From positions 1 through 64,000 of the forward strand of contig CACMMX010000009.1 in the NCBI GenBank assembly GCA_902614915.1: a DNA stretch of 64,000 nt, in the 5' to 3' direction. Under the pieces are notes generated by a model, which saw nothing but the letters and a program-made list of their open reading frames with translations, was not told the DNA's origin and made no database searches. A program made the position numbers and the translations under genes. The stretch is from an uncultured Cryomorphaceae bacterium. Lineage in GTDB: Bacteria; Bacteroidota; Bacteroidia; Flavobacteriales; Schleiferiaceae. Positions 1-64,000 of the stretch are shown here, one piece after another. Within the stretch, counting starts at the first letter, position 1, and each line of letters starts with the position of its first letter.

Positions 1-740
1 TTCAACGTGAAGGTATCCCCGACGGCATAGCTGTCACACTCAAGGCAACCTCTTGAATTAAAAAAAGCTCCATTGGGATTGTTTGGATCCACTACCGTGA
101 AAGAAACCTCTTTACCATAAGAAATACCAATATCATTTTCAGCGTATGCCCTTGCATAATAAGTGCCCAAGGATAGTTGTACGCTATCTAACTGAAAAAC
201 ACCTTTTCCAGTAGAATCATCTTGCAAGTAATTATCGTTTATTGTTGGATTAGAAAAACTACTCCAACAAACACCTCTTACAGTATTTACATCATTGTCA
301 GTAAATGTTACTTCGCCACGAAACACTACTGAGCTGTCTTTTATAATAGGATTTAGAGTACTGACTTGAGGAAGTTGAATAGTGCCGAGAGCGAAACTCA
401 CTTCATTGCCGTAAGACTTCCCTACTTGATTCTCAGCAAATGCGCGGACATAATAAGTAGTGTTGGTTTGGATTTGAGAAAATATATCATAACTAAATGA
501 CCCCATTCCCGTTAGCGTATCTAAGATGAAATTATCGTTGGTGGTTGGATTTGGGACAGTACTCCAGCAAAAGCCTCTTGTTGTATTATTATCCCCTCCC
601 GTAAGGGTTACTTCACCAGCTAAAATGGCCGTTGAATCTGTGAGTGTAACATTGGAGGTGACGACTTGAGGAGGATCGGTAATATTTTTACCACAACCAA
701 AAAGCAATAGAACAGGTACTACAAATAATAACTTCTTCAT
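1..740 (-). CDS. Partial FN3-like repeat lipoprotein (C-terminus outside window)
   Basis: The reading frame starts at the ATG at 738-740 and runs off the left edge, so only about 246 residues are visible. It begins with a short signal peptide and a lipobox ending LLLFGC, with the lipidated Cys near residue 17, so export and outer-membrane anchoring are expected. The visible body has two tandem repeats of about 100 residues, each with RGFCWS/RGVCWS, NPTxNDN, a YYxRAxAEN segment and an SYGxEVSF end. This pattern is typical of fibronectin-type-III-like repeats in Bacteroidota surface proteins. Its leader is nearly identical to that of the LamG-like gene at 5899-7164. The function is unknown. Confidence 0.75.
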   Translation of the reverse strand, partial: MKKLLFVVPVLLLFGCGKNITDPPQVVTSNVTLTDSTAILAGEVTLTGGDNNTTRGFCWSTVPNPTTNDNFILDTLTGMGSFSYDIFSQIQTNTTYYVRAFAENQVGKSYGNEVSFALGTIQLPQVSTLNPIIKDSSVVFRGEVTFTDNDVNTVRGVCWSSFSNPTINDNYLQDDSTGKGVFQLDSVQLSLGTYYARAYAENDIGISYGKEVSFTVVDPNNPNGAFFNSRGCLECDSYAVGDTFTL

Positions 741-850
741 CTCAAATCAATTTGAGAACGAAATTACGAAAGTGTCACAAAGAGTGACACATTGAGTAAG
801 AAACAACCCCTAAACACTAAAATCAAAACACTAACTTAGAAACAATATTA
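733..850 (-). repeat. Dispersed repeat copy A (leader of the FN3-like lipoprotein)
   Basis: This stretch is nearly identical to 7157-7275 and, over about 80 bases, to 8797-8880. It covers the first codons of the gene at 1-740, a palindrome just upstream of its ATG (741-755), the inverted repeat GTGTCAC-N5-GTGACAC (772-790) and an AT-rich tail. The similarity stops sharply near 850, where the other copies continue with a linker and a terminator hairpin. Confidence 0.85.
772..790. promoter_or_regulatory. Perfect inverted repeat in leader A
   Basis: Seven-base arms GTGTCAC and GTGACAC flank a 5-base spacer. The same element is unchanged in the repeat copies at 7196-7214 and 8806-8824. It lies about 32 bases upstream of the ATG at 738-740, so it could be an operator or an mRNA hairpin. 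No regulator can be named. Confidence 0.5.
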
Positions 851-1066
851 AAAGGTTTCGACTATGAACTCTCGATACCTTTCGAGGGAGATACCATCGT
901 ACATATACCTCATGTTGATCTCGCAGGTAAACTTCAATTGAAAGAACCTCAGCGCATAATTGAAGATGATAGAGGTACTAGTCGATTCTACTACTGGAAT
1001 GGATGGCGAATTGCGTATCACATCCACATTGGACAGCGAAGTGGAACTACGATATCTCGACTGTAA
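845..1066 (+). pseudogene. 3' remnant of an unidentified coding sequence
   Basis: An open frame without a start codon runs from about 845 to the TAA at 1064-1066, giving about 70 residues with segments such as YELSIPFEGD and FYYWNGWRIAYH. It begins exactly where repeat copy A loses similarity to the other copies, so it looks like the C-terminus of a gene cut by a rearrangement. I do not recognise the family. Together with copy A it fills the 410 bases between the genes at 740 and 1150. Confidence 0.35.
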
Positions 1067-1076
1067 TGCCTAAAAC

Positions 1077-1095
1077 TGTTCATACTTTGTGAACA
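1077..1095. promoter_or_regulatory. Inverted repeat upstream of the methyltransferase gene
   Basis: TGTTCA and TGAACA arms surround a 7-base spacer, 55 bases before the methyltransferase ATG. Its position suits an operator, but no controller (C-protein) gene is visible next to this restriction system. Confidence 0.35.
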
Positions 1096-1149
1096 TGGTA
1101 TCAAAAACATGGAATCACTGCAGTAACGAAACAGATATCTTTACACCTC

Positions 1150-2427
1150 ATGAAACTAAATGTAGTAGAACTTTTCGCCGGAGTTGGCGGCTTTAGATTA
1201 GGCTTAGAAGGAATTGATGGAAAGTCCAGTACATCTGGATATTCTCGAAAATTGAATACCCCTGTACCTTTCCAAATTGTATACAGTAACCAATTTGAAC
1301 CTTCAACGAAAAGGCAACATGCCAATGAGGTTTACGAAGAACGATTTGGTAAAAATGGTCACTTTGGAAAGTCTATAGAGGACTTGAGTGCAAATAGAAT
1401 TGAAACTCACCTCAAGGAAAACAATATTGAAGGATTCGTTGATGTACTTGTTGGTGGATTTCCTTGTCAAGACTATTCAGTTGCTACTACTTTAAGAAAT
1501 TCTAAAGGGCTAAAGGGCGATAAAGGGATTCTCTGGTTTCAGATAGAAAGACTCTTGTCAGAATTTGAAGTGAAACCAAAGTTCCTCATACTGGAAAACG
1601 TAGACAGGCTCTTGAAAAGCCCAGCAAAACAGAGGGGAAGAGACTTCGCTGTAATGTTGAAACATCTTGAAGCCCTCGGATATATTGTTGAGTGGAAAGT
1701 CATTAACTCCGCTGAGTGGGGGTTTCCACAGCGCAGGAAGCGCGTCTTCATATTGGCATACCATATGGATTCTGTTTCGAAGGAATACCTTGGACTGCTC
1801 GACATAGCCTTCCCTTCTACCCTAGATACTGAAGCACATACGTTCGAATTAGAGGGTGACGAAGCAACTATTAGTAGGTCCTTTGGAGTCGATAAAAAAA
1901 TCTCAGACTTCAAAATTGATGGATACATGGTTGACGGAACTGTGTTCACACAGAAATGCAAGTACGCTGAGAAAAGAGGAAAAGTCCTTGGAGATATAAT
2001 TGAAAGGGACCTTAAGAAAATACCATCAGAGTTCATCCTGTCTGCAGAAGACAACTCGATTTTCGAAACGCTGAAAGGTGGTGGTACTAAAATTCGAACT
2101 ACAAGTACAGGACATACCTACAAGTACTCTGAAGGGTCGATGTCATACCCTGACAGTTTAGATAAACCCTCACGCACAATCATCACTGGGGAAGGGGGAA
2201 AGACTCCTTCTAGATTCAAGCATGTGATTCAACATGCAAAAGTGCGTAGAAGACTTATGCCTCTCGAATTAGAACGATTAAATGGCTTTCCAGACGGTTG
2301 GACTGAAGGAGATTCTTTAACCGATACAAAGAGAGCATTCTTTATGGGTAATGCTCTTGTGGTAGGCATAGTTGAAATGATTGGCGCTGTTGTATCGAAT
2401 TGGTGGAAGGAAAATTCAAAGCACTGA
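1150..2427 (+). CDS. DNA (cytosine-5-)-methyltransferase of a type II R-M system
   Basis: This protein transfers a methyl group from AdoMet to C5 of cytosine in its target site and protects host DNA from the partner nuclease. In its 425 residues I see motif I near residues 7-19 (ELFAGVGGFRLGL, AdoMet binding), motif IV with the catalytic Pro-Cys-Gln (Cys about 106), motif VI ENV (about 149-151), motif VIII QRRKR (about 194-198), motif IX with ERLNGFPDGW, and motif X with GNALVVGIV. The length is normal for the family. The gene converges tail to tail, 6 bases apart, with the predicted endonuclease gene at 2434-3039. The target sequence cannot be read from the protein. Confidence 0.95.
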   Translation: MKLNVVELFAGVGGFRLGLEGIDGKSSTSGYSRKLNTPVPFQIVYSNQFEPSTKRQHANEVYEERFGKNGHFGKSIEDLSANRIETHLKENNIEGFVDVLVGGFPCQDYSVATTLRNSKGLKGDKGILWFQIERLLSEFEVKPKFLILENVDRLLKSPAKQRGRDFAVMLKHLEALGYIVEWKVINSAEWGFPQRRKRVFILAYHMDSVSKEYLGLLDIAFPSTLDTEAHTFELEGDEATISRSFGVDKKISDFKIDGYMVDGTVFTQKCKYAEKRGKVLGDIIERDLKKIPSEFILSAEDNSIFETLKGGGTKIRTTSTGHTYKYSEGSMSYPDSLDKPSRTIITGEGGKTPSRFKHVIQHAKVRRRLMPLELERLNGFPDGWTEGDSLTDTKRAFFMGNALVVGIVEMIGAVVSNWWKENSKH

Positions 2428-2433
2428 TTAATC

Positions 2434-3039
2434 CTATGAGTTAATCATTCTAATGGTTTTATCGTTTTTGTCAACTTCAAAGGTCATAGGAGGTTTAAGG
2501 CCAATTATGATTAACGGACAGGTAATGAAGTTTCGATATGGCTTTAGGTAAGTCAAGAATTTCTCGTAGGTACCTATAGAACCGTCAAAGTTACCTGCCT
2601 TCTTCATACGTTTTGTTGCTACAATTATTACTCCAACAGAGGTTTGCAGTGATTTGGATACGTGATTTAATTCACTTGCTAATACCGGCTTCATGATGTT
2701 GTGTGCAATTGCCTCCGCATGGTTAAAGGCGACCTCAACAGAAAATTCCCCTTTCGCAAAATCGAGTCTCCACCTAGTACGTTCCTTGTGGTACGAAGGA
2801 TCGCTAAAAATTGGGGATTCTGTAGCCCAGCCAATCTCTTCAAGTTTTACTTTCAATAGCGTATTTATTGCCTTTGAAATACTCTTAGTTGAATTGCCTC
2901 TATTTGAATTGTATTCAGCAATGATTTCGTTCTCACTTATACCCTTTATTACACCCAGTAACGCATGAAAATCTTCGCTGTACTCGTCTCCACTAACAAC
3001 TGAAAATGCATGCCTGTGCTCTGCTAATTCAAACTCCAT
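2434..3039 (-). CDS. Probable type II restriction endonuclease, BglII/BstYI-like
   Basis: This 201-residue protein is encoded tail to tail with the C5 methyltransferase, which is the classic layout of a type II restriction pair. Around residues 89-110 it has WRLDFAKGEFSVEVAF, with Asp93 and Glu102 nine residues apart, followed by hydrophobic residues and a tract reading NIMKPVLASEL. This spacing matches the Asp/Glu catalytic pair of the BglII/BstYI branch of PD-(D/E)XK nucleases. The usual Gln two residues after the Glu is Ala here (104), which is odd. The family call is inferred from motif spacing and gene context; a wholly unrelated nuclease fold is possible. Confidence 0.6.
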   Translation of the reverse strand: MEFELAEHRHAFSVVSGDEYSEDFHALLGVIKGISENEIIAEYNSNRGNSTKSISKAINTLLKVKLEEIGWATESPIFSDPSYHKERTRWRLDFAKGEFSVEVAFNHAEAIAHNIMKPVLASELNHVSKSLQTSVGVIIVATKRMKKAGNFDGSIGTYEKFLTYLKPYRNFITCPLIIIGLKPPMTFEVDKNDKTIRMINS

Positions 3040-3087
3040 TTTGCTAAGTTTTGTAAAACTGAAATTACTCTATCAAACACTTAAATC

Positions 3088-3101
3088 CAACAGCGCTGTT
3101 G
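3088..3101. promoter_or_regulatory. 14-bp perfect palindrome upstream of the endonuclease gene
   Basis: CAACAGCGCTGTTG is self-complementary and sits 48 bases upstream of the endonuclease ATG. It is a plausible binding site for a dimeric regulator of the nuclease gene. No regulator gene is visible nearby. Confidence 0.35.
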
Positions 3102-3187
3102 CTTAGTTGCATCACTCACAATAAGACATAGTTATCCCTTGACACGATGCGCACGGAATTGGATTACTATTAGTGAGTGAATTCTAA

Positions 3188-3388
3188 GTGAATGTTTCGC
3201 TGTTGTTGGAGAGAGATCAAACTCTTTACAGCTTTAGACATACGGGAGCAATAGACGTATTTGAGAAAACAGGCTCTCTAATCAAACTACAGCAAGTAAT
3301 GGGACACAGCGATATGAAAGTATCGCTTACCTATTTAAGGGGATTAGAAGTGAAGCAGTTGGATGTAGAGGACTTGCCTGAGTTGTAG
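3188..3388 (+). pseudogene. Tyrosine recombinase (phage integrase) C-terminal fragment
   Basis: The frame encodes 66 residues that cover only the last catalytic boxes of a tyrosine recombinase: YSFRHTG (box II Arg), LQQVMGHSD (His) and SLTYLRGL (nucleophile Tyr). The N-terminal core-binding domain and the first catalytic Arg are missing, so it cannot act alone. Recognisable integrase sequence begins near 3210, and the nominal start is not a real gene start. It ends 37 bases before the lipoprotein gene at 3426. A related middle segment of an integrase lies on the other strand at about 9405-9625. Confidence 0.8.
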
Positions 3389-3425
3389 ATTTCTCTACCT
3401 TTAGTAGAAACAATAAATCAAACCA

Positions 3426-4094
3426 ATGAAAAATTTCTTTGCCACGGCTGCCATATGCAGTTTATTATTTTCTTGTTCAAATAGTAATTCAACATCAGAC
3501 GATTTAGGTCAACTTGATAGTTTATCTATTTACAAAAGAGATAGTTTAAAGCAATACACTTTGCTACAAGACAGCATCAAGGAATCTGAAATCATACAGA
3601 AAAGTAAAGTTTCGTATGAAAAACTTACTGAATTAAGGTCGCGCTATATCGGTCTTTTATATGAATACCCAAAATCCACTGATTTTATTGCAAATAATGG
3701 TTATCCGGAGACTCTTGACGGAACTGACAACAACACTTGGGTTGTCTACTTTCCAAAAGGAGACATAACGGTTGTAATGAACAAACAAACCAATCTATTC
3801 ACAAATATTTGCTTTGGTAAAAATGAAAGTTTAAAAACTGATGTTAGTAATAATCTTTCCAAGTTTATAGGGAAACGAATGACTTACGACTCTTATACAA
3901 AGAATATAAGCTCAATAAAATATGGAGCTCCCGAAAAATTAGGGTCACAAAATTGCATTAACAAGAAATGCGTTCAATACTATCCTAACGGACAGTTTAC
4001 AACGGTCGCATTTTATGAGTTCCCAGACGATGGAGACTATGTAACTTTATTACGAATTACACCTTATAAAGATAAATACTTGGGTTCATTTTAA
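3426..4094 (+). CDS. Orphan lipoprotein
   Basis: The 222-residue product starts with a signal peptide and lipobox LLFSC (Cys about 17) followed by a Ser/Asn-rich linker, so it should be a cell-envelope lipoprotein. Residues about 35-75 are charged and helical, with possible coiled coil. The rest is mixed alpha/beta with repeated Tyr/Lys and a Cys pair (CINKKC). I do not recognise a family. It directly follows an integrase tail and precedes a second integrase tail, which suggests it came in as cargo of a recombinase-borne insertion. Confidence 0.7.
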   Translation: MKNFFATAAICSLLFSCSNSNSTSDDLGQLDSLSIYKRDSLKQYTLLQDSIKESEIIQKSKVSYEKLTELRSRYIGLLYEYPKSTDFIANNGYPETLDGTDNNTWVVYFPKGDITVVMNKQTNLFTNICFGKNESLKTDVSNNLSKFIGKRMTYDSYTKNISSIKYGAPEKLGSQNCINKKCVQYYPNGQFTTVAFYEFPDDGDYVTLLRITPYKDKYLGSF

Positions 4095-4201
4095 AATCAA
4101 ATTCCGATGTTATCTATGACCTTAAGATGTCTTTTACAATGCCTCTCATATTTCTAACGAGCTGGAATAACATACTTGAAGAAATAAAGAATCAGTGGTT
4201 A

Positions 4202-4246
4202 GAAGTGCAACAGTTGGATGTTGAGGATTTAGCTAACTTGGAATAA
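4202..4246 (+). pseudogene. Second integrase 3' tail remnant
   Basis: This short segment encodes EVQQLDVEDLANLE and a stop. It closely matches the last codons of the integrase fragment at 3349-3388 (EVKQLDVEDLPEL and stop). It lies 12 bases upstream of the next lipoprotein gene, as the first tail lies 37 bases upstream of its own. It is a second, more eroded copy of a recombinase gene end. Confidence 0.65.
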
Positions 4247-4258
4247 ATTACATAGAAG

Positions 4259-4894
4259 ATGAAAAAATTAATTTTCTCATTATGCCTGTTGGTATTTATA
4301 GCATCTTGCTCCGTCACAATTCCATTACAGACTAACCTGAGTGAGGCCACTATGTTAATGGCTAAAAACAAAGATATCAATGTGACTTATGATTTAATAT
4401 CGGAGGTTCCAAATGGCTACATTACATATTACAGTGTGATGAAAAACGGAAAAGAACAGAGGTATGACGAATCTTACAAATACGAAAGTGCTAAGGCTTT
4501 TGGGAAGGTTTGGAGTTCTTACTTTCAGAGTAAGTTTAATAACTACTCTAAAAATCAAATGAAGGTAGAAGTGGTTATGCAGCGCTTAGAACTAAGACAA
4601 AAATCGTCAACCTCAGTTGGATTTGAAATATTAACAGGTAATTCTAAAATGACCGTTGAAGCGGAAGCATCATTTTATGTAAAAGTTGACTATCGTGGTA
4701 AGACACTTCAAAAAGATATTAAGGTAAATGTTTCAGATTATAACGAATCACAAACTGTGAGAATCGGCAATAATACCTTCACATCGACACAAACGAATCC
4801 AACTCAGCAAAAAGCCATTTTACTTCAAAATTGTTTGAATCGAGCAGTGATTGAATTTGATAATTTTATTTCAAGTACAATAGAAGCTGACTAA
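4259..4894 (+). CDS. Orphan lipoprotein
   Basis: The product has 211 residues with a signal peptide and lipobox VFIASC (Cys about 17), so it is probably anchored in the outer membrane. The mature part alternates short beta strands with a central tract containing KMTVEAEASFYVKVDY and a Thr/Gln-rich segment, and ends with a helix. It loosely resembles small envelope lipoproteins of the YajG/DUF4136 type, but I cannot assign it. It follows the second integrase tail by 12 bases. A perfect 11-bp hairpin lies 56 bases downstream. Confidence 0.7.
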   Translation: MKKLIFSLCLLVFIASCSVTIPLQTNLSEATMLMAKNKDINVTYDLISEVPNGYITYYSVMKNGKEQRYDESYKYESAKAFGKVWSSYFQSKFNNYSKNQMKVEVVMQRLELRQKSSTSVGFEILTGNSKMTVEAEASFYVKVDYRGKTLQKDIKVNVSDYNESQTVRIGNNTFTSTQTNPTQQKAILLQNCLNRAVIEFDNFISSTIEAD

Positions 4895-4949
4895 GAGGAT
4901 TAGAATAAAAGCAAAAGAATCTTATTCATAGGCTTTATTTTAAAAATCC

Positions 4950-4980
4950 ACTAGTCCTTGGCCTCGAGACAAGGACTAGT
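4950..4980. repeat. Perfect 11-bp inverted repeat
   Basis: ACTAGTCCTTG and its complement flank a 9-base loop. It lies 56 bases after the lipoprotein stop at 4894. It lacks a following run of T, so it is a weak candidate for an intrinsic terminator and may be part of the hairpin array. Confidence 0.6.
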
Positions 4981-5047
4981 ATTAAGGTTAAGTAACAATG
5001 TTTTTGAGGGTATTAATGAAAAGACCTCCTAAATCTTAACTTATTTA

Positions 5048-5131
5048 AACTTCACTTTCTAAGTAGGCTAGCTGCCTACTTAGATTAACTGAATAATACT
5101 AAGTAATACAAGTATTAAATAATGTGAAGTT
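5048..5131. other. Nested inverted repeats forming a possible three-way junction
   Basis: Outer arms AACTTCAC and GTGAAGTT (8 bp) enclose a hairpin at 5058-5084 (TCTAAGTAGGC with its exact complement) and a second hairpin at 5094-5117 (TAATACT with AGTATTA). All stems are perfect. The arrangement could be a structured RNA or a folded single-strand recombination site; the sequence alone does not decide. Confidence 0.45.
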
Positions 5132-5230
5132 ATAACCTCTTTTGCCATTAATGCAAAAGTCTGACACCATCGTTTTCCCACCGTTATTAACGATACCTAT
5201 CCATTTTAATCTTAACTACAAGGCTTATAT

Positions 5231-5288
5231 AACATCAGCTAAGGCAGTGTAGGTAAAGAAAAAACATCCCTAAGTGAGATGCTTTTTT
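5231..5288 (-). repeat. Dispersed repeat copy D (linker plus terminator only)
   Basis: This segment matches 8904-8960, which adjoins tRNA-Ala, and partly 7293-7347. It contains the shared linker CAGCTAAGGCAGTGTAGG and the hairpin CATCCCTAAGTGAGATG followed by T residues. On the minus strand it would terminate transcription of the gene at 5341-5739. The palindromic leader part of the longer copies is missing. Confidence 0.75.
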
Positions 5289-5340
5289 ATGGACCTCTCG
5301 GTCATTATTTCGAACTTTTTTAGTAAATAATGAGGTGAGT

Positions 5341-5739
5341 TTAAATAATGTTTTCTTCTCTTCTTCGCTTTTTTATGAAATTGATTCCACAGGCTAGTTT
5401 ACTGGCAGTTTTAGATTCGTGATCTACCACTCTCCAAAATGGAGTAATATTTTTTTCTCCATTAAGAAAATTTTCATAAGCAGCCTCTGAGACTATTCTT
5501 AAAAATATTCCTGTTGTTACTGGACAGGTTGTATCAGCATTATATGTTAGTGCTATATCTTTTCTTAGGGTTTTAATGTTAACATCTATACCTTTTGGAA
5601 TTTGATTTATATACTCGTCAATGATCTTAGGTGTAGCAATTAACATATTTTGCCCAACTTTCATATCTGAAAAATTTTTATCTAATTTCTTAACAACAGA
5701 AGACCTATTAATATTTAGCTTTTCTCTCCAGCTTTTCAT
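5341..5739 (-). CDS. Alkyltransferase-like (MGMT-fold) protein, tentative
   Basis: The start is set at the ATG at 5737-5739. An upstream in-frame Met at 5761-5763 would run the gene into a terminator palindrome. The product has about 132 residues, with a short N-terminal helix, then MLIATPKIIDEYI, ADTTCPVTTG, FLRIVSEAAYENF and TPFWRVVD. The order of a helix-turn-helix-like tract and a Pro-x-x-Arg-Val-Val motif recalls O6-alkylguanine transferases, but the PCHR Cys is replaced (FWRV). That would suit a non-catalytic alkyltransferase-like DNA-binding protein. This is inference from motif shape; it may be an unrelated conserved hypothetical protein. Confidence 0.45.
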   Translation of the reverse strand: MKSWREKLNINRSSVVKKLDKNFSDMKVGQNMLIATPKIIDEYINQIPKGIDVNIKTLRKDIALTYNADTTCPVTTGIFLRIVSEAAYENFLNGEKNITPFWRVVDHESKTASKLACGINFIKKRRREENII

Positions 5740-5755
5740 AAATACTAAAATAACA

Positions 5756-5780
5756 AAACCCACTCAATTGAGTGGGTTTC
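5756..5780 (-). terminator. Terminator palindrome downstream of the tRNA-Met fragment
   Basis: AAACCCACTCAA and its exact complement form a 24-base palindrome just after the tRNA 3' end, followed on the minus strand by a T-rich stretch. It looks like the original rho-independent terminator of the tRNA. Confidence 0.6.
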
Positions 5781-5784
5781 TTTT

Positions 5785-5852
5785 TGGTGGGCCCACCAGG
5801 GCTCGAACCTGGGACCACCTGATTATGAGTCAGGTGCTCTAGCCAACTGCTC
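5785..5852 (-). pseudogene. 5'-truncated tRNA-Met(CAT) copy
   Basis: On the minus strand the sequence has a full anticodon arm (CCTGA, loop CTCATAA with anticodon CAT, TCAGG), a full T arm (CCAGG, TTCGAGC, CCTGG), the 3' acceptor strand TGGGCCC, discriminator A and an encoded CCA. The 5' acceptor strand and the first D-stem strand are absent: similarity to a normal tRNA begins at CAGTTGG in the D loop. It cannot fold into a working tRNA. Such 3'-only copies are typical scars of integrases that use tRNA 3' ends as attachment sites. Confidence 0.75.
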
Positions 5853-5898
5853 AACAATTATTTATATTGATTAGCCGGTCTTCCTTTAAAAACCTTGT

Positions 5899-7164
5899 CT
5901 AATTCTTAATTATAAGTTTTCTAACCTCTTTAGAATCGGTTTTGATCACTAAGACATATTTACCTTGCCTTAAATGACTAACATCAATCTGCCCATCGGA
6001 AATCCCCTGAAGGAATAGTCTTCCTAGCATATCGATTATTTCGAATTTAAAATTATCAATCCCCTCGACCATTAAAATACCGTTTGTGGGGTTTGGCCTA
6101 ATTACTGTTCGAAGATCATTATCATTAAGACCAATGTTGTCAATAACAGTCAATAAGGCTATATCCGTAGTGTCCTTGGCACAGGAATTTACAATGCACC
6201 GGTAACCAAAACCGTTCATCGCTGTAGTTATACCATTCAAGAATAATGAATCGGTATTTGAACCTGAGTAAATTCCTAAGTTTGAGATATCACTCCATCC
6301 GCTACCATTATTTTGTTGCCATTGAAAAGTCGCAGAACTATCACTATGAGATGCTACAAAATAAGCTATTCCGGGAATTGAATTAAATGAATTTGATAAA
6401 GGTTGTTGAATTATGGAATCACTACAAAGCGGAATTTCGTTATAAATATTGTTTACCTCAAGCGAGTCTAATGCTCTTGACCAGATAGCAATTTCATCAA
6501 TATCACCATTAAAAAATTCTGGTAGCCCTTCATTAATCCCGTTTCGACCGAAACTTAAATCAGCGGCGACATCAATAGCCGCTATACTGAAATAATCAAT
6601 TTTTTCTAATAAGCCATTTCTATAAAATTTTACAGTATCAGAATGAATTGTAATCGTCCATACTTCCCACTGATTAGTAGTTATTTGTGTATTGGAATAC
6701 TTATAATCATTTGCAGACGGATTATTACTCCTTCTTCCGGAGAAAATTTCTTTCTCAGCATAATTTTCATAGCATATGGACATATTATAAGGCCAATAAC
6801 CTCCACTTCGTTTGTTTAAAATCGTTTGGTGGAAACTAGAACCATTAAAACCTTCTGACCTGAAAATAGCATGCATCGTTAAGTCACCAACTATAGCTAG
6901 GTCAGAATTGTGCGGCACCGAAATGAAATCATCGATACCATCGAAATGGTATGCTTGATTCATTATGCCATTTCTATCTGTAGATAAAGTTGCACCATAA
7001 ATACTTCCGTTGAAACCATTACTGCTAGCATCATCAGCATTTCCTTCAAAAGAATAATATGCTACCAATGAATCCGTGGGAATAAAATTTGGAATGGTTT
7101 GAGCAGATGCAATGGTTATAAAAAAGAAAACAAATAAGGTTAATGTTAAGGAGGAATTCTTCAT
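5899..7164 (-). CDS. LamG-like T9SS type A surface protein
   Basis: The 421-residue product has a Sec signal peptide (about 1-21, ending ASAQ), a LamG/concanavalin-like jelly-roll domain (about 30-245, with LVAYYSFEGNADDASSNGFNG and YHFDGIDDFISV), an Ig-like stretch containing FQWQQNNGSGW (about 255-340), and a C-terminal T9SS type A sorting domain (about 345-421, with RPNPTNGIL, IIDMLGR and the LRQGKYVLVI end). It should pass the inner membrane by Sec and the outer membrane by T9SS and then sit on the surface or be released. The LamG part may bind sugars. Its leader is a copy of the dispersed repeat, shared with the lipoprotein at 1-740. Confidence 0.85.
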   Translation of the reverse strand: MKNSSLTLTLFVFFFITIASAQTIPNFIPTDSLVAYYSFEGNADDASSNGFNGSIYGATLSTDRNGIMNQAYHFDGIDDFISVPHNSDLAIVGDLTMHAIFRSEGFNGSSFHQTILNKRSGGYWPYNMSICYENYAEKEIFSGRRSNNPSANDYKYSNTQITTNQWEVWTITIHSDTVKFYRNGLLEKIDYFSIAAIDVAADLSFGRNGINEGLPEFFNGDIDEIAIWSRALDSLEVNNIYNEIPLCSDSIIQQPLSNSFNSIPGIAYFVASHSDSSATFQWQQNNGSGWSDISNLGIYSGSNTDSLFLNGITTAMNGFGYRCIVNSCAKDTTDIALLTVIDNIGLNDNDLRTVIRPNPTNGILMVEGIDNFKFEIIDMLGRLFLQGISDGQIDVSHLRQGKYVLVIKTDSKEVRKLIIKN

Positions 7165-7347
7165 TTCAAATCAATTTGAAAACGAAAATACGAAAGTGTC
7201 ACAAAGAGTGACACATTGAGTAAAAAACAACCGCTAAACCCTAAAATCAATACACTATCTTAGAAACAATATTAACCAGACACTTTACAAGTTAAACACC
7301 AGCTAAGGCGGTGTAGAAAAAAAGCACCAGTAAAACTGATGCTTTTA
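7157..7347 (-). repeat. Dispersed repeat copy B (longest copy)
   Basis: This copy holds all parts in minus-strand order: terminator hairpin (7321-7343), linker with CAGCTAAGGC, AT-rich tract, GTGTCAC-N5-GTGACAC, the palindrome next to the ATG, and the first codons of the LamG-like gene. Compared with copy A, the ATG-proximal palindrome has changed at both outer positions (C/G in A, T/A in B), so pairing is kept. Confidence 0.85.
7196..7214. promoter_or_regulatory. Perfect inverted repeat in leader B
   Basis: The arms GTGTCAC and GTGACAC with a 5-base spacer are identical to those in copies A and C. It lies about 32 bases upstream of the LamG-like gene ATG, so it could be a shared operator or mRNA structure for surface-protein genes. 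Confidence 0.5.
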
Positions 7348-7383
7348 TTGCTCCCCTTGCTAGAATAACCTTAACAATGAAAT

Positions 7384-7722
7384 ATGAAAGACTTTCTCGA
7401 AAAGAATTGGGTCAAACTCTATTTTGTAGCGGGAAGTTTGTTAGCATACAGGTATTCTTGGCCAATATTTTTTAATGAATGGGAAGAGTGGCTTGCTGAT
7501 GAAGGCTTAATAAATACCATTCTTTTGGGTTTAGGTTTTTTTGTTGCTTTGCCTGTGGTGATTTCCTATGGCTTAATGGTTGTCAGTCTGATGTTAATTC
7601 CTCTACTTGTATTTATGTCAATTGCTAATGATAATAGAGATATAGAATCAATTATGGCACTTATCTGGGTTGCAATTGGAACTTTATGTGTCCTTTTTGG
7701 AGTATTTTTTAATGGTGTTTAG
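7384..7722 (+). CDS. Small integral membrane protein
   Basis: The product has 112 residues, with a Trp- and Tyr-rich N-terminus (about 1-35) that may include one membrane segment, and strongly hydrophobic stretches at about 42-62, 62-82 and 90-111. Acidic residues sit in the loop at about 28-40. It is probably an inner-membrane protein with three or four passes. No family is recognised. It is the only plus-strand gene between repeat copies B and C and has no close partner. Confidence 0.6.
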   Translation: MKDFLEKNWVKLYFVAGSLLAYRYSWPIFFNEWEEWLADEGLINTILLGLGFFVALPVVISYGLMVVSLMLIPLLVFMSIANDNRDIESIMALIWVAIGTLCVLFGVFFNGV

Positions 7723-7748
7723 CGTTCAACGGCAATCTACTTATCTTC

Positions 7749-8111
7749 CTAATATTGAATTGATGAGTTAATCACTTGAATACTCGACTCTTCCCAATTA
7801 ACTATCACTGTTCCTTCAAAATCTTCTTTTCTGATTCTGTAACTGTACAGCGTTTCCTCAGATAGGTTTATTCCAAACTGAACACCTCTATCTGCTGTTT
7901 TATCTAATAGTTCAAAAACCTCTTCAACCTTATCTTCACCGTAAGCTTTCATAAACGTAGCCTCGTAAGGATTTAGTTCTTTGAATAGAATAGGTTCTAC
8001 TGTCTTAACAGCTAAAGTATCGAAGTCAATATTTTGTAATGCGTTTGGAATTTGCTGAGCAACTGCTTGACTCCCCAAGCTTATTGCTAAAATGACCATT
8101 AACTTTTTCAT
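7749..8111 (-). CDS. Small exported protein
   Basis: The 120-residue product has a clear Sec signal peptide (about 1-19, ending AVAQ) and a mature part that starts QIPNALQNID. The centre contains an acidic helix (EDKVEEVFELLDK), and the end is beta-rich. It has no Cys and no lipobox, so it is probably periplasmic. It is 6 bases from the gene at 8118-8459, whose mature protein starts in the same way (QEIPEILNGFD), so the two may be distant paralogues expressed together. The function is unknown. Confidence 0.65.
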   Translation of the reverse strand: MKKLMVILAISLGSQAVAQQIPNALQNIDFDTLAVKTVEPILFKELNPYEATFMKAYGEDKVEEVFELLDKTADRGVQFGINLSEETLYSYRIRKEDFEGTVIVNWEESSIQVINSSIQY

Positions 8112-8117
8112 AGTTAT

Positions 8118-8459
8118 TTAGAGTTCCCAAAAGAGAACAACTTTTTTATTCTGCGCTGTTGTGCTTATTAGGTATTCGTAATCTTGATCCACTCTCGTTT
8201 CAAATATTACCCACTCTTCTAATCTTCCACTACCTTTATCGAGTTCTTCTTCCACAAAGGCTGTATTGTCTTTTACCAGTTGTAAAAAGTCATCAAACCC
8301 TTCGTGTTGATAATCTACTAGGTAAGCGGTAAAGTCAACCCCATCATTTGTGGTTAGGTATTCTACTTGATAATCGAATCCGTTCAAAATTTCAGGTATT
8401 TCTTGTCCGAATAAGAAATTACCTATTAGTAGAAAAAAGAAGGTGAAAACAGTTTTCAT
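8118..8459 (-). CDS. Small exported protein
   Basis: The product has 113 residues with a signal peptide (about 1-18, ending LFGQ) and a mature N-terminus QEIPEILNGFD that resembles its downstream neighbour. An acidic helical centre (FDDFLQLVKDNTAF) is followed by beta-rich sequence. It is first in a likely two-gene operon with the gene at 7749-8111. No family is recognised. Confidence 0.65.
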   Translation of the reverse strand: MKTVFTFFFLLIGNFLFGQEIPEILNGFDYQVEYLTTNDGVDFTAYLVDYQHEGFDDFLQLVKDNTAFVEEELDKGSGRLEEWVIFETRVDQDYEYLISTTAQNKKVVLFWEL

Positions 8460-8796
8460 TGGATTGATAAATTAGAGGTCATTATAATATCAACGAATAC
8501 TATTTGGACATATTGTTTCGTTATTACTTTGCTTGATATTTTTGACTCTAGTGATTTCGAAGCAGACGGAAAATCAGAGAGATTAGGAGATAAATTAGAT
8601 AATGAAAATTAGTTATGAAATCACTAACAAAAGAGCAATTAACTCAAGATTTATTGACTCGGAGAGCACACAATAGATTCTTTCAAATGGTAGACAAAGT
8701 GCCATACAACAACGACAAGAAGGGACAGGCCTTTATAAAAAGATCATCTCAGCGATAAACAGAGATGCAAAGAATCTTCTAGACAACCTAACTATA
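8460..8796. other. Gene-poor stretch with coding remnants
   Basis: Two short plus-strand fragments are visible. A C-terminal tail without a start, ending at the TAG at 8610-8612, encodes about 26 or more residues including FDSSDFEADGK. A 47-codon frame lies at 8615-8758. Both look like ends of disrupted genes placed between the exported-protein pair and repeat copy C. I see no RNA gene or strong promoter here. Confidence 0.4.
8615..8758 (+). pseudogene. Short 47-codon frame, probable gene remnant
   Basis: The frame starts at ATG 8615 and encodes MKSLTKEQLTQDLL followed by a basic tail, ending at TAA 8756-8758. The opening resembles the first residues of some reverse transcriptases and accessory proteins, but it is too short to assign. 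It is probably the 5' end of a deleted or frameshifted gene. Confidence 0.3.
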
Positions 8797-8960
8797 AATA
8801 CGAAAGTGTCACAAAGAGTGACACATTGAGTAAGAAACAACCCTTAAACACTAAAATCAATACACTATCTTAGAAACAATATTAACCAGACACTTTGCAA
8901 GTTAAACACCAGCTAAGGCAGTATAGGTAAAGAAAAAAGCATCCCTAAGTGAGATGCTTC
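8797..8960 (-). repeat. Dispersed repeat copy C (adjoining tRNA-Ala)
   Basis: This copy carries the tRNA-Ala terminator hairpin, the linker, the AT-rich tract and GTGTCAC-N5-GTGACAC (8806-8824), but no start codon or gene follows on the minus strand. Over the first 80 bases it is nearly identical to copies A and B, and over the last 55 to copy D. It shows the module in its probable original place, directly behind the tRNA. Confidence 0.85.
8932..8960 (-). terminator. Rho-independent terminator of tRNA-Ala
   Basis: On the minus strand AAGCATC (8953-8959) pairs with GATGCTT (8937-8943) around a 9-base loop and is followed by a run of T. It lies 6 bases after the tRNA-Ala 3' end. Confidence 0.75.
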
Positions 8961-8965
8961 TAATG

Positions 8966-9039
8966 TGGAGAAGATGGGATTCGAACCCACGACCTCTTGA
9001 CTGCCAGTCAAGCGCTCTAGCCAACTGAGCTACATCCCC
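8966..9039 (-). tRNA. tRNA-Ala(GGC)
   Basis: The minus strand folds as a cloverleaf: acceptor GGGGATG/CTTCTCC with the G3-U70 pair that identifies alanine tRNAs, D arm GCTC...GAGC, anticodon arm CTTGA-CTGGCAG-TCAAG with anticodon GGC, and T arm GTGGG-TTCGAAT-CCCAT. There is one U-U mismatch in the acceptor stem (positions 6 and 67). The 3' CCA is not encoded. A terminator follows directly. It marks the right part of the accessory island. Confidence 0.93.
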
Positions 9040-9615
9040 AAATCATTAATTAGTTCATTTCTAAGCTCTTACTGGTTCTTTACCAGTATTATCATCAAAG
9101 TGAACGGGGCAAATTTAACTAAATACACATTCAGCTGGCAGTTTACTGACAGTAAAAAGACAGTTAATTTGACTCATGCTCAAAAACCTCATTTAAACAA
9201 CTTTGCATTAGCTGTTCTATTTGGGTTTGGCTGGTTTCTATTTGTTGCTCTAGCTCATCACATAATGTCATGAGGGAGTTTACTTGTTCTACTATGGATT
9301 TTTGTTCATCATATGGGGGTAATGGGCACATTAAGGCTTTTAATGTAGTTGCATTAACATTTGGTTGACCTGTACCCTTAGAACCTGCTATAAGCTGTAT
9401 AGTGTTTGGTTGTGTTCAAGTAAGTCTGTCTGCTTCTTGTAATGTGACCATCGATTCTTGAAATAATCTTGATGGTATTCCTTATGTTTTCTTGAAAACA
9501 GATTTAATGATAATTCCATATCTGAATACCGCTTTACAAGCTCCCTCTGTACAAAAGAGGGTACTGGAACTATTCTGTTCTTTTTAGATTTTACTCTATT
9601 CCCATTTAAATTGCC
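9040..9615. other. Mosaic intergenic stretch with hsdS and integrase fragments
   Basis: No intact gene is present. The stretch holds a small hairpin at 9070-9088, an inverted repeat TTTACTG/CAGTAAA at 9142-9156, an hsdS C-terminal fragment (9164 to about 9412) and an integrase middle fragment (about 9405-9625), both on the minus strand. The fragments meet head to tail near 9405-9412. Confidence 0.7.
9164..9412 (-). pseudogene. hsdS: Type I restriction specificity subunit (HsdS) C-terminal fragment
   Basis: The minus-strand frame encodes IQLIAGSKGTGQPNVN, CPLPPYDEQKSIVEQV and a coiled-coil tail up to the stop at 9164-9166, about 80 residues in all. This is the typical end of an HsdS target-recognition domain followed by its conserved spacer helix (PLPPxxEQxxIV). 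The rest of the gene and the hsdM and hsdR genes are absent here. It joins integrase sequence at about 9405-9412, so the remnant arose by recombination. Confidence 0.75.
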
Positions 9616-9625
9616 GTGACCGAGT
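9405..9625 (-). pseudogene. Tyrosine recombinase middle fragment
   Basis: The minus-strand frame encodes about 70 residues including GNRVKSKKNRIVPVPSF, WSHYKKQTDLLEH and ends at QTLYS. This covers the beta-hairpin with the catalytic Lys and the helices before box II of a tyrosine recombinase. The sequence stops exactly where the fragment at 3210-3388 would continue (QTLYSFRHTG). The two share the short DNA word TACAGCTT at the break but differ elsewhere, so they derive from two related integrases. Confidence 0.7.
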
Positions 9626-9801
9626 TTAGCTTATTGTCTATTTCTTGTGATAAAAGGGAATGTGTTGAACATAATTGCAACGGAGCGATACCTCAATATT
9701 ATCAACCAGTTTGCGGTTGTAATAATGTTACTTACAGTAACCCGGAAGAAGCAGAATGTCACGGGATTATACAATATCGTATCGGCGAATGTGACAAATG
9801 A
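9616..9801 (+). CDS. Kazal-like domain lipoprotein, probably 5'-truncated
   Basis: The 61-codon frame can only start at GTG 9616. It encodes LLSISCDKRE, which looks like the end of a lipoprotein signal peptide with its Cys, then a Kazal-type pattern of six Cys with PVCGCNNVTYSNPEEAECHG and a terminal GEC. Kazal domains inhibit serine proteases. Bacterial lipoproteins of this kind normally have about ten more hydrophobic residues before the lipobox; these seem to be lost where integrase sequence (minus strand) overlaps the 5' end. It may therefore be a pseudogene. Confidence 0.55.
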   Translation: MTEFSLLSISCDKRECVEHNCNGAIPQYYQPVCGCNNVTYSNPEEAECHGIIQYRIGECDK

Positions 9802-9851
9802 GTAGTTCTGTAAACCTAAGTGTGAGCTCTGTTTTCCTTGGGATTTTTAGT

Positions 9852-11174
9852 CTAACTTCTGGGATTAGGAAGCGCTTCGTAGAGTAGTCGATTCTTAGAT
9901 TTTTCTTTTTTTCTTTCCTTCTTCTGTTTAAGGGATTTACTCTCATGGCTAGACTTAGCTGGTTTTGCCAAATCTGTTTTTTTAATGCTTTGCACTTTCC
10001 GACGTTTGCTTTTTCGCTCAGGAGAACGCCATTTCGGACCTATACCAATAGATTTTGGCGGCTGATCTTTTTGTAATTCTCTATCAATCAATCGCTCAAT
10101 TTTTGAGAATTTAAACATATCATCTTGAGATATAAGGGTTACCGCCATTCCCTCTGTTTTCGCTCTTGCTGTTCGGCCAATCCTATGAACATAATCCTCT
10201 GCATCTCCCGGGACATCGTAGTTTATCACAAGGTCTATTCCCTTAATGTCAATCCCGCGAGACATCACATCAGTCGCAACCATAATGCGCGTCTTACCAC
10301 TTCGAAAATCTCGTAAAGCTTCCTCACGAGCCTCCTGTTCATAGTCTGAGCTAATACCTTGACACGAATACCCTTTTTGTTTGAGCTTCCGCGCAAGGCG
10401 TTCTACTTTCTTTTTTGTGGAACAAAAGATTATTATGGCATTAAAGTCGTCTTTATCTCCTAACACATGCTGAACAAGTGACACTTTTTGCTCCTCATGC
10501 GCCATTATGACCTTTTGAGTCACGCCTTCTGCTGGTTTTGAAATAGCGACTGAAATTTCCTCCGGATTCTTCAATATTTGCTTAGCAAGCTGTCTGATTT
10601 TAGTCGCCATTGTAGCAGAAAACATAAGGCTTTGACGCTTATCAGGCAACGTCTTAATAATCTTAATAATATCATCGTAAAAGCCTATGTCCAGCATTCG
10701 GTCGGCTTCATCTAAAATCAAATGCTTCACAGTATCAAATTTCACATACCCACGAGCTATATGAGCAAGAAGTCTACCAGGCGTTGCAACAATAATATCA
10801 GCACCGCCTTTCAAAGCATCTGCCTCACCTTCCCAACTTACGCCGTCTCCACCGCCGTAGACAGCATAGCAAGATGCGTTTGTAAAATAGGCAATCCCTT
10901 GGATTTGCTGTTCAATCTGGACAGCCAACTCCCTTGTTGGACATAAAATTAAAACCTGAACGCCATCGCTCTGTTCCTCTGCAACCTGATTCAATGTTGG
11001 CAATACAAAGGCAGCTGTCTTACCGGTACCTGTTTGAGCACAGCCAATTAAGTCTTTACCTTCAAGTATAGTTGGTATAGCCTTTGCTTGAATCTCCGTG
11101 GCTTCCTCAAAATTCATGTAGGAAAGCGCATCTAGTAGCGTTTCGTTTAGGCCAAAATCCGTGAATTTCTTCAT
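9852..11174 (-). CDS. DEAD-box ATP-dependent RNA helicase
   Basis: This protein unwinds structured RNA with ATP, probably in ribosome assembly or mRNA turnover. In its 440 residues I see the Q-motif region (about 20-30), motif I AQTGTGKT (46-53), PTRELA (79-84), TPGRLL, DEAD (155-158), SAT (186-188), and the C-terminal RecA domain with ATDVMSRGID and HRIGRTAR. The last about 65 residues are rich in Lys/Arg, like RhlE-type RNA-binding tails. It is the last gene of a likely dxs-yceI-helicase transcript and starts 4 bases after the yceI-like stop. Confidence 0.93.
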   Translation of the reverse strand: MKKFTDFGLNETLLDALSYMNFEEATEIQAKAIPTILEGKDLIGCAQTGTGKTAAFVLPTLNQVAEEQSDGVQVLILCPTRELAVQIEQQIQGIAYFTNASCYAVYGGGDGVSWEGEADALKGGADIIVATPGRLLAHIARGYVKFDTVKHLILDEADRMLDIGFYDDIIKIIKTLPDKRQSLMFSATMATKIRQLAKQILKNPEEISVAISKPAEGVTQKVIMAHEEQKVSLVQHVLGDKDDFNAIIIFCSTKKKVERLARKLKQKGYSCQGISSDYEQEAREEALRDFRSGKTRIMVATDVMSRGIDIKGIDLVINYDVPGDAEDYVHRIGRTARAKTEGMAVTLISQDDMFKFSKIERLIDRELQKDQPPKSIGIGPKWRSPERKSKRRKVQSIKKTDLAKPAKSSHESKSLKQKKERKKEKSKNRLLYEALPNPRS

Positions 11175-11178
11175 CTAA

Positions 11179-11715
11179 TTATTCTAGGTGTATATCCACC
11201 TGAACGTCAATGTCTTGTGAAATAATAGTTTTAGACCAGCCATTGCCAAGTCCCCATAAATCTCTATTAACAGTAAAGGTGCCGACCAAATGATTTTTTG
11301 AAGTTTCCTTGATTTCAAGGCTCATTTCATTTGATACGCCACGCAAGGTAAGGGAGCCACTTAGTTTATATGTGGGAGTGCCATTTGTTTTTCCAACAAA
11401 AAGAACATCATTTGCTAAAAAATAAATCCTCGGTGTTTTTTCAATATTGAAAAACTCCTTTTTCTTCTTTAGGTGGCGGTCTCTGGTTCGATTGCCACTT
11501 TTAAGTGTATTGATATCCAAAGAACCGGAAATAGCGGTTAATATCTCGTCTTCATAAATTGCTTTGCCCTGAGCGCCCTGAATGGACCCCCTAACGGTAT
11601 TGAAAATCATATTGCCTGCTTTAAAAGTCGCTACAGTGCTTAAATTAAATACTTTTGGCTGACCAAATGCGTTTAAAGTTGCCACTAAAGCGATAAAAAA
11701 GAATGTATTTTTCAT
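11179..11715 (-). CDS. YceI-family periplasmic protein
   Basis: The 178-residue product has a signal peptide (about 1-19, ending NAFGQ) and then a YceI-type lipocalin-like beta barrel: FKAGNMIFNTVRGSI, SGSLDINTLKSGN, RDRHLKKKKEFFNIEKTP, YKLSGSLTLRGVS, TFTVNRDLWGLG. YceI proteins bind isoprenoid-like lipids in the periplasm. Its place 23 bases after dxs, the first enzyme of isoprenoid-precursor synthesis, fits that role, but the specific ligand is unknown. Confidence 0.88.
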   Translation of the reverse strand: MKNTFFFIALVATLNAFGQPKVFNLSTVATFKAGNMIFNTVRGSIQGAQGKAIYEDEILTAISGSLDINTLKSGNRTRDRHLKKKKEFFNIEKTPRIYFLANDVLFVGKTNGTPTYKLSGSLTLRGVSNEMSLEIKETSKNHLVGTFTVNRDLWGLGNGWSKTIISQDIDVQVDIHLE

Positions 11716-11738
11716 AGAAATTACGAATTAATCTCCCA

Positions 11739-13313
11739 CTAAGGGATTAATCCTAACTCTTTCAATAACTCCTGTCTTACTCCGTGGTGCGTAAAGGCAT
11801 CAGATATCTTACGTTTCACCAACCTTAAATCTAAGTCTGCATCTGCAGCCATACCAGCAATAGCGCCAAACACACCACCATGACCAATACTCTCTTCTAG
11901 TACCAATACATTATTGTATCTACTTAATATTTCCACGAGATTTAAGGGTAATGGCTTAATCTGCCCTAAATGCAAATGGTCAAATAATCCAGATTGAACA
12001 CTGCTTGTAATATGCCCCGTTGAAACCATTAATGAATTTGAATTCTGCTCCATCAACCAACTGTGGGTTCTAAATTCTTCTGGTAAACCACAACTAGTTT
12101 TATCTTTGGGATACCTAATAAATAGGGGTCCATTTAATTCATTGTGAATTGTCCAGGCTTGATAAATCATTGCCTGTAATTCGTCACCATTTCGAGGATT
12201 CCATACAGTAACATTTGGAATATCCATTAGAAAACCTAGATCAAATACGCCGTGGTGAGTAGGGCCGTCAGCACCCACTATACCTGCTCTGTCTACCAAA
12301 AAAACCAAGGGTAAATCTTGTAACGCAACATCATGAATAACCTGATCCATAGCTCGCTGAAGAAACGTACTATAGATATGAACCCAAGCTCGGCCTCCTG
12401 CCGCAACGATTCCAGCTGCCGTGGTAACTGTATGAGGCTCGTTTATTCCGGTGTCAATAAACTGTTTAGGGAATATTTCACGAAGCGGAGCAAATCCACT
12501 TCCGGAAAACATTGCGGGTGATAAAATTCTTAGGCTTTCATCTTTATGTAGAATTTCGCGCAACTTTTCTGCCGCCCACCATTGAAAAGTGGTTGCAGGT
12601 TCGTAAGACCTAGGCTTCGAAAGATGCGGTCTAACGGTTTTAATATGTAACACTCGTTTACCTCCATTATGGAAGGCAGTTGTTATGCTTTCAAGTAAAC
12701 TTGGTATATCGTTTCCCTTGCTTTCATAGCTATAATCCCAACCTAAACTTTGAAAATAGCCTTTGTAATTACCTTCCGAATGAAGGCCTCCAACGGTTGG
12801 GTCAATACTTCCATTATTATCATTCAAAATAACCAATGTATCCCCATTCAAAGTTGCCAGATGATTCAATGCTTCAAAGCTTTGGCCCCCGGTCATAGAA
12901 CCGTCTCCAATAACTGCGACTCGCTTTCGAATTAATCCGGTTGACTCATCTGCCAAACAAACTCCAGCAAGAACGCTTATGGAGGTTGAAGCATGGCCAG
13001 CACCAAAAAAATCATAAGCGCTTTCACTGCGCCTCAAGAAACCGCTAATTCCATTTTTTTGGCGTTGCGTTTCTAGGTCAATTAGACGACCCGTGAGCGC
13101 CTTGTGCACGTAACATTGATGCCCAACGTCCCAAATTAAAACATCCTCTGGAGTATTCATCAGATAATGGAGCACAATTGTTAATTCTGCCACCGCCAAA
13201 GAAGATTCTAAGTGGGAAATCTTTTCAGATACCCGCGCCAGAAGATCTTTTTTCAGGACATCCACAAACGCGGTTAATTCTGATGGTTCTATTTCACGCA
13301 AGCGCTCTATCAT
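11739..13313 (-). CDS. dxs: 1-deoxy-D-xylulose-5-phosphate synthase, short form
   Basis: DXS condenses pyruvate and glyceraldehyde 3-phosphate with thiamine diphosphate, the entry step of the MEP isoprenoid pathway. Visible motifs are DVGHQCYVHKALTG (about 62-75), GFLRRSESAYD, the ThDP site GDGSMTGG (136-143) with NDN (164-166), INEPHTV with the catalytic Glu (about 292), and DRAGIVGADGPTHHGVFD. At 524 residues it is about 100 shorter than the usual 620-640. The shortening lies mainly between the ThDP domain and the central domain, where the usual KGKGYxPAE motif is replaced. The exact promoter match TAATTTTG (13318-13325) lies only 4 bases before the ATG, so the mRNA may be nearly leaderless. 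Confidence 0.88.
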   Translation of the reverse strand: MIERLREIEPSELTAFVDVLKKDLLARVSEKISHLESSLAVAELTIVLHYLMNTPEDVLIWDVGHQCYVHKALTGRLIDLETQRQKNGISGFLRRSESAYDFFGAGHASTSISVLAGVCLADESTGLIRKRVAVIGDGSMTGGQSFEALNHLATLNGDTLVILNDNNGSIDPTVGGLHSEGNYKGYFQSLGWDYSYESKGNDIPSLLESITTAFHNGGKRVLHIKTVRPHLSKPRSYEPATTFQWWAAEKLREILHKDESLRILSPAMFSGSGFAPLREIFPKQFIDTGINEPHTVTTAAGIVAAGGRAWVHIYSTFLQRAMDQVIHDVALQDLPLVFLVDRAGIVGADGPTHHGVFDLGFLMDIPNVTVWNPRNGDELQAMIYQAWTIHNELNGPLFIRYPKDKTSCGLPEEFRTHSWLMEQNSNSLMVSTGHITSSVQSGLFDHLHLGQIKPLPLNLVEILSRYNNVLVLEESIGHGGVFGAIAGMAADADLDLRLVKRKISDAFTHHGVRQELLKELGLIP

Positions 13314-13317
13314 GGAG

Positions 13318-13325
13318 CAAAATTA
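13318..13325 (-). promoter_or_regulatory. Candidate -7 element of dxs
   Basis: The minus strand reads TAATTTTG, an exact match to the Bacteroidota -7 consensus TAnnTTTG. It ends 4 bases before the dxs ATG, so transcription would begin at or very near the start codon. No good TTTG -33 element is seen at the usual distance. Confidence 0.35.
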
Positions 13326-13352
13326 GCGTAAAATATCTCGTAAAAATCAAAA

Positions 13353-13381
13353 AATCCAGCGGCCCAAAACGCCGCTGGATT
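13353..13381 (-). terminator. Terminator of the RND efflux operon
   Basis: AATCCAGCGGC and its exact complement (11 bp) flank a 7-base loop. On the minus strand the hairpin is followed by a T run. It lies 31 bases after the stop of the RND pump gene. Confidence 0.85.
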
Positions 13382-13411
13382 CTCAAATAAATTCGGTCTT
13401 ACCTATTCGAA

Positions 13412-16400
13412 TTAGGCAACTAGTTTGGTAAAAAATCGCTGCACTCTTTCGAAGATATAATACATTACTGGAACGATTACTAAAGTTAAAAAAGTAGCAA
13501 ATGTTAAACCAAAAATCACAGTCCATGACATTGGTCCCCAAAACACTACATTGTCTCCACCGAAAAATATATTGGGATCGTTCTTACTAAAAAGGGTGTA
13601 GAAGTTAATGTTCATCCCCGTAGCTAGCGGTATCAAGCCCAATATCGTTGTGATTGCAGTAAGTATTACCGGGCGTAACCTAGTTCTTCCAGCTTCTACA
13701 ATAACTTCTACAAGTTGCACATTAGGCAACTTTTCATCTTCACCCAAACTCAATTCATCCCGCTTTCTTGCCGCAAGCTGTTTAATGAAATCAATCAAAA
13801 CAATAGCATTATTTACAACAATTCCTGCTAAAGAAATAATACCAATCATGGTCATCATAATGACAAATTCCATTCGGAAAATAACGAGACCGAGAAAAAC
13901 TCCAATTAAAGAGAATACCACCGTAACCAAAATAATGAAAGGCGTAGAGGCCGAATTAAATTGGCTCACTAGGATGAGGAAAATTAAAAATACAGCAATC
14001 ATGAGCGCGCCTGAAAGGAAGCTCAACTCCTTTGCCTGTTCCTCCTGCTCACCGGTAAAATCCACTTTTACTCCACGGGGGATCTCGTAACCTTCCATAA
14101 CTTCCTTAATCCTGTTAACCACCTCCGTAGGATTAGCACCTTCTAAAACATTAGACTGAATGGAAATCACTCTTTTCAAATCAATTCTTTTAACTGAGGA
14201 AAACGTAGAGGTCTTCCTAGCTTTGGCAACTGCCGAAATAGGAACCTGCTTGATTCGTCCTGTGGCTTGGTCACGGAAAGTGACTTTCTGATTCATCAAG
14301 TCCTCTACGTTGTACCTGTATTCGTCAGACATTCTAAGATTGATTGGATAATCGTCTTCGCCGTCCTTGAATCGACTTACTTCTTTACCAAATAGTGCGG
14401 TCCGCATAGCGTCCCCAATTTGTGCGGAACTCAATCCCAAAGCGCGCGCCTTAATCCGATCCACTTCAATAGGCATTTCGGGTTTACCTGTTTCAACATC
14501 AAGCTTTAGCTCTTCAATCCCTTCAATTCCCTTGGAATTAATAAAGGTGCGTATCTCATCTGCCGTCTGAACTAAGGCAAAGTAGTCATCACCCGCAACC
14601 TCAATATTCACAGGTGGTCCTGTAGGTGGCCCATTGCTATCTTTTGCAACACTCACCACTACACCAGGGTAGTTACTCAGGGTAGCACGAATTTTATTGA
14701 GAACATCAGCAGAATTCACCCTTTTCCCTTCAGGATCGAGGCGCTCTGCAAACGGGTGAAATTGTACGGTAATTTTTGCTTTATTTGGCGTCTGTGCCAT
14801 AGATGGTCCGGCATTTGGATCAGAAGTACCTTCCCCAACTTGAGCAATCACGGACTCAACCATAAAGTTTTGCCGAATCCCGTTTTCATCTGTGAAATTA
14901 AACTCACTGACAATGGCCATTACCTCTTTTTCCAATTCAAGTGTTACCGCATTGGTTTCTTCAATGTCCGTACCAATAGGCATTTGAATGTAAACCATTG
15001 CCTGATTTGGCATATTCTCGGGAAAGAATAGCGTTTTTGGAGGAATTGCAACCAACAGTAATCCGGATAAAACAAGAAGAATAAGAGTTCCTGCAAAGAA
15101 AATAATCGGCTTTATTCCGCTAAGTGCATAGCTCAATGTTCCTTTATAAGCCGATTCAAGAGCTGGGAGTGCCTTCCCTTGAAACCATGCGGTCGCTGGG
15201 ACAACGAAATAAGAATAAAAAAGAGTGAAACCTCCAACATAAGTGAACAGATTGCCCCAAGCCATTGCTCCAGCTCCATAGGCAATGATTGTACCTAAAA
15301 TAATGGAAACAACAGATACAATACTTAATCGTTTTTTATTCAATGGTGCTTCCTTTACTTTCATCAAAGCAGAGGTCAAACCAGGATTAATGACTAAGGC
15401 TACAAATAGCGAAGACGAAAGGACCGTAATTAAGGTAAGAGGCAAATACTTCATGAATTCACCAAAAAGACCAGGCCAAAAAGCCAAGGGTAGAAATGCT
15501 GCAAGCGTTGTAGCTGTTGATGCAATAATCGGTAAGGCAACTTCTCCGGCTCCAAGTTTAGCGGCTTCAATTCTTGAATATCCTTCATCCATGAATCTAT
15601 AGATGTTCTCTACGACCACAATACCGTTATCCACAAGCATACCCAAGGCAAGAACCAACGCAAATAGCACTATGGTATTCAAGGTAATTCCCATGGCGTT
15701 CAAGATGATAAAACTCATGAGCATGGACATTGGAATCGCAATTCCAACAAAAAGCGCATTGCGCAAACCCAAGAAGAACATTAAAACCAAAACAACGAGA
15801 AGCATACCAAAAATGATGGAATTTTCAAGATCGGCTACTTGGGTTTTAGTCTGCTCGGAAGTGTCGTTTGTTACTGATATACTTAGGTTATCGGGGAAAT
15901 AGTCACTATTTGCTTCCTCTAATAATTCCGCGATTTTTTTGCTTACTATAATCTGATTCTCACCTGAGCGTTTAAAGACGTCCAACATAACCACTGAGGA
16001 ACCATACTGTCGAGCATACGATTCGCGTTCTACCTCATCAAATTCTACTTCAGCTACGTCTGCTAGTCGGACCAATTGCATTTTTTCACTTTTAATGATC
16101 ACATTGCGCAGTTCCGCTAACTCTCTGATTTCACCAACAACCCGGACATTACGGCGATACCCATCAACTAATAGGTTACCTCCAGAAATTGTCATGTTTT
16201 CGTTTTGAATAGCTCCCGCTATGTCGCGGAAGCTCAGTTGAAGGCTTTCTAGTTTTTTAGTATCTACTAGTACGCGTACTTCTTTATCATCAATTCCCCG
16301 TATATCGACTTTTGAAATTTCTGTTAGATCTTCAATTTTTTCCTCTAGATATTCTCCATAATCCTTGAGTTGATCTAAGGAAAATTCGCCGGACATATTG

Positions 16401-16864
16401 ATATTCATTATCGGCATCAATTCAGAAAAGTTCAGCTCAAATACGTTGGGATCAACAGGAAGGTCAGAAGGGAAATCTGGTTGGCCCATAGCCGCATCTA
16501 CCTTATCCTTAACTTTGCGAAGAGCATCTTCCGGGGTAACGTCAAAATTAAATTTGACCTGAACGGTAGAATATCCTTCCACAGAAGTAGAATTTATTTC
16601 ATCTACCCCAGAAATTCCATTTATTTCCTTTTCCAGTGGACGAGTAATCAATTTTTCAATATCCACTGGTGAATTGCCCGGGTATGGAGTCCCGACATAT
16701 ATTTCAGGAGTTACAATTTCCGGGAATGCTTCTGAAGGCATTGAAGTGTAGCTGAAAATTCCAGCTGCAAAAATGATTACCGTCAAAACATATACCGTCA
16801 TTCGATTTTTCACCGAAAAGGTGGACGGCCCAAACTTTTTTATCAAACTCTTATTTTCTTCCAT
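13412..16864 (-). CDS. RND efflux pump inner-membrane transporter (AcrB/HAE-1-like)
   Basis: The 1150-residue protein is a proton-driven inner-membrane pump that works with the fusion protein and TolC-like channel encoded just upstream. It has an N-terminal membrane helix (about 20-40), a large periplasmic porter/docking loop, a helix block with LALGMLVDNGIVVVENIYR, a second periplasmic loop with GPPTGPPVNIEV, and a second helix block. In the proton-relay position AcrB has Asp-Asp; here it is Asp-Asn, common in related pumps. The substrate is unknown: drugs, bile-like compounds or solvents are typical for the family. It is the last gene of tetR-tolC-mfp-rnd. Confidence 0.93.
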   Translation of the reverse strand: MEENKSLIKKFGPSTFSVKNRMTVYVLTVIIFAAGIFSYTSMPSEAFPEIVTPEIYVGTPYPGNSPVDIEKLITRPLEKEINGISGVDEINSTSVEGYSTVQVKFNFDVTPEDALRKVKDKVDAAMGQPDFPSDLPVDPNVFELNFSELMPIMNINMSGEFSLDQLKDYGEYLEEKIEDLTEISKVDIRGIDDKEVRVLVDTKKLESLQLSFRDIAGAIQNENMTISGGNLLVDGYRRNVRVVGEIRELAELRNVIIKSEKMQLVRLADVAEVEFDEVERESYARQYGSSVVMLDVFKRSGENQIIVSKKIAELLEEANSDYFPDNLSISVTNDTSEQTKTQVADLENSIIFGMLLVVLVLMFFLGLRNALFVGIAIPMSMLMSFIILNAMGITLNTIVLFALVLALGMLVDNGIVVVENIYRFMDEGYSRIEAAKLGAGEVALPIIASTATTLAAFLPLAFWPGLFGEFMKYLPLTLITVLSSSLFVALVINPGLTSALMKVKEAPLNKKRLSIVSVVSIILGTIIAYGAGAMAWGNLFTYVGGFTLFYSYFVVPATAWFQGKALPALESAYKGTLSYALSGIKPIIFFAGTLILLVLSGLLLVAIPPKTLFFPENMPNQAMVYIQMPIGTDIEETNAVTLELEKEVMAIVSEFNFTDENGIRQNFMVESVIAQVGEGTSDPNAGPSMAQTPNKAKITVQFHPFAERLDPEGKRVNSADVLNKIRATLSNYPGVVVSVAKDSNGPPTGPPVNIEVAGDDYFALVQTADEIRTFINSKGIEGIEELKLDVETGKPEMPIEVDRIKARALGLSSAQIGDAMRTALFGKEVSRFKDGEDDYPINLRMSDEYRYNVEDLMNQKVTFRDQATGRIKQVPISAVAKARKTSTFSSVKRIDLKRVISIQSNVLEGANPTEVVNRIKEVMEGYEIPRGVKVDFTGEQEEQAKELSFLSGALMIAVFLIFLILVSQFNSASTPFIILVTVVFSLIGVFLGLVIFRMEFVIMMTMIGIISLAGIVVNNAIVLIDFIKQLAARKRDELSLGEDEKLPNVQLVEVIVEAGRTRLRPVILTAITTILGLIPLATGMNINFYTLFSKNDPNIFFGGDNVVFWGPMSWTVIFGLTFATFLTLVIVPVMYYIFERVQRFFTKLVA

Positions 16865-16886
16865 TTCTTCTTGAGAATTTCAAGGA

Positions 16887-18020
16887 TTATCCCAATACTA
16901 CTTCTTGCCCTGTACGAACACTACGAGAACCCTTATCAACTATGATAGTTCCTGCTTCTAAACCCGTCATAATCTCAGTCTTACCATTAAATGTCAACCC
17001 CGTGGTCACCCAAGTTTTTACGACCTTATACCTTTCTGTACCACTAATATTCATTAGTGAATAGATAAAATCATTCCCCTCTACATCCTGCTGCACAAGG
17101 CTTGCCGGTACACTCAAGGCTTGGTCATTCTTGTAATCTTGTAGAGCAACATGTACCATTTGATTAGGCTTTACTCCTTCCGCCTCTGGCAGGCTAACGT
17201 TAATTGAAAATGTGCGGTTACCTTCTTGTATAAATTGACCAACTTGAAGTACTTCAGCAGCTACCTGGTAATCCATTGAAGTAAATATCACGTTTGCCGG
17301 TGTTCCAACGTGAACCCTGTTTGCATAACTTTCTGGCACGTCTGCCTTTACATATACTCCCGCAGTGTTTACCAATCGAAGGGCCGGTGATTGTGGACCA
17401 GCTAACTGACCTTCCTTGGCAAAGACCGCATCAATCGACCCTGCGAAGGGCGCACGAATTTCACTCAATGCTATCTGTTCTTTCAATGTCTTGACTTTCT
17501 GTACCAAACCGTCATAATTATTCTTAGCCTGTAAGAACTGAATCTCTGAACCTATTTGTTGGTCCATCCATAAACGCTGCTGCTTTTCAAATACGGTTTT
17601 TGCTAATTCCAGTCCATTTTCTAATTCTGCCAAGGAAGACATCATTAGGTCCTTATTTAGTGATAAAAGAAGTTGACCCTTATTTACTCGTTGTCCGTTC
17701 TTTACATAAATCTTTTCAACTGTGCCGCTTGCTGTGGTGTATAAATTGATACTCTTATTTGCCGCAACTGCCCCAAAAACATCAAAATAATGTAAAAAGA
17801 CATCTGGAGTCACCTCCAAAGAGGTTACAACGTCATACACTTTTGAGGTATCAAAGGCTGCTATTTTTGACTCAACCTCCTTGAGTAGAACGTTGATGCT
17901 ATCCCTTGAATTCACTAATTTTTCTTTCTTCGTCTTGAGGTCTATAATTGAGCTCTTATTATCAGGAGCGCCGCAAGCTACGAGTGCAATACTGCTTAAA
18001 ATGAAGAAAATTTTTTTCAT
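16887..18020 (-). CDS. RND efflux membrane fusion lipoprotein
   Basis: This 377-residue periplasmic adaptor links the RND pump to the outer-membrane channel. It has a lipoprotein signal with ALVACG (Cys about 16), a short coiled coil (about 25-55), lipoyl-domain halves around TASGTVEKIYVKNGQRVNKGQLL (about 95-120) and IRAPFAGSIDAVFAKEGQL (about 188-206) that flank an alpha hairpin, then beta-barrel and membrane-proximal domains. It lies 22 bases upstream of the pump gene and 9 bases after the TolC-like gene. Confidence 0.93.
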   Translation of the reverse strand: MKKIFFILSSIALVACGAPDNKSSIIDLKTKKEKLVNSRDSINVLLKEVESKIAAFDTSKVYDVVTSLEVTPDVFLHYFDVFGAVAANKSINLYTTASGTVEKIYVKNGQRVNKGQLLLSLNKDLMMSSLAELENGLELAKTVFEKQQRLWMDQQIGSEIQFLQAKNNYDGLVQKVKTLKEQIALSEIRAPFAGSIDAVFAKEGQLAGPQSPALRLVNTAGVYVKADVPESYANRVHVGTPANVIFTSMDYQVAAEVLQVGQFIQEGNRTFSINVSLPEAEGVKPNQMVHVALQDYKNDQALSVPASLVQQDVEGNDFIYSLMNISGTERYKVVKTWVTTGLTFNGKTEIMTGLEAGTIIVDKGSRSVRTGQEVVLG

Positions 18021-18029
18021 GTCCTGTAC

Positions 18030-19355
18030 TTATTTTTGTTCTTGTTTAGTCATTAAATATTCCAATTCGGACTTTTTGTCCAAGGCATTCTGTGCTGCTG
18101 TAAATTTTGCTTGGAGAGCTTCTTGATATTGAGCCTCACTTTGGGTGAGCTCCATTGAAGACGTCATACCTTCGTTGTATTCCATTCTGCGCTGATCTCT
18201 AATTCGTTTTGCAAGACTTACACTCGCCTTTTGAGCCAAATAGTCCGCAATACCTTGATGGAAATCGTTTACCAAAGCAGCGTGTTGCGCGACCAACCCA
18301 TCTTCCATTTGCTGTAGGCCAATAATTGCCTTATCTCGCTGAATTTTTGCCTCTTGAACCTTTGCACGTCCATTTCCTGAGGTAAAAAGAGGAATATTTA
18401 TATTCCCTGCAACGAGACTGCTTGGAATATCCACAGCAGCATCACTGAAAATATTCGATTCAACACTCATGTATTGAATGTTATTCTGATACGACACACC
18501 AACCGTTGGAAGAAAGCCTAGTTTTTGGTTTAGTAACTGAAGCTTAGCGCCTTGAAATTGGTTGGCCATACTCATATAATCAACCGTAGAAGTTGGGTTA
18601 AACGTCATTGTAGCTAGAGTAGATGCAGCAGCATTTACTACCAAGTCTTCCATATTATCTACTAGGAGGATTTCCTCATCTATCGGAAAACCCATTTGAA
18701 GTTTCAAAAGCATTTTAGCCACTTTAGCCTGTCCTTGGGAATAGCGCAACACATTTTTAATATTGTTGTAATTCAACATCATTTGATCAGCATCTGCCTT
18801 TGATACCATACCGGCTTCATTCATCTGTTGCATCTCAAATGCTAAATCTGCGAGATAACCTTCGTTAGCTTTTAATACCACTATACTTTCTTCACTTAGC
18901 AAAGCAAGATGGTAAGCCTTAGCGACATCTCTTTTAAGCTCCGCCTTACTCTGTTCCATCCCAATAGCCGCGCCTTCTTTGAGTACTTTCGCAGCCATCA
19001 AACCCACAACATAGGAACCGTCAAAAATCAACTGATTTACCGCGATTCCAGCTTGAGCTTGATAATCAGTTCCAAAAACCAGTTCATCTAATACACCATT
19101 TCCATCGAAGTCTGTAACTAATGCCCCTAACTCTAAATTGTAGATGTATTGTCCACTTGCAGAGGCTTGAGGCAACCCGTACGCCAAATTCTGCCGATAA
19201 ATCTGCTTTGCCCGATCAATTTCCAATTTAGCAATCTGCACGCCATAAGCATGATCTAAAGCGTAATCCTGTGCGGATACCAGTGAAAATTTCTCTTGAG
19301 CGACCGCTATGTTGGCAATACAAAGTGGCACAAAAATCAATCTTAGTATTCTCAT
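18030..19355 (-). CDS. TolC-family outer-membrane efflux channel
   Basis: The 441-residue product has a signal peptide (about 1-19, ending AVAQ) and two long helical repeats typical of TolC proteins, with QSKAELKRDVAKAYHLALLSEE in the first half and QHAALVNDFHQGIADYLAQKA and MTSSMELTQSEAQYQEA in the second. Trimers form the outer-membrane and periplasmic exit duct. The start overlaps the tetR stop by 4 bases, which implies translational coupling. Confidence 0.92.
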   Translation of the reverse strand: MRILRLIFVPLCIANIAVAQEKFSLVSAQDYALDHAYGVQIAKLEIDRAKQIYRQNLAYGLPQASASGQYIYNLELGALVTDFDGNGVLDELVFGTDYQAQAGIAVNQLIFDGSYVVGLMAAKVLKEGAAIGMEQSKAELKRDVAKAYHLALLSEESIVVLKANEGYLADLAFEMQQMNEAGMVSKADADQMMLNYNNIKNVLRYSQGQAKVAKMLLKLQMGFPIDEEILLVDNMEDLVVNAAASTLATMTFNPTSTVDYMSMANQFQGAKLQLLNQKLGFLPTVGVSYQNNIQYMSVESNIFSDAAVDIPSSLVAGNINIPLFTSGNGRAKVQEAKIQRDKAIIGLQQMEDGLVAQHAALVNDFHQGIADYLAQKASVSLAKRIRDQRRMEYNEGMTSSMELTQSEAQYQEALQAKFTAAQNALDKKSELEYLMTKQEQK

Positions 19356-19969
19356 TCTTCGTTGTTTATTAATTGATTTAAGTATTTGATTCCTTTGTTT
19401 GACGAGATTCCACGAATATGGTACTTCAAGCTGGTTTGTCTGAGCTGATCAAGACTCGTGGGCTGCTCAGAAACATTGTTTTCGTGGGCTGCTAGGATAT
19501 GTCCGTAATACAAAATGGTAATATAATCTACTTCAAGATCTTTTCTATAAAGACCTTCTTGAATTCCTTTTTTTAGGTTTCGGTGGGTGACATTAAAAAC
19601 AATCTCCTCCCTTTTTTTCTTTAGGATTGAAGCAAGGTCAGGATAATACTGCTCCATTTGTCCTATCAACCTATCCTCATCTCCTCGAATATGCTTCTCG
19701 GCAAATCGCTCAATGGCGAATAAATCATCTATTGCGTTACCACCATAAAATTCAACGGATTGAAAAAGAGAACTTTCCATCAATGCAGCAAAAGCGGAAA
19801 ATGCCTTAAGTAAAAAATCGCTCTTATTGTTTACATACTTGTAGAGCGTTTTTTTAGAAATCCCGCAGGCGATAGAGATTTGATCCATAGTCACCGACTT
19901 GATACCGAACTTTTTAAAAAGCTCAACACCTACGGAAAAAATTTTTACTGAGTCTGAATGCGTACTCAT
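19352..19969 (-). CDS. TetR-family transcriptional regulator
   Basis: The 205-residue product has an N-terminal helix-turn-helix (about 10-55) with FKKFGIKSVTMDQISIACGISKKTLYKYVNNK, the hallmark of TetR repressors, and a variable all-helical ligand domain. As the first gene of the efflux operon it probably represses it and senses a pump substrate. The 182-base gap to asnS should carry its operator. The sequence GAAAC-N16-GTTTC near 20009-20036 is a weak candidate. Confidence 0.9.
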   Translation of the reverse strand: MSTHSDSVKIFSVGVELFKKFGIKSVTMDQISIACGISKKTLYKYVNNKSDFLLKAFSAFAALMESSLFQSVEFYGGNAIDDLFAIERFAEKHIRGDEDRLIGQMEQYYPDLASILKKKREEIVFNVTHRNLKKGIQEGLYRKDLEVDYITILYYGHILAAHENNVSEQPTSLDQLRQTSLKYHIRGISSNKGIKYLNQLINNEE

Positions 19970-20151
19970 TAGTTTTTAGGGCTAATACGGAGGTCGTTTT
20001 CTTATTTTTAGAAACAAAATATTCATAGAACGTTTCCAAAGTTTCTCCTAAACAATTTTTATGCCACACTGCTTAATTCTGCGTTATTTCTAATCATAAT
20101 CGTATTTTATATGACCTACAAAGTGCATCTTTGTAGCAAACAACATTGAAA

Positions 20152-21555
20152 ATGAGTATCGCTAATATCTTGCAAACACCAACTATTGGTAACGTAATCA
20201 CCGTGAAAGGGTGGGTACGAAGTTTTAGGAGCAACAGGTTTATTGCTTTAAATGACGGTTCGTCTTTAGCCAACTTACAATGTGTTGTAGATTTTGAAAA
20301 AGAGGAAGAGACAGAGCTCAAACGCATTACCACAGGGGCATGTATATCCGTAACTGGAGAATTAGTTGAAAGCAAGGGTAAAGGACAAAGTGTCGAAGTT
20401 ATTGTGAGCTTTTTTGAGGTTCTAGGCGATGCGCCCGTCGAAGAATATCCGCTTCAACCGAAAAAACATAGCTTAGAATTTTTACGTGAAATAGCACATT
20501 TGCGCCCCAAGACCAATACGTTTGGTGCTGTTTTTAGAATTCGCCATGCGCTGTCTTTTGCTATCCATAATTACTTCAATAAAGAAGGTTTCTTCAATTG
20601 GCATAGTCCAATTATAACCGGATCTGATGCTGAAGGGGCAGGAGAAATGTTTCGAGTAACTGCATTACCCCAAGGGAGTGATAAAGATAGTAGTGATGAC
20701 TTTTTTGGTAAGGAAACTCACTTAACTGTAAGCGGGCAGCTTGAAGGCGAATTAGGAGCAATGGGTCTAGGAAAAATCTATACGTTTGGCCCCACATTTA
20801 GGGCAGAAAATTCCAATACTACTCGACATCTCGCAGAGTTTTGGATGATTGAACCTGAAATGGCCTTCTATGACTTGGAGATGAATATGGACCTCGCTGA
20901 AAAACTCTTAAAATATACCATTCGGCACGTTTTAGAGAACTGCCGTGAAGATCTTGAGTTTTTGAACAAAAGGTTTGCAGACGAGCAAAAGTCCAAGCCG
21001 CAATTGGAGCGAGCTGAACAGGGCCTAATTGAAAAACTAGAATTCGTCGTAAACAATAATTTTATAAGGTTGAGTTATACTGAAGCTATTAATATCCTTA
21101 GAAACTCCAGGCCCAATAAAAAGAAGAAATTTAAATACCCTATAAACGATTGGGGAGCTGATTTACAGAGTGAGCACGAACGCTTTCTAGTTGAAAAGCA
21201 CTTTAAGGCTCCCGTCGTATTATTTGATTATCCCGCGAATATCAAGGCGTTTTACATGCGTTTAAATGAGGACGGGAAAACGGTTAGAGCTATGGATATT
21301 TTATTTCCGGGAATTGGAGAAATTGTTGGCGGATCTCAACGTGAAGAACGCTTTGACGTTTTAAAGGCTAGAATAGCTGAAGTGGGTATTCCCGAAAAAG
21401 AATTATGGTGGTATCTCGAAACAAGAAAATTCGGGACTTGCGTTCATAGTGGCTTTGGGCTTGGATTTGAACGACTTGTCTTATTTGCAACAGGGATGGG
21501 AAATATTCGTGATGTTATTCCGTTCCCGCGCGCACCGAAGAGCGCCGGTTTCTAA
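20152..21555 (+). CDS. asnS: Asparaginyl-tRNA synthetase
   Basis: This enzyme charges tRNA-Asn with asparagine. The N-terminal OB-fold anticodon-binding domain (about 10-100, [21 protein letters not shown]) is followed by a class II catalytic core with [25 protein letters not shown], motif 2 [25 protein letters not shown] and motif 3 [15 protein letters not shown]. The length of 467 residues is normal. The ATG at 20152 is preferred over an in-frame TTG at 20146 because family members start MSIANIL or similar. It is followed 15 bases later by rpoN. Confidence 0.96.
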
Positions 21556-21570
21556 ATAGCCCCTTAACCT

Positions 21571-23013
21571 ATGCTCAAGCAAACCCTTTCACAAAAGCTT
21601 CAACAAAAGCTGAGTCCTCAACAGATTCAGTTAATGAAACTTGTTCAATTGCCTACACAAAGTTTAGAGGCTCGAATCAAACAAGAACTTGAGGAAAACC
21701 CTGCGCTTAATGAGGGGCGTGAAAAGCAAGAGGAAAATTTAGAAAACGATAACGGAGACGAACGCGAGGTGCGCGAAAGCATGGAAGAAATAAACTGGGA
21801 CGACTACCTGCGCGACGATGACATTCCTGAATACAAAACCCGTTCAAACAATTACAGTGCTGATGACGAGTTGTACCAAGCACCTATTGTAGTTAGCGAA
21901 AGCTTCCACGAAAGTCTCATCGGTCAATTGAGATTGCGCAACCTTTCAGAGAAGGATTTAGAATTGGCTATTTATCTAGTTGGCACCATTGACGACGACG
22001 GAATTCTTCGCAGATCTATGGAGGATATAGTGGATGACCTTGCTTTTTCACAAGGTGTTTTTACTGATGAAAAAGAGCTTGAAAGATTGCTTGCTACTAT
22101 TCAAGATTTAGACCCTCCAGGTGTAGGAGGTAGAGATCTTCAAGAGTGTCTAATACTTCAAATAGAGCGAAAAACCCCTTCGCTAAAAGTGAATCTAGCG
22201 CTCAGTATACTCGAAGATTATTTTGACATTTTTGTAAAACGTCACTATCAAAAACTAATGGATAGACTTGGTGTGCAAGAGGATGAACTTAAAGAGGCCA
22301 TTGATGAAATTGGTCGACTAAACCCCAAACCCGGTGGATCGTCTAACCTTGGTCGTCCAACTGAAAATGTCATTCCAGACTATAAACTTAAAATAGTAGA
22401 CGACAAGCTAGAGTTGACTTTAAATGGTAGAAACGCGCCTGAATTAAGTTTAAGCCCTAAGTATAGAGAAATGTTAGAGCACTATAAGGCAAAAGGACAA
22501 AAGAACAAGGCTGAAAAAGAAGCACAGCTTTTTGTAAAGCAAAAATTAGATGGCGCCAAATGGTTTATTGAGGCTATTGTCCAAAGACAACAAACCTTAA
22601 TGTTTACCATGGAAGCTATATTGGATTACCAACAGGAATATTTTTTAACCGGAGACGAACGTAAGCTGAAGCCCATGATTCTTAAAGATATTGCTGAAAA
22701 AATAGATATGGATATCTCCACAGTAAGTCGTGTTGCATCTAACAAGTACATACAAACACCCTATGGAACGTTTTTAATTAAGCAGTTTTTCTCAGAATCA
22801 ATGACCAATGCTGATGGTGAAGAGGTAAGTACTCGAGAAATAAAGAAAATACTAGAAGACGTGGTTTCAGAGGAAAACAAACGCAAACCCCTGACTGATG
22901 AAGCGTTAGCTAAAATCCTCAAGGGAAAGGGCTATCCTATTGCTAGAAGAACTGTCGCTAAATACAGAGAACAACTTGACATACCTGTGGCTCGAATGAG
23001 AAAAGAACTCTAG
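21571..23013 (+). CDS. rpoN: RNA polymerase sigma-54 factor
   Basis: Sigma-54 directs RNA polymerase to -24/-12 promoters and needs AAA+ activators. In 480 residues the Gln-rich region I is seen at about 1-45 (LKQTLSQKLQQKLSPQQIQLMKL), an acidic linker at about 50-90, the core-binding domain, and the C-terminal RpoN box ARRTVAKYR (about 458-466). It lies 15 bases after asnS and overlaps the next gene by one base. No enhancer-binding activator is present in the window. Confidence 0.96.
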   Translation: MLKQTLSQKLQQKLSPQQIQLMKLVQLPTQSLEARIKQELEENPALNEGREKQEENLENDNGDEREVRESMEEINWDDYLRDDDIPEYKTRSNNYSADDELYQAPIVVSESFHESLIGQLRLRNLSEKDLELAIYLVGTIDDDGILRRSMEDIVDDLAFSQGVFTDEKELERLLATIQDLDPPGVGGRDLQECLILQIERKTPSLKVNLALSILEDYFDIFVKRHYQKLMDRLGVQEDELKEAIDEIGRLNPKPGGSSNLGRPTENVIPDYKLKIVDDKLELTLNGRNAPELSLSPKYREMLEHYKAKGQKNKAEKEAQLFVKQKLDGAKWFIEAIVQRQQTLMFTMEAILDYQQEYFLTGDERKLKPMILKDIAEKIDMDISTVSRVASNKYIQTPYGTFLIKQFFSESMTNADGEEVSTREIKKILEDVVSEENKRKPLTDEALAKILKGKGYPIARRTVAKYREQLDIPVARMRKEL

Positions 23014-23624
23014 TGAAACGTACCCCTAAACATAAAGTGGCTCAACTTCTAAGCTATGGTTTGCATCCCGGCACACTGCCCACGCTTGGGACACTCTATA
23101 TCATTTATGCCTTACCGCAAATATTGAATCTTAAAAGCATTATAGGAATGATAAGCATTGTTCTTGTTGGCACCTATATCATCCCTGTCGTAGTGATTTA
23201 TATAATGAACCTTATTGGAATCATTGAAAGCCTTCACTTGAACAATAAGAAAGACCGGATTTATCCGTATGCCATAACCACCATATGTGCTCTGCTCACA
23301 TCGCAAATTTTAACCTCATTTGGGGCTCCAATAGAAATAATTTCTTGCAGTCTTGGATGCGCATTTATTTTGTTAGCTAGCACAGTACTTATACCCTTTT
23401 TCAAAAGCAGCGTTCATATGGCAGGGATTACAGGCTTTGCAGGTTTATATTTAGGTATTTATGAAAAATATGGCTCAGGAGAATTCAAAGGTATGCTATT
23501 AGTTATTTTTCTATGTATCGCTATAGCTTGGGCACGAATTCATCTTAATAGACATACATTAATTGAATTACTCACAGGGAGTATTTTAGGTTTTGGCACT
23601 ATATATTTTCTGATTTCTAAGTAA
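23013..23624 (+). CDS. PAP2-superfamily-like membrane protein
   Basis: The 203-residue product is highly hydrophobic, with about six membrane segments. The C-terminal half has KSSVHMAG and RIHLNRHTLIELLTG, which resembles the C2 and C3 phosphatase motifs (Ser-x-His, and Arg-x5-His-x3-Glu/Asp) of PAP2 lipid phosphatases; the first motif is weak. It may act on a lipid phosphate in the inner membrane. Its GTG start overlaps the rpoN stop, so it is likely cotranscribed. Confidence 0.7.
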   Translation: MKRTPKHKVAQLLSYGLHPGTLPTLGTLYIIYALPQILNLKSIIGMISIVLVGTYIIPVVVIYIMNLIGIIESLHLNNKKDRIYPYAITTICALLTSQILTSFGAPIEIISCSLGCAFILLASTVLIPFFKSSVHMAGITGFAGLYLGIYEKYGSGEFKGMLLVIFLCIAIAWARIHLNRHTLIELLTGSILGFGTIYFLISK

Positions 23625-23704
23625 GATAATTCGTTTACTCATTCAACCTCGTGACGCCGTGGATTTTATAGATATTTGAACAATACATTCAACTAGACAT
23701 TTTT

Positions 23705-25918
23705 ATGAAAAAAGTTTTACGTCTTCTTTTTTACGCATTTGCGTTCTTAGGACTCACAAAAATTGCAGAGGCATCGCACAATGCCGGCGGAGACATACAA
23801 TATAAGTACATTAGTTCCACTGGAGGGACTCATAAATATAAAATCACGATGCGCTTATACCGTGATAACTCAGGAATTACCCTGCCTGCATCGCCTCTTG
23901 TCTATGCTTGTTCCGCTAATTATCCAACAGTAACTGCCACACTTGTTGAAGTTGGTTCAACGGGAGGTACAGGCGTTGTTTCTCCAACACTTTTTGATTG
24001 TGTGAGTAGTTCAAATGCTGGGATCACGATTCATGTGGTTGTGTATGAAGGAGAAATTACTTTACCTGGAAATGCGCCTGATTGGACTTTTGCATATAAT
24101 GAGTGTTGTAGAAATCCAGCAGTCGATAATATAATCAATCCTGCATCGCAAGGTTTTTACATTGAAGCGAAACTAAATAATACGATAGGTCAAAATAGTA
24201 GCCCTGAGTTTGTGAGTGAGCCTGTACGTGCATTTTGTACAGGACGTACCTTTAACTGGAAGCAAAGTGTAGTTGAAGTAGATGGCGATTCATTGTTCTA
24301 CCGTATTTCACATGTAAAAGACGATGACTTCGGTAGTTCTTGTTCTTCAATAAATCTTGCTTATGCTCCGGGTTGGACCTACGATCAGCCGATTACCACA
24401 TCTCCGCCCAATTCTTTATACATGAACCCAAATACAGGGCTAATTACATTCAAGCCATCGGCGGTTGAAATTGATGTTATGGCTGTAACCGTTGATGAAT
24501 ATAGGTTTGATTCAAATCTTTATGTTTGGAGAAAAATTGGCGAGGTGAATCGTGATATGCAAATAGCAATTGCCTCTACTTGTACCCCTATTGCACAAGC
24601 AGGTGTAACCTTGGACTTTACGATACCAGAAATTTACCAAGATCCTGTCAATGGACTTCCTACTGTTGACTACCAGTGTTTAGACTCTACAGTTACATTA
24701 AAATTTGCGGTTAAACTCGATTGCAGCTCTATTTCCCCTGACGGGACAGACTTTAGACTTACAAAACCTGACGGTCAACCCCTCGCAATAAAAGAACTCA
24801 CTGCGTATTGTGACAATAACTTTGAAGCATCGGAAATGGAAGTTAAGCTATACAAGCCGCTGTCAAAAAATGGAAAATACTTCCTCTACTCCAAGGTAGG
24901 AAATGATGGAAATACTTTGCTTAATAAATGTGGTTTCCCAATGGATGAATTTGATACGATTCAGCTGAATGTTACCGGATGTTTCTCTGCAGAATATGAT
25001 TTAGAAAATGTAACCATTGAAAATGATTTAAACCCAGTGCTTCAATGGTCTGCAGATACCAATTCATATCCAACCTACTTATTCCAAGAATGGCAAATTT
25101 TCAGGAAGGACCCGAACCAAACACAATGGAACAAAGTTGGAACTGTCTTCAACCAATACAAATACGATTTCAAAGATGTACAAGTTGGTTTCATTAAGGT
25201 AGACCAAGACAGCTACAATTACCGGGTTGAAATGAAGTTAAATGATGACTTACAGGGTCCTTCAAATGAAGTTCATAGTATACTTTTAAAAAGAGATAAT
25301 GGGAATGTACCTATAGTAGATCCTGATACCATCCCTGTTAATTTAGAATGGAACACTTATAACGCTTGGCCAGTAGATAGTTATGCTATTGTATTACAAG
25401 AAAAAGTGAGCGGAACATGGATGCCAGAGTATTTACACTACAACGTTGCATCACCTCAAAATCCTGTTCTTGCTCCTGACACAACCTATCAGCTATTTGT
25501 TCCTGAGTTATTCCCTGGCGAGTATAGAGTGTGCATAAGAACAATGAACCCTAACGACTCGCAATACACAGCATACTCGAACTGTTTGCCTATTATTATA
25601 ACTGTTCCACCCGTTCCAGATACTGTCGTTGTACCAAATTTCATAACACCAAATAATGACGGTACTAATGATGAATTTATTATTCAGTTCATTGAAGACT
25701 ACGAAGATTTAAGCCAAGTGACCATCTTTAATAGATGGGGAGACAGAGTATGGCAGAGCGGCACTTTCTATGATAACTCTAATCCTTGGAGAGGAACGAA
25801 CCAGAATGGTACTCCTTTGGCTGATGGTGTATATTTCTACTCGGTTAAATTGGTCAATGCAAGGGACAATTATGAGTACGTGGTCAACGGAACCGTGACC
25901 ATAGTTGATGCACGCTAA
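23705..25918 (+). CDS. T9SS type B (gliding-motility C-terminal domain) surface protein
   Basis: The 737-residue product has a signal peptide (about 1-23, ending AEA) and begins SHNAGGDIQYKYIS, with an LYRDNSG segment typical of a large Bacteroidota adhesin-like family. Several Cys residues and fibronectin-like modules follow (about 430-640, WQIFRKDPNQT, YRVEMKLN). The last about 95 residues are the T9SS type B sorting domain: VPNFITPNNDGTNDEF, IFNRWGDRVW, ADGVYFYSV, GTVTIV. It is expected to be secreted to or across the cell surface, possibly linked to gliding or adhesion. A terminator follows. Confidence 0.9.
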   Translation: MKKVLRLLFYAFAFLGLTKIAEASHNAGGDIQYKYISSTGGTHKYKITMRLYRDNSGITLPASPLVYACSANYPTVTATLVEVGSTGGTGVVSPTLFDCVSSSNAGITIHVVVYEGEITLPGNAPDWTFAYNECCRNPAVDNIINPASQGFYIEAKLNNTIGQNSSPEFVSEPVRAFCTGRTFNWKQSVVEVDGDSLFYRISHVKDDDFGSSCSSINLAYAPGWTYDQPITTSPPNSLYMNPNTGLITFKPSAVEIDVMAVTVDEYRFDSNLYVWRKIGEVNRDMQIAIASTCTPIAQAGVTLDFTIPEIYQDPVNGLPTVDYQCLDSTVTLKFAVKLDCSSISPDGTDFRLTKPDGQPLAIKELTAYCDNNFEASEMEVKLYKPLSKNGKYFLYSKVGNDGNTLLNKCGFPMDEFDTIQLNVTGCFSAEYDLENVTIENDLNPVLQWSADTNSYPTYLFQEWQIFRKDPNQTQWNKVGTVFNQYKYDFKDVQVGFIKVDQDSYNYRVEMKLNDDLQGPSNEVHSILLKRDNGNVPIVDPDTIPVNLEWNTYNAWPVDSYAIVLQEKVSGTWMPEYLHYNVASPQNPVLAPDTTYQLFVPELFPGEYRVCIRTMNPNDSQYTAYSNCLPIIITVPPVPDTVVVPNFITPNNDGTNDEFIIQFIEDYEDLSQVTIFNRWGDRVWQSGTFYDNSNPWRGTNQNGTPLADGVYFYSVKLVNARDNYEYVVNGTVTIVDAR

Positions 25919-25943
25919 AGAATTTTTTAAGCCTAAAATGCTA

Positions 25944-25976
25944 AAAAGCCCGGTTCCCTTAGAATCGGGCTTTTTT
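25944..25976 (+). terminator. Rho-independent terminator
   Basis: AAAAAGCCCG pairs with CGGGCTTTTT around a 13-base loop and runs into T residues. It closes the surface-protein gene 26 bases after its stop and insulates uvrC. Confidence 0.9.
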
Positions 25977-25989
25977 TATCTTTAACTAT

Positions 25990-27789
25990 ATGTCTAAGGC
26001 ACCCGAACATATTCAAAATTTACTAAAGACCCTCCCAAATAAACCAGGAGTATACCAACACATTGATAAAGAGGGTAAAATTCTTTATATCGGTAAGGCC
26101 AAAAATTTAAAGAAAAGGGTCAACAGCTATTTTACCAAAAGCGTCACCAGCGCGCGAATTGCTGTTATGATCAAAAAGGTATCGGATATTAGGACAATTG
26201 TTACAGATTCTGAAGGCGATGCGCTTTTATTAGAAAACAACTTGATTAAGGAGCATCAACCCCGCTACAACATCAATCTAAAAGATGATAAAAGCTACCC
26301 ATACATAACCATTAGAAACGAACGCTTTCCACGTATATATGGCCTTAGAAATATAAAAAGAGACGGAAGTGAATATTATGGGCCATACCCTTCTGTTAAG
26401 GCTATGAAAGCTGTTTTAGAGCTCATCAAGCAGATGTACCCCACTAGAACATGTAAGTACGTGTTAAGCGAAGAAAACATTGAAAAGGGTAAATTCAAGA
26501 CGTGTCTCGAATATCATATTGGCAATTGTAAAGGGCCTTGCGAAAACCTTCAAAATGAAAAAGATTATAACGCGGATGTTGAAGCCGCTAGGAAAATCAT
26601 AAAGGGTCAGCTTGGGGAAGTCAAACGCAACCTAAAGGTAAAAATGGCCGGTCATGCCGCTTCACTAGAGTTTGAAGAAGCCCAAGATTGTAAAAACCGT
26701 TTAAATACCCTTGAAAAATATGCCGCAAAGAGCACAGTGGTAAGTTTCAAGATGTCAAACATAGATGTTTTCAGCGTTTCTATGGATGCTAAATTTGGCT
26801 ATGTCAATTATCTAAAAATCGTAGAAGGAGCAATAGTTCAAAGTTATACGGTTGAGATAAAGAAGAAACTAGAAGAAGAACCAAAAGATTTCTTACATCT
26901 AGCGATTCCTGAAATTCGAGACCGATTTGGGTCCACCTCCAAAAAAATATTTACCTCACACCCTCTTGATTTAAGAATGAAAGGGATAGAGTTTATGGTT
27001 CCTCAAAAAGGAGAAAAGAAAAAAATAGTAGACCTCAGCGTTAAAAATGCTCTTTACTTTAGGCAAGAGAAGTTAAAGAATATTCAAATTGTTGACCCTG
27101 ATAGGCATGCTAATCGGATTATGACACAAATGAAAAGCGATTTAAAGATGCCTGAAGAACCAAAACATATAGAATGTTTTGACAACTCAAATATTCAGGG
27201 TACTAGTCCAGCATCCGCCTGTGTTGTGTTTAAAAACGGGAGACCCTCAAAGAAAGACTACAGAAAATTCAATATAAAAACTGTAGACGGCCCAGATGAT
27301 TTTGCGTCAATGAAAGAAGTGGTTTTCAGAAGGTACCGTCGACTTCTAGATGAGGGTGAGCCTCTTCCACAACTCATTGTGATTGATGGGGGTAAAGGTC
27401 AACTTAGCGCAGCCCTATCCTCTTTAGAACGATTAGGTCTTCGCGGCAAAATCACCATAATAGGTATTGCGAAAAGGTTAGAAGAAATATATTTTCCTGG
27501 TGACCCCTACCCTTTGTATCTAGATAAAAGAAGTGAATCCTTAAAAATCATACAGCAGGCAAGAGACGAAGCGCACCGCTTTTCTCTAAGTCATCATAGA
27601 AACAGAAGGAGTAAGGGCGCATACAGCAGCGAATTGGACGAAATAAAAGGAATCGGCCCAAAAACAATTAAATCCTTAATGCTAACCTTTAAAAGTATCA
27701 AAAACATTAAGAATGCTTCTATGGATGCGCTTATAGATTGCGTTGGCCAACAAAAAGCTAATCTACTAAAGAGACAATTAAAGAGTTAA
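25990..27789 (+). CDS. uvrC: Excinuclease ABC subunit C
   Basis: UvrC makes both incisions around bulky DNA lesions during nucleotide excision repair, with UvrA and UvrB. The 599-residue protein has the GIY-YIG nuclease domain (about 14-95, KPGVYQHIDKEGKILYIGKAKNLKKRVNSYF), a UvrB-interacting helix pair (about 205-240), the RNase H-like nuclease domain with IECFDNSNIQGTSPASACVVF and VIDGGKGQL, and C-terminal helix-hairpin-helix motifs (EIKGIGPKTIKSL). The length is normal. Confidence 0.97.
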   Translation: MSKAPEHIQNLLKTLPNKPGVYQHIDKEGKILYIGKAKNLKKRVNSYFTKSVTSARIAVMIKKVSDIRTIVTDSEGDALLLENNLIKEHQPRYNINLKDDKSYPYITIRNERFPRIYGLRNIKRDGSEYYGPYPSVKAMKAVLELIKQMYPTRTCKYVLSEENIEKGKFKTCLEYHIGNCKGPCENLQNEKDYNADVEAARKIIKGQLGEVKRNLKVKMAGHAASLEFEEAQDCKNRLNTLEKYAAKSTVVSFKMSNIDVFSVSMDAKFGYVNYLKIVEGAIVQSYTVEIKKKLEEEPKDFLHLAIPEIRDRFGSTSKKIFTSHPLDLRMKGIEFMVPQKGEKKKIVDLSVKNALYFRQEKLKNIQIVDPDRHANRIMTQMKSDLKMPEEPKHIECFDNSNIQGTSPASACVVFKNGRPSKKDYRKFNIKTVDGPDDFASMKEVVFRRYRRLLDEGEPLPQLIVIDGGKGQLSAALSSLERLGLRGKITIIGIAKRLEEIYFPGDPYPLYLDKRSESLKIIQQARDEAHRFSLSHHRNRRSKGAYSSELDEIKGIGPKTIKSLMLTFKSIKNIKNASMDALIDCVGQQKANLLKRQLKS

Positions 27790-28112
27790 TCCTCTTTAAT
27801 TAAGTAGCTCTCCCAACTGGTATGAAAAAATAGCACTGCTGTTTCATCACGGTTATTGAAGAATTGAATCATCCGCGCAACAGTAGTTACTATTTCTTTA
27901 GCTTTTTCAACGCGCTCCTTCAAAATCAAGTCAATGCTATCTATATAAATAGCTACACCCGTATTTGAAATACTCATGTCTTCAGGATCTTTATCCTCGT
28001 CGTCTTCACCGCCTAATATCTTTATGATTGGCCAATTCAAACCTCCAGCGTTGAGTTCCTCTCGAACCTCTGCAGCATCAACCACAAATTGGACAGAAGT
28101 ACCGTCAAACAT
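27786..28112 (-). CDS. Hypothetical acidic protein
   Basis: The 108-residue product has no signal peptide. It has an acidic centre (GGEDDEDKDPEDMS), a helix rich in Val/Lys/Glu (LILKERVEKAKEIVTTVARMIQFF) and a C-terminal LFFHTSWESYL. Its end overlaps the end of uvrC by 4 bases on the opposite strand, and it reads in the same direction as the ABC operon upstream, 114 bases away. It is probably a small cytoplasmic protein. No family is recognised. Confidence 0.6.
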   Translation of the reverse strand: MFDGTSVQFVVDAAEVREELNAGGLNWPIIKILGGEDDEDKDPEDMSISNTGVAIYIDSIDLILKERVEKAKEIVTTVARMIQFFNNRDETAVLFFHTSWESYLIKED

Positions 28113-28226
28113 ATTTTGAAATTTTAGCTAAAGTCATATAAAATCATTATACACTGTATATATTTTTTAAAGTTAAATGGAACCTGAACTACATCTTTAG
28201 GATTTTCTGGAAGTAAAGAGGGTTTT

Positions 28227-28913
28227 TTATTTTGATGTATCACTAACTATCCTACCGTCACTAATCCCCACCACTCTTTTTGCTTTAGCAATAACCCTGT
28301 TATCATGGGTTGCAAAAATAAAGGTCATATTTTCCTGCTTGTTTAATTGAAGCATGATCTCAAGTAGCTTGGAAGTGCTTTCGGAATCTAAATTAGCAGT
28401 GGGTTCATCTGCTAAAACAAATTTTGGTTTTGAAGCAAGGGCTCTCGCCACAGCAACACGTTGCTGCTGCCCGCCGGAAAGCTCACCTGGACGTTTATCT
28501 TCTTTACCTGCCAAACCTACTGCCTCGAGAAGCTGATGGGCGCGTTCCATGCGCTCGTCCTTTGAACGGTTTTGGAGGAGCATGATGAAACTTACATTTT
28601 CTGTAGCACTGAGTACAGGAATGAGATTGTATGCTTGAAAGACAAAACCAATGTGGTGTAAACGAAAATCAATGAGTTCGTTATCACTAAGTCCGGTAAT
28701 ATCCGTATCGTCAATGATGATTGATCCTGAATTGGGCTGATCTAATCCTCCCAGCAGATTAAGCAGCGTAGTCTTACCGCAACCAGAAGGTCCTTTTAGG
28801 GCTGTAAATTCACCCTCTGAAATGACTAAGTCAATCCCATTTACCGCTTTTACAGGAACGGCACCTTCGTAAATTTTATGTAACCCTTTTACTTCAATGA
28901 CTGCCTTACTCAT
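28227..28913 (-). CDS. ABC transporter ATPase, LolD/MacB type
   Basis: The 228-residue ATPase powers the two FtsX-type permeases encoded just upstream. Walker A is GPSGCGKTT (41-49), the Q-loop is FQAYNLIPV, the signature LSGGQQQR (145-152), Walker B FVLADE (166-170), and the H-loop His is in FATHD. The best family match is the LolD/MacB group that acts on lipoproteins or envelope substrates. It is the last gene of the lolA-like/permease/permease/ATPase operon, with only 2 bases to its neighbour. Confidence 0.93.
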   Translation of the reverse strand: MSKAVIEVKGLHKIYEGAVPVKAVNGIDLVISEGEFTALKGPSGCGKTTLLNLLGGLDQPNSGSIIIDDTDITGLSDNELIDFRLHHIGFVFQAYNLIPVLSATENVSFIMLLQNRSKDERMERAHQLLEAVGLAGKEDKRPGELSGGQQQRVAVARALASKPKFVLADEPTANLDSESTSKLLEIMLQLNKQENMTFIFATHDNRVIAKAKRVVGISDGRIVSDTSK

Positions 28914-28915
28914 AA

Positions 28916-30136
28916 TTAATTACCTCTAATGGCCGTAACCGGATTTAACTTCAGTGCCTTATAGGCGGGGAATAACGCTGCAATCAACGCGGTAGTAACA
29001 ACCATGATTGCAATGATTAAATAATATTCTGGTACAATTTCAGGATAAATTACACTTCCAACACCCAGCTCGGCAAGGCCGTCTTTTTTTGTACTTAAAT
29101 CCAAACCAATTCGCATCATAGCTCTTACCGTAACATCTCCTAATACTATTCCTGTTGGACCGGCTACAAAACCTAGCATTAGTGTTTCTAGCAGAATCAT
29201 TAAGAATACTTTGCGCTTATTCATCCCTACTGCCATAAGCATGCCTAGTTCTCGGCGTCTTTCCAAGACTGCCATGAGCATATTGTTGATGATGCCAAAA
29301 AGCAATGCAAGCATAATTATTCCTAATACCAATACGAGCATTATACCCATCATATCGTCTGCAAAACCCAACTCAGGACTATTTTCTTTCCAAGAAGTAA
29401 TTACGGTTGGTTCTTTTATTTGAGAAACTATAGCCTTCGTCTTTTGCTCGGTATCCTCACTTTTATCATAGCTGATCAATACCTCATGGATTAAAGACCC
29501 GCCCACTATTTTTTCAATATCATCTTGTTGAACATACAGATTAAGTTCGTCCCAAGCCGAATTAAGTGTTCTGTACATCCCGCTAACGCGGAACGTTGCT
29601 TTGTGAATAATCCCACGATGATCTTGAAAAGTCAGCACTAGTTTCTTCCTCATACTTAAACCCATCTTTTGGGCCAGCTTCTCGCTGATTACCACTCCCT
29701 TGCGAGTTTTAGATTCAAAAAAATCTCCCTCAACCATATAATTCGGGATAGTGGTCACTTTACGCTCTGCCTCCGCATTAACACCAATTATTCTTGTTGC
29801 TCGTGTCTTTTTAGGTGAGGCCACCATGCCTTGCAAAACGGTGCGCTTTGCATATCCAGTAACAAAATTTTGTGCATCTAAGGTTGTTTCAAGCTCTTTA
29901 ATTATAGCTTCACTCAGCATGGCGTTTGGCTGTGGATCTTCTATAAATGCGCGGTGGTGCGCCTGACTGTGCCCTAAGGTTGCGCCAATCGCCGCTGATG
30001 TGCGCTCGTTGTTCATTCCAAAAGAAAAACCAATGATAACTAACCCTGCCCATATACCTATAGCAATGGAACTTAAGACAATAATAGATCGGATTCGAGA
30101 GCGCCAAATGTTGCGCCAAGCAACTTTAAAAATCAT
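28916..30136 (-). CDS. FtsX/LolE-type ABC permease
   Basis: The 406-residue product starts MIFKVAWRNIWRSRIRSI, the typical LolC/E and MacB N-terminus, with a membrane helix at about 20-42. A large periplasmic domain (about 45-270) follows, then three helices in the C-terminal FtsX domain (ERRRELGMLMAVGMNKRKVF) and the end AYKALKLNPVTAIRG. It overlaps the previous permease by 4 bases and resembles it throughout, so the pair arose by duplication and probably works as a heterodimer. Confidence 0.9.
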   Translation of the reverse strand: MIFKVAWRNIWRSRIRSIIVLSSIAIGIWAGLVIIGFSFGMNNERTSAAIGATLGHSQAHHRAFIEDPQPNAMLSEAIIKELETTLDAQNFVTGYAKRTVLQGMVASPKKTRATRIIGVNAEAERKVTTIPNYMVEGDFFESKTRKGVVISEKLAQKMGLSMRKKLVLTFQDHRGIIHKATFRVSGMYRTLNSAWDELNLYVQQDDIEKIVGGSLIHEVLISYDKSEDTEQKTKAIVSQIKEPTVITSWKENSPELGFADDMMGIMLVLVLGIIMLALLFGIINNMLMAVLERRRELGMLMAVGMNKRKVFLMILLETLMLGFVAGPTGIVLGDVTVRAMMRIGLDLSTKKDGLAELGVGSVIYPEIVPEYYLIIAIMVVTTALIAALFPAYKALKLNPVTAIRGN

Positions 30137-31344
30137 GAGCGCACACTTTCAATGGGATTTAACTTCATGATATTCCAAACTGCATATAAGCTCACTAAAA
30201 CCCCAATACAGAAAATAATTATACCGTGATTAAGGTTTATAATGAAGGCTGTTGTCGTATATAATTTCGGCTCAAAGTTATATTGCTCAATAGCCTCTTT
30301 CATCTGTCCACTAAGGTCAATTGGGTTGTATTTAAAATAAAATTGAATCGGTTTTACTACGGCCATTCCCAGTATGGCTCCACCCATAATTAAAATGATG
30401 TTTTCTAACATTGTTACTAAAGCCAACGTTGACCTTCGCATACCAATACTAACTAGAATTCCAAATTCTCGTTGGCGTTCTGCTACCATCGTTATTACTG
30501 TTCCAAGCAAAACAAAGGATATAATGAAGTAGAGTATCATTACAAAAATTCTGCCGCCTGCCATATCAACCTCAATCGTTTGGATGATTTCTGGGAAAAG
30601 TTCTTTCCATTCCAAAATTTCCAATGCTTCAAAAGTGGCTTTCTTCAAAACTTCGCTCAAAACAGTGTAATCCGCGCCGTCTTCGATTGCTACAACTAAC
30701 GTGGTTGCGCGATTCTCGCAATTATACATGTATTGCGCCTGTTTCAACGGCATAAGCACCAGCTGTTTATTCAGTTCTGGATTGGTCATTCTAGCAATCC
30801 CGCCAATTGGGAAAGCGCCATAGGCCGCCGCACCATGAAAACCTTGACCCATAAAGAGTAGCGTATCTCCAAGTTCTACTTTGAAATATTGAGCAAGGCC
30901 TTCAGAGATAACAATAATGCTGTCATTATATGAGAATGAGCGACCTTCGAGCAGAACATCATGGAGTTGAAGACCAGGCAATTCCGTGGCAGGATTGATT
31001 CCCATAACCAAAGCTCCCTTAGTATTGCTTCCATGGTACAATAAGGAAAAGCTCTCGAGCCGAGGAATGAGACGGTCAACGCCTTCTACAGATTCAAGCG
31101 GATTTACATCCGTTGAAAGAAGATCTATACTACAATCAAGACTTTGTTCTCCCCAAAAACCTTCTTGATGTACTTGAAGATACCCAAAGTTATTCCCAAC
31201 GATTTCATGAATCATGTTTTCCCAAACACCCACCTGAAAACTGCGGAGAATAACTGCGAAAATGACACAAAAAATCACCGCAGCAATGGTAATAATACTT
31301 CGTCCTTTATTTCGCCAAATGTTTCGCCAAGCGAGCTTGAGCAT
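30133..31344 (-). CDS. FtsX/LolC-type ABC permease
   Basis: The product has 403 residues with the opening MLKLAWRNIWRNKGRSI, an N-terminal helix, a periplasmic domain (about 45-265) and an FtsX domain with ERQREFGILVSIGMRRSTL, ending MKLNPIESVRS. Domain order and motif spacing match its downstream partner. It overlaps the LolA-like gene by one base and the next permease by 4 bases, so the four genes should form one transcript with coupled translation. Confidence 0.9.
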   Translation of the reverse strand: MLKLAWRNIWRNKGRSIITIAAVIFCVIFAVILRSFQVGVWENMIHEIVGNNFGYLQVHQEGFWGEQSLDCSIDLLSTDVNPLESVEGVDRLIPRLESFSLLYHGSNTKGALVMGINPATELPGLQLHDVLLEGRSFSYNDSIIVISEGLAQYFKVELGDTLLFMGQGFHGAAAYGAFPIGGIARMTNPELNKQLVLMPLKQAQYMYNCENRATTLVVAIEDGADYTVLSEVLKKATFEALEILEWKELFPEIIQTIEVDMAGGRIFVMILYFIISFVLLGTVITMVAERQREFGILVSIGMRRSTLALVTMLENIILIMGGAILGMAVVKPIQFYFKYNPIDLSGQMKEAIEQYNFEPKLYTTTAFIINLNHGIIIFCIGVLVSLYAVWNIMKLNPIESVRS

Positions 31345-32081
31345 TACTTTATATTTTTGATATTTGACTTCATAAAAAAGCTATCCGGTATTGGAGTGGT
31401 GAAGTCGACCGAGATATAACGAATAATCGTATAGCTCTCTGGATTCTCTGCAGGAATCATTTTAACAGCCTTAGGAAGTCTTCTTCCGTCAAACTGGGTT
31501 AATTCTGAGGCTTGCATTTCTGTGATAAGAAAGTTGTCTTCGTCATAAAATTCCCCACCAAGTTGGATATAAGACGCTTTATCAATGAATGCTATAACCT
31601 TGCCCCACACAACCGGCGCATCGGGTTTGGGAAGCAGTTCTAAAACCCAACAATCTTGACCGGAAACTACTTCACTTGCAATAATAGAGGGTGTATAATC
31701 CACCGTCAAACTACCGGCGTTAATGAGTGCATCATTTGAAATATCCGTCCCCATCCAATTTTGAACCAACGCCGCAGGTAGTGCAATTAGCTTTTTAATT
31801 GCCGGAACAAAATTCCATACATTCTCCCCGTTTTTCATAAATACGGTGCCTGCATCGCGCTTTGGGCCAGTAATTAGAATACAGCTCATCTCTGCACCCT
31901 TATTCCATAGCTTTGCGGTCATCGTCCGCTCCCAACTAGGTCGTACAGTAGTAATACTAATTTCTGCAGTACTTTGGGCGCCGCGCAAATACGCCTCACT
32001 TTTTTTTAAGATAGCTAGCGCGTCTTGTGCAAAAAGAGAAGAATAAAAGAATATAAAAAGAAGTAAAAGGACTTTTTTCAT
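31344..32081 (-). CDS. Outer membrane lipoprotein-sorting protein (LolA-like fold)
   Basis: The 245-residue product has a signal peptide (about 1-18, ending LFAQ) and then a half-barrel fold related to LolA and LolB: AILKKSEAYLRGAQSTAEISI, TVFMKNGENVWNFVPAIKKLI, DCWVLELLPKP, KVIAFIDKASYIQLGGEFYDED. Proteins of this family carry lipids or lipoproteins across the periplasm. Its position first in an operon with two FtsX permeases and a LolD-like ATPase suggests it is the periplasmic carrier of that exporter. Confidence 0.85.
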   Translation of the reverse strand: MKKVLLLLFIFFYSSLFAQDALAILKKSEAYLRGAQSTAEISITTVRPSWERTMTAKLWNKGAEMSCILITGPKRDAGTVFMKNGENVWNFVPAIKKLIALPAALVQNWMGTDISNDALINAGSLTVDYTPSIIASEVVSGQDCWVLELLPKPDAPVVWGKVIAFIDKASYIQLGGEFYDEDNFLITEMQASELTQFDGRRLPKAVKMIPAENPESYTIIRYISVDFTTPIPDSFFMKSNIKNIK

Positions 32082-32131
32082 GGCGATTATACTATTTTAT
32101 GTAACATAGTGTCGCTATCAAAGTTTTCATT

Positions 32132-33133
32132 CTAATTCAGTTTTTGAGCTAATTTTGCCATTACTTTTTTTGCGGGTTTTCCTTCATATAAAACAGAATG
32201 AACTGCTTTTACTATCGGCATCTTGACCTCACGTTTCTTGCGAAGTTTATGAACTAAGGGGACCGCATAGTACCCCTCTGCGACCATGGTCATTTCCGCT
32301 CGAGCACTTCTTACTGTGTAGCCCTTACCCAACATATTTCCTAACATACGATTACGAGAAAATTGACTGTAACCTGTGACCAATAAATCGCCCAAATAGG
32401 CACTCTTGTATATATTTACTTTGGTGTCCGATACGGCATTCATAAAACGCTTCATCTCTCGTACCGAGTTACTCATTAGAACTGCCTGAAAATTATCGCC
32501 ATAACCTAAGCCATGGTATATTCCCGCAGCAATAGCATATATGTTTTTCAGTACAGCAGCGTACTCTGTACCATAAAGGTCGGCGCTCCATATACACCTT
32601 ACATAGTGGCATTCTAAACAATCGACCATCATTTTAGCCACTTTTTCCTCTCTCGTTGCTACAGTGAGAAAACTGAGGCGCTCAAGGGCAATCTCCTCAG
32701 CGTGACACGGCCCAGTAATCACAACAATCTGCTGCTCAGGGACGCCAAGAACTTCATAGAGGTAACGTCCAACAATCATATTTTCATAAGGTATTATACC
32801 CTTGATAGTTGTGGCTATAATCTTATTGTTCAACAATCCTGGATTTAAGTTCGCCAGAACCTCTTTTACAAATGCACTTGGGACCGCAAGGACAACAATA
32901 TCTGCTTCCTTAATACATTCGGAGACATCTGTATAAACGGAAAGAACATTTGGTTGGAAGCCTATTGAGCTTAAATATCTTGGATTATGATGATAACGTG
33001 TAACATGCAATGCACTATCACTATTATGCATCCACCAAGAACAACGGCCTAGATTTTCACTAAATATTTTTGCCAAAGCAGTACCAAACGAACCCCCACC
33101 TATTACAGCTACTTTAAGATCGGCAACTTCCAT
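32132..33133 (-). CDS. gpsA: NAD(P)H-dependent glycerol-3-phosphate dehydrogenase
   Basis: GpsA reduces dihydroxyacetone phosphate to sn-glycerol 3-phosphate for phospholipid synthesis. The 333-residue protein has an N-terminal Rossmann motif GGGSFGTALAKIF (about 12-24), an ITGPCHAEEI segment, and the helical C-terminal domain with the catalytic-Lys region AAVLKNIYAIAAGI and GDLLVTGYSQFSRNRMLG. The ATG overlaps the M28 peptidase stop by one base (TGATG), so translation is probably coupled. Confidence 0.95.
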   Translation of the reverse strand: MEVADLKVAVIGGGSFGTALAKIFSENLGRCSWWMHNSDSALHVTRYHHNPRYLSSIGFQPNVLSVYTDVSECIKEADIVVLAVPSAFVKEVLANLNPGLLNNKIIATTIKGIIPYENMIVGRYLYEVLGVPEQQIVVITGPCHAEEIALERLSFLTVATREEKVAKMMVDCLECHYVRCIWSADLYGTEYAAVLKNIYAIAAGIYHGLGYGDNFQAVLMSNSVREMKRFMNAVSDTKVNIYKSAYLGDLLVTGYSQFSRNRMLGNMLGKGYTVRSARAEMTMVAEGYYAVPLVHKLRKKREVKMPIVKAVHSVLYEGKPAKKVMAKLAQKLN

Positions 33134-34800
33134 CAGAATTGTATTTTAGACTCCAGTTTCTTGTCTCCACGTTGGTAGACTATGTTGGTAATGTCCCCCA
33201 ATTTAAAGGCAGAAAGTGCGCGCATGTATGAATAAATATCATCTATGATAAAATCGCCAATTCTAATCACTATATCACCTACAATCATACCTGACTTTGC
33301 AGCAGGGCGGTTCTCCGTAACACCATCTAATTTGACCCCCGGGCCGCCAAAAATATAATCAGGCATAATGCCTAGGGTTACGGTAAAACTAGGAACAGTT
33401 TTTTGCTCAGCAGACTTGGTTTTCTGAAATGTTAACCTATCGTATTTAGCTGTTTTTAAAGTGATGGATTTTACAAAATCCGATAGTAAAAGCATCCCTT
33501 TGAAATTCACTTTATCTGAGTCATCTGAGGGTTTATGATAGTCGCCATGTGTACCTGTAAAAAAATGAAGTACTGGAATACCTTTGTTATAAAATGAAGT
33601 ATGGTCAGATGGTCCAACTCCGCTTGCTTCTTTCTTGATGTTTAGAGGATGTGACGGTTCAGACAATACACTGTCCCATTCTCTAGCTGTTCCCGTTCCT
33701 GAGATTTGAAAACGATTATCGCGAAGACGACCCACCATATCAAAATTAATCATATAGTCCACAGTAGTCAAAGGGAAAGTCGGATGCTCGACAAAGAATT
33801 TTGATCCAATAAGGCCTTTTTCCTCTGCGCTAAAAAATAAGATTGCGTAGTTGTAATTTTGATCTTTACGGGCCCCATAATGACTCAATAGTTCCAACAA
33901 CAAGGTAGTCCCTGAACCATTGTCATCCGCACCGTTATGTATAGCAGGCTTACCTTTATACAAACTGTTTTCTGTTCCCATGCCTATGTGATCGTAATGC
34001 GCGCCCAGAACGACTGTCTTTCGTTGACCATTATCAACTAGTCCGATGACATTATAGGCCAACCTAGTTTGTTCTTCCATGTTTACGGATAGTCTAATTT
34101 TTCTGCTTTTTGCAACCAATTGCTCCTCAATATTTTGGTTTCGAACAAAAAGAACAGGAATGTCAACAGAGAGGATGGACTTAAACAGTTCAGAAACATC
34201 AGAGGCCGTCTTTTCAGGATTAATCAAGAGAACGGCCAACGCTCCTTTTTCCTTAGCTATTTTAAGTCTTTGGTTTAAGCTATGATAAGAGGCGTAGGCA
34301 CTATGTGGGTGAATACCGTCAGGAGAACTTATGTTTAATACGGCTATTTTCCCCCCAACATCCTTACCCCCGTAATCATTATAAGAACCATCTTCTTTTA
34401 TTATTCCATAACCAATATAAATAGTCTTAGCACTAGCTTGCCCATTGCTACTATAGGCTACTGGATAAAAATCCACCCGAGGGATTAATACTTTTTTTCC
34501 CATCCTCAACCCCGTAATGTCATAATTTACTTTGACATTCTCTGCGACCGGAAAGGGCTGTAAATAGCCCTCCTCACCAAACGGTAATAAACCAAATTCA
34601 GCCATTCGACTTTGAATATAGTCTCTTGCTACATCACTTTCTGGAGTCCCGGGGAGACGGCCTTTCAAGGAATCAGAAGAAAGAAAAGTCAAGTCAGACT
34701 GCATTCTAGTTAAAGCGGCTTCATCGTAAACTTCATCTTGAGCAAATGCAGGAAACGGAAGACTCAGTAGTGAGATGAAAATAATTAACCGCTTGTTCAT
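33133..34800 (-). CDS. M28-family zinc aminopeptidase with PA and PDZ domains
   Basis: The start is placed at ATG 34798-34800 because it gives a clear signal peptide (MNKRLIIFISLLSLPFPAFAQ); an upstream frame extension lacks one. The product is about 555 residues: signal peptide, a PA-like insert (about 120-240), an M28 catalytic domain with GAHYDHIG, NGADDNGSGTT and SAEEKGLIGS (zinc ligands His, Asp and Glu) and THGDYHKPSDD, then a C-terminal PDZ-like domain with GVTENRPAAKSGMIVGDIVIRI. It should be a secreted or periplasmic metallopeptidase that removes N-terminal residues from peptides. Confidence 0.9.
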   Translation of the reverse strand: MNKRLIIFISLLSLPFPAFAQDEVYDEAALTRMQSDLTFLSSDSLKGRLPGTPESDVARDYIQSRMAEFGLLPFGEEGYLQPFPVAENVKVNYDITGLRMGKKVLIPRVDFYPVAYSSNGQASAKTIYIGYGIIKEDGSYNDYGGKDVGGKIAVLNISSPDGIHPHSAYASYHSLNQRLKIAKEKGALAVLLINPEKTASDVSELFKSILSVDIPVLFVRNQNIEEQLVAKSRKIRLSVNMEEQTRLAYNVIGLVDNGQRKTVVLGAHYDHIGMGTENSLYKGKPAIHNGADDNGSGTTLLLELLSHYGARKDQNYNYAILFFSAEEKGLIGSKFFVEHPTFPLTTVDYMINFDMVGRLRDNRFQISGTGTAREWDSVLSEPSHPLNIKKEASGVGPSDHTSFYNKGIPVLHFFTGTHGDYHKPSDDSDKVNFKGMLLLSDFVKSITLKTAKYDRLTFQKTKSAEQKTVPSFTVTLGIMPDYIFGGPGVKLDGVTENRPAAKSGMIVGDIVIRIGDFIIDDIYSYMRALSAFKLGDITNIVYQRGDKKLESKIQF

Positions 34801-34865
34801 GAGTTTGAATACATAAGTCCTCAAAGGTAAGGAGCAAAGATTATATTTGATGTGTGACAAGTGGT

Positions 34866-36308
34866 ATGAAACAGCTTGCTGGACAAACAGCAATTTATGG
34901 ATTAAGCAGCGTTTTAGGGCGCATGGTCAACTTTCTGTTAGTTCCACTTCAAACCGCTGTATTATCACAATCGGAATACGGAATAAACATTGACTTTTAC
35001 AGCCTAATTGCATTTCTAATTGTAGTTGCCACATTTGGAATGGAGACGGCGTATTTTCGTTTTAGTGAGAAGAAAGACTGGGATGAATCTAAAGTTTTTG
35101 GTACCTCCGTAATGATGATTTTATGCGTTCTTATTGGATTAGCATTACTAACCTATACTTTTCAAGGAAGTGTATTACAGCTTTTGAGATACGAAGAATC
35201 ACCTGAATTCTTATTTTACTTGCTTGTTATTCTAAGCGTTGACGCCCTTGCCGCCATACCTTTCGCAAAACTCCGAAGGCAAAATAAGGCCAAGAAATTT
35301 GCAGGAATAAAAATGGCACTCATCCTATCAAATGTCATTGTCAATCTCTATTTCTTTTTGCCTGCTTTATGGGAACTCAACGGAACAGAACCTTGGTTTA
35401 CACATTCTTTCAGAGGTGTCAAATATATTTTCATTGCTAATATGTGGGCATCTTTACTCATGTTTGCTCTATTAATCCCCGCATTTAAAGGGGTTCGATT
35501 TCATTTAGACAAACAGTATGCAAAGGCCTTATTAACTTTTGGAATTCCCTTGTTTATTGGCGGACTCGCGGGCATTGCAAACGAGATGCTCGACAGGCAA
35601 TTATTAAAATACTTGCTACCAAAAGAAAGCTGGTCCGAAGAGGTTGGAATTTATGGTGCCGTATATAAAATTTCCATATTCTTAGTGCTCTTCAACCAAG
35701 CCTTTCGTTATGCCGCCGAACCCTTCTTTTTTAAGAACGCCAATTTGAGCGACGGCAAACAGAAAATGGCTTCGATTATGGAAGGTTTTGCCTGGGTAAT
35801 GTGCGTAGGGTTTGTCTTAATTATATCAGGACTCGATTTTCTCAAGTTCTTTATTGACGATAAATTCTGGGTGGGACTCCATTTAGTACCATTGTTGTTA
35901 TTGGCAAATGTCATACTAGGGATAAATACCAACCTAAACATGTGGTATAAAGTGAGTGATAAAACTGCATACGGGATTTATGTAACCTTTGTTGGCCTTG
36001 CCGTTACAATAATTGGCAATTTCTTGCTTATTCCAAAAATAGGAATCCTAGGTGCGGCAATAACAACTTTAGTCGCCTATTCAGCCATGTTTGGGGTAAG
36101 TGCTTTTTGGGGGCAGCGCCTCTACCCTGTACCTTACAACTGGGGTAAAATTCTAGCATTAATTGGAGTATCAGGAGCTCTTGGGTTTGCCCTTCATTAT
36201 TTTCCGCTAAGCGACACTTCTTTGAAAATAGGCTTAGGCTGGAGCTATCTTTTCATTATGATTATGGTAGAACGTAACGGACTCTTTAAATTTGTATTTC
36301 GAAAATGA
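34866..36308 (+). CDS. Polysaccharide flippase (Wzx/MOP family)
   Basis: The start is the ATG at 34866 ([19 protein letters not shown]); a GTG 12 bases upstream is less likely. The 480-residue product has about 12-14 membrane helices and the N-terminal pattern of oligosaccharide flippases. It probably moves lipid-linked sugar units across the inner membrane. It is first in a tight plus-strand series with dut, a sugar nucleotidyltransferase, TPR, DUF4292 and EnvC-like genes, an order common in Flavobacteriia, and overlaps dut by 4 bases. Confidence 0.9.
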
Positions 36309-36739
36309 TAATCAACGTAATTTACAGCGGTAAGCACAATCTTCCTCAATTCGAAACAGCTCATAGTGCTGGAATGGACTTACGTGCCAACCTAGACGAC
36401 ACTATTATTTTACAGCCAGGAGAAAGAGCGCTCGTTTCCACTGGTATTTCCATGGCTCTTCCAAGAGGCTACGAGGCCCAGATTCGTCCAAGATCGGGAC
36501 TTGCCTACAAATTTGGTGTAACAGTATTGAATAGCCCCGGCACTATAGACGCTGATTACAGAGGAGATATTGGTGTGCTCCTAATCAATCATGGTGAAGA
36601 AGCCTTTGCCATTGAAGACGGTATGAGGATTGCGCAACTAGTAGTGGCCGAATACACCCAATTCAATTGGAATGAAGTAGAACATCTAACCGTTACGGAA
36701 AGAGGTAGCGGGGGTTTTGGAAGCACTGGAAAAAAATAA
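36305..36739 (+). CDS. dut: dUTP diphosphatase
   Basis: This enzyme hydrolyses dUTP to dUMP and pyrophosphate, which keeps uracil out of DNA and feeds dTMP synthesis. In 144 residues I see the five trimeric dUTPase motifs: [10 protein letters not shown], the [21 protein letters not shown] region, [28 protein letters not shown], and the Gly-rich tail [13 protein letters not shown]. It overlaps the flippase stop by 4 bases. Confidence 0.96.
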
Positions 36740-36758
36740 TTTTGAATAATACAGCTAG

Positions 36759-37766
36759 ATGAAGATTATAGTCCCAATGGCAGGCAGAGGCTCACGCCTT
36801 CGCCCGCATACTCTCACTGTCCCAAAACCGCTAATTCCAATTGCAGGAAAACCAATTGTTCAGCGCTTAGTGGAAGATATTGTAAGTGTGTGTGGAGACA
36901 AAAATATTGATGAAATTGCATTTATTATTGGAGATTTTGGGGCGCAAATAGAAGAGCATTTAATCAAGGTTGCTGAAAATCTTGGGGCCAAAGGGACCAT
37001 TTATTTCCAAGATAAACCGTTAGGTACTGCCCATGCAATTTATTGTGCGGCAGATAGTATGGACGATGAAATTGTTGTGGCTTTTGCAGATACCCTTTTT
37101 CGTGCAGACTTTACCCTAGACACAGACGCCGATTCAGTTATCTGGGTTAAGCAAGTAAATAACCCTTCTGCTTATGGGGTTGTACAATTCGCTGAAGATG
37201 GTACCATCAATAATTTTATAGAAAAGCCCAAAGAGTTTGTTTCTGATTCAGCGATTATAGGCATATACTATTTTAAAGATGGGCCTGGATTAAGGAAGGA
37301 ATTGAAATATATTCTAGACAACGGAATATTGAAAAAAGGTGAGTATCAATTGACAGATGCATTAAGCGCTCTAATGAATCAAGGTAAAGTTTTTCGTCCC
37401 GGCACTGTCATTGATTGGATGGATTGCGGAAATAAGGCAAATACCCTTACAACCAATGGTAAAATGCTCAAGTATCTAGAAGGGAAACCTGAATTGCGGG
37501 GTGAAAATATCCAAATGGAAAATGTAGAAATAATTGAACCCTGTTATATAGGTAGCAATGTAGTTTTAAAAAATGCCAAAATAGGCCCAAATGTCAGCTT
37601 AGGGGATCATTGTATTGTTGAAAATGCAACTATTGAAGGCTCTTTAATTCAAACGCATTCTACAATTTCTAACATTCATTTAAAGGATAGTATGATTGGT
37701 AACCATGCTCACGCCGATGGTCGCTGGACTTCTGTATCTTTAGGTGACTATTCAAGAATGGACTAA
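36759..37766 (+). CDS. Sugar-phosphate nucleotidyltransferase with left-handed beta-helix tail
   Basis: The 335-residue product begins with the nucleotidyltransferase loop MKIIVPMAGRGSRLRPHT and PKPLIPIAGKPI, binds an NTP and a sugar 1-phosphate, and carries hexapeptide-like repeats at about 265-330 (VVLKNAKIGPNVSLGDH, SNIHLKDSMIGNH). It most resembles glucose-1-phosphate thymidylyl- or uridylyltransferases, but the exact sugar is uncertain. The place beside a flippase suggests cell-surface glycan synthesis. It overlaps the TPR gene by one base. Confidence 0.88.
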   Translation: MKIIVPMAGRGSRLRPHTLTVPKPLIPIAGKPIVQRLVEDIVSVCGDKNIDEIAFIIGDFGAQIEEHLIKVAENLGAKGTIYFQDKPLGTAHAIYCAADSMDDEIVVAFADTLFRADFTLDTDADSVIWVKQVNNPSAYGVVQFAEDGTINNFIEKPKEFVSDSAIIGIYYFKDGPGLRKELKYILDNGILKKGEYQLTDALSALMNQGKVFRPGTVIDWMDCGNKANTLTTNGKMLKYLEGKPELRGENIQMENVEIIEPCYIGSNVVLKNAKIGPNVSLGDHCIVENATIEGSLIQTHSTISNIHLKDSMIGNHAHADGRWTSVSLGDYSRMD

Positions 37767-39412
37767 TGCAGAGAGTATATGGAGTATTTCTGGCACTTCT
37801 AATCACCATATCTTCTTATGCGCAAGGACCTCCGAATGAAGGGCCTTCTGAATTGTCAGATGTTTTCTACCAAGCAGAAACCTTTCGCATTACGGGTCGC
37901 AGTGGTCTCGCAAAAGAGGCCTATACAAAAATCTTACAGGATAATCCAACACACGAGACTGCACTGTATCAGCTATCGCGATTACTTTTTTTAGAAGAAA
38001 ACTACTTTGAAGCGGAAGAATTATTGAAGGTAGGAACGGGAAATTACCCTTACAACGAATGGATGTGGCGCCTGCAAGCTCACAACGCAGAACAAATTGG
38101 TAATACCCCAATTGTGCTCATTTCTTTTGAACGCCTCGCTGAGCTCCGCCCGCACAAACACGAATATATTCAAGACGCCCTTCGAAGTGCTTTAGTTCTA
38201 AAAGAAACAGAAAAAGCACTCAAATTCCTTGACCTACTGGAAAAACATTCAGGGAGTAGCCCTGATTATATTCAGCAAAGAATGGAAATTCACCTCAGAA
38301 ACAATGATTTAAAATCGGCAAACGACGTCATTAAAAACGCTTTAAAAAATAATCCTAATCGAGTTGAATACAGAGGCCTTGCAGCACAATTCTATGATGC
38401 AAATGGAAAAAGAAAAAAAACTAAAAAAATCCTTTCACAAGCCGTTTTAGATTTTCCCAATGATGCCCGTATTGCAATGGAATATGCGCGTTTTCTTCAA
38501 AGTAGTGACATTATCGAAGAAAGCATGTACTATCTAGAACGAGCGCTTACACTCCCTGGAATGAGCCTAACAGAAAAAGGGCCCGTTTTACTTAGTTTAT
38601 GGGAAACTGCTCAACACGATACTAGTATGCTACCTATGGTAAATAAATCATGGGCTGCCACCAAAGATCTTCACCAGGAAGAGGGCGCGTATTTTTTGCT
38701 TGAGGCCGAACGGTTGCTTTTAGAAAAAGAAATACAAGAAAGTATATTTATGTATTTACAAGCCGTTGAAAAAGGTTACAACAACATAAAGGTATATACA
38801 CAAATTGCTGAGCTGTGTAAACAAACTGATCAAGACAGCATTGCCAGAGATGTAATAAATAGATTCAAGATAGATTTTGGCCATAGAATTGAAATACTAG
38901 AATATATCGTATTCTGGTATTATGAGAAGCAATGGTGGAAGGATTGTGCTGAACTGGCTATGGAGAGTGCTCCAAAGTCACTTGATGAAAATATTCAAAA
39001 GTGGTTCTACAATTTGGCGGCCACTGCGTTTTTTCTACAAGATTCAGTGGATTTGGGCGTTAAAGCGTATACCTATAGCTTAGACATTGAGCGCGACGCA
39101 GCAGCCTTGAACAACCTAGCTTGGGAATTAGGTAAGCGCGGATTGAACCTAGAGAACGCACTTAAATTGACAGAAGAAAGCAACAGCAAGAAAGGTCTTG
39201 AAGCCACTTATCTTGACACTTGGGCTTGGGTCTTATTTAAAATGGGTGACTACACCGAAGCGCAGAAAAAAATGGCATTAGCTTTGCAACTTCAAAGGTC
39301 TGCGCCCGATTCAGTAATTTACCGCCATGCGGCGGCAATTGAAAAAGCACTTGGCAATGAAGAGCGCGCCTTGGAATACAAACAAAAAGCTAAGGAATTA
39401 GAGGGCAAATAG
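37766..39412 (+). CDS. TPR-repeat protein
   Basis: The 548-residue product has a signal peptide (about 1-19, ending SYAQ) and many 34-residue tetratricopeptide repeats, e.g. AYTKILQDNPTHETALYQLSRLLF and PHKHEYIQDALRSALVLKETEKALKFLDLL, and a C-terminal set with AALNNLAWELGKRG and TYLDTWAWVLFKMGDYTEAQ. It is a periplasmic or envelope scaffold. The order TPR-DUF4292-EnvC is shared by many Flavobacteriia and suggests a joint envelope role, but none is established here. Confidence 0.88.
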   Translation: MQRVYGVFLALLITISSYAQGPPNEGPSELSDVFYQAETFRITGRSGLAKEAYTKILQDNPTHETALYQLSRLLFLEENYFEAEELLKVGTGNYPYNEWMWRLQAHNAEQIGNTPIVLISFERLAELRPHKHEYIQDALRSALVLKETEKALKFLDLLEKHSGSSPDYIQQRMEIHLRNNDLKSANDVIKNALKNNPNRVEYRGLAAQFYDANGKRKKTKKILSQAVLDFPNDARIAMEYARFLQSSDIIEESMYYLERALTLPGMSLTEKGPVLLSLWETAQHDTSMLPMVNKSWAATKDLHQEEGAYFLLEAERLLLEKEIQESIFMYLQAVEKGYNNIKVYTQIAELCKQTDQDSIARDVINRFKIDFGHRIEILEYIVFWYYEKQWWKDCAELAMESAPKSLDENIQKWFYNLAATAFFLQDSVDLGVKAYTYSLDIERDAAALNNLAWELGKRGLNLENALKLTEESNSKKGLEATYLDTWAWVLFKMGDYTEAQKKMALALQLQRSAPDSVIYRHAAAIEKALGNEERALEYKQKAKELEGK

Positions 39413-39422
39413 CTACAAAAAA

Positions 39423-40169
39423 TTGAACCGTCTGAACGCACATACCTTAGTCAAATCGCCCCTGCTATTAGGGGCTATTTTTCTACTTGCAAATTGTGGA
39501 AAAACAATATCACCTGAAAACCCTCTGAAAAGAGAAAAAATAAACGATGGAGTAACCCGTAAAATAATCGTTGAAGATAAATTTGAATGGGCTCAAATAT
39601 TTACTCGCATTGAGGCGAATACCGCCGATGGCGACCAAAAATTTAAAGTTCAAGTTCGTTCTAAACAAGATAGTATTCTCTGGGCTGCAATTAGTGATGA
39701 CATGATTGGTCTACGAGTAGGAAAAGCAGTAATTATTAATGATAGTGCTGCTTTTACCTCAACACTTTTAGGATTAGATTGGACAGGTTCAGCAAATGAC
39801 TTAGCCAAAATGACTGGAGTAGACATCCCATTCCCTTATTTAAATAAACTACTGCGCGGTCAACTAATATACACGGAAACTGCATTGCGCTACAAATTTG
39901 ACGAAAAACGTGATGTTTGGATAACAAACCATGCTATTTCTAAGAACCGCAATGTATATGTAGAACTAGATAGAAGACTACATGTCAAACATATGACAAT
40001 CAGCGATAACAAGGAAATCATAAACATTGAGTACTCCAATGTAGATGAAGGAACTGGGTACCCCATGCTCCTTGAAATAACCTTGAATTCACGTCCTGAT
40101 TATACCATAAAAATTGAAGTGATCGAAATACGCACTGAAGGTCCATATAATACACCTTTTAGTTTCTAA
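39423..40169 (+). CDS. DUF4292 lipoprotein
   Basis: The 248-residue product has a lipoprotein signal with LLANCGK (Cys about 25) and a beta-rich body with IFTRIEANTADG, FKVQVRSKQDSILWAAIS and LYRFDE-like strands, matching DUF4292. This family has a LolA/LolB-like fold and may bind lipids or lipoproteins at the outer membrane; the role in this organism is not known. It lies between the TPR and EnvC-like genes, with 10 bases to the first and one base of overlap with the second. Confidence 0.85.
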   Translation: MNRLNAHTLVKSPLLLGAIFLLANCGKTISPENPLKREKINDGVTRKIIVEDKFEWAQIFTRIEANTADGDQKFKVQVRSKQDSILWAAISDDMIGLRVGKAVIINDSAAFTSTLLGLDWTGSANDLAKMTGVDIPFPYLNKLLRGQLIYTETALRYKFDEKRDVWITNHAISKNRNVYVELDRRLHVKHMTISDNKEIINIEYSNVDEGTGYPMLLEITLNSRPDYTIKIEVIEIRTEGPYNTPFSF

Positions 40170-41494
40170 TGAAAGTATTTAGAATTCTCATAGTGATCTT
40201 ATTACTTACTGTTTCGGCCTTTGGACAGAATAAGGAGGAGCTCCAAAAACAGAAGGTATTACTTGAAGACCAGATTGACTTAGCAAATACTTTACTTAAA
40301 CAGGTTAAAAGTAATAGAGAGTCCAACATTAATCAATTACAAACCTTGAATCAAAAAATAAATGCGAGAGAACAATTGATTAGAACCATGAATGGTCAAA
40401 TTAAAAGACTCAATCTTGATATCATTTCCAAGGAGAAGGAAATTGTCCTACTCGAAGTGCGTCTTGACTCACTTAAAACAGATTATGCAAAATTGATTGA
40501 TTTAGCACAACAGAATTTAAAGCCTGCAGATCAACTTATGTTTATTCTTAGTTCTTCATCTTTCACCCAGGCCTTGAAACGAATCCAATACTTTAAGGAT
40601 ATGACGAGCTACAGAGAACGGCAAGTCAATCAAATTACTAATTCGCAGATTGAACTAGCGCAGGAAAAAAAGAGATTAATCGAGCGAAAGCAAGAAAAAT
40701 TAGACGTTCAAGAATATCAAGAGAAAGAAAAAAACCAACTGCTTTTGGACGCCAAAAGACAAGAAGAAACCCTAATCTCCCTAAAGAATCAGGTAGGAAA
40801 ATTGAAAAATGATATTCAAAGGAAAAAACAGAAGGCTGAACAACTAGAAAAACAAATTAAAAGAATTATTGCTGAAGAATTAAGAAAATCACGGCTTCGT
40901 GCCGAACGTGATAACCTAGAAAAAGAGGCGAGAGAACTAGGTATCGTAAAAGGGAAAGACTTCAACTCTAGAACCTCCAATAAGGTGCTTAAAAAATTAA
41001 TTTACGAGAGACGTAAAGAGAAAGGTTTAGAAGAAAGAGACGAGGGTCCTAACTATGCTATGACCCCTGAATCTAGAGCATTAGCAAATGACTTTGCTTT
41101 AAACAAAGGTGCTTTACCGTGGCCGGTTGAAAGAGGGTTAATTACCGGGAAATTTGGTAAAAATCCTCACCCAGTGGTTAAAGGGGTTCTTGTTGACAAT
41201 CCGCATATTGAAATTAGCACGGAACGAGGTGCCATTGTGCGTGCCACTTTTGAAGGAGAAGTAAGTTCTGTAGTGCCTATTCCCGGGGCAAATATTATGG
41301 TGCTTATACGACATGGAAACTACTTTACTGTTTACAGCAACCTCATAAGCGTTCAGGTTAATTCTGGGGATCTTATTAGTTTCAAACAGCCTATTGGAAC
41401 TGCATTCACGGATGAGGAAGGAAAAACTATGGTTCAATTTGGTATTTGGAAAGACGCAAACATTCAAAACCCAGACCTTTGGCTATCAAAATAA
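40169..41494 (+). CDS. EnvC-like murein hydrolase activator, degenerate M23 domain
   Basis: The 441-residue product has a signal peptide (about 1-20), a long coiled coil (about 20-265, rich in Lys/Glu/Gln) and a C-terminal LytM/M23-like domain (about 310-441). The zinc motif HxxxD is replaced (VDNPHIEIST) and the HxH near the end is replaced by VQFGIW, so it should not cut peptidoglycan itself. This fits EnvC-type activators of cell-separation amidases. It is the last gene of the TPR-DUF4292-EnvC group. Confidence 0.88.
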   Translation: MKVFRILIVILLLTVSAFGQNKEELQKQKVLLEDQIDLANTLLKQVKSNRESNINQLQTLNQKINAREQLIRTMNGQIKRLNLDIISKEKEIVLLEVRLDSLKTDYAKLIDLAQQNLKPADQLMFILSSSSFTQALKRIQYFKDMTSYRERQVNQITNSQIELAQEKKRLIERKQEKLDVQEYQEKEKNQLLLDAKRQEETLISLKNQVGKLKNDIQRKKQKAEQLEKQIKRIIAEELRKSRLRAERDNLEKEARELGIVKGKDFNSRTSNKVLKKLIYERRKEKGLEERDEGPNYAMTPESRALANDFALNKGALPWPVERGLITGKFGKNPHPVVKGVLVDNPHIEISTERGAIVRATFEGEVSSVVPIPGANIMVLIRHGNYFTVYSNLISVQVNSGDLISFKQPIGTAFTDEEGKTMVQFGIWKDANIQNPDLWLSK

Positions 41495-41504
41495 ATTAGC
41501 ACAG

Positions 41505-41858
41505 ATGAAACGTATATTTTATCTAAGTTCTTGCGATACCTGCAAACGTATTTTGAACTCATGGAATACGGAAGGGATTTATCTACAAGACATTAAAAAG
41601 GAACCCATCACACCCGCGCAGCTAGACAAAATGATAACACTCGCTGGTTCTGCAGATGCCTTTTTTTCAAGGCGTGCTCGTAAATATAAGCAGCTCTGTT
41701 CGAAAAACCGCAAGCTTGGCGATTCAGAAATACGCAAGCTTATCCTTGATGAGTATACGTTCTTAAAGCGACCTGTTTTACTTTTTAATGGTCAAATATT
41801 TATAGGAAATAGTCCAAAGGTGGTTAAAGATGCGACTGAGCAATTGCTTAATCAATGA
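41505..41858 (+). CDS. ArsC/Spx-family thioredoxin-fold protein
   Basis: The start is ATG 41505; an upstream frame extension overlaps the EnvC-like gene. The 117-residue product opens MKRIFYLSSCDTCKRIL with a CxxC where arsenate reductases have CxxS, then QDIKKEPITPAQL, SRRARKYKQL and KRPVLLFNGQIFIGNSP. It belongs to the ArsC/Spx/YffB family. The substrate is unknown: arsenate reduction is possible, but no ars genes are nearby. It overlaps the EamA gene by 4 bases. Confidence 0.85.
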   Translation: MKRIFYLSSCDTCKRILNSWNTEGIYLQDIKKEPITPAQLDKMITLAGSADAFFSRRARKYKQLCSKNRKLGDSEIRKLILDEYTFLKRPVLLFNGQIFIGNSPKVVKDATEQLLNQ

Positions 41859-42784
41859 GCCTAACGAATCGTAAATCTATTTTATTTGCGCACGCTATAC
41901 TATTTGGTGTCGCCTTGATTTACGGGTCTTCATTCCTTATAGCCAAAAGCGCCATGCAAGGCGCTATGCCGCCAAGAGCCTTCATTCAATTCCGTGTTAC
42001 TGGAGCAGCCTTACTCTTTTGGATACTAATGCCACTTTCTGGTAATGAAAAGTTGTTTAGTGTACCCCGTTCCGATCAGTTTCGTTTGGCAATATGCGCA
42101 GTTTTTGGAGTCACCACAAACATGCTGTTTTTCTTTGAAGGACTTAAAGTTACAACTCCAGTAAACGCCTCCATCATGATGGTCAGCGGTCCAATAATGG
42201 TACTTATCGCAGGGTCAATTCTTGTCAAAGAGCAAATCACAACTACTAAATTGACCGGAATATCATTAGGTGCTTTAGGTGCGTTTTGGCTAATTTATTC
42301 GGGAGCTCATTTTAAATTAGACGGCTTATTCTCTAATGAAGTGGCTAGGGGAAACCTATTTGTCCTTGTCAACGCAAGTAGTTATGCCATATATCTTGTG
42401 CTTGTAAAGCCACTTATGGCCAAATACAACGCACTTTTTATTATACGCTGGGTCTTCACATTTGGAGTGTTCTTTGTTTTGCCTTTTGGAGGTCCGCAAT
42501 TTGGTGATATCGAATGGTCACTTTGGGATACGAATGTTATTGGAGCAGTCATTTTTGTAGTTGTAGGTACTACGTTTTTAACCTATTTAGGAAACATCAT
42601 TGCACTAAAAACTCTACATCCCGCAACCGTAGGGGCGTATATCTATCTCCAGCCTCTATTAGCGAGTTTATTGAGCCTTATTTACGGAGGTGAAACGTGG
42701 AACATTCATATGATCATCGGAGGAATAGCGATATTTATGGGCGTTTATTTTGTAAGTTTCTACGGAAGGAACTTCAAAAGGTAG
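41855..42784 (+). CDS. EamA/DMT-superfamily transporter
   Basis: The 309-residue product has ten predicted membrane helices in two EamA repeats (about 10-145 and 160-300), with typical segments FGVALIYGSSFLIAKSA, LTGISLGALGAFWLIYSG, TFLTYLGNIIALKTLHPATVGAYIYLQPLLASLL and GGIAIFMGVYFVS. It is a drug/metabolite-type exporter or permease of unknown substrate. It starts 4 bases inside the ArsC-like gene, so the two are probably cotranscribed. Confidence 0.9.
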   Translation: MSLTNRKSILFAHAILFGVALIYGSSFLIAKSAMQGAMPPRAFIQFRVTGAALLFWILMPLSGNEKLFSVPRSDQFRLAICAVFGVTTNMLFFFEGLKVTTPVNASIMMVSGPIMVLIAGSILVKEQITTTKLTGISLGALGAFWLIYSGAHFKLDGLFSNEVARGNLFVLVNASSYAIYLVLVKPLMAKYNALFIIRWVFTFGVFFVLPFGGPQFGDIEWSLWDTNVIGAVIFVVVGTTFLTYLGNIIALKTLHPATVGAYIYLQPLLASLLSLIYGGETWNIHMIIGGIAIFMGVYFVSFYGRNFKR

Positions 42785-42800
42785 CCATCGTATGTTTTGC

Positions 42801-42808
42801 TACCTTTG
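42801..42808 (+). promoter_or_regulatory. Candidate -7 element of the yicC-like gene
   Basis: TACCTTTG matches the Bacteroidota -7 consensus TAnnTTTG exactly and lies 18 bases before the chosen ATG at 42827. No clear TTTG -33 box is seen at 19-23 bases upstream. Confidence 0.4.
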
Positions 42809-42826
42809 AACAAAATTCAGCTATCC

Positions 42827-43681
42827 ATGATTCAGAGTATGACCGGCTTCGGGAAAGCCATAGGACAAACTTCAGGAAAAAAAATTACTGTTGAAATTCG
42901 CAGTCTGAATAGCAAAGGACTTGATTTAAATGCTCGAATTGCATCTATTTTCCGTGAAAAAGAACTAACTATCCGCAAACTAGTTGGTACTGCTTTAAAG
43001 CGTGGTAAAGTGGATATCAATATCTATGCGGAAGTCACTGGAGTTGAAAGCGCGGCAGGCATTAATATGAAACTAGCTAAAGCTTATTTGGAGCAACTTG
43101 AAGTTTTAAGCCGCGAAACAGATAACTCGGGAGACCTCATAACAGCTGTTATGCGAATGCCTGATGTAATTGGCTCATCCAAAAATGAGGTCAGTGAGGA
43201 GGAATGGCTTTTTCTAAAGGATTTAATTGTAGAAGCTCTAGAAAAACTTGAGCGTTTTCGTGTTCAAGAGGGAACAAGTATTGCGAAAGATTTTGAACAA
43301 CGATTGGTTGAAATTGAAAAATCCGTGAAAGAAATTGAACAGCATGAACAGCAGCGTATTCTTTCCTTAAGAGAACGTTTGTTGAAAGGTTTAGAGGGAA
43401 TTGAAATAGATTCAAACCGCTACGAGCAAGAAGTTATTTTTTACATTGAAAAGCTTGACATCAACGAAGAAAAGGTCCGATTAGCTAACCATCTTAAATA
43501 CTTCCGAGAAACAATGAATGAAGAAAACAGCGGAAAAAAGTTGGGCTTTATTGCACAAGAAATCGGTCGAGAAATTAACACCCTAGGATCCAAGAGTAAC
43601 TATGCTCCAATGCAACAACATGTAGTTCAAATGAAGGATGAACTCGAAAAAATTAAAGAGCAAGTTGGCAACACGCTTTAG
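42827..43681 (+). CDS. yicC: YicC-family protein
   Basis: The start is ATG 42827, giving the family N-terminus MIQSMTGFGKA; an in-frame TTG 30 bases upstream would add residues not typical of the family. The 284-residue product has an N-terminal beta domain with EIRSLNSKGLDLNARI, a central coiled coil, and the conserved C-terminal DUF1732 with EVIFYIEKLDINEEKVRLANHLKYF and GKKLGFIAQEIGREINTLGSK. YicC of E. coli is an endoribonuclease or RNA-turnover factor. It lies upstream of gmk, as in many bacteria, but here a DsrE-like gene stands between them. Confidence 0.92.
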   Translation: MIQSMTGFGKAIGQTSGKKITVEIRSLNSKGLDLNARIASIFREKELTIRKLVGTALKRGKVDINIYAEVTGVESAAGINMKLAKAYLEQLEVLSRETDNSGDLITAVMRMPDVIGSSKNEVSEEEWLFLKDLIVEALEKLERFRVQEGTSIAKDFEQRLVEIEKSVKEIEQHEQQRILSLRERLLKGLEGIEIDSNRYEQEVIFYIEKLDINEEKVRLANHLKYFRETMNEENSGKKLGFIAQEIGREINTLGSKSNYAPMQQHVVQMKDELEKIKEQVGNTL

Positions 43682-43687
43682 CCAATT

Positions 43688-43893
43688 ATGTCCGTATGGA
43701 CTGGAGGGATAGCCATTGAGCAGCTTATGCCGAATGATGGGCACTTTTGAAACAGTTGTTATAGATTATACCATTAATGACCTAATTGAAGAGTATCTTG
43801 CAAATAAGACACTTTCATGCCCTTTCGTGATGATCGTGCCTTCGCATTAGATTTAGGCGACAATGTTATATTACAATTACCAGGAACTGATTA
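43688..43893 (+). pseudogene. Possible decayed reading frame
   Basis: The 234-base gap between yicC and the DsrE-like gene holds three short plus-strand frames in different phases that read like one protein with two frameshifts: SVWTGGIAIEQLMPN, then TFETVVIDYTINDLIEEYL, then MPFRDDRAFALDLGDNVILQLPG to the stop at 43891-43893. I recognise no family, and chance is possible. Confidence 0.25.
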
Positions 43894-43915
43894 ACAGTTC
43901 CACTACAAAAAAATT

Positions 43916-44332
43916 ATGAGAAAATTACTTTTCACACTTTTCCTAATTTGTGGCTTTATAGCACCTCAACAAGTTTCTTCTCAAGAGAAAGAGGATGTTC
44001 ACAATTATTTTGTCTTAACCAGAAAGCTCGAACAATTAAGAGCAATTTATTTTACCGCAGGAGACCTCTCGGAAATGGATGGCACGAGTTATGGTGAATT
44101 CAAAGTAATCATATTCGGTCAAGCCGTTAAAGAATTTTCTAAAAACGAAGAGTTGGAAGAGTTTTTATTAAAGGCGGAAGAAAAAGGTGTTGAGTTAATT
44201 GTATGTGGATTCTCACTAAAAGAATTCGGAATTAGCCCCGAATCTTTTCCTGAAAATATCCAGGTTGTTAAGAACGGAATTGCTTTAGGATTTAACCTCC
44301 AAAAAGAAGGGTATCATAGTATTACGCTTTAG
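43916..44332 (+). CDS. Exported DsrE-family protein
   Basis: The 138-residue product has a signal peptide (about 1-22, ending VSSQ) and a DsrE/DsrF-like core with VIIFGQAVKEFSK, VELIVCGFSLKEFGI and VKNGIALGFNLQKEGYHSITL. The single Cys in VCGFSL is where sulfur-carrying relatives have their active Cys. The family takes part in sulfur transfer or redox, and this member should act in the periplasm. A terminator follows within 25 bases. Confidence 0.8.
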   Translation: MRKLLFTLFLICGFIAPQQVSSQEKEDVHNYFVLTRKLEQLRAIYFTAGDLSEMDGTSYGEFKVIIFGQAVKEFSKNEELEEFLLKAEEKGVELIVCGFSLKEFGISPESFPENIQVVKNGIALGFNLQKEGYHSITL

Positions 44333-44352
44333 ATGTGTTTACTCAGTTTTTG

Positions 44353-44382
44353 ACCCCTCGTTTTGTTTAACGAGGGGTTTTA
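44353..44382 (+). terminator. Rho-independent terminator
   Basis: ACCCCTCG pairs with CGAGGGGT around a 10-base loop and is followed by TTTTAT. It closes the DsrE-like gene. Confidence 0.85.
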
Positions 44383-44420
44383 TATTCCAATTATATATAA
44401 TGCTGTTGCGACAGATCTTA

Positions 44421-44454
44421 TTGCAAGTGAATTCCTACATCTCTAGTACATTTG
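44421..44454 (+). promoter_or_regulatory. Candidate promoter of the gmk operon
   Basis: TACATTTG at 44447-44454 is an exact TAnnTTTG -7 element, and a TTG lies 23 bases upstream (44421-44423) in the place of the -33 box. The gmk start is 23 bases downstream. Confidence 0.5.
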
Positions 44455-44476
44455 TTATTCATATTTAAATTTAGAA

Positions 44477-45055
44477 ATGAGCAAAAAAAAGGGGAAACTA
44501 GTAATCTTTGCGGCACCATCCGGTGCTGGAAAATCTTCACTTGTCAATTATTTGTTGCCGAAGTTCCCGTCATTGAGTTTTAGTATTTCTGCTACGTCAA
44601 GACAAGCCAGAGGCACTGAGAAGCATGGTAAAGATTATTTCTTCTTGAGTACTGAAGAGTTTTTAAACAAAGTAAAAAATAAAGAACTCTTGGAATGGGA
44701 GGAAGTCTACCCTAGAACGTTTTATGGCACACTACAATCAGAGGTGGAGCGGATATGGGCAGAAGGGAAGGTGGTGCTTTTTGATATTGATGTGATAGGG
44801 GCAATTAACCTGAAAAAGCAATTTGGAGATAATGCCTTAGCTCTTTTTATTCAAGCACCAAGTATAAAAGCCCTTGAGAACCGTCTTCAAAGTCGCGGAA
44901 CAGATTCGGAAGAAAAAATCGCTCAACGAATAGCAAAAGCCTCAAAAGAAATGGCTCGCGCTCAAGAATTTGATAAAGTGATAATAAATAGTGATTTTGA
45001 CCTTGCCACAGCCGAAGCATCCAAGATTATTGAAGAATTTTTAAATCACGAATGA
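44477..45055 (+). CDS. gmk: Guanylate kinase
   Basis: This enzyme phosphorylates GMP to GDP with ATP. The 192-residue protein has the P-loop APSGAGKSS (about 13-21), the GMP-binding Ser/Tyr region with SATSRQARGTEKHGKDYFFLS, EEVYPRTFYGTL, and VLFDIDVIGAINLKKQF. The length is normal. It overlaps nadD by 4 bases. Confidence 0.96.
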   Translation: MSKKKGKLVIFAAPSGAGKSSLVNYLLPKFPSLSFSISATSRQARGTEKHGKDYFFLSTEEFLNKVKNKELLEWEEVYPRTFYGTLQSEVERIWAEGKVVLFDIDVIGAINLKKQFGDNALALFIQAPSIKALENRLQSRGTDSEEKIAQRIAKASKEMARAQEFDKVIINSDFDLATAEASKIIEEFLNHE

Positions 45056-45645
45056 AAAAAGTAGGACTGTTTTTTGGGACATTTAATCCCATTCATATTG
45101 GACATCTGGCTCTTGCTGAATTCATCCAAAAAAGCACAGATTTAGAGGAGGTTTGGCTTGTAGTCACTCCGCTTAACCCCTTCAAAAAGAAAAGTAATTT
45201 ACTCCCTGACCGTGAGCGACTACATTTAGTGCGACTTGCCCTTGAAGATCAAACCGGACTCAAAGCAAGTGATATAGAGTTTAATCTACCTAAGCCCAAT
45301 TATACCGCACAAACGTTGGCTTATTTACGCGAAAAGTACCCCAAAATGGTCTTTAGTGTAATCATGGGAGAAGACAACATAAAGACCCTTGAAAAATGGA
45401 AGAATTATGAAAGTATAGCAAATAATCACGATATTTTAGTTTATCCTCGACACCCTTTGCCAAATTCAGAAAAGAATCATTTTGATTGGCAAGAGAAATA
45501 CCCTAGGTCATATTTAGTAAATGCTCCAAAAATGGAAATAAGCGCTTCAATGATTCGAAAGAGTTTTGCACAGGGAAAAGGCTTTAGAAATCTTCTTCCT
45601 AAAACGGTTTTTGATTACATTGAGGGAAGTAATCTCTTTAAATAA
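45052..45645 (+). CDS. nadD: Nicotinate-nucleotide adenylyltransferase
   Basis: NadD forms nicotinate adenine dinucleotide from NaMN and ATP in NAD synthesis. The 197-residue protein shows the nucleotidyltransferase motif FGTFNPIHIGHL (about 8-19), PLNPFKKKSNLLPDRERLHLV and the C-terminal SASMIRKSFAQGK (ISSTxxR-like). It overlaps gmk by 4 bases and precedes the AddB-like gene by 3 bases; the three form a tight group. Confidence 0.95.
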   Translation: MKKVGLFFGTFNPIHIGHLALAEFIQKSTDLEEVWLVVTPLNPFKKKSNLLPDRERLHLVRLALEDQTGLKASDIEFNLPKPNYTAQTLAYLREKYPKMVFSVIMGEDNIKTLEKWKNYESIANNHDILVYPRHPLPNSEKNHFDWQEKYPRSYLVNAPKMEISASMIRKSFAQGKGFRNLLPKTVFDYIEGSNLFK

Positions 45646-45648
45646 CGC

Positions 45649-48447
45649 ATGCCCTCATTCATCTCGCGCGTTGCGCATGAAATTATTTCCTCACCTATTC
45701 CGCTGCACAAGCAAATGATTGTATTGCCCAACCAAAGGGCGGAAATATTTTTACGAGAAGCGCTTAGGTTACACTTGGACAAGCCTACACTTTTGCCGCT
45801 TTTTGCAACAGTAGACGGGTTTATTTCGGATGCAAGCAACCTTTTGGTGATTGAGCCCTTGGTGCTTCTCATTGAGCTACATAAAGCGTACAAACAAGCA
45901 AGGCAGGAAGCGCATCATGAATATAATGATGAAAGTTTAGGTAGCTTTTTATCATGGGGCCGCTCCCTCTTGTCAGATTTCGAAGAAATTGATCGGTATA
46001 AGCTCAAGCCGCAACATGTTTTCAATGATTTATACAACGTTCAAAGGATTGAGGAATGGAATCTAGAGCCGGAAGATACAACCGCATTAATGGGTAGGTA
46101 TTCAGAATTTATTGCCGTTCTTCCTTTAACCTACGACCATTTTAAAAATGCCCTTCTAAACCGTGGGGAGGCATATTTAGGGTTAGCTTCTAGATTCTTG
46201 AGCGAGAATACTAAACTAATGGACAACTACCTCAATAGAAATGGGGTTAACCGTATTATTGTTGCAGGTTTAAATGCACTTAATACTTCAGAGCTTGATA
46301 TTATTGCTCATCTAAAGACAAATTGGGAAACCAAAATAATGTGGGACTTAGACTCACATTATATGGATATGAAAGAGCATGAGGCAGGGCATTTTCTAAG
46401 GTTACACCAAAAGAGGCAAAAAACATTTGGAAACGATATTCCTAGCACCAAAAATATAATTAGTGACTTAACAACACTAAATAAGGATATCCGTATTATT
46501 GGAGCCTCTAAATATTCAGGGCAAGCTAGAGTCATTGCTACAACTTTGGAACAATGGGCTTTAGAAAAGGTAGAGCCCAACAAAATTGCAATCATTCTTG
46601 CAGATGAAACACTTCTTAATCCAGTTTTAAGTACTCTTCCTGCGGTATACGACAAGGTTAATGTAACCATGGGGTATCCTCTAGATCATTCACGAATAGC
46701 TTCTACTGTGCGGCTTTGGATTGGGGCTATTGAATACGCTGTTAAAAACGCAAAAAGCGAAACTAACTGGACGTTTTACCACCGCAGTCTCAGCGCATTA
46801 TTTTCAGACCCTCTTTTTTGTAAATACTGGTATAATGATGATACCCATTACGGACCTCATGAATGGAATAAAAGTATCATTGAAGCAAATCGAGTTTTCA
46901 CAAGCTCCAAAGAATGGAAAACTGAAATGAGCAAAGGCGCATATGGCTACCACAATCTTCTTCAGCCCACAAAAGGATTGGAAGTATTGGAATCCATCAA
47001 GAATTGGCTTAAACATGTAGCAGAAAAAGAAAAGACGGATAGTATGGTCATCAATACGAGCTATAAGGTCCATGTATTGCTGGAGCAACTCGAAAGAACA
47101 ATTGAAGGTACAGAAATAGACACTTTGACTGTATTAAAACTCACAAAACAGCAGTTAAAGAGCAGCACAATTGATTTTATTGGCGAACCTTTAGAAGGAA
47201 TACAGATTATGGGTATACTCGAGTCTCGTACCCTTGATTTCTCTCACATCATCATGGCTGGTGTTAATGAGGGCACACTGCCTGCGGGTCGAAATTTTAA
47301 TTCACTGCTTCCTTATGATGTAAAAAAGGCTCACGACCTTCCTACCTATGAGCAGAAGGACGCCATTTATGCCTATCATTTCTATCGCGTACTTCAGCGG
47401 TGCTCACAATCAGTAATTACCTTCAATACATCACGCGACGCTTTTGGGGGTGGAGAGCCTTCTCGATACATCATTCAACTTGAACAAGAATTGAATATCG
47501 ATCGTTGTACGATTCATCCAAGGCAATTCATGACTGGAAATGTAATGACAGGATCTATAGAAGACAGGTTTTACGCAGAGCGAAGTCCTAGTGTTAAAGA
47601 GGCCGTGAAAGAATGGATGAATAAAGGGATTAGTGCTTCTAGCTTAAATGATTTAATGGAGCGACCCCATTTGTTTTACCAAAAAAAGATCGTGGGTCTT
47701 TCCGAGGAAGATGAGGTTGAAGAAAGTATGAGTGCTCTAGTGATGGGAAACCTTGTTCACTACGGGCTAGAACATCTTTACCGTCCATTCGAAGGTAAAT
47801 CTATACCGAAATTCAATATTGATGAATGGACAAACAGAGCAATGGAAGCCGGAGTACAAAGACTGGTTGAAGAAGGCACCTCAGCATCATCCCTGAATCA
47901 AGGAAGAAATTTAGTGACACAAGAGGTATGCAAAAAGATGCTTCATCAATTTCTTTCCTTCGATTCTAATAGAATTAAAACTGGACAGGTAGTACTTAAA
48001 GGAATTGAGACAAAACTAGAATTCAGAATGGTACATCCTACGCTGCAAATTCCCTTGTATTTTATAGGATATGTTGATCGTATAGAATCGCATGAAGGAA
48101 ACCTCAAAATATGGGATTATAAGACAGGCAATATCCCATCAACTGCGCTGAGCGCGAGTCGATTGGAAGATATATGGTTAGGTAAAAAGCCTAAAGTATT
48201 ACAATGCTTATTTTATGCCTGGTTACTTTGGAAAAGCAATACGTTCCAAGTTCCATTCCCTTGGAGTTTAGGTATATTGAAATTACAAAGCTCCCGTCCA
48301 GAAATGAATCTGAAAGGGAAAGCCTTTCCAACTTCGGAGATTAAAGAAGCAGACCTTAAAGAGTTTGAAGACCAATTATTGGAATTTTTAATGGTACAAT
48401 TAAATTCGGATGAACCTTTTGTGGAACCTCCTGCAAAGCCCTATTAA
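45649..48447 (+). CDS. AddB/RecB-like PD-(D/E)XK exonuclease
   Basis: The 932-residue protein resembles the AddB subunit of recombination exonucleases: a degenerate helicase-like N-terminal half (IVLPNQRAEIFLREAL near 25; VAGLNALNTSELDIIAHLK), a middle motif VMGILESRTLDFSHIIMAGVNEGTLPAG-like region (about 525-545), and a C-terminal nuclease with ISASSLNDLMERPHLFY, LVHYGLEHLY (motif His), FIGYVDRIE (Asp) and IWDYKTG (Asp-x-Lys). The nuclease motifs look complete. It normally pairs with an AddA/UvrD helicase in break repair, but none lies next to it; a PLP enzyme follows instead. Confidence 0.85.
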   Translation: MPSFISRVAHEIISSPIPLHKQMIVLPNQRAEIFLREALRLHLDKPTLLPLFATVDGFISDASNLLVIEPLVLLIELHKAYKQARQEAHHEYNDESLGSFLSWGRSLLSDFEEIDRYKLKPQHVFNDLYNVQRIEEWNLEPEDTTALMGRYSEFIAVLPLTYDHFKNALLNRGEAYLGLASRFLSENTKLMDNYLNRNGVNRIIVAGLNALNTSELDIIAHLKTNWETKIMWDLDSHYMDMKEHEAGHFLRLHQKRQKTFGNDIPSTKNIISDLTTLNKDIRIIGASKYSGQARVIATTLEQWALEKVEPNKIAIILADETLLNPVLSTLPAVYDKVNVTMGYPLDHSRIASTVRLWIGAIEYAVKNAKSETNWTFYHRSLSALFSDPLFCKYWYNDDTHYGPHEWNKSIIEANRVFTSSKEWKTEMSKGAYGYHNLLQPTKGLEVLESIKNWLKHVAEKEKTDSMVINTSYKVHVLLEQLERTIEGTEIDTLTVLKLTKQQLKSSTIDFIGEPLEGIQIMGILESRTLDFSHIIMAGVNEGTLPAGRNFNSLLPYDVKKAHDLPTYEQKDAIYAYHFYRVLQRCSQSVITFNTSRDAFGGGEPSRYIIQLEQELNIDRCTIHPRQFMTGNVMTGSIEDRFYAERSPSVKEAVKEWMNKGISASSLNDLMERPHLFYQKKIVGLSEEDEVEESMSALVMGNLVHYGLEHLYRPFEGKSIPKFNIDEWTNRAMEAGVQRLVEEGTSASSLNQGRNLVTQEVCKKMLHQFLSFDSNRIKTGQVVLKGIETKLEFRMVHPTLQIPLYFIGYVDRIESHEGNLKIWDYKTGNIPSTALSASRLEDIWLGKKPKVLQCLFYAWLLWKSNTFQVPFPWSLGILKLQSSRPEMNLKGKAFPTSEIKEADLKEFEDQLLEFLMVQLNSDEPFVEPPAKPY

Positions 48448-48458
48448 TTAAGGTTAAT

Positions 48459-49409
48459 ATGAACAAGCCATTACATAGAGTGCCTACAGCTCAAGATATA
48501 GAGTCAGCAGCAAAGCGAATCGCACCTTACATAAATCGCACACCATCATTTTCCTCCTTGCAATTTAATGAATTAACCGGCGGGGACTTTATATTTAAAG
48601 GGGAGCATCTTCAATTAACGGGGGCCTTTAAAGCTCGTGGTGCTATTAATGCAGTGCTTGTAAATAAGGAAAGGGCAGCTAATTCAGGTGTTATAACCCA
48701 CAGCTCTGGCAATCATGGGGCAGCTTTGGCATGGGCAGCTTCTCAGGTGGGAGCAAAAGCCTTTATTATCATGCCTTCAAATGCGCCTAAATCAAAAATT
48801 GCCACAGTCAAACATTATGGAGGAATTATTACATTTTGTGAATCTAATCTTGAAGCGAGAGAAACTACGGCAAACAGAGTCCAAAAAGAAACGGGAGCAT
48901 ACCTCATTCATCCCTACGATAATTACGACATTATTGCTGGTCAAGCCACTGCAACTTATGAATTTTTAAAGGATAATCCTGGTATAAAACATCTGTTTGT
49001 ACCCGTAGGTGGTGGTGGTCTTCTATCTGGTGCTGCTTTAGCCAATTATTTCTTTGGTAAGGCCAAAGTCTACGGCTGTGAGCCGGAGCTGGCAAGAGAT
49101 GCACATGACGGATTTCTTGCTGGAAAGCGCCTAACAGTCAATAACTCAGATACTATTGCGGATGGCCTCAAGACCTCATTAGGTAAGAGAAATTTCCCAA
49201 TAATCAAATCATACGTTAGCCAGATAATTTTACTGACAGAAAAAGAAATTGAAAACGGATGGCATACCTGTCTAGAAACCACCAAACAATTCATTGAACC
49301 TTCAGCAGCTACAGGTATTGCAGCCGCCCTGAAGACACAATTAACAGGAAAATGCGGAATTCTTTTATGCGGGGGTAATATGGATGTGCGAAAATTTTTT
49401 CTTCGATAA
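48459..49409 (+). CDS. PLP-dependent threonine/serine dehydratase or serine racemase
   Basis: The 316-residue enzyme belongs to fold type II PLP enzymes. It has the Lys Schiff-base motif GAFKARGA (about 51-58), the phosphate-contacting SSGNHGAALAWAA, and the Gly-rich VGGGGLLSG loop, then a catalytic domain ending LLCGGNMDVRKF. The short form without an ACT regulatory domain fits catabolic threonine/serine dehydratases or serine racemases, which sequence alone does not separate. It starts 11 bases after the AddB-like gene. Confidence 0.85.
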   Translation: MNKPLHRVPTAQDIESAAKRIAPYINRTPSFSSLQFNELTGGDFIFKGEHLQLTGAFKARGAINAVLVNKERAANSGVITHSSGNHGAALAWAASQVGAKAFIIMPSNAPKSKIATVKHYGGIITFCESNLEARETTANRVQKETGAYLIHPYDNYDIIAGQATATYEFLKDNPGIKHLFVPVGGGGLLSGAALANYFFGKAKVYGCEPELARDAHDGFLAGKRLTVNNSDTIADGLKTSLGKRNFPIIKSYVSQIILLTEKEIENGWHTCLETTKQFIEPSAATGIAAALKTQLTGKCGILLCGGNMDVRKFFLR

Positions 49410-49753
49410 GTCGTTTTACCATTTGATAAACTCACAGCATGAATTTAAGTGATCGTTTACATATTGATGTCAGACCAACTTAAGGTATACGTTTGACTGA
49501 ATTTTTAAGGTATTCCGTGTTTCACGCTGATTTTTGTATCAAAAAAAATTATGGTTTGCCATCTCAATACAGAATCCTGAAAACGTTTACTCATTAAAAA
49601 CTCATGCTTTTAAGATATCTATATATGACTTCGTTTTGGGTTAAAAACGGAATATGTCTAACCTCCGTTTTACTAACCAGCTTTTCCTACTGAAAACGAG
49701 GCTATCAACAACAATTTGCTCATCTTCTAAAATACCCATTTTGACAACTTATT
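49410..49753. other. Intergenic stretch with one terminator hairpin
   Basis: These 344 bases lie between two convergent genes and are AT-rich. I see no gene, tRNA or riboswitch. The only clear element is the hairpin at 49642-49669 that serves the minus-strand ribE gene. Confidence 0.6.
49642..49669 (-). terminator. Probable terminator of ribE
   Basis: AAAACGGA and TCCGTTTT form an 8-bp stem around a 12-base loop. On the minus strand the hairpin runs into a T-rich stretch. It lies about 85 bases after the ribE stop. Confidence 0.5.
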
Positions 49754-50350
49754 TCATTTTCGATAGTCTTCCATTATACGAGCCACATATTTACCAATTA
49801 CATCAAACTCTAAGTTGACCTTATCGCCTTTGACTAGCGTTTTAAAAACGGTGTTTTCATAGGTATAGGGGATGATTGCAACGTCAAAAACTCCTCTAGA
49901 AGAATTGACGACTGTTAGAGAGGTGCCATTTACAGTAATTGATCCTTTTTCAACTGTTACATTTTCCAAAGATATGTCATAGGAAAACGTATAAATCCAA
50001 GAACCGTCCTTCTCTTTAATATTTTCGCAAATGCCAATTTGATCCACATGACCCTGAACTATATGCCCGTCCAATCGACCACCTAGTGCCATACAGCGCT
50101 CTAGATTGATAAAATCTCCCTCTAGCAAACCACCAAGATTTGTTTTTTCAATAGTTTCTTCAATGGCGGTGACCCGATAGGTTCTATCACCGAAAATTTC
50201 GACAACGGTTAAACACACGCCATTATGAGCAACACTTTGATCTACTTTTAGCTCTCCTGCTAATGTTGATTCTATGTACAGTTCTAAGTTCGTTTGACTT
50301 TTCTCAACCTTTACTAATTTGCCTAAATTTTCAATAATTCCAGTAAACAT
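49754..50350 (-). CDS. ribE: Riboflavin synthase alpha chain
   Basis: This enzyme dismutates two molecules of 6,7-dimethyl-8-ribityllumazine to riboflavin. The 198-residue protein starts MFTGIIENLGKL and has two tandem lumazine-binding barrels (about 1-95 and 96-195), with SVAHNGVCLTV in the first and GSITVNGTSLTV in the second, the normal domain pair. It is divergent from the aminopeptidase gene with 56 bases between starts; no FMN riboswitch is visible there. Confidence 0.95.
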   Translation of the reverse strand: MFTGIIENLGKLVKVEKSQTNLELYIESTLAGELKVDQSVAHNGVCLTVVEIFGDRTYRVTAIEETIEKTNLGGLLEGDFINLERCMALGGRLDGHIVQGHVDQIGICENIKEKDGSWIYTFSYDISLENVTVEKGSITVNGTSLTVVNSSRGVFDVAIIPYTYENTVFKTLVKGDKVNLEFDVIGKYVARIMEDYRK

Positions 50351-50406
50351 GGAGCCCTTCTTTATAGTTGGTTAAAATAGTACATTTAACAGATAATAGA
50401 TATCAC

Positions 50407-51801
50407 ATGAAAATCAGCACCTATACAGCTAAATATAATGGTTCTTTAGCCATTGTTTACGAAAAAGGAAGCCAATTGAATGTCTCTGAGTCCATTCAAA
50501 ATAGAATTGATAGTTACGGGGATAAATTTGAAGAAAGTTGGATGGAATTACAAGATGGTAAAGACACTGTTTGGGCATTTCAATTAAACAAAGACCTGAA
50601 CGAAGATGAGCGATTGGAAAAAATGCGGCTTGCCGGTAATACGCTAGCAATCAAAGTCAACGCATTAGGGCTCGACCGTATCAAAATAGAAGGACCATAC
50701 CAAGCAGAAATCTGTGAAGGGGCAATACTTGGGAATTACCAATTTTTAAAATTTTTTAGCGATGCTCACAAACGACGAAACTCCCTTGTTCAGATTTATA
50801 TTGAAGACGAAAATTCAAAAGACATTAAATCTATAGAGCATTCTACTCTTGGGACATTGTTTGCTCGAGATCTTGTCAATAGACCAGTTATAGATTTAAC
50901 TGCGAGCAAACTGGCAGAGGAAGCAAAAAAAGCCGGTAAACGTCATGGATTTTCTGTTAAAGTTTTAGAAAAAAAACAGATTGAAAGTCTTAAAATGGGC
51001 GGCCTACTCGGTGTTAATTACGGCTCTGTAGAACCTCCAACATTCACCATAATGGAATATATAGGTGAAGAATCGAAAAATTCTCAGCCTGTTGTTCTTG
51101 TTGGAAAAGGTGTAGTCTATGATACTGGTGGTCTTAGCTTAAAACCAAGCAATTTCATGGATACTATGAAAAGTGATATGGGAGGAGCAGCGGCCGTATT
51201 AGGTACTATGTGCGCTATTTCTGAAGCCAAACTTCCCATTCATGTCATTGGATTGGTACCTGCTACCGATAATCGTCCAGGGCTGAACGCAGTTACTCCT
51301 GGTGATGTGATAACTATCTCAGACGGAACTACAGTAGAAGTACTAAATACAGATGCTGAAGGCCGATTAATTCTTTCTGACGCATTGGTATATGCCCAAC
51401 GATACAATCCTGAGTTGGTAATTGACTTAGCGACCTTAACAGGAGCCGCCGCTCGCGCAATAGGTCGATACGCCATTGTAGGAATGGGTAACGCACCAAA
51501 GGAAAAAATGAAAGCCCTACAACAAAGTGGTGACAATACGCGAGAACGTGTAGTTGAATTTCCGTTTTGGGATGAATACAAAGAGTTACTAAAAAGCCCA
51601 ATCGCTGATCTTAAAAATATTGGCGGCGCGGAGGCTGGCGCAATCACAGCGGGTAAATTCTTAGAGCATTTTACGAATTATCCTTATATCCATCTCGACA
51701 TTGCCGGTCCTGCACATCTGCCTAAGCGAGTTGGCTACCAAGTAGAAGGAGGAACTGGCATTGGCGTTCGTTTACTTTTTGACTTTTTAAGCAATTATTA
51801 G
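50407..51801 (+). CDS. pepA: Leucyl aminopeptidase (M17)
   Basis: This is a cytosolic, two-metal aminopeptidase that trims N-terminal residues and works as a hexamer. The ATG at 50407 is preferred over an upstream in-frame start that would reach close to ribE. The 464-residue product shows VVLVGKGVVYDTGGLSLKPS (about 234-253), the metal ligands in DTMKSDMGGAAA, VTPGDVITISDGTTVEVLNTDAEGRLILSDAL and the C-terminal DIAGPAHLPKR. The next gene, pdxA, starts one base after its stop. Confidence 0.92.
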   Translation: MKISTYTAKYNGSLAIVYEKGSQLNVSESIQNRIDSYGDKFEESWMELQDGKDTVWAFQLNKDLNEDERLEKMRLAGNTLAIKVNALGLDRIKIEGPYQAEICEGAILGNYQFLKFFSDAHKRRNSLVQIYIEDENSKDIKSIEHSTLGTLFARDLVNRPVIDLTASKLAEEAKKAGKRHGFSVKVLEKKQIESLKMGGLLGVNYGSVEPPTFTIMEYIGEESKNSQPVVLVGKGVVYDTGGLSLKPSNFMDTMKSDMGGAAAVLGTMCAISEAKLPIHVIGLVPATDNRPGLNAVTPGDVITISDGTTVEVLNTDAEGRLILSDALVYAQRYNPELVIDLATLTGAAARAIGRYAIVGMGNAPKEKMKALQQSGDNTRERVVEFPFWDEYKELLKSPIADLKNIGGAEAGAITAGKFLEHFTNYPYIHLDIAGPAHLPKRVGYQVEGGTGIGVRLLFDFLSNY

Positions 51802-51802
51802 A

Positions 51803-53098
51803 ATGAGCGACAAAAATGAAAATATACCGCAAGGTGATTCCGAGGGTAATACAAGGGATGACGATAATAAAAACCGGAATAGGAATCGCAATAAAAACCG
51901 GAATAGGAATCGCAATCGCAATAAACAGAAGGGGACAGCCAAAAACGTAAAAGCGTCTCCTCTCAGTGATAAAGAAAAGGCATATTTAGAGGAACAATCA
52001 CAATTATTCGAAGAGAATGTTAGACCGGGTGAGTTACAAACTCATTCTGCTGAGGTTCTTGAAAAACCTACCATCGGAATCACCTGTGGCGACCTCAATG
52101 GTATCGGCTTTGAGTTAATTATCAAAACGCTGGAAAATAAGCAAGTATTAGATCTATGTACCCCGGTAATTTTTTCATCTAGTAAAGTTGCTTCCTATCA
52201 TAAAAATGCACTGGATAAAAGTGATTTTAATTTCTTCATATGCAACAGCATAGAGGATGTTCGAGAGAAAAAGCTGAACTTAATAAATACCTGGGAAGAT
52301 AATGTCGAGCTGAATCTTGGGAAACCAACAGATGTGAGCGGAGCGTATGCCCTAAAGAGTATTGATGCTGCCATTAGCGCAGCTAAAGCAGGTAAAATTG
52401 ATGCGATTCTAACTGCACCAATTAATAAACATAATATTACTCTATCTCTAGAGGGTTTTAAGGGTCACACAGGATATTTATCAGAAGCCTTCGATGACGA
52501 TGTATTAATGATCCTTTCATCAGAAGAATTAAAAGTTGCAACTGTAACGGGTCACGTACCCATTTCACAAGTTGCCAAATCCTTATCAATAGAGAAAATA
52601 ACACGTTCCATTGAGCTCTTGGCGCAAAGTCTAAAAAGAGATTTTTGTATTGTCAATCCTAGTATTGCAGTTTTAGGTTTAAACCCACACGCGGGAGAAA
52701 TGGGTACAATTGGGGTTGAAGAAGAAAAAATAATTAAGCCTGCCATTGAAAATGCTAGTGAAATACGGGCTATAGTCAAAGGCCCTTTCCCTGCAGATGG
52801 TTTCTTCGGTCAAGGTTATGAAACCAAATTTGATGCTGTATTAGGAATGTACCATGATCAAGTATTTGTACCATTTAAAGCTTTAGCAATGGGAAGAGGG
52901 ACAAATTTTACCTCAGGTCTGTCCGTGGTACGAACATCCCCCGACCACGGAACAGCGATGCATCTTGCAGGTAAAAACATAGCTAATGAGCATTCATTCC
53001 GCTCAGCCTTATTTACCGCAATTGATGTTCTCAACAATAGAAAGGCTTTTGATGAGATGACAGCAAACCCAATCAAAAAACAAAACGATAAGCGTTAG
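51803..53098 (+). CDS. pdxA: 4-hydroxythreonine-4-phosphate dehydrogenase with Asn/Arg-repeat N-terminus
   Basis: PdxA oxidises 4-phosphohydroxy-L-threonine in de novo pyridoxal-phosphate synthesis. The enzyme part begins near residue 88 (KPTIGITCGDLNGIGFELI) and has the zinc/active-site segments GHTGYLSEAF, GLNPHAGEMG, MYHDQVFVPFKAL and RTSPDHGTA, all intact. At 431 residues the protein is about 80-90 longer than usual. The extra N-terminus is hydrophilic and holds an Asn-Arg/Lys repeat (about 22-43) encoded by a 24-base tandem repeat. No internal Met exists before the enzyme part, so the extension seems to be translated. It may bind RNA or another partner. Confidence 0.9.
   Translation: MSDKNENIPQGDSEGNTRDDDNKNRNRNRNKNRNRNRNRNKQKGTAKNVKASPLSDKEKAYLEEQSQLFEENVRPGELQTHSAEVLEKPTIGITCGDLNGIGFELIIKTLENKQVLDLCTPVIFSSSKVASYHKNALDKSDFNFFICNSIEDVREKKLNLINTWEDNVELNLGKPTDVSGAYALKSIDAAISAAKAGKIDAILTAPINKHNITLSLEGFKGHTGYLSEAFDDDVLMILSSEELKVATVTGHVPISQVAKSLSIEKITRSIELLAQSLKRDFCIVNPSIAVLGLNPHAGEMGTIGVEEEKIIKPAIENASEIRAIVKGPFPADGFFGQGYETKFDAVLGMYHDQVFVPFKALAMGRGTNFTSGLSVVRTSPDHGTAMHLAGKNIANEHSFRSALFTAIDVLNNRKAFDEMTANPIKKQNDKR
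51866..51922 (+). repeat. 24-bp tandem repeat inside pdxA
   Basis: The unit AATAAAAACCGGAATAGGAA plus TCGC occurs twice in direct succession, then a partial AATCGCAATAAAC. It encodes alternating Asn and Arg/Lys. Such repeats can change copy number by slippage without breaking the frame, since the unit is a multiple of three. Confidence 0.75.
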
Positions 53099-53117
53099 AA
53101 TTTTTCAACAATTTGAA

Positions 53118-53125
53118 TAACTTTG
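53118..53125 (+). promoter_or_regulatory. Candidate -7 element upstream of the DUF177 gene
   Basis: TAACTTTG matches the TAnnTTTG consensus exactly, 24 bases before the ATG at 53150. No -33 box is clear. Confidence 0.4.
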
Positions 53126-53149
53126 CGCGTTCATTCAAATGAATAACTA

Positions 53150-53644
53150 ATGAAGGCTAAAGACTTTACTATTTCTTTTAGCGGCTTAAGTCTTGGTCCT
53201 CATGAGTTTGAATACGAACTGAATGACATGTTCTTTACTCTTTTTGAATTCACAAATTACCGGGATTTGCAGGGCAAAGCAGTAATGAAAATGTTGAAAA
53301 GTGAAACAGTGTTTCATCTTGATTTCACATTCAATGGTTCGATTACAGCGCCATGCGACGTTACCAACGAGAACTATACTCAGGCACTTACGAATAGTTT
53401 TGAAATGCAAGTAAAGTTCGGGGAAGAATACAACGATGAAAATGATGAGCTTCTCATTCTCCCTCGCGGAGAGCATTCGTTCAACATTTCTCAAATTTTA
53501 TACGAGTTAGTTGTTCTAAGCATTCCACAAAAATTAACTGGGCCTAACGCAGGAAACGGTGTTGAAGATTTTATAGAAGAAGACAGAAAAGAAAGTACTG
53601 ATCCTAGATGGGATCGTTTAAAAAATTTGTTGAATAATAAATAA
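53150..53644 (+). CDS. DUF177 (YceD-like) protein
   Basis: The 164-residue product has the DUF177 pattern with an N-terminal beta part, FLDFTFNGSITAPCDVT-like segment and the acidic C-terminus PRWDRLKNLL. YceD/DUF177 genes are linked to rpmF and fatty-acid genes in most bacteria and have been tied to 23S rRNA maturation. Here it is 9 bases before rpmF, the usual order. It has no signal peptide. Confidence 0.88.
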   Translation: MKAKDFTISFSGLSLGPHEFEYELNDMFFTLFEFTNYRDLQGKAVMKMLKSETVFHLDFTFNGSITAPCDVTNENYTQALTNSFEMQVKFGEEYNDENDELLILPRGEHSFNISQILYELVVLSIPQKLTGPNAGNGVEDFIEEDRKESTDPRWDRLKNLLNNK

Positions 53645-53653
53645 CATTTAGAT

Positions 53654-53836
53654 ATGGCACATCCTAAGCGAAGACAGTCAAGCACAAGAAGAGATAAGCG
53701 CAGAACGCACTACAAAGCAGCCGATCAGCAATTAGCGATTTGCCCTACTACTGGCGAAGCGCACCTTTACCACCGAGCGCATTGGCATGAAGGAAAACTT
53801 TACTATAAAGGTAAAGTGGTAATGGAACAAGCATAA
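53654..53836 (+). CDS. rpmF: 50S ribosomal protein L32
   Basis: The 60-residue product begins [19 protein letters not shown], the typical L32 N-terminus, and has [15 protein letters not shown]32 normally has a Cys4 zinc site in zinc-bound forms; here only one Cys remains, so it is the zinc-free type. It lies 9 bases after the DUF177 gene and is closed by a strong terminator. Confidence 0.96.
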
Positions 53837-53866
53837 TCGCGTAGACAAATAATTGATTTTTAGTTA

Positions 53867-53899
53867 AGTAGCCCCTAATAAGGCTACTTTTTTTTTTTT
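53867..53899 (+). terminator. Rho-independent terminator
   Basis: AGTAGCC pairs with GGCTACT around an 8-base loop and is followed by ten or more T. It separates rpmF from fabH. Confidence 0.9.
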
Positions 53900-53951
53900 A
53901 AACCCTGTTTTTTAAATAGGTCACTTATTTTAGCCCCCTCAACCAAATAGG

Positions 53952-54944
53952 ATGAAAGCAGCAATTACAGCCATCGGAGGGTATGTTCCTGAATATATTC
54001 TAACCAACAGTGAGTTGGAATCTATGGTGGATACCAATGACGAATGGATAACTACTCGGACCGGAATTAAAGAAAGACGAATTTTAAAACCAGAGGAGGG
54101 ACGAGGTGCTTCCTATTTAGCTATTAAGGCAGTTGAAGCAATGAAGAAGGAATACGGCGTTCGAGTGGACGACGTTGATTTGGTCATCTTGGCATCTGTA
54201 ACTGTTGATTTACCGGTAGCCATTACCTCCGCATTTATTGCTCAGGAAATTGGAGCAAGAAATGCTTATGCATTTGACTTACAAGCTGCATGTTCTTCTT
54301 TTCTATATGCAGTAAGTACCGCTGCTGCCTATATAGAATCCAAAAAATATAAAAAAGTTTTAGTGCTAGGCTCTGATGTGATGAGTTCAATTGTGGATTA
54401 TACGGATCGCACAACTTGTATATTATTTGGCGATGGATGCGGAGTAGCCTTAATGGAACCTAACGAAGAAAATCTTGGTGTGCAAGACGAAATTCTAAGA
54501 ACGGATGCTATTGGTCGAGATTTTTTACGCATTGAAGCAGGCGGTTCTTTCCTGCCCCCTTCACACGATACTATTGATAAAAAACAACATGCTATTAGAC
54601 AGGAGGGACAAAATGTTTTTCGTTTCGCAGTAAGTAGAATGGCTGATACTTCTGCAGAATTGCTTGAAAAAAACAATCTAACAGGTGATGATATTGCCTA
54701 CCTTGTTCCACATCAAGCAAATCTTAGAATTATTGATGCCACTGCCCGTCGCATGGGGCTAACCAAAGAGAAAGTAGTTGTAAATATTGAAAATTATGGC
54801 AATACAACCTCCGCAACCATCCCCTTGGGTATGTGGGACTATAGAGATAAATTCAAAAAAGGAGATAATATCTTCTTCGCAGCTTTCGGTGGAGGATTCA
54901 CTTGGGGAGCTATGTGGATCAAATGGGCAATCGATAAAAAATAA
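53952..54944 (+). CDS. fabH: 3-oxoacyl-ACP synthase III
   Basis: FabH starts type II fatty-acid synthesis by condensing acyl-CoA with malonyl-ACP. In 330 residues I see TRTGIKERR (about 36-44), the active Cys in AACSSFLYA (Cys about 114), the His in [12 protein letters not shown] and the Asn in [11 protein letters not shown], so the Cys-His-Asn triad is complete. In Bacteroidota its preferred primers are often branched or short acyl-CoAs; this is not visible here. It leads the fabH-accB-accC series. Confidence 0.95.
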
Positions 54945-54976
54945 CTCGTAAATTCATATTCCTAAATAACACGAAC

Positions 54977-55468
54977 ATGGACTTGAAAGAAATCCAAGCA
55001 CTCATCAAATTCGTTTCAAAAAGCGGCGCTCAAGAAGTGAGTCTAGAAACCGAAGATTTCAAGATTAATATTAAGACAGCGTCAGGAGTAGCTGAACAAC
55101 CAACAATTATCCAAGCGGTTGCTCCTCAGGCGGCAATGCCCGTTGCTGCGGCACCAGCTACCGATATTTCAGCACCTACAACGCCAACGGCACCTGAAGA
55201 TGCATCAACTTCTGACGATAGTAATAATTACATCGAGGTGAAATCCCCTATGATTGGGACATTATACCGTAGCCCATCTCCTGATCAAGATGCTTTTGTC
55301 AAAGTAGGCTCTGAAATCAAACCAGGCGATATTCTATGTATTATAGAGGCCATGAAGCTGTTCAATGAAATTGAAAGTGAAGTGAGCGGAAAGATTGTCA
55401 AAGTATTAGTTGACGATCAAAGTCCTATCGAGTATGATCAACCGCTATTTTTAGTTGACCCCTCTTAA
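54977..55468 (+). CDS. accB: Biotin carboxyl carrier protein of acetyl-CoA carboxylase
   Basis: The 163-residue protein carries biotin between carboxylase and transferase. The N-terminus (about 1-40) is followed by an Ala/Pro/Thr-rich flexible linker (about 40-82) and the biotinyl domain with [10 protein letters not shown] and EAMKLFNE, whose Lys127 is the biotin site. It lies 32 bases after fabH and 21 bases before accC. Confidence 0.96.
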
Positions 55469-55489
55469 AACTGCGAAAATACGCTTGTT

Positions 55490-56830
55490 ATGTTTAAAAA
55501 AGTACTCATTGCAAATAGGGGTGAGATTGCACTACGTGTAATCCGTACTTGTAAAGAGATGAACATCAAGACTGTGGCTGTTTATTCACAAGCAGATGCA
55601 GATTCATTGCATGTTCGTTTTGCGGATGAAGCCGTTTGTATCGGTCCCGCGGCTTCCTCAGAAAGTTATTTAAGTATTCCAAATATTATAGCTGCGGCAG
55701 AAATAACCAATTCAGATGCTGTTCATCCCGGTTACGGTTTCCTAAGTGAAAATGCCAAATTTTCTCGTATTTGTCAAGAACATGGAATCAAGTTTATTGG
55801 TGCTAGTCCAGATCAAATAGATAGCATGGGCGATAAGGCTACCGCCAAGGAAACTATGAAAAAAGCCGGAGTACCTTGTATCCCCGGTTCAGAAGGTATT
55901 CTTGAAACGTACGAAGATGCTGTCACAACAGCCCGTAAAATTGGCTATCCAGTCATGATGAAAGCGACTGCCGGTGGCGGTGGCAAAGGAATGCGTGCTA
56001 TCATGGAAGAAAACGAACTTCAAGGTGCATGGGAAAGTGCTCGCCGTGAAGCAGCGGCAGCCTTTGGGAACGACGGTATGTACATGGAAAAACTCATTCT
56101 TGAACCTAGACATATTGAAATTCAAATCATTGGAGACAGCTTTGGGAAAGCCTGTCACCTAAGTGAGCGTGATTGTTCGGTTCAACGTCGTCACCAAAAA
56201 TTAGTAGAAGAAACCCCGTCTCCATTCATGACGGATAAACTTCGAAAAAAGATGGGTGAAGCCGCAGTCAAAGCCGCAGAATTCATTGCTTATGAAGGTG
56301 CCGGAACAGTCGAATTTTTAGTAGATAAAGACCGTAACTTCTACTTCATGGAAATGAACACTCGTATTCAGGTAGAACATCCTATTACAGAGCAAGTTGT
56401 TGGGTTCGATTTAATTCGCGAACAAATCAAGGTGGCAGCTGGAGAAGCTATTTCTGGCAAAAACTATTTTCCTGAAATGCATAGTATAGAAGTTAGGATT
56501 AACGCTGAAGACGCGTTTAATGACTTCCGTCCATCACCAGGTATGATTACTTCATTTCACGCTCCTGGAGGACATGGGGTTCGCCTTGATACCCATTGCT
56601 ACAGTGGCTATGCCATTCCTCCTTTCTACGACTCTATGATTGCCAAGTTGATTATTACAGCCCGTACACGTGAGGAGGCTTTAGATAAATTAAAACGCGC
56701 CTTAGATGAGTTTATAGTTGAAGGAATAAAAACAACTATTCCGTTCCATCAACAATTATTGGATAATAAAGATTTCCGCAAAGGAGTTTATACAACTAAA
56801 TTCATGGAGGATTTTGAACTCCAAGAGTGA
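55490..56830 (+). CDS. accC: Acetyl-CoA carboxylase biotin carboxylase subunit
   Basis: AccC carboxylates biotin on AccB with ATP and bicarbonate, the first half of malonyl-CoA synthesis. The 446-residue protein shows the ATP-grasp loop [13 protein letters not shown] (about 162-174), [17 protein letters not shown], and the catalytic [19 protein letters not shown], all intact. The length is normal. A bidirectional terminator lies 30 bases downstream. Confidence 0.97.
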
Positions 56831-56859
56831 TTAAGGCACCTGTTACGACTTTGAATAAA

Positions 56860-56892
56860 AAAAACCTCGCAGGGAACTGCGAGGTTTTTTTT
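56860..56892. terminator. Bidirectional terminator between accC and msrA
   Basis: AACCTCGCAG and CTGCGAGGTT form a 10-bp stem with a GGAA loop, flanked by A8 on the left and T8 on the right. It can stop transcription from both sides. Confidence 0.92.
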
Positions 56893-56901
56893 CACTACCG
56901 T

Positions 56902-57501
56902 TTAAAACAATTTACGCGGAGCGTGACAATACGGTGTTCCACCTTTATTATCATAGTAATCTTGATGGTAATTCTCCGCAGAGTAGAATTCGGCTGCCGG
57001 AAGAATTTCCGTAGCTACATCGTAGCCCTTATTCACAAGCAATGTTTTCAACATTAAGGCTGTTTCAAATTGTGCTTCATTTTGAAAAAATATGGCACTG
57101 CGGTATTGGGGACCAATATCTGGACCTTGCCCATCGCGCTGGGTAGGATCATGTGTTTCAAAAAACACACGTACCAATTCCTCAAAGGTTACCTCAGAAG
57201 GGTTAAATACAACATGAACGGCCTCATAATGACCCGTACGTTTTGTACATACCTCTCTATAACTTGGATTTTTAACCTTACCGCCTGTATATCCACACGT
57301 AGTAGCAAAGACACCAGGGATTTTCTGTAAATAATATTCTGTCCCCCAAAAACATCCGGAAGCCAGAACCGCTACTTCTTGGCCTTCAATAGGTTCAGGA
57401 ATAATTGCCATCGCAAATGCATCGCTCATATTGTCATTAGTTTGTGCTGTACAGCCAAAGATTAGCGCAAACACAGCTATAGTTAATACTTGCATCTTCA
57501 T
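56902..57501 (-). CDS. msrA: Peptide methionine (S)-S-oxide reductase lipoprotein
   Basis: MsrA repairs oxidised methionine. The 199-residue product has a lipoprotein signal with ALIFGCTAQ (Cys about 17), so it is exported and anchored, unlike the cytosolic E. coli enzyme. The active site is GCFWGTEYY (Cys about 50), followed by GYTGGKVKNPSYREVCT, HYEAVHVVFNP and HDPTQRDGQGPDIGPQYRSAIF. It should protect envelope proteins. Confidence 0.94.
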   Translation of the reverse strand: MKMQVLTIAVFALIFGCTAQTNDNMSDAFAMAIIPEPIEGQEVAVLASGCFWGTEYYLQKIPGVFATTCGYTGGKVKNPSYREVCTKRTGHYEAVHVVFNPSEVTFEELVRVFFETHDPTQRDGQGPDIGPQYRSAIFFQNEAQFETALMLKTLLVNKGYDVATEILPAAEFYSAENYHQDYYDNKGGTPYCHAPRKLF

Positions 57502-57553
57502 TGTTCAAATAACATAAATATGAGGCCATCTGTTTCGAGATTGTGGGAAAGAA

Positions 57554-58549
57554 TTAAAAACTAACAAACCCCTTCGCAAGAAGAACTTCTGCAATCTGAA
57601 CGGTATTGGTTGCCGCACCCTTACGCAGATTATCGCTGACAATCCAAATATTGAGAGCGTTTTTAATAGTAAAATCTCTTCTTATTCGACCCACAAAAAC
57701 ATCGTCTTTTCCCTCTGCCATTAAAGGCATTGGATAGTTATTGAATTCTGGTTGGTCTTGAAGTATAATACCGTTCGTCTCGCTTAAAATTTGACGTATC
57801 TCTTCTATCTCGAATGGCTTTTCAAATTGAATATTGACACTTTCACTATGGCCTCCATGAACCGGAACACGTACTGCTGTTGCCACCAGTTTAATACCGT
57901 CATCACCGATAATTTTAACCGTCTCTTGAGTCATCTTCATTTCCTCCTTAGTGTAATCATTATCAAGAAAGACATCGCAATGAGGAATACAATTTCGATC
58001 AATTCTATATGGATAAACCATTTGTACATTGGAGCCTAGCCGCTCACCCTCAATCTGATCTATCGCTGCTTTTCCGGTGCCTGTAACGCTTTGGTATGTG
58101 CTCACAATTACTCGCTTAGCAATAAACGCCTTGTGCAACGGGTATAATGCCATAACAAGCTGTATAGTAGAGCAATTAGGATTTGCAATAATCATGTCCG
58201 TTAATTCCAATGTATCTGCATTGATTTCGGGAACAATAAGCTTTTTATTTATGTCCATTCGCCATGCACTCGAGTTGTCTATTACACGCGTGCCGACTGC
58301 TGCAAATTTAGGAGCCCACTTCAAGGATATATTACCTCCTGCCGAGAATAATGCAATATCTGGAGCGGCAGCAACAGCATAGTCAATATTTTGAGTTACC
58401 CAAGTTCGGCCGCCAAATTGAATTTGGTTTCCAACGCTTTTTTCTGAAGCAACAGGAATCAGCTCTGTTACAGGAAAGTTTCGCTCTGCTAAAACTTTCA
58501 AAATGATCTGTCCAACCATTCCTGTTGCACCAACTATTGCAATTCTCAT
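57554..58549 (-). CDS. asd: Aspartate-semialdehyde dehydrogenase
   Basis: This NADPH enzyme converts aspartyl phosphate to aspartate semialdehyde for lysine, diaminopimelate, threonine and methionine. In 331 residues I see the Rossmann motif VGATGMVGQ (about 6-14), the active site NPNCSTIQL (Cys126) and the His-bearing RVPVHGGHSESVNIQF. The length is normal. It is divergent from purQ; both have exact TAnnTTTG boxes in the 98-base gap. Confidence 0.96.
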   Translation of the reverse strand: MRIAIVGATGMVGQIILKVLAERNFPVTELIPVASEKSVGNQIQFGGRTWVTQNIDYAVAAAPDIALFSAGGNISLKWAPKFAAVGTRVIDNSSAWRMDINKKLIVPEINADTLELTDMIIANPNCSTIQLVMALYPLHKAFIAKRVIVSTYQSVTGTGKAAIDQIEGERLGSNVQMVYPYRIDRNCIPHCDVFLDNDYTKEEMKMTQETVKIIGDDGIKLVATAVRVPVHGGHSESVNIQFEKPFEIEEIRQILSETNGIILQDQPEFNNYPMPLMAEGKDDVFVGRIRRDFTIKNALNIWIVSDNLRKGAATNTVQIAEVLLAKGFVSF

Positions 58550-58575
58550 AAATCACTAACTTATCTAGTATCATA

Positions 58576-58611
58576 CAAATCTAATTCTTATCAGCCTTAT
58601 GAAAACGCAAA
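58576..58611 (-). promoter_or_regulatory. Candidate asd promoter
   Basis: On the minus strand TAGATTTG (58576-58583) is an exact -7 element and TTTG (58608-58611) lies 24 bases upstream as a -33 box. The asd ATG is 27 bases downstream. Confidence 0.5.
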
Positions 58612-58618
58612 CGTTCTG

Positions 58619-58626
58619 TACATTTG
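58619..58626 (+). promoter_or_regulatory. Candidate -7 element of purQ
   Basis: TACATTTG is an exact match to TAnnTTTG and lies 22 bases before the purQ ATG at 58648. It also supports that ATG over an in-frame TTG at 58624, which overlaps the element. Confidence 0.45.
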
Positions 58627-58647
58627 TTACCAATAAAAGTAAACGCT

Positions 58648-59343
58648 ATGAAGTTTGGTGTTATTACCTTTCCGGGGTCAAATTGTGACCAAGACATGAT
58701 TTATGCATTGAAGACTATTATCGGTTATGATGTAGTCAATCTCTGGCACAAGGATGCTAATCTTCAAGAAGTAGATTGCGTAATTCTACCCGGTGGCTTT
58801 TCATACGGCGATTACCTACGCTCCGGAGCAATAGCTAAAATGAGCCCTATCATGGGTAGTGTAATTGATTTTGCGAATAATGGGGGATATGTGTTAGGAG
58901 TATGTAATGGTTTTCAAATACTAACTGAAAGTGGCTTGTTACCTGGGGCGCTAAGACACAACAACAGTCATAAATTCATCTGTAAAAATGTATTTATCAA
59001 ACCCATAAGTAATTCAGCGGGACTTACAGCAGAACTTGACCGAAATCGTGGCTATAAAATTCCTATTGCACATGGCGAAGGAAACTACTACTGTTCTCAC
59101 GAAACATTATACGAGTTAAAAGCAAACGATCAAATTCTCTTTAAATATTCCAATCAATTCGGTGTTGTAACTGAGGCAGAAAACCCTAATGGATCCATTG
59201 AAAATATTGCAGGAGTCTGCAATAAAGCAAAGAATGTGTTTGGTATGATGCCTCATCCAGAACGCGCTGCGGATTCAGAATTAAATAATGAGGACGGGTT
59301 AGCACTTTTTAAAAGCTTAATAAATCACATGTCTATAGCCTAA
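58648..59343 (+). CDS. purQ: Phosphoribosylformylglycinamidine synthase, glutaminase subunit
   Basis: PurQ releases ammonia from glutamine for the PurL subunit in the fourth step of purine synthesis. The 231-residue product starts MKFGVITFPGSNCDQD and has ILPGGFSYGDYLRSGA, the nucleophile in VLGVCNGFQIL (Cys86) and the catalytic His-Glu in MMPHPERA. The presence of separate PurQ implies the three-part PurLQS type, although purL and purS are not in the window. Confidence 0.95.
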   Translation: MKFGVITFPGSNCDQDMIYALKTIIGYDVVNLWHKDANLQEVDCVILPGGFSYGDYLRSGAIAKMSPIMGSVIDFANNGGYVLGVCNGFQILTESGLLPGALRHNNSHKFICKNVFIKPISNSAGLTAELDRNRGYKIPIAHGEGNYYCSHETLYELKANDQILFKYSNQFGVVTEAENPNGSIENIAGVCNKAKNVFGMMPHPERAADSELNNEDGLALFKSLINHMSIA

Positions 59344-59362
59344 GGCTAGTCTTTAATTAAAA

Positions 59363-59390
59363 AAACCTCCTGAAATTCAGAAGGTTTTTT
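59363..59390. terminator. Terminator between purQ and the large T9SS gene
   Basis: AACCT-C-CTGAA pairs with TTCAG-A-AGGTT (one mismatch) and is followed by T6 on the plus strand and T-rich sequence on the minus strand. It serves two convergent genes. Confidence 0.8.
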
Positions 59391-59409
59391 AGTATCAATT
59401 CATAACATT

Positions 59410-62400
59410 CTACTGTAACAGTAACGGTATGTTTTCAATCTCTGCGTTTTGAATGAGTTGAACCATATAAGCGCCTCGTGCCCAATCCTGCACATCTATA
59501 TCTAAAGCCCCGTTTACATTGGTAACCAGTACAGTGCGCCCAGCTGCATCTAGAATCCTTACATCAGAACTCCCTCCAACACGAATCGTCAACAGATTTA
59601 CTGCTGGATTAGGATAGATTTCATAACCCGATAAAAGTTCCTCTCCTAATCCTATGTTGTTTACGCTGTATACATCGGAAATATTAGAACATAGGATATT
59701 TGACGTAATCTCTACGTAATAATCACCATTAGAGCTAGGCATAAAAGAAGAGGCTGTAGCTCCTATAATAGGCATCATATTGGAATCAAACCATTGGAAA
59801 GTGTAGTTTCCAGGAGGTATAGTAGCCACAAGCTCACCTGTTAGAGGATCTTGAGCTACAGTCGGTTTATTAGGGGCCGATTGCACACTTATTGAACGCT
59901 GCTTTGTATCCGAACAACCTGTTATTGGGTCAGTATAGGTGTAAAAAATCCAATGTGAGCCAACACCCAAAGTATTTGGAAAAATGAAACCATTTGAAAC
60001 GCCGATACCAGAATATACACCACCAATAGGGGCTCCTCCGGTCAAAATTTTTGGATCGTCTAATTCACAAACATAACCCTGTGAAGTCAATGTTACAATT
60101 GGTAGGGGGTTAACTGTTATTGTCAATGAGTCATATAGCACCTTCGAGGAAACACAATTGTCAGAGCTAGTCATTTTAACTTTTAATACATCTCCATCCA
60201 ATAAAAGGCCAGAAAAAGTAGTCCCCCCAGAATAAACGACACTCCCATTCACCATCCAATCGAATGATGGTGATAGACCTCCATTTAGATATGTTGCGGA
60301 AGCAAAAACACTATCATTTTCACATACCTGCGATGAACTCACTGATAGTGATACATATGATGTTGAAGCCGCTGTAATATCTACGTGATTAATACTCAAA
60401 ACAGAGTCTGAACCTGCGGCATTACTAACTACAAGTTTTACATCGTATTTCCCAGGAGCAGCGTAGGTCACTGAAGGACTTGCCAATATCGAAGTTGACG
60501 GTGTTCCTCCAGGGAAATACCATGTGCGGGCTGTTGGCGATGGCGTAGTGAAATCGTAAAATTTCAGAGTCTGTGCCACACATGCCGCCGTATCACCCAG
60601 AAAAGAGGCAACAGGAGCAATTTGGGCTTGACCACTTATATTAATATTATCAATAAAAATATTATTTCCATATCCGTTAATCGTAACAAACTTGACACGA
60701 ATACCCGACATACCACTGTATGCGTTTAAGTCTATTGAGGGACACGACACATTTGTATTCCCGAAGCACCAATAAGACGGATCATTTGGAACAAATGAAC
60801 TAGAAAACTGTCCAGCCGTACTAAAATTAACGTCGTCAGTTCTCCAGCTTGCTAATTCGTTCCAATTAGAACCACAATCTGAACTAATATAAACCTTTAA
60901 ACTATCCTTATATGCAGAGGAATAATAGGATGACGCATATTCAAAAGTCATTGAAACAAGAGTGTCATTGGAGAAATCAAGAGGTGGACTTATTAATTCA
61001 TCCACCTCACCGTTAGTTGAATAGGAATAATGATTCACGCTCATAGCCGTTGAACCTGGTGAAGACCCTCCTACTTGAGAAAGCGTCCAAGTAATACCAT
61101 TATCGGGATTAGAAATCTCCCAACCATTGCTCCCAGTTTCAAAATCTTCCTCAAAAGGAAGCGTTACTCCTCCAACAGAAATAACCTGAAATCGCGTAGT
61201 ATCATCTACTCCATAGTTATTACTAACACTAAGTGAGACTGTATAATTTCCCGTTGAGTTAAAAGTAATCTGTGGATTCTCAGAACTATCCGTAGTTCCT
61301 CCAACAAAATTATATGATGAAGGTGTAATCTGCCAATACCAGGAGGTTGGCCGACCGGATGAAACGTCTGATAATTGGATGATATCATTTAATCCACATA
61401 AGGTATTAGGATCAACATCAAAGTTTGCTTCAGGAGCCGCGCTCATACCGGCCATCATTGGACTTTGCCAAACACCGCGACCATAAGTTCCAATGCGAAG
61501 CAAAGATTGATCTTCGTATACCTCCAAATCGTTGATTATAACATTGGGCAAATTCTTATTGAAACTTACCCAAGTGGGGTGAACTGAACTTTTATAGTAA
61601 ACCCCAATATCTGTTCCAACATATATACCATCACTACCATTACCTTCAAAAGCAATAGCTGTAGCAGGAACATTTGGGAGCCCCGTTGAAATGTTTGTCC
61701 ACGAAAGTCCTCCATTAAAACTTTCCATCGCTTTTCTATTACCATTATATCCACCAATGGCAATAGCAACGTGATTTTCATCGGCTGGGTCTATTGCTAT
61801 TCCTAGTATATTAGACCCGGGAGCTAAGCTACCTGAAGGTGTAATTGTAGACCATATTGCGCCACCATTATTGGACTTAAAGACGTTTTGATTAATGAGC
61901 ACATAAATGTAATTCGTATTACTTTTAGCGATTTCAAACTCATCAATATTCGAATTACCATTTATATTATTTGTTGAGGTTGCCGACCAGCTTTGTCCTC
62001 CGTCTGTCGATTTCCATAACCTCGTAAAACCAGCATAAATTGTATTTGAAACAATTGGATCAACATTAAATGGTGTAACCCAATTTCCAGATCCCGCAGG
62101 TGATAAATTATTGATCGGAGAAAAGAAACTTCCTCCATTATTACTCCTGTAAAAATCTCCATAATAAACAGAAGTATAGAGGATATTATCATTAACTGCA
62201 TCGACACCGTTGTCCATTCCATCGCCACCGGTAACCTCAGACCAGTTGAACGTATTAAAGCGTAAATGCGAGCCATTATCTTGAGCACCTGCAAGAATTA
62301 ATGATGTGTCTAAAGTACTTTGGCTTATTTTATGATACTGAGAGATATTCATCCCATCATTCAGCTCGGTCCATGAAGCCCCTCCGTTAGAAGTTTTGTA

Positions 62401-63741
62401 AATACCACCATCTGTACCCACATAGAGCTCAGAAGTATTTGGTCGAAAAACAGCATCATGATGATCTGCGTGAACATAAGGAGTTGATCCTGAACCAGTC
62501 CAATGACCCACAATAGACCACGAAGAACCACCATTAGTTGACTTCCAAATATTGACTCCTCCTACATAAATTGTATTTTCATTATTAGGATCACATGCAA
62601 TACTCATATCGTACCAAGCTTGGCCACCAGAACCTGACCCATTACTAGACCAGCCCATAATATTTGGAGTAGAACTCATTAATGACCAAGTATCCCCTCC
62701 ATTAGTTGACCTATATAGTCCACCAAATCCATTTTGACTATCGCCATAAACAACGTACAGTATTCCAGGCGTGTTACTGGCAGCTAGTTCGCAGCGCCTC
62801 TTATTGCTTGAAGGCAACCCATTAGTTAGCTGCTGCCATGTATCTCCAGCATCTACAGACCGATAGACTCTTGGTGTCGACCCTGATGTGGTTGCATATG
62901 CTGTATCGCCATTACCGAGGTGTAGCCCATAAAAAGACCCAGTTTGTCGCAATGAGAAACTACTTCCGGCATTGGAAGATTTATAAATCCCCCCATTGGT
63001 TGCGGCGATAACTATATCTGTATTATCCTCATCAACATTAACACGACATATTCGATAGTTTTGACTAACATTGAAGGATAATCCGGTATTGCCCCAAGAT
63101 AATCCACCATCGGTGGACTTCATTAAACCGTGACTATAGGTATCTCCTCCATCCCGGTCTCCCGTGGCTAAATACATAATATTAGGGTTTGATGGGTCAA
63201 TAGCTAAGTCACTAATTCCTAGGTTTGTCAATTCATCGGTAAAAGTCTCCCAAGTTTGACCATCATTATAACTTACCCATAATCCTCCAGCGGGAGCACC
63301 TGCATAAATAGTATCATTATGTAGTGGATGAAACGCTACATTGTTGATTCGTCCAATTCCCCCACCAGAGGGAGCATTAAACGGCCCCATAGCCTTCCAT
63401 TGACCGTATTCGATAGAGTTATTAGCTTTCTGAGACTGAATCGCTTGATATAAAATGCTTGGTTTTGGTCGAATACCATCTGAACCTACGCGTTTACCCA
63501 TCATGTATTCCCAGCGACGAAATTGTTTGATTCCATGACCTTTTTCATAAACCACACCTTTATGAGCTTTTTCAAACTTTGAGACTACCGTATTAAAGTT
63601 CACACGATAGTCTTGCATAGCTTCAACCCATGTCATATCGCGAATCTCTTTATCTGAAAGCATCCTAGACTCTGTCTTTTGGGCTTTTAAACTTAAAGTG
63701 GCGGCTATACAGGCTAACGATAGGATAAGTTTTCGTAGCAT
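59410..63741 (-). CDS. Large T9SS type A protein with Asp-box propeller and PKD-like domains
   Basis: The 1443-residue product has a signal peptide (about 1-20, ending LKAQ). A long region (about 130-750) holds ten or more Asp-box motifs (S/T-x-D/N-x-G-x-S/T-W, e.g. KSTDGGLSW, RSTNGGDTW, KSTNGGSSW), the pattern of sortilin/BNR beta-propellers. It is followed by PKD-like and jelly-roll modules with NYTVSLSVSNNYG and KYDVKLVVSNAAGSD, and a C-terminal T9SS type A sorting domain (YEIYPNPAVNLLTI to the end). It is likely a secreted or surface glycan-binding or glycosidase-like protein; no catalytic motif is clear. Confidence 0.88.
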   Translation of the reverse strand: MLRKLILSLACIAATLSLKAQKTESRMLSDKEIRDMTWVEAMQDYRVNFNTVVSKFEKAHKGVVYEKGHGIKQFRRWEYMMGKRVGSDGIRPKPSILYQAIQSQKANNSIEYGQWKAMGPFNAPSGGGIGRINNVAFHPLHNDTIYAGAPAGGLWVSYNDGQTWETFTDELTNLGISDLAIDPSNPNIMYLATGDRDGGDTYSHGLMKSTDGGLSWGNTGLSFNVSQNYRICRVNVDEDNTDIVIAATNGGIYKSSNAGSSFSLRQTGSFYGLHLGNGDTAYATTSGSTPRVYRSVDAGDTWQQLTNGLPSSNKRRCELAASNTPGILYVVYGDSQNGFGGLYRSTNGGDTWSLMSSTPNIMGWSSNGSGSGGQAWYDMSIACDPNNENTIYVGGVNIWKSTNGGSSWSIVGHWTGSGSTPYVHADHHDAVFRPNTSELYVGTDGGIYKTSNGGASWTELNDGMNISQYHKISQSTLDTSLILAGAQDNGSHLRFNTFNWSEVTGGDGMDNGVDAVNDNILYTSVYYGDFYRSNNGGSFFSPINNLSPAGSGNWVTPFNVDPIVSNTIYAGFTRLWKSTDGGQSWSATSTNNINGNSNIDEFEIAKSNTNYIYVLINQNVFKSNNGGAIWSTITPSGSLAPGSNILGIAIDPADENHVAIAIGGYNGNRKAMESFNGGLSWTNISTGLPNVPATAIAFEGNGSDGIYVGTDIGVYYKSSVHPTWVSFNKNLPNVIINDLEVYEDQSLLRIGTYGRGVWQSPMMAGMSAAPEANFDVDPNTLCGLNDIIQLSDVSSGRPTSWYWQITPSSYNFVGGTTDSSENPQITFNSTGNYTVSLSVSNNYGVDDTTRFQVISVGGVTLPFEEDFETGSNGWEISNPDNGITWTLSQVGGSSPGSTAMSVNHYSYSTNGEVDELISPPLDFSNDTLVSMTFEYASSYYSSAYKDSLKVYISSDCGSNWNELASWRTDDVNFSTAGQFSSSFVPNDPSYWCFGNTNVSCPSIDLNAYSGMSGIRVKFVTINGYGNNIFIDNINISGQAQIAPVASFLGDTAACVAQTLKFYDFTTPSPTARTWYFPGGTPSTSILASPSVTYAAPGKYDVKLVVSNAAGSDSVLSINHVDITAASTSYVSLSVSSSQVCENDSVFASATYLNGGLSPSFDWMVNGSVVYSGGTTFSGLLLDGDVLKVKMTSSDNCVSSKVLYDSLTITVNPLPIVTLTSQGYVCELDDPKILTGGAPIGGVYSGIGVSNGFIFPNTLGVGSHWIFYTYTDPITGCSDTKQRSISVQSAPNKPTVAQDPLTGELVATIPPGNYTFQWFDSNMMPIIGATASSFMPSSNGDYYVEITSNILCSNISDVYSVNNIGLGEELLSGYEIYPNPAVNLLTIRVGGSSDVRILDAAGRTVLVTNVNGALDIDVQDWARGAYMVQLIQNAEIENIPLLLQ

Positions 63742-63784
63742 ATAAAATTCTTATAGACAGTAAAGCTACAAAAACTATACCTAG

Positions 63785-64000
63785 TTATTCATTCGGTTTC
63801 GCAGTGCTTTTTAGCTTTAACTCATGGAGTTGAATTTCATCAATTGTCGCTGGAGCATCAATCATAACGTCACGGCCTGAATTGTTTTTTGGAAAAGCAA
63901 TGAAATCTCTAATAACCTCAGCTCCACCGATTATGGCTACAAGTCGATCAAACCCAAAAGCTAAACCACCATGGGGAGGAGCACCATATTCAAAAGCATT
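63785..64000 (-). CDS. aspS: Aspartyl-tRNA synthetase, C-terminal part
   Basis: The frame enters from the right edge and ends at the stop at 63785-63787, about 71 residues. It contains [22 protein letters not shown] (class II motif 3) and [11 protein letters not shown] with [17 protein letters not shown], the typical AspRS end. The rest lies outside the window. The gene is downstream-adjacent (minus strand) to the large T9SS gene, 44 bases away. Confidence 0.93.

Follow-up and report, generated by a model that had tools for sequence, protein, structure and literature searches.

A tRNA-Ala island with a possible integron-like gene-collecting platform at the 3´ end of an integrase gene

Integrons are the textbook gene-collecting platform of bacteria and consist of an integrase and an array of cassettes. 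Other systems combine some of the same parts. In the Xer-dependent pdif modules of plasmids, cargo lies between short sites of about 28 bp that are used by the host XerC/XerD, and in the accretion of ICEs and CIMEs, elements stack at one attachment site with left-over ends. Genomic islands that target tRNA genes encode a tyrosine recombinase, integrate in the tRNA gene, leave a restored tRNA and a displaced piece, and stack at hot spots (PMC4383910; PMC10872708). Tycheposons are briefly described as a tRNA at the border, a tyrosine recombinase and cargo, 4–200 kb in size (PMC10872708), and are named as satellites in a further paper (PMC11389934).

The window analysed here covers the initial 64 kb of contig C9, part of a draft genome of 54 contigs and 1.65 Mb (G000). 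It opens within an island that is cut at the window start, the first base of the contig, and the other end of the island is found on contig C15. The integration target is an intact tRNA-Ala(GGC) gene on the minus strand (8965..9039; ARAGORN), identical at the orthologous locus in G008, G010, G011 and G017 and a hot spot common to relatives. On its 5´ side lie a decayed integrase fragment (9367..9612, minus strand; aa 245–327, 44% identity, E 6e-15), probably the remnant of an older element, and a gene recognised from its sequence as a DEAD-box-type helicase (9852..11174, minus strand), a conserved flank that was used to locate the orthologous locus in relatives. The cargo of the island includes a restriction-modification pair (1150-3039) in which the genes for a C5 cytosine methylase (1150-2427, plus strand; PF00145, E 8e-54) and a BglII-type restriction enzyme (2434-3039, minus strand; PF09195, E 1e-12) face each other, as well as a LamG-domain protein with a type IX secretion tail (5899..7164, minus strand; PF13385, E 3e-13; PF18962, E 4e-9). 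A tRNA piece with a CAU anticodon (5788..5852, minus strand; RF00005, 30.4 bits) begins in the D-loop, without the 5´ part, and has its own terminator; it appears to be the displaced target of an older insertion. No conjugation genes were noticed in the island.

The original prediction for this DNA described four copies of a terminator-linker-leader repeat on one strand, and all four (A to D) are present, on the minus strand. Read in the direction of tRNA-Ala, the full module comprises a tRNA 3´ terminus, a hairpin terminator, a linker with CTATACTGCCTTAGCTGGTG, about 100 nt and the palindrome GTGTCACTCTTTGTGACAC, followed in some copies by a start codon. Copy C (8797..8964), the putative right end of an element, lies behind tRNA-Ala with its terminator at about 8936-8960, linker at about 8907-8932 and palindrome at 8806-8824. 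Copy B (7157..7356) has a tRNA-Asn-type 3´ remnant (7348-7356), an Asn-type terminator, the linker, the palindrome (7196-7214) and the start codon of the LamG gene, which is started by this leader. Copy D (5231..5295) consists of linker and terminator preceded by a short CAU-tRNA-like 3´ remnant (5289-5295), a few bases only and the weakest of the set. Copy A (733..851) has the leader arm only; its palindrome lies at 772-790, and it supplies the start codon for the lipoprotein gene at 3-740. In pairwise comparison, B matches C at 93% over 136 nt and A at 93% over 119 nt (E 4e-46), whereas D matches C at 95% over 54 nt (E 2e-17), in the terminator-linker part only. This similarity is far beyond chance, which is excluded. 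A reading frame without a 5´ end (850-1066; KGFDYELSIPFEGDTIVH...) adjoins copy A where the repeat stops, and copy A thus probably marks a deletion or rearrangement joint.

A search of the genome for further copies, as proposed with the original prediction, enlarges the family. Eight more full or partial copies occur in the same draft genome, at C6:38954-39110 directly behind tRNA-Asn and at C6:35958, C15:37143, C15:38647, C15:40596, C33:734, C36:850 and C37:2316; the repeat is without a match in the 59 related genomes searched, of which 24 belong to the same genus. Six of the seven aligned terminator-linker ends come after a tRNA 3´ terminus: intact tRNA-Ala at C, intact tRNA-Asn at C6:38954, a His/Ala chimera at C15:37143, a decayed CAU tRNA on C37, an Asn-type 3´ end with Asn-type terminator at B (one mismatch in about 38 nt) and, the weakest case, a very short CAU-like end at D. 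In the seventh, C6:35958, no tRNA end was recognisable before the terminator-linker. Since both the tRNA end and the terminator of B are of the Asn type, B would be the end of an element formerly at tRNA-Asn. More generally, C, B and D appear to be the tRNA-proximal (right) ends of integrative elements, each made up of a tRNA 3´ end, terminator and linker. An acceptor mismatch in tRNA-Ala was considered as a sign of a donated 3´ end and dropped, the tRNA being identical in relatives.

The leader has been read differently: the original prediction took the modules for expression cassettes of surface proteins, such that the terminator-linker-leader module would itself be a mobile or recombining unit spreading expression signals. 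At least four copies start different exported proteins, and A and C15:38647 (L011 around 8650) even share, beyond leader and start codon, the first signal-peptide codons (MKKLLFVVPV), the mature proteins being unrelated. Against this, the terminator-linker ends track tRNA 3´ termini, copy C has a leader without a surface gene, and no leader-bounded insertion was found. Moreover, the palindrome behaves as a feature of the elements. It has seven sites in the genome at up to three mismatches, every one in these islands (0 for the reversed-pattern control), once immediately before the start codon of an integrase gene; this distribution also rules it out as the site of a genome-wide regulator. Direct repeats of at least 8 nt are found just before the start codon in 31 of 76 integrase genes vs 4 of 243 control genes, and such paired short repeats are a trait of the integrase family. 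We find the expression-unit reading highly improbable. The modules are more plausibly element ends, and the leader with its palindrome is best read as an arm site of the integrase or an operator site of the element.

Comparison of the locus in close relatives, located by the helicase flank, finds tRNA-Ala empty, 5´-filled or 3´-filled. The gene lies 167 bp from the helicase in G010, with no trace of an integrase on either side, and is intact with 2 to 12 kb on its 5´ side in G011, G017, G008, G003, G001 and G013. The insert of G000 is on the 3´ side, and at its far end on contig C15 a displaced tRNA-Ala 3´ end lies near conserved MbnP-like and peroxidase genes; inspection of the far end of a 3´ insertion in G011 recognised no tRNA piece. 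With the orthologous locus empty in one genome, other genomes differing in the side and the length of the insert, and the repeat ending at tRNA 3´ termini, the stepwise growth behind tRNA-Ala proposed in the original prediction is upheld. The best explanation of the island is a stack of small integrative elements that target tRNA genes. Such an element would read, in order, broken tRNA piece, short paired repeats, tyrosine integrase gene, cargo, right end and complete tRNA. The integrase would insert it inside a tRNA gene, in the D-arm or anticodon arm; the right end would restore the tRNA, and the displaced piece would remain beside the integrase gene. C, B and D would date from consecutive insertions, the elements having made use of tRNA-Asn and a CAU tRNA as well, and copy A would retain only the inner leader arm. 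A restored tRNA at one end, a displaced piece at the other and an integrase inside are all found, the integrase being represented in the window itself by remnants only.

Intact members of the integrase family are found elsewhere. On contig C36 (L013:1-2167), two divergent integrase genes have a single tRNA piece between their start codons (CAU anticodon, D-loop to T-arm), an arrangement that appears to reflect two nested insertions. The intact C36 integrase has the features of a tyrosine recombinase with an added N-terminal domain: its model (pLDDT 85.8) matches the folds of Tn1549 Int, IntI4, XerA and lambda Int, R223, R319, H320, H342 and the C-terminal Y351 are invariant, and PF00589 is matched with E 2e-15 in a relative and with 3e-5, below the cut-off, in the C36 copy. 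It is not of the integron type, the best score to TIGR02249 being 46.5 bits vs a cut-off of 265. A phage or plasmid vehicle was dismissed for lack of close integrase relatives, with phages at 22–23% identity only, plasmids giving none and IMG/VR nine weak loci. Relatives occur at 194 loci, nearly all labelled Bacteroidota, many of them marine and single-cell genomes among them. Among the best 80 of these loci, tRNA sequence was found within 350 nt upstream of 70 of the 71 integrases that could be tested, vs 0 of 176 random windows. Most loci have a fragment, with breaks at nt 40–43 (5´ pieces) or nt 13–31 (3´ pieces), and some a complete or nearly complete tRNA; several loci have a complete tRNA of the same kind at the far end.

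The original account of the island passed over a second set of repeats, in which the 3´ tail of the integrase gene occurs as a solitary site. Site 1 (3173..3388, plus strand; conserved core about 3346-3385) has 81% amino acid identity to integrase residues 300-369, and site 2 (4199..4246, plus strand), a member of repeat family D6, is the core only. Each is followed within about 40 nt by a gene on the same strand for a lipoprotein of no Pfam family (3426..4094 and 4259..4894, respectively). In relatives, tails form arrays of up to six, in one direction and typically 0.25 to 1.7 kb apart. The last 40 codons of a locus's own integrase are repeated in 28 of the 80 loci as 46 extra copies, 45 of them on the integrase strand; about two thirds of the loci are without an extra tail, many contigs being cut. 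Three control segments of 40 codons from elsewhere in the integrase recur in 1, 2 and 1 of the 80 loci, where more of the integrase gene is repeated. Solitary tails number 31 in 14 loci, plus 37 in 21 other loci. For another, unrelated integrase of this genome, a search of 60 genomes gave no tail-only hits. On the right, conservation stops at the stop codon; leftward it fades after 40 to 180 nt, typically 65 to 120. The tail site is without clear inverted repeats. It was considered as a folded, attC-like site and rejected, no single-strand fold being detected on either strand (z-scores +0.7 to +1.8), and as a mimic of the tRNA D-arm, a likeness striking in a few cases that, over 73 integrases, is no closer than in synonymously recoded versions (p 0.27).

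Solitary tails could in principle be debris. If whole elements stacked at the tRNA and deletions removed most of the older integrases, a 3´ end might be left by chance or for transcription of the cargo, and no second site would be needed. Accretion at the tRNA is indeed evident, a decayed remnant of an integrase gene is present (window 9367-9612), and the tails differ in how far upstream they reach. However, tails have been retained in 46 instances and other parts of the integrase gene hardly ever, and the arrays of relatives were not found to contain tRNA pieces of the kind that stacked elements should have between them. Nor is it expected that tails be common to integrases with dissimilar bodies: G002 and G001a are 33% identical in the integrase body and 90% in tail DNA, synonymous sites included. 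Among seven integrases of one genus, codon identity at shared residues, as a fraction, rises from 0.36-0.45 in the first 300 codons to 0.73 in codons 331-340 and 0.85 over the last eight, with 0.46-0.60 between. Finally, left and right flanks reassort at the tail, as set out below. Accretion and decay as the whole explanation is in our judgement unlikely.

Three species compared at the tRNA-Ala locus have different cassettes, with the joints falling within the tail. On its left, junction c1/end of G009 agrees with c1/c2 in G001 (0.94), and on its right with the array ends in G001 and G013 (0.95); junction c2/end of G013 has the left flank of c2/c3 in G001 (0.89), against 0.54-0.74 for flanks that do not correspond. 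Pairs that share the right flank only clearly exceed unrelated pairs from about -8 on, and pairs that share the left flank only do so most clearly up to -9; on this gradient, the switch lies some 5-12 nt ahead of the stop codon, the junction and gradient tests comprising few, non-independent pairs (7 and 12). Units also recur between loci: one cassette is present in both the tRNA-Ala and the tRNA-Met array of one genome (86.7% over 752 bp), related cassettes are found in different species (83.5% over 789 bp), and a cassette on contig C6 of G000 is 91% identical to one in G002 over 197 bp, up to the contig end. From such comparisons we infer recombination at the tail, and the integrase-gene tails, rather than the repeats of the original prediction, appear to be where relatives gain, lose and reassort cassettes. 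One agent could be RecA, with tails as ordinary short homologies between which cargo is shuffled and which become homogenised. The tails share 65-120 bp that are often 85-95% identical, the reassortment is of the expected kind, and homologous recombination between tails could account for part of it. As a full account it is quite improbable: several sites have only about 40 bp in common at 80-95% identity and would be poor RecA substrates, and neither the narrow switch point nor the origin of solitary tails and their ending at the integrase stop codon is explained.

Considering the observed anatomy, tRNA breakpoints, hot spot, tail copies, tail sharing and flank reassortment, we think it likely that the island is a stack of tRNA-targeting elements in which the integrase tail serves as a second recombination site for cargo cassettes. 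The last approximately 65-120 bp of the integrase gene would constitute this site, and units of one or a few genes with a tail copy would line up behind the integrase. A cassette would thus consist of cargo followed downstream by a copy of the integrase tail, which gives it the form of an integron cassette, and recombination near the stop codon of the integrase would allow cassettes to be acquired, lost and swapped. The integrase itself may recombine tail with tail via circular cargo-plus-tail units. Because an incoming cassette would bring the last codons and the stop, the integrase reading frame would survive each event. We lean, with some reserve, towards a broader proposal, a gene-cassette platform apart from integrons: a tyrosine integrase that hops between tRNA genes would use its own gene end as cassette attachment site, each captured cassette would rewrite the last integrase codons, and cassettes would circulate between tRNA loci and species of marine Bacteroidota.

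The cargo is small and varied and includes secreted proteins, AHSA1-type, scramblase-like and hydrolase proteins and restriction-modification systems. It faces either way, and each unit probably has its own promoter. A small ORF with a Kazal-like Cys pattern (PVCGCNNVTYSNPEEAECHG) is found at 9616-9801, between tRNA-Ala and the helicase, and by eye a related sequence is cargo right behind tail sites in L010 and L100. Lipoprotein genes with a leader nearby lie at the ends of contigs C9, C15 and C33 (window 3-740; L011:10680-11249; L012:1-696), at least two of them with BspA-like repeats (DVSNVTNM), and these contigs may join inside one island. Most of the genomes compared are drafts, with many contigs ending in arrays; arrays are seen in single-cell genomes too. 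Contigs of many relatives (G006, G010, G011, G012, G018 and others) end within arrays or in or near a tRNA, and islands of this kind are consequently under-represented in draft genomes.

If the proposal is correct, a second, unrelated platform would explain the gain of single genes, such as those for secreted proteins and restriction systems, by abundant marine Bacteroidetes with small genomes, as well as the breaks of draft genomes at tRNA genes. A recombination site embedded in the gene of the recombinase itself is also a directly testable design. Full-text literature searches, of limited scope and no proof of priority, returned no description of integrase-tail cassette arrays, and the collecting of genes at the integrase tail looks like an undescribed, integron-like mechanism that is widespread in marine Bacteroidetes.

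The elements show the usual hallmarks of tRNA-targeting islands (PMC4383910) and agree with the short description of tycheposons, the only one used in the comparison, in having a tRNA border, a tyrosine recombinase and cargo (PMC10872708). They differ from both in being compact (about 3-12 kb) and in the repetition of the integrase 3´ tail between cargo genes. The accretion of ICEs and CIMEs is similar in the stacking at one target with left-over ends, but the island here has no noticed conjugation genes and has a second repeated site inside the integrase gene. Like pdif modules, the cassettes would be cargo modules between short sites of a tyrosine recombinase; here, in contrast, the element's own integrase gene would provide the site with its coding 3´ end. 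Integrons share the general layout of a tyrosine recombinase followed by an array of small mobile units, each of cargo and site, with the sites in one direction (45 of 46 tails here). Yet the integrase here is of another type, the place of a separate attI is taken by the 3´ end of the integrase gene as first site, no single-strand fold of the site is found, the cargo faces either way, and the whole platform resides inside an element that targets tRNA genes.
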